Assembly (NCBI GenBank): GCA_003663525.1
Contig: QMUF01000046.1
Coordinates: forward strand, 1 to 10,578
Origin: Thermococci archaeon
GTDB lineage: Archaea > Methanobacteriota_B > Thermococci > Thermococcales > Thermococcaceae
Reading direction: 5' to 3'
DNA length: 10,578 bases
Part shown: piece by piece, positions 1 to 10,578 of the stretch
Layout: each line of letters begins with the position of its first letter
Numbering within the stretch: position 1 is the first letter of the stretch
Position numbers and translations under genes: made by a program
Notes under the pieces: generated by a model
What the model was told of the DNA's origin: nothing
The model's input: the letters and a program-made list of their open reading frames with translations, nothing else
Database searches by the model: none

Positions 1-166
1 ACTAAACACCTTATAATCCTCTTAGATAATTTTGACAACTCTCGGAATTATATAAGTCTTTTGATACGGTTTATTCGTTTATTTGGAAAAATTACAAATG
101 TATAAGTAAAAACTGAGAAATTATACATTATCAACAATCTTCCCTAGCAATAAGGGTTTAACTCAC

Positions 167-418
167 TCACCACCATATTTCGTTATTTTTTGTCCCTATC
201 ACTATTCTCACCACTAACAGAAAGAGCAGGAATAGGATATTCAAGAATACTAACTTGACAGGGAGTTCTATCAAATACACTGAGGTTTATATCAAAGAGA
301 GGATTTCGTCCATAAACAAATATCCTATATATGACGTTGACACAATGAGCCCTCCTGCCATAAGAGCAAGACTAACAGTATCCATCGCGCTCACTATTAG
401 GGGGGGTACTACATTCAT
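167..418 (-). pseudogene. Small membrane-protein gene with an in-frame stop
   Basis: On the minus strand an ATG at 418 opens 43 codons (MNVVPPLIVSAMDTVSLALM...) ending at TAA 289-287. The same frame then continues for 39 codons to TGA 169-167, and that tail is strongly hydrophobic (LVFLNILFLLFLLVVRIVIG) with a short polar end. The uninterrupted hydrophobic segment after the stop suggests one gene of about 83 codons with two membrane segments and one nonsense mutation. The ATG overlaps the TGA of the upstream fragment (ATGA), so the pair looks translationally coupled. I do not recognise the family. Two separate very small proteins are an alternative. Confidence 0.4.
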
Positions 419-539
419 TTTTCCAAAGCCCAAGATGCAATTTCCGGTTTATTCATTTGAATAGTTAGCTCTACAGGAGTAGCAACTATCATTCCCAAAA
501 TCATGACGAATATTGAAAAGAAAACTGATTTTACAACAT
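415..539 (-). pseudogene. Small membrane or secreted protein fragment, frameshifted at its start
   Basis: A minus-strand frame of 40 codons, from 537 to the TGA at 417-415, reads VVKSVFFSIFVMILGMIVAT followed by a polar part ending in ASWALEK. It looks like a signal peptide or membrane anchor plus a short outside segment. It has no start at its own beginning. An ATG at 539-537 preceded by a purine-rich stretch (GGGGAAGTTGAG) is one base out of frame and stops after two codons, so a single-base indel next to the start is the simplest reading. An internal ATG at 504 would give only 29 residues. The stop overlaps the ATG of the next membrane-protein fragment. Family unknown. Confidence 0.33.
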
Positions 540-612
540 CTCAACTTCCCCTATAAATGCATAAGTAAATAATTGGCACATTAAAGTGGAGGGAATCTTT
601 CAAAGGCACTGA

Positions 613-753
613 CTTGCGAGAAACTTCTATGATTCTCTTGGAGACCAATTAAAGTGGGATAAAGCGAATGACATTGCAGATGTCCTTGAGTATATAACAT
701 ATACCGCATTCTCGCTGATTATCACATTGAGCAACCAAACCCCACCTCGGTAG
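613..753 (+). pseudogene. Coding-like fragment without a start codon
   Basis: Forty-six sense codons run from just after a TGA at 610-612 to TAG 751-753. They read as a plausible soluble protein segment (FYDSLGDQLKWDKANDIADV...) but have no ATG, GTG or TTG near the beginning. It lies in the decayed element region and is probably a relic of an element gene. Together with the 802-942 frame it may be part of one former gene broken by frameshifts. The product is not recognised. Confidence 0.25.
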
Positions 754-801
754 GACAACCCTCAACTTCACCACTATTCAAAACACCTTTAAAAATGGAA
801 T

Positions 802-942
802 ATGCTCGTTCCAGAGTACGTAAAAAGTAAAACTCTAAAACTAACCAACGAAATTGACAAACTCTTTGAGACTATCAAAGACAACGCTTATGACTACAAT
901 GTTGCGAGGATTCTCCTGAATCTCAACAAGAAACTTAAATGA
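802..942 (+). CDS. 46-residue hypothetical ORF in the element relic
   Basis: An ATG at 802 opens 46 codons (MLVPEYVKSKTLKLTNEIDK...) ending at TGA 940-942. The composition is charged and helical, with no cysteine and no membrane segment, and the C-terminus is lysine-rich. No GGTG-type RBS precedes the ATG; a TTTAAAA stretch lies too close upstream to act as a TATA box for this start. It may be the 3' remnant of a longer gene whose upstream part is the 613-753 frame. I do not recognise it, and expression is doubtful. Confidence 0.25.
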   Translation: MLVPEYVKSKTLKLTNEIDKLFETIKDNAYDYNVARILLNLNKKLK

Positions 943-995
943 AACACCAGCGCCTAAACAACAAGATTGTTTTATACACAAACTTGCAAAAAATA

Positions 996-1007
996 TGTGA
1001 CGTCACA
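996..1007. promoter_or_regulatory. Perfect 12-bp palindrome, possible operator
   Basis: TGTGACGTCACA is a perfect 12-bp inverted repeat in otherwise AT-rich DNA, followed immediately by an AATATAAT stretch that could be a TATA element. It lies about 170 bp upstream of the integrase fragment. A binding site for an element-encoded regulator is possible but is only inferred from symmetry. Confidence 0.25.
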
Positions 1008-1134
1008 ATATAATACAGGAAAGTCAAGCATGAGCAAAATAACAGACCCCTAGCAAAATTCCATATCAAGATAACTCGAGCAAGTTGTGGTTATTCAAGA
1101 TTGGAAAGCTCAAGGATCTCTGGTAATGCCATAT

Positions 1135-1172
1135 GCATATATATATCATAGACATGTATATAGTGTTTGGTG
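1135..1172 (+). promoter_or_regulatory. TATA box and RBS of the integrase fragment
   Basis: GCATATATATATCATA at 1135-1150 is a strong archaeal TATA element. A start of transcription about 25 bp downstream would fall near 1165-1170. GGTG at 1169-1172 is a Thermococcales-type RBS 7 bases before the ATG at 1180. Together they fix the start at 1180 rather than at the GTG at 1087. Confidence 0.5.
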
Positions 1173-1179
1173 CAAAACA

Positions 1180-1515
1180 ATGGACAAAGTGTCCAAAGTG
1201 GCCACTAAAAATAGCGGCTCTCATTCAAGAGTTTTGAGCAAAAAGAGGCGAAAGACACACATTCATATTAGCATTGATGAAGAGATGTCCGCAGTTATAG
1301 ACGAGCTCGCGCTTAATAAGTCAAAATTCACTAATAGAGTACTTAGAGCACTTCTTCTTGGAGAAGGAGGCGATAGCATGTTCATAAAATTCTGGTGGTC
1401 CCGCGGCCCGGATTTGAACCGGGGACCTGCGGATCTACAGTCCGCCGCCACTCCCAGGCTAGGCTACCGCGGGACCCTACAGCCCAGCCCTCAATCACTA
1501 CTCATCTTGATGTAG
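1180..1515 (+). pseudogene. int(N): 5' fragment of an SSV-type integrase split at tRNA-Tyr
   Basis: The frame from ATG 1180 encodes 111 residues. Residues 1-25 are basic (SKKRRKT). Residues 26-59 look like a ribbon-helix-helix: a strand THIHISI, then DEEMSAVIDELAL and NKSKFTNRVLRALL. Next comes a glycine-rich turn (GEGGDS), and from residue 73 the frame is simply tRNA-Tyr read on the wrong strand (WSRGPDLNRGPADLQSAATP). Thermococcales integrases of the SSV type begin with a short DNA-binding region and carry their attachment core at this point, so this is most likely the N-terminal piece of a tyrosine recombinase left after integration. None of the catalytic R..H-R..Y residues is present; they would be in int(C). 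True element coding probably ends between 1396 and 1437. A stand-alone RHH regulator gene that merely overlaps the tRNA is the main alternative. Confidence 0.6.
1396..1473 (-). tRNA. tRNA-Tyr (GTA anticodon)
   Basis: The minus strand folds into a complete 78-nt tRNA with encoded CCA. The acceptor stem CCCGCGG pairs with CCGCGGG, followed by discriminator A and CCA at 1398-1396. The anticodon stem GCGGA/UCCGC encloses the loop CUGUAGA with anticodon GUA. The T arm contains GGUUCAAAUCC. The C1-G72 pair is the archaeal/eukaryal tyrosine identity element. No intron is visible. The 3' half is also the presumed integration site of the element to its left, since int(N) reads straight into it. A TTTATAAA element at about 1516-1523 lies upstream on the minus strand and would give a leader of some 20 nt. 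Confidence 0.95.
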
Positions 1516-1525
1516 TTTATAAATC
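1514..1525 (-). promoter_or_regulatory. Probable TATA box of tRNA-Tyr
   Basis: The minus strand reads GATTTATAAACT here, about 45 bp upstream of the mature tRNA 5' end. Transcription starting 25 bp downstream would leave a leader of about 20 nt for RNase P to remove. Confidence 0.4.
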
Positions 1526-1550
1526 TTTCTGTGATGCTCACAACCGAGTA

Positions 1551-1563
1551 TAAATTTATAAAC
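1551..1563 (+). promoter_or_regulatory. TATA box of the MarC-family gene
   Basis: TAAATTTATAAAC lies about 30-35 bp before the ATG at 1592, so the predicted transcript has a leader of only a few bases. GAGG at 1585-1588 is at most a weak RBS. Confidence 0.45.
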
Positions 1564-1591
1564 AATTTCTTTTGAAAACCTTCTGAGGCCT

Positions 1592-2206
1592 ATGATAACC
1601 GAAATCCTGAGCTCTGCACTGCTTATGATAATCATGATTGACCCAAGTGATAAAATACTCTTGGTTAGCCTACTTAGGGAAGATTTTCACATAGAAGATA
1701 TAAAACAGCTCATAGTGAGGGCTAACCTCATCGGATTCTTCCTCCTAATTCTATTCGCTCTTGCAGGGAAGATAATACTGCAGGATATATTCCACATTGA
1801 CTTGAATGCCCTTAGAGTTGCCGGAGGTTTTGTGCTCTTCAAGATAGGTCTTGAAGCATTGGAGGGCGGTGGGATGGTAACCCTAAAGAAGGAGAAGAAT
1901 ATCCTTGCTTTGGCCGCAGTTCCAGTGGCTACACCACTAATAGCCGGCCCTGCAGCAATTACAACTGCGATAACACTAACCGCAGAATATGGCATAGAAG
2001 TTTCTGCTCTGGCTATTATAATAGCCATATTGTCCACGGCCCTCATAATGATAATAACCCTTTATGCAGTTGAGAATATAAGCAAAACGACACTTGGTGT
2101 ATTTATCAGGATAATTGGTCTCTTTACCATGGCCATAGGAGCTCAAATGATGGTAGAAGGTGTGGGAGGAATTTTCCTCAAACTTATGAAATCAACAACT
2201 TTTTAA
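1592..2206 (+). CDS. MarC/SnatA-family integral membrane protein
   Basis: The 204-residue protein is almost entirely hydrophobic, with about six membrane segments in two sets of three. It matches the MarC (UPF0056) family in length and landmarks. Residues around 75-90 give [17 protein letters not shown]. The mid-protein has the signature [20 protein letters not shown] at about 109-128. The end has [20 protein letters not shown]. Family members include SnatA of Thermococcus sp. KS-1, a small neutral amino acid transporter, so amino acid transport is a reasonable but unproven role here. The usual NPxGxxPxF-like motif in the first helix is changed to [12 protein letters not shown], so this may be a divergent paralog. 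It stands alone, 33 bp before hisS. Confidence 0.85.
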
Positions 2207-2239
2207 CTTCCTTTTTATTCCCATTTATAGGTGGGAGAA

Positions 2240-3544
2240 GTGGTTAGAATTCAGAGAGTTAAAGGGACCAGAGATTTGCTCCCTGAAGACATGATAAAGA
2301 GGAGATACGTATTTGAGAGAATAAGGGAAGTTTTTGAGGCCTATGGCTTCAAGGAAATACTCACACCAACATTTGAATACACAAAACTCTTTGAACTGAG
2401 AAGTGGAGAAGAAGTAGTTGAACAACTCTATGCTTTTGAGGATAAAGGTGGCAGGAACCTATCTCTAAGGCCTGATTTAACCTCAAGTGTTGCAAGACTT
2501 TTTGTAAATGGATTTCAAACAGCCCCCAAACCAATAAAATGGTACTACATAACCAATATGTTCCGATATGAAGAACCTCAAAGTGGCCGCCTTAGAGAAT
2601 TCTGGCAGGCTGGCGTAGAGTTAATAGGTTCTTCAAATATAGAAGCTGATGCGGAAGTCATTGCACTTCTCATTGAAAGCTACCTAAGTACCGGGCTAAA
2701 AGAATTCACCGTGAATGTGGGAAACAGAATTCTGCTGGACGAGTTTGCCAAAATGCTTGGAGTGAAAGACGACATTGGCCTTATGAGGTTAATTGATAAA
2801 AAAGACAAAATGAAGAGAGAGGAGTTCGTAAAGGCTCTTCAAGAGTTCGGATTAAATGAAGAAGATATAAACAAAGTATTCACTCTTATAGAACTGAAAG
2901 GCAAGCCCGACGATGTTTTACCCAAGGCTCGAGAACTTTTCACGAGCAAGATTGCAAAGGAAGAATTGAAAAAGATTGAGGAGCTTTTTGAGCTGTTGAA
3001 GGCCTATGGCATTGAAGATTACGCTCTAATAGACTTTGGAATAGCAAGAGGATTTGATTACTATACAAGCATAGTTTTTGAGGCAATTGCAGATAACGAT
3101 CTTGGAATAGGCTCAATCGGTGGTGGAGGAAGGTACGACAACTTAATTGAAGTCTTTGGAGGAAAGCCAACTCCAGCTACTGGCTTTGCAATCGGAATAG
3201 AGAGATTAATCCCCATCTTAGAAAGCAAAAGGTTACTGCCAGAATTTAAAATCGGTAGCGATGTGTTTGTTGCCTACATAGGAAAGGAACTTGGAATAAA
3301 GAAGAAGGCGATAGAGGTAACCCAGATGCTGAGAAAGGCAAAGATCAGGGCAGAGTACGATATCCAGGGAAGAAAATTAAGCAAGGCACTTAACTACGCC
3401 AACAGTATAGGGGCAAAGGTTGTGATAATCCTTGGAAAGAAGGATTTCGCCGAAGGAAAAGTTACAATAAGAGACATGGAAAGCGGAGAACAGGTAGCAG
3501 TTCCCATAAAGAAAGCTGTGGAAGAAGTGAAAAAGATGCTGTGA
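2240..3544 (+). CDS. hisS: Histidyl-tRNA synthetase
   Basis: This is a class II aminoacyl-tRNA synthetase that charges tRNA-His. Counted from GTG 2240 it has 434 residues, normal for archaeal HisRS. It opens with RVKGTRDLLPEDM. Motif 1 is around TPTFEYTKLF, and motif 2 is FRYEEPQSGRLREFWQAGVE. The HisRS-specific segment RGFDYYTSIVFE follows, then motif 3 in GGGRYDNL...GFAIGIERL. The last 90 residues (DVFVAYIGKELG... to the end) form the anticodon-binding domain. A GTG at 2231 is also in frame, but GGTGG at 2230-2234 lies five bases before GTG 2240 and would serve as its RBS, so I prefer 2240. The stop codon lies inside the C box of the sRNA that follows. Confidence 0.95.
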   Translation: MVRIQRVKGTRDLLPEDMIKRRYVFERIREVFEAYGFKEILTPTFEYTKLFELRSGEEVVEQLYAFEDKGGRNLSLRPDLTSSVARLFVNGFQTAPKPIKWYYITNMFRYEEPQSGRLREFWQAGVELIGSSNIEADAEVIALLIESYLSTGLKEFTVNVGNRILLDEFAKMLGVKDDIGLMRLIDKKDKMKREEFVKALQEFGLNEEDINKVFTLIELKGKPDDVLPKARELFTSKIAKEELKKIEELFELLKAYGIEDYALIDFGIARGFDYYTSIVFEAIADNDLGIGSIGGGGRYDNLIEVFGGKPTPATGFAIGIERLIPILESKRLLPEFKIGSDVFVAYIGKELGIKKKAIEVTQMLRKAKIRAEYDIQGRKLSKALNYANSIGAKVVIILGKKDFAEGKVTIRDMESGEQVAVPIKKAVEEVKKML

Positions 3545-3592
3545 TGAACAAACCTGTCGCTGAAAGATGATGAGAGGATCGACTAGCTGATC
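3539..3592 (+). ncRNA. C/D box sRNA (rRNA 2'-O-methylation guide)
   Basis: All four boxes are present at archaeal spacing. They are box C GTGATGA at 3541-3547, D' CTGA at 3560-3563, C' ATGATGA at 3567-3573 and D CTGA at 3587-3590. The D' guide ACAAACCTGTCG is 12 nt, the D guide GAGGATCGACTAG is 13 nt, and the D'-C' spacer is 3 nt. Such RNAs bind L7Ae, Nop5 and fibrillarin and direct methylation of the nucleotide paired to the fifth base upstream of each D box. That predicts an A in CGACAGGUUUGU and a U in CUAGUCGAUCCUC. The first target resembles the large-subunit rRNA stretch shortly before the sarcin-ricin loop, from memory only. Box C overlaps the hisS stop codon, so it is either processed from the hisS mRNA or transcribed from within hisS. 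Confidence 0.85.
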
Positions 3593-3629
3593 CTTTTCCT
3601 TACTTCAAATTTGTTCTTCTTTCTCTCAA
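3591..3629 (+). terminator. Pyrimidine-rich probable terminator after hisS and the sRNA
   Basis: A run of T and C with several T3-T4 tracts (TCCTTTTCCTTACTTC, then TTTGTTCTTCTTTCTCTC) follows the sRNA D box directly. Thermococcales transcripts commonly end in such oligo-T stretches without a hairpin. The AGGATC...GATCCT symmetry just before it is part of the sRNA. Confidence 0.35.
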
Positions 3630-3758
3630 GGCACCACTTTTCTATTGGCCTAACGAATGGACATCCTGGCTTTCACTGGTTGAAAAGCCTCTTCAACATT
3701 TTGACCCACCAATAGGAATATTCCTAGAAAGTTTAAAAGAGATTTTATGAAAGAAAAT

Positions 3759-4106
3759 TCAAAAGCTGTTTTCAAGCAGTTCCCTCATGAGCTCAATCTC
3801 TTCTCTCAGCTCTTTAAGAACTTCTTTTCCTGTTTGAGTTATCTCGTAATACTTCCTTGTCCTTCCCCCGACTTCCATCCATTCCCCCCGTATAAGCTTA
3901 TACTTCTCTAGGGTCCTGAGGATTCCGTAGAGAGTGCTCTCACTTGGCACAAATTCTCCATTGCTAATTTCTTCAAGGGTTTTCCTCAATGCATACCCAT
4001 GGGTCTTCTCTTTTTTTAAGAAAGAAAGCACCAAATAAGCATATACCCCTGTCCTGATTTCTTTTCTGAATTTTTCCAAGGCCTTCTTTTTGGGGTCACC
4101 AAACAA
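3759..4106 (-). CDS. PadR-family transcriptional regulator
   Basis: The 115-residue protein is a PadR-type winged helix. It has the N-terminal helix VYAYLVLSFL (21-30) and the signature THGYAL (35-40). The recognition region is ESTLYGILRTLEKYKLI (56-72), and the wing ends in GRTRKYYEIT (81-90). A C-terminal helix (93-112) would make the dimer. PadR proteins are usually ligand-responsive repressors of membrane or efflux functions and of their own operon. The start is TTG 4106, preceded by GGGAGG, and it overlaps the end of the protease gene by 11 bp. The two are therefore co-transcribed and probably translationally coupled. A perfect inverted repeat upstream of the operon is its likely operator. 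The inducer is unknown. Confidence 0.9.
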   Translation of the reverse strand: MFGDPKKKALEKFRKEIRTGVYAYLVLSFLKKEKTHGYALRKTLEEISNGEFVPSESTLYGILRTLEKYKLIRGEWMEVGGRTRKYYEITQTGKEVLKELREEIELMRELLENSF

Positions 4107-5193
4107 TCCTATCTTCCTCCCTCTCCTCCTTCACTTTTGGCAGTCCATAGCGGAGTAGGAAAAGTGAAACGGCCAATAAGAGCACATATGTTATGGCCAA
4201 AACTATTGCAGAGGCTCTGAATTGATAGTAGGCAGCGAATGTATCAATTATACCGTGAACGATGCTTAAACTCAATAAGGCTTTTTTTCCAAAGCCGTTC
4301 TTGTATGAATAAGCTAAAACCACAGTTGTTCCAGCATGGAAGAGTGTTGCTAAGTAGCGCTCAAGCATAGAAACAAGGGCGGTTGTGAGCTTCGGAGTAA
4401 TTCCTCCCAATGTAGAGAGCTGGATTGCCTGTAAAGCGGGAACTAATATGGCCTCACCAAGCCCGAAGCCAATGCCAATAAAAAGAGCTTCGTTGAGGTA
4501 TTTGCCCTTTGAAAGCCCATATTTCAAACTTTCTTGGAAAAATCCCGCCACAAAGCCAAGCCATATTGCAGTAAGGATCACAAAGGCTGTTCCTTTTGCA
4601 ATTATATCGGAGTTTGACTTTATACCTACTGCTAAAAATGGTGCATTCTGTATCAGAGGTTGAATACCAAGTGTTATTGCAACGAGTATAATGCCCAAAA
4701 CAATCTCTGCAACGCCTATTTTTCTAAATCCCAGTATGTAGAATGTCAACAAAGCCAAAAAGCCTCCTAAAACGGGGAAGAATAGTGCAACACCTAATGG
4801 AATGCCAGCTTCCTTTGAATTTACTGCATCGATCCATATGCCAGAAAGCTTGTATTCACCACTAACCTCCCTAAACACGAGCCTTAAAGTCACGTCTGCT
4901 TTTTCAAATTCGAAGCTGTAGTAACCAAGGATGAAACCAGAAGATCTTCCCTCTTTAACGAAAGCGTAATCTTTAAGTTGACCGTATTTTGAAATTAGAT
5001 CTTCCCTAAATGCGTTAAACTGTTTTTCATCAAAGGCCTTCTTCATGTCGTCATCAAGATAAGGTTGCAAGATGGAGTAGTCTCCAGTCTTAAATGCATT
5101 GAAGGTTGCCTCAGCAACACCATCGTAGGGCCTTTCAGCAAGCACAAAAGAGCTAATAAAGACCAGTAGTAACAATATCATGATCTTCTTCAT
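4096..5193 (-). CDS. YhfC-like intramembrane metalloprotease with extracytoplasmic DUF3887-like domain
   Basis: From ATG 5193 the protein has 365 residues. Residues 1-19 are a signal peptide or anchor (MKKIMILLLLVFISSFVLAE). Residues 20-125 form a soluble domain resembling DUF3887 (FKTGDYSILQPYLDDDMKKAF, KYGQLKDYAF). From about 130 there are seven or so membrane helices of the YhfC type. Conserved polar residues inside the helices are candidate zinc ligands or catalytic groups: E221 (QESLKYG), E247 (GLGEA), E278 (LERY), H286 (FHAGTT) and H313 (VHGIID). This pattern is shared with CPBP/YhfC membrane proteases; the substrate is unknown. The start is set by GGTGAT at 5203-5198, four bases before ATG 5193, and not by the in-frame ATG 5205. 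It is first in an operon with padR. Confidence 0.72.
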   Translation of the reverse strand: MKKIMILLLLVFISSFVLAERPYDGVAEATFNAFKTGDYSILQPYLDDDMKKAFDEKQFNAFREDLISKYGQLKDYAFVKEGRSSGFILGYYSFEFEKADVTLRLVFREVSGEYKLSGIWIDAVNSKEAGIPLGVALFFPVLGGFLALLTFYILGFRKIGVAEIVLGIILVAITLGIQPLIQNAPFLAVGIKSNSDIIAKGTAFVILTAIWLGFVAGFFQESLKYGLSKGKYLNEALFIGIGFGLGEAILVPALQAIQLSTLGGITPKLTTALVSMLERYLATLFHAGTTVVLAYSYKNGFGKKALLSLSIVHGIIDTFAAYYQFRASAIVLAITYVLLLAVSLFLLRYGLPKVKEEREEDRIVW

Positions 5194-5197
5194 GCCT

Positions 5198-5203
5198 ATC
5201 ACC
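5198..5203 (-). promoter_or_regulatory. RBS of the YhfC-like gene
   Basis: The minus strand reads GGTGAT, the exact Thermococcales anti-Shine-Dalgarno complement, four bases before ATG 5193. It abuts the inverted repeat at 5204-5224, so any hairpin formed by that repeat in the mRNA would sit right beside the RBS. Confidence 0.6.
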
Positions 5204-5224
5204 ATACCTCGAAGTTCGAGGTAT
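5204..5224. promoter_or_regulatory. Perfect inverted repeat, probable PadR operator
   Basis: ATACCTCGAA, one central base, then TTCGAGGTAT: two perfect 10-bp arms. The repeat lies between the TTTAAA promoter element (5240-5248) and the RBS of the protease-padR operon, over the predicted minus-strand transcription start near 5216-5222. PadR dimers bind inverted repeats in their own promoters, so autorepression of the operon is the simplest model. The site is 55 bp from the dph2 start and might also affect it. A leader-RNA hairpin is the alternative reading. Confidence 0.6.
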
Positions 5225-5239
5225 TATTAGGGGCCAAAT

Positions 5240-5248
5240 CTTTAAAAG
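5240..5248. promoter_or_regulatory. Symmetric TATA-like element between divergent genes
   Basis: CTTTAAAAG is nearly palindromic and is the only good TATA-like element between the protease operon and dph2. Read leftwards it predicts a start near 5216-5222; read rightwards it predicts one near 5268, just before the dph2 RBS. It may serve both directions. Confidence 0.4.
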
Positions 5249-5269
5249 AATTTCGCTTTGAAGATGAAT

Positions 5270-5275
5270 GGTGAG
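5270..5275 (+). promoter_or_regulatory. RBS deciding the dph2 start
   Basis: GGTGAG lies three bases before ATG 5279. It falls inside the frame that would be coding if translation began at 5258 or 5264, which argues against those starts. Confidence 0.55.
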
Positions 5276-5278
5276 CCT

Positions 5279-6316
5279 ATGTACGAACTTCATGAGCGAG
5301 AAGTTTTGGAAAAGCTGAGAGAACTAAATGCCAAGAAGGTTTTAATTCAAACTCCTGAAGGTCTTAAGAGAGAAGCACAATTTCTCGCTGAATTTCTGGA
5401 GAAGAACCGTATAGAGAGTTTAATAAGCGGAGATATTAATTACGGTGCTTGCGACCCAGCAGACAAGGAAGCAAAAATGCTCGGATGTGATGCTTTAATT
5501 CATCTCGGTCATTCCTATATGGTGCTTAATCTTGAGGTTCCAACCATTTTCATTCCTGCTTTTGCAAGAGTAGATGTGATCAAAGCATTATCTAAAAACC
5601 TGGAGGAAATAAAAAAGCTCGGAAAAAAGATAGCTTTGGTAACCACCGCCCAGCACATAAAGAACTTAAACAAAGCAAAAGAATTTCTTGAAAAAGAAGG
5701 TTTTAAAGTACACATTGGCAAAGGCGATGGAAGAGTTTCCTTTTCCGGGCAGATTTTGGGGTGCAACTTCTCTGCGGCAAAAGTGGAAGCTGATGGTGTT
5801 CTTTTCATTGGAGCTGGATACTTTCATCCTGTTGGCGTTGCCCTAGCCACAAAAAAACCAACCCTTGCAATAAACCCATATAGCGGCGACGCAATATGGA
5901 TGGAGAGAGAAGTTAAGAAAATTATAAGGAAGAGATGGGCCCAAATAGCCAAAGCCTACGATGCAGAGAAGTTTGGAATTATAACAAGCACCAAAAAGGG
6001 CCAGTTAAGACTTGGAGAGGCCAAAAAAATTGTAAAACTCCTAAGAGAGCACGGGAAAGAGGCCCAGTTGATAGTGATGAACCACATAAACTACCAAGCC
6101 CTAGAGGGCTTTGACTTCGATGCCTACGTGGTGGTTGCCTGCCCAAGAGTACCGATAGATGACGTTGAGAATTGGAGAAAACCCGTGCTGACTCCGAGGG
6201 AGCTTGAAATTCTACTTGGACTGAGAGAAGATTACGAATTTGATGAAATCTTAGGTGCCAGAAGAGGGGAAGACGAACCCTTGGGAATAAGCCTCAAGCT
6301 CCCAAAGTCTTTATAA
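5279..6316 (+). CDS. dph2: Diphthamide biosynthesis enzyme Dph2
   Basis: Dph2 is a [4Fe-4S] radical enzyme. It transfers the 3-amino-3-carboxypropyl group of S-adenosylmethionine to the target histidine of elongation factor aEF2, the first step of diphthamide synthesis; the archaeal enzyme is a homodimer. The 345-residue protein has the expected length and the three cluster cysteines, one per repeated domain: C58 (INYGACDP), C162 (ILGCNFS) and C288 (VVACPRVP). Other landmarks are LIQTPEGLK, DALIHLGHSYM, RKRWAQIAKA and the tail LTPRELEILLGLREDYEFDE. The start is ATG 5279, with GGTGAG at 5270-5275 just before it. Upstream in-frame TTG 5258 and ATG 5264 lack an RBS. It heads a rightward group with a membrane protein and an rRNA methyltransferase. 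Confidence 0.95.
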   Translation: MYELHEREVLEKLRELNAKKVLIQTPEGLKREAQFLAEFLEKNRIESLISGDINYGACDPADKEAKMLGCDALIHLGHSYMVLNLEVPTIFIPAFARVDVIKALSKNLEEIKKLGKKIALVTTAQHIKNLNKAKEFLEKEGFKVHIGKGDGRVSFSGQILGCNFSAAKVEADGVLFIGAGYFHPVGVALATKKPTLAINPYSGDAIWMEREVKKIIRKRWAQIAKAYDAEKFGIITSTKKGQLRLGEAKKIVKLLREHGKEAQLIVMNHINYQALEGFDFDAYVVVACPRVPIDDVENWRKPVLTPRELEILLGLREDYEFDEILGARRGEDEPLGISLKLPKSL

Positions 6317-6317
6317 G
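6309..6317 (+). promoter_or_regulatory. TATA box of the small membrane protein gene
   Basis: CTTTATAAG overlaps the dph2 stop codon and is centred 26 bp before ATG 6339, the distance expected for a leaderless mRNA. No GGTG motif precedes that ATG, which fits. Confidence 0.5.
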
Positions 6318-6338
6318 CCTTCTCTCCAATTTTCTATC

Positions 6339-6713
6339 ATGAACTTTGTAGATGGTGGAATTTACCTCCTCCTTGTAGTTGTTTACTATATCTTTCTAAA
6401 GACAGCCCTAGAGGTCTTCACGTATAAAGAACTGAAAAGCTATGCTACTCTGGCAATATCCATTGCAGAAGTTGTAGTTTCTCTTGGAATAAACCTCTTT
6501 CTTGGAGTTTTGATGCTTTTCACAGTCTTAAAACTGGTGAAGCTGAATTTAAAGGAGGCCCTTGTTGTGACTTTCACAGCAGAGTTTGGATTTCTCCTTG
6601 GAATGGTTGTAATAATGTTTATACTAACCACGGCAGGGACAATGTTTGGTATAAAGGGACTTGAGTTCAACATGACATGGGAGGAAATATTCCGGCTTGC
6701 AATGAGTCCTTAG
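6339..6713 (+). CDS. Hypothetical three-helix membrane protein
   Basis: The protein has 124 residues and three predicted membrane segments, at about 6-25 (GIYLLLVVVYYIFLKTAL), 38-66 (ATLAISIAEVVVSLGINLFLGVLMLFTVL) and 76-101 (VTFTAEFGFLLGMVVIMFIL). A short basic loop (KLVKLNLKEA) lies between the last two. There is no signal-peptidase site and no cysteine or histidine cluster. I do not recognise the family; it looks like one of the small conserved Thermococcales membrane proteins. It begins 22 bp after dph2, probably from its own promoter as a leaderless message. Its TAG overlaps the first base of the RBS of the next gene, so the two are likely cotranscribed. Confidence 0.7.
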   Translation: MNFVDGGIYLLLVVVYYIFLKTALEVFTYKELKSYATLAISIAEVVVSLGINLFLGVLMLFTVLKLVKLNLKEALVVTFTAEFGFLLGMVVIMFILTTAGTMFGIKGLEFNMTWEEIFRLAMSP

Positions 6714-6718
6714 GTGGT
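6713..6718 (+). promoter_or_regulatory. RBS deciding the methyltransferase start
   Basis: GGTGGT lies three bases before ATG 6722 and makes the longer in-frame start at 6677, inside the upstream gene, unlikely. Confidence 0.55.
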
Positions 6719-6721
6719 ATC

Positions 6722-7348
6722 ATGAAAAAGAAACATCTTGCAATTGTGCTTTCAAATCTCAAAGGATTTGAAAAACCTAAGCTCGAACTTGAGCAATATA
6801 AAACTCCCGGAGACGTTGCCGCAGAGCTATTGTGGTTAGCCTACTCTATGAGAGACATTGAAGGTAAAATCATAGCAGATCTTGGGGCAGGCACAGGGGT
6901 TTTAAGTATAGGGGCTAGTCTAATGGGCGCTAAAAAAGTGTATGCTGTTGAGAAGGACGAGGCAGCCCTCGAAATAGCGAGAGAAAACACCAGAACTCTA
7001 GGAATTGACAACATCAAATTCATACACTGCAACGTTTCAGATTTTAGAACTAAAGTAGATGCCGTGATAATGAACCCTCCCTTCGGGAGCCAGAACCCCA
7101 AGGCAGACAGACCTTTTCTCTTAAAGGCGTTCGAGATAAGTGATGTTATTTATTCAATACACCTCACTAAAGAAGAAGTTAGAAAGTTTATAGAGGCCTT
7201 TACACGAGATAACAGTTTTAAAATCACTCATCGCTTAACTGCAACTTTTGAAATCCCTGCCCAGTTTTTCTTCCATAAAAAAAGGCTGGAACAGATTTTA
7301 GTTGACATTTACAGATTTGAAAGGAGTGAACTGTCCCCTTATGGGTGA
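6722..7348 (+). CDS. METTL5-like RNA adenine-N6 methyltransferase
   Basis: The 208-residue protein is a class I SAM methyltransferase. LELEQYKTPGDVAAELL (21-37) is the typical METTL5-type N-terminal segment. Motif I is DLGAGTGVLSIGA (53-65), followed by the acidic end of strand 2 (VYAVEKD, 73-79). Motif IV is NPPFG (117-121), the catalytic signature of adenine-N6 methyltransferases. KADRPFL follows, where METTL5 proteins have a conserved substrate loop. Human METTL5 methylates one adenine of 18S rRNA, so 16S rRNA is the expected archaeal target; this is inference from the family. The protein is complete and overlaps nothing downstream. Its grouping with dph2 points to ribosome and translation-factor modification. 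Confidence 0.85.
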   Translation: MKKKHLAIVLSNLKGFEKPKLELEQYKTPGDVAAELLWLAYSMRDIEGKIIADLGAGTGVLSIGASLMGAKKVYAVEKDEAALEIARENTRTLGIDNIKFIHCNVSDFRTKVDAVIMNPPFGSQNPKADRPFLLKAFEISDVIYSIHLTKEEVRKFIEAFTRDNSFKITHRLTATFEIPAQFFFHKKRLEQILVDIYRFERSELSPYG

Positions 7349-7353
7349 GGCTT

Positions 7354-7428
7354 TGTGAGAGTTCATCATTGCTTCACTCTCACAGGCCGGTTCACACGGC
7401 CACTATCCCCCTATCCTTACGGAAGGGG
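7354..7428 (+). ncRNA. Three adjacent hairpins, candidate structured RNA or terminator
   Basis: Starting 6 bp after the methyltransferase stop there are three closely packed inverted repeats. The first is TGTGAGAGT (7354-7362) with ACTCTCACA (7376-7384), 9 bp perfect. The second is GGCCG (7385-7389) with CGGCC (7397-7401), directly abutting. The third is CCTT (7415-7418) with AAGG (7423-7426) around ACGG, which could alternatively be extended through CCCC/GGGG. The segment is GC-rich against AT-rich surroundings, and hyperthermophile RNA genes stand out in this way. No C/D boxes and no clear H/ACA layout are present. A processed RNA, an mRNA 3' structure or the end of a lost insertion sequence are all possible. 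Confidence 0.35.
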
Positions 7429-7461
7429 TCTTGCAAACAACAGAAAGATAAACATGAGTGA

Positions 7462-7584
7462 GACGTTAATCTCCTAAAGAACTCCTACAATGAGGGCCTC
7501 CTTGAAGGAATAATACGGGCTTGGCCCCACAAACATAAAACGATAGGTTTCTTCTACATATTGATGGAAAAAGAAAAGAGCTAG
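7462..7584 (+). pseudogene. Coding-like 40-codon tail without a start
   Basis: An open frame after TGA 7459-7461 reads as a plausible protein end (LLKNSYNEGLLEGIIRAWPH...FFYILMEKEKS) and stops at TAG 7582-7584, converging on the mscS stop. No start codon lies near its beginning. An ATG at 7454 (MSETLIS) is one base out of frame and stops after seven codons, so a single indel would join them into a 40-50 residue protein. Probably a relic; family unknown. Confidence 0.22.
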
Positions 7585-8651
7585 CCTTTCTCCACCTTCA
7601 CTTTCAGTTCTTCTGCAAACCAATTAACCCTCTGCGGGAACGGGATTTCTATACCCTCCCTATCGAGAGCTTCCTTTATCTTCTGGACTATCTGGGTTCT
7701 CACGTTAAACCACTTTTCACTTGGTGCCCATGCCCTGACAGCTATGTTAACACTGTTATCTCCCAAATTGTTCACAAAGACCGCTGGTTCAGGTTCCACT
7801 AAAACATAGGGCATTTCATCAAGGACACCCTTTATCACGTCTATCACCCTCTGAGCATCCTCTTTGTATGCAATGCCAATAACCACATCAACCCTCCTTG
7901 CTGGATATTTTTGCAGGTTCTTTATATCGCTGTTGAAGAGCTTCTCATTTGGAATCCTTACGAGGAGACCATCCCATGTCCTTATACGCGTTGAGAGGAT
8001 TTTAATGTCATGAACAATCCCGGAATACCCAGCAACCTCCACCGGGTCCCCTATCTTTAAGGGTTTGTCAAAGTACATGAATATACCAGAGATGAAGTTT
8101 GAGACAACAGTCTGTGAAGCAAACCCCAAGACAATACCTGTTATTCCAGCCGCTGCTAAAAGGGTGGTCAACCTCCCGGTAAATCCAGCAATGTTAAGGG
8201 CTATAAAAAATGCCAATGTGACAAGAAGGTAGTAAAAAATCTTTGCCTTAAGCTGAATCTCTGGAATCCTTTCTTGCGGAGTACGCATTATCCAATAGTC
8301 TTTTGACTTCTTAGCGAGGAGATAAGAGAAGTAAAATACCAAAAAGGCTGTTAAAAGGTTACTTAAGCTTGTTCCGGCAATTTCATAAGAGAGAACCCCC
8401 AAAGCCTCAAAGGCATAAACAATGGACACAATAAGAATCAAATTATGGAGCGTTGAAGCCGTATCCTCATTCACTATCCAGACATACTTGGTGGTTCGGG
8501 AAAGATTGATGAGGTACCTCTTAACGCCTTTCGCCAGCAGAAAACCTATCAAAACAATAAGAAAGGCCTTTATCACTAGACCTATTGTCAAGGTAAGAAA
8601 GAGCTTCTCGCCGAGTACACCCTGTTCAAAGATAGATGCGCTGAGATTCAT
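7581..8651 (-). CDS. mscS: MscS-family mechanosensitive ion channel
   Basis: The 356-residue protein is a small-conductance mechanosensitive channel that opens under membrane tension to release solutes on osmotic downshock. Four membrane segments lie near 20-45, 68-88, 97-113 and 138-157. They are followed by the pore helix LLAAAGITGIVLGFASQTVVSNFISGIF (164-191) with its glycine/alanine packing face. The beta domain begins at FDKPLKIGDPVEV (194-206) and includes STRIRTWDGLLVRIPNEKL. The alpha/beta vestibule runs to about 345 and ends in IEIPFPQR. The start ATG 8651 has GGTGGTGA three bases upstream, at 8662-8655. The gene begins 3 bp after the DUF432 gene, so the two are co-transcribed. Confidence 0.93.
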   Translation of the reverse strand: MNLSASIFEQGVLGEKLFLTLTIGLVIKAFLIVLIGFLLAKGVKRYLINLSRTTKYVWIVNEDTASTLHNLILIVSIVYAFEALGVLSYEIAGTSLSNLLTAFLVFYFSYLLAKKSKDYWIMRTPQERIPEIQLKAKIFYYLLVTLAFFIALNIAGFTGRLTTLLAAAGITGIVLGFASQTVVSNFISGIFMYFDKPLKIGDPVEVAGYSGIVHDIKILSTRIRTWDGLLVRIPNEKLFNSDIKNLQKYPARRVDVVIGIAYKEDAQRVIDVIKGVLDEMPYVLVEPEPAVFVNNLGDNSVNIAVRAWAPSEKWFNVRTQIVQKIKEALDREGIEIPFPQRVNWFAEELKVKVEKG

Positions 8652-8654
8652 ACT

Positions 8655-9296
8655 TCACCACCTCATCAGAAAGTTCGGAAGCGAAAGCTGGTTGCCCACA
8701 ATATTCAACCCTTCTTTGGGCGGTTTTCCCGTGTTGTTAACCTCTGGTATGTGATTTTTGAGGATAATGACAAGCAGCGGGTAATAAGCCTTTTTCTCCG
8801 TATAATACATTGGGGTATTCTTTATTGGAAGCACGACTTTTTCAAGGGATTTCCACTCGTTTGAAGGATTTGAGAGAAGGAGTTTAGCGACTCCAATGGT
8901 TTCAGGTTCCTCAAGATAAAATGGACTCACGTGATAGCGGCAGATTACTCCCGCCTCTATAGTCCCGTAGAGAGCGTACTTTTCCCTTCCAAGTATAAAA
9001 CGATCTATTTCCATCCCCCCAATCTCAGCTGCCACTTCAATTGGTGCTTCAGCAAATCCCGTGAGCGAATCCCTGGGGGGAACAGCAATAGGTTCCTCAA
9101 ACTTTATCATTAGTAAATTCACCCCGTAACCAATGGCCGGGGCAGGACGAATTTTAAGAGGCTCGTCATTGGCCTTAATGAGCCTTTCCACATCGTCTCT
9201 TCTGTATCTAACGATGCCTCCTTTCTCCTCAAGGAGGTGGATTTTTTTACCCCCAACCTTTATGAACTGGGTCTTCAGCTCGTGCTCACCAAACAT
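8655..9296 (-). CDS. DUF432 family protein
   Basis: The 213-residue protein begins MFGEHELKTQFIKVGGKKIH and matches the archaeal DUF432 family as I remember it. It is soluble, with no signal peptide and no membrane helix, and is rich in short beta strands. It contains no cysteine cluster or nucleotide-binding loop, and its molecular function is not known. An in-frame ATG at 9335 would add 13 hydrophobic residues (MSKAYIFPFLFFY). However, that ATG lies upstream of the only good TATA box (9316-9325), which is 25 bp from ATG 9296, so a leaderless start at 9296 is preferred. The stop is 3 bp from mscS and overlaps its RBS. The coupling suggests a cytoplasmic partner or modulator of the channel. 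Confidence 0.8.
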   Translation of the reverse strand: MFGEHELKTQFIKVGGKKIHLLEEKGGIVRYRRDDVERLIKANDEPLKIRPAPAIGYGVNLLMIKFEEPIAVPPRDSLTGFAEAPIEVAAEIGGMEIDRFILGREKYALYGTIEAGVICRYHVSPFYLEEPETIGVAKLLLSNPSNEWKSLEKVVLPIKNTPMYYTEKKAYYPLLVIILKNHIPEVNNTGKPPKEGLNIVGNQLSLPNFLMRW

Positions 9297-9315
9297 GTAG
9301 AAAAATAGGAAAGGA

Positions 9316-9325
9316 AAGATATAAG
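9316..9325 (-). promoter_or_regulatory. Promoter of the DUF432-mscS operon
   Basis: On the minus strand GCTTATATCT is preceded by GCAAA, a BRE/TATA combination. It is centred about 25 bp before ATG 9296, implying a leaderless transcript. The element lies inside the possible read-through tail of the upstream lipoprotein gene. Confidence 0.55.
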
Positions 9326-9331
9326 CTTTGC

Positions 9332-10424
9332 TCAAATCTTTTCGAAAGATATATCATCAATCTTTACATGGGTGAAAATATTAGCACCGCCCTATTCTAT
9401 GAATATACCCTTAGCTTCAATAGGTACGGGTAGATTTGCAGTCAGTATTGCCTCACCTTGTCCCTGCATATTACCAAAGGTGTACGTCCATTTGACATTG
9501 GAGACTTTAAAGCTCTTTCCCCCAAGATTCATTATCCCATCAGGATCAATCTCATAGTTGTACTGATAACCCATGAAACCCCACGAATCCTTTTTAGCCT
9601 TGTAGAGATCCTCACCCTGTATCGCCTCCCATATCCCAAATGTGTAGAAGCCATACCAACTTGTATAGATGTTTCCTATGTCAGGGACATTGCTTATAAT
9701 CCCGATATCACCCTCCTGATAGGGCATCGTGCTCATGTCGCCAACTGCGGCGGGATTGTAATAGAGAAGCCTCTGATTCCCGTAGGTTATAGAGATCCCC
9801 ACAGCATCAGCACTTCCACCATAGATTGATGTGTAGACTGCCATGAAGTCTAAGGATGGAAAGAGGAAGAAGGTATCAGTATTCTCCGTCCTCTCCTTTA
9901 CCCAGAGATGGTATTCAAATGTCGCATTCATATCCTCTCCTTTAATGGGAGTTATCTTACCGTAGTATTCATAAACCTCAAACTCCCCGAGATCCACCTG
10001 CTCCTGCTTTCCAGTTTCCATGTTTACCTTTTTCCCGTAAACATGGATTTTTGTGCTTCCTCTCTTTTTCTCCACTTCATATTCATATATAGGGCCACCC
10101 TCCTCCGTCCTTACGCGAAGGTGGTACTTTATGTAGGTAATGAGGTATTTATCGCCATCTATTTCCACGGGATGATAGGCATCCCAAGGCTCTTCCCATA
10201 TCGAATAGGCGGAAGTTGAAGTTTCGGTATATGTTTCCGTTTCTGTTTCACTTTCACTTTCTGTATAGGAAGAAGTCTGGCTCTCGGTATAGCTCTCTAT
10301 AACACTGCTGGCTTTCTCCTTAAGAGTCTCCGTAACTTTTTCGCCTCCACCGATACATCCACTTACACTTACAAAAACCAAAAATGCTAAAAAAAATTGC
10401 AAACACAAATTTAGATTTTTTCAT
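9332..10424 (-). pseudogene. Surface lipoprotein gene, frameshifted at the signal peptide and perhaps truncated
   Basis: The open frame from TTG 10408 to TAG 9394-9392 codes for 338 residues. It has a lipobox (VSVSGCIGGG, lipidated cysteine at residue 18), a Ser/Thr/Glu-rich linker (about 39-68) and a beta-rich outside domain full of Tyr, Trp and Gly. That start lacks a basic n-region and an RBS. ATG 10424, preceded by GGAGTTGGGGG, gives MKKSKFVFAI, a perfect signal-peptide start, but is one base out of frame; removing one T from the T8 run (10389-10396) joins it as MKKSKFVFAIFLAFLVFVSVSGC. At the other end, 19 more coding-like codons (GGANIFTHVKIDDISFEKI) follow the TAG in frame to TGA 9334-9332. 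The protein would be an extracellular membrane-anchored lipoprotein. Its function and family are unknown, and a sequencing error in the homopolymer is possible. Confidence 0.65.
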
Positions 10425-10468
10425 ATTTCCCCCAACTCCTTTTCATATTATGTAAACTACAAGTTTGA

Positions 10469-10478
10469 GATATTTAAG
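10469..10478 (-). promoter_or_regulatory. TATA box of the lipoprotein gene
   Basis: On the minus strand CTTAAATATC lies about 45-50 bp before ATG 10424, giving a leader of roughly 20 nt that contains the RBS GGAGTTGGGGG. This spacing supports ATG 10424 as the original start. Confidence 0.45.
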
Positions 10479-10501
10479 CATTAGCCTAATCCCTCCACTA
10501 G

Positions 10502-10525
10502 GCCCGCAAAGAAAGGAAAGCGGGC
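10502..10525. repeat. GC-rich inverted repeat in AT-rich intergenic DNA
   Basis: GCCCGC and GCGGGC are separated by a purine-only loop AAAGAAAGGAAA. The 6-bp GC stem stands out in an otherwise AT-rich spacer upstream of the lipoprotein gene. It could be a regulatory site or the structure at the end of a transcript entering from the right. The window ends too soon to tell. Confidence 0.3.
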
Positions 10526-10578
10526 ATGCAAGAGATTATAATAAGAACTTAGTAGAGTATACATAAATAGTTTTCTAA

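Follow-up and report, generated by a model that had tools for sequence, protein, structure and literature searches.

The window, that is, the whole stretch of DNA analysed here, is the entire contig C46 (10,578 b) of the draft genome G000, an assembly of 1.62 Mb in 220 contigs with 82.8% completeness, and its start coincides with a contig end. Membership of the genome in the Thermococcales is probable, since the matches that carry names belong to Thermococcus and Pyrococcus. An open frame starting with the ATG at 1180 is oriented head-on to a tRNA-Tyr gene, passes through it and terminates in the flank upstream of the tRNA (Table 1). Residue 73 of this frame begins at base 1396 and residue 98 finishes at base 1473; the statement of the original prediction that residues 73–98 are the tRNA read antisense, with the frame entering tRNA-Tyr head-on, proved to be exact according to the ARAGORN tRNA call and the translation. 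Over an alignment of 111 residues, the frame is 63–73% identical to the Int(N) fragments located at the tRNA-Tyr genes of three relatives (G012, G019 and G037). Its N-terminus is common to pT26-2-type integrases, and it enters in frame the 3′ end of the tRNA gene that forms the att site.

Table 1 Features at the left end of the window
Feature	Positions	Strand	Basis
Probable membrane-protein gene relic with a broken frame	170–540	minus	Similarity to a G003 protein
Probable relic of the regulator gene preceding int in G019 and G004 (final 18 codons and stop)	1070–1126	plus	Similarity
Probable int promoter region	1137–1176	plus	Resemblance to the DNA preceding Int(N) at other tRNA genes; function putative
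Open frame, 111 codons including the stop, through the tRNA gene into the tRNA upstream flank	1180–1515	plus	Translation
Int(N), integrase-specific N-terminal 72 codons	1180–1395	plus	Similarity to Int(N) of relatives
att bases, a 53-bp exact match to the att direct repeat that bounds the G019 element	1388–1440	.	Sequence comparison
tRNA-Tyr (GTA), target gene	1396–1473	minus	ARAGORN; Rfam tRNA, 59 bits at 1399–1473

A TATA box and an RBS had been ascribed to the fragment, and a TATA-like run (1137–1146) and GGTG (1169–1172) are indeed present before the ATG. A conserved int promoter region upstream of the ATG is plausible from sequence comparison, because similar DNA precedes Int(N) at other tRNA genes: bases 1098–1177 are 78% identical (E 6.5e-9) to the DNA before the tRNA-Arg Int(N) of G004, and bases 1139–1176 are 84% identical (E 0.004) to that before the tRNA-Gly Int(N) of G003. 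Further upstream, bases 1070–1126 encode DNSSKLWLFKIGKLKDLW followed by a stop, and this peptide shows 50 and 56% identity (modest E values of 0.003–0.006) to the end of the regulator gene in G019 and in G004, respectively, the latter preceding the tRNA-Arg Int(N). The intact regulator genes of both genomes match PHROG 32591, transcriptional regulator. The placement of the relic is supported by the DNA similarity to G004 starting at 1098, and the spacing between the relic and the ATG is 53 bases in the window against 50 in G004. A terminal piece of 18 codons from the regulator gene preceding int thus seems to survive upstream of Int(N); the window yielded no further part of this gene.

The second probable relic is seen in bases 418–540 (minus strand), whose translation resembles a G003 membrane protein over 41 aa (49%, E 1.1e-7); in another frame, at 176–400, the match goes on weakly (38%, E 0.99, one stop). 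In G003, the gene for this protein comes after two broken PF16795 pieces flanking an IS240-type transposase gene (L166:12265-14398), and it is solely because of this neighbourhood that the relic is ascribed to the integrated element; no counterpart was found in the examined stretches of G019 or G037. The strong degradation originally noticed to the left of the fragment agrees with these two probable gene relics and with the longest frame listed within 1–1060, which is of 69 aa. The window covers one contig end, and neither of the two relics recognised there could be assigned to the conserved core genes of the pT26-2 family. We infer that the DNA directly upstream of Int(N) is a relic of the element. 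Additionally, bases 943–1001 are 80–91% similar to three places in G004, located near the starts of open frames or between them, and perhaps represent a shared promoter-like repeat.

Relatives of the fragment and complete elements

A query of 98 residues was compared with 101 genomes (G000 and 100 relatives), 61 of which gave a match and 40 none, with many of the matches spanning little beyond tRNA-Tyr itself. The tRNA-Tyr sites of 59 of the 61 genomes were compared, the omitted ones being G004, where the match lies at another tRNA, and G061, which is outside the family. The antisense tRNA frame reads WSRGPDLNR(G/R)PADLQ at every one of these sites (59/59), and residues 73–98 were rejected as evidence on this ground. 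The informative residues 1–72 are complete at four sites, namely those of the window, G012, G019 and G037. Short stubs were recognised by eye and from the survey matches at the tRNA-Tyr genes of G017, G022, G031 and G059, and, G015 set aside, neither an Int(N) nor a stub was recognised at the remaining 50. The tRNA-Tyr of G015 (G015:C14) carries a short element of about 8.5 kb with its own PF16795 Int(C), where a quite different N-terminus precedes the att site and the two copies of a 51-bp att pair lie 8.5 kb apart.

The arrangement of a complete element was provided by G019, in which a 55-bp direct repeat forms att copies at 1969080 and 1998568, about 29.5 kb apart. The Int(C) frame with PF16795 starts in the left copy, and an Int(N) 65% identical to that of the window ends in the right one. 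On the outer side of the left copy, the frame runs on into sequence resembling the flank of the empty site of G042, which locates the edge of the element. Compared with plasmid integrases, the G019 Int(C) has 43.6% identity to that of pT26-2 and 44.3% to that of pGE2; a second protein encoded by the element shows 59% identity to one from pAMT11, and the element also encodes a subtilase, as pAMT11 is annotated to do. In G037, Int(N) and Int(C) lie on separate contigs and have 57 bp in common. A second att copy leading into Int(C), the very check proposed in the original prediction, was therefore found in two relatives with the same N-terminus at tRNA-Tyr.

Outside tRNA-Tyr, about 30 survey matches cover most of residues 1–60. 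Eleven of these places were scanned for tRNAs, and ten of them overlap or abut a tRNA gene on the opposite strand (two each of Val, Thr, Gly and Glu, one His and one Arg). The eleventh, an Int(N)-like piece in G016 (C1:1112700-1112888; 57% over residues 1–63), is found in a 3.2-kb locus with no tRNA gene. The N-terminal pattern also opens the intact integrases encoded by pT26-2 (352 aa) and pGE2 (373 aa), in each case ahead of a tRNA-derived stretch of its own, and the N-terminus is thus not confined to stand-alone ribbon-helix-helix regulators. Wider searches added little: the Int(N) alignment found a single locus in genome_contigs (JALTMZ010000097.1, a Thermococcus MAG contig) and no relative in viral_contigs (255 pattern matches, none confirmed), and tblastn of residues 1–98 gave no match against plasmids and, against phages, only a tRNA-Cys gene, present in two records of Aeromonas phage Aeh1.

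The ribbon-helix-helix-like character suggested for the N-terminus is weakly supported. An NCBIfam MazE-type antitoxin model was matched by the window (0.0024) and by three relatives (8e-6, 8e-6 and 0.0018), all far below the curated cut-off, and Pfam CcdA by two of the four Int(N) scanned (0.04–0.1), the window not being among them. At the same time, no ribbon-helix-helix match was obtained among solved structures; a fold model of low confidence (mean pLDDT 49.5) places helices at 34–44 and 49–60. The word “ribbon” is absent from the main texts of two articles, PMC6972569 and PMC8371274.

Search for the catalytic half in the draft genome and in a single-contig relative

PF16795, the Int(C) domain, has no match in the 82.8%-complete G000 assembly. 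The only PF00589 match there is a 284-aa frame, which we take to be a XerA-type resolvase. In 12 genomes searched with the att pattern (up to three mismatches), it occurs twice in G019 and G037, which also possess Int(C), and once in the other ten, including G000 and G012. Because the G000 draft has a single att copy and no PF16795, the window frame was classified as a fragment rather than as an integrase or an intact element.

G012, a genome of the same genus assembled as one contig with 99% completeness, carries at tRNA-Tyr an Int(N) 73% identical to that of the window. Its sole PF16795 match lies near 683 kb, close to another Int(N)-like match, and with one att copy in the genome the tRNA-Tyr Int(N) is therefore an orphan. 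Eight other genomes of the genus with both flanks in the examined stretch have the gene order Tfx-type gene, tRNA-Tyr, marC, hisS; in G012 (L042:13280-16130), tRNA-Tyr together with Int(N) lies in inverted orientation, with marC on one side and the Tfx-type gene on the other. Upstream of the G012 Int(N) lie genes for a DUF4411 (PIN-like) protein and an HTH-M78 protein. The Tfx-type gene of G000 sits near the end of another contig, C193, and is preceded by resolvase and TnpB-type (Cas12f1-like TNB) pieces (L160:1-377, on C193), presumably an IS607-like arrangement.

Origin and fate of the fragment

With good confidence, we regard the frame at 1180–1515 as the Int(N) of a suicidal integrase of the pT26-2 type, likely a remnant of a plasmid that was once integrated at tRNA-Tyr and has since been lost or eroded together with its Int(C). 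In this family, the integrase gene holds an att site that copies the target tRNA gene in its 3′ part, and recombination with the chromosomal tRNA restores the tRNA and splits the integrase gene in two. Int(N) then remains fused head-on to a complete tRNA, whereas a partial tRNA copy followed by Int(C) comes to lie at the opposite end of the element. In the window, the remainder of the plasmid, including the catalytic Int(C), would have been lost or eroded afterwards. The idea that the integrase gene is cut by integration at the tRNA is supported by the arrangement in G019 and G037 and by the intact plasmid integrases. Because the catalytic domain lies in Int(C), the stump would have no recombination activity of its own.

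According to PMC6972569, the pT26-2 family and type I integrases in Thermococcales have been described, with att sites that lie over tRNA 3′ ends and are 58 nt long on average, and TbaCH5_IP2 sits at tRNA-Tyr (Table 3 therein). In PMC8371274, suicidal integrases are defined and 14 target tRNA genes are given for the pT26-2 family. The window resembles this family, including TbaCH5_IP2, in using the tRNA 3′ end as att, in the entry of Int(N) into the tRNA, in the N-terminal pattern and in the tRNA-Tyr target, and its relatives possess the PF16795 Int(C) as well; unlike the family, the window keeps only Int(N) and traces, with no Int(C) or second att copy found. The integrases of SSV1/SSV2 and pTN3 are likewise encoded by genes cut by integration at a tRNA gene (PMC8371274), but they belong to different integrase families, pTN3 Int being 27.5% identical to the G019 Int(C) over 71% of the latter. 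Since the pT26-2 family, even at tRNA-Tyr, was already known, the suggestion of an old element type worth naming has to be abandoned: the stump in the window is an ordinary relic of a known kind, with no new type to name.

The most serious competitor, though an unlikely one, is that the element is still integrated, with an assembly gap between C46 and C193 that would hold Int(C), a second att copy and the majority of the genes. Int(C) could be unassembled because the draft, with its 220 contigs, reaches 82.8% completeness and one of the contig ends is the start of the window; moreover, the Tfx-type gene, the normal flank of tRNA-Tyr, lies near a contig end. However, the assembled sequence contains neither a PF16795 match nor a second att copy, the neighbouring regulator gene is truncated, no listed frame within 1–1060 exceeds 69 aa, and the Tfx-type gene is preceded by the resolvase and TnpB-type pieces and not by Int(C). 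Because the draft lacks Int(C) and the second att copy, and the single-contig G012 also has an orphan with the same Int(N) at the same tRNA, we infer that the element integrated at tRNA-Tyr and then decayed, rather than having its other half in an assembly gap. The likeness of the G012 orphan extends to the absence of Int(C) and of a second att copy, and the two loci differ in the inversion and in the genes upstream of Int(N).

It is quite improbable that, after loss of the element, selection has kept the orphan Int(N) as a small DNA-binding protein. The frame is open and free of indels in the window, G012 and G037, and it is open in the near-identical variants P0002 and P0003; the dN/dS ratio of window versus G012 is 0.58 (dS 0.37, dN 0.21), and in a rough neutral simulation that assumed one indel per ten substitutions, the value for a frame still open and without indels after 28 changes was 0.03. 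But the ratio is about the same (0.55; dS 0.44, dN 0.24), and not different, for G019 versus G037, both of which still have Int(C). Many of the changes probably predate integration, the nucleotide identity being 79% between window and G012 and 80% between G012 and G019, and an open frame free of indels would cause mild surprise only on two conditions, that the changes came after integration and that indels are as common as assumed. The 26–27 private changes of the window copy against 14 in G012 fit relaxed constraint, and at four other tRNA-Tyr sites no more than short stubs are left. On these grounds, domestication was rejected as a strong claim. More remote still is a stand-alone regulator gene abutting tRNA-Tyr by chance, which can practically be dismissed: the weak antitoxin-type matches speak for it, but the same N-terminus abuts several kinds of tRNA and opens intact plasmid integrases, and the frame passes through the att site.

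A single insertion inherited by the window and G012 was also considered and is unproven. The dS of 0.37 between their Int(N) is within the chromosomal range of 0.11–0.60 (five genes; a sixth was saturated), but separate arrivals are as likely as inheritance because the G012 Int(N) is equally close to that of G019.

Under the preferred reading, a plasmid integrated and later lost or eroded, the stump adds a late stage of decay to a known process. A suicidal integrase can hardly excise its own element, and an orphan Int(N) with neither Int(C) nor a second att copy would therefore point to deletion rather than to clean excision, which is expected to restore the empty site. There is a very slim chance that orphan stumps at tRNA-Tyr are not debris but expressed, selected DNA-binding proteins or donors for chimeric integrases; if so, the host would retain half an integrase once the plasmid is gone. 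Among the 59 tRNA-Tyr genes compared, all from one archaeal family, sites that are empty can be lined up with others that hold a full element, an orphan Int(N) or a short stub.
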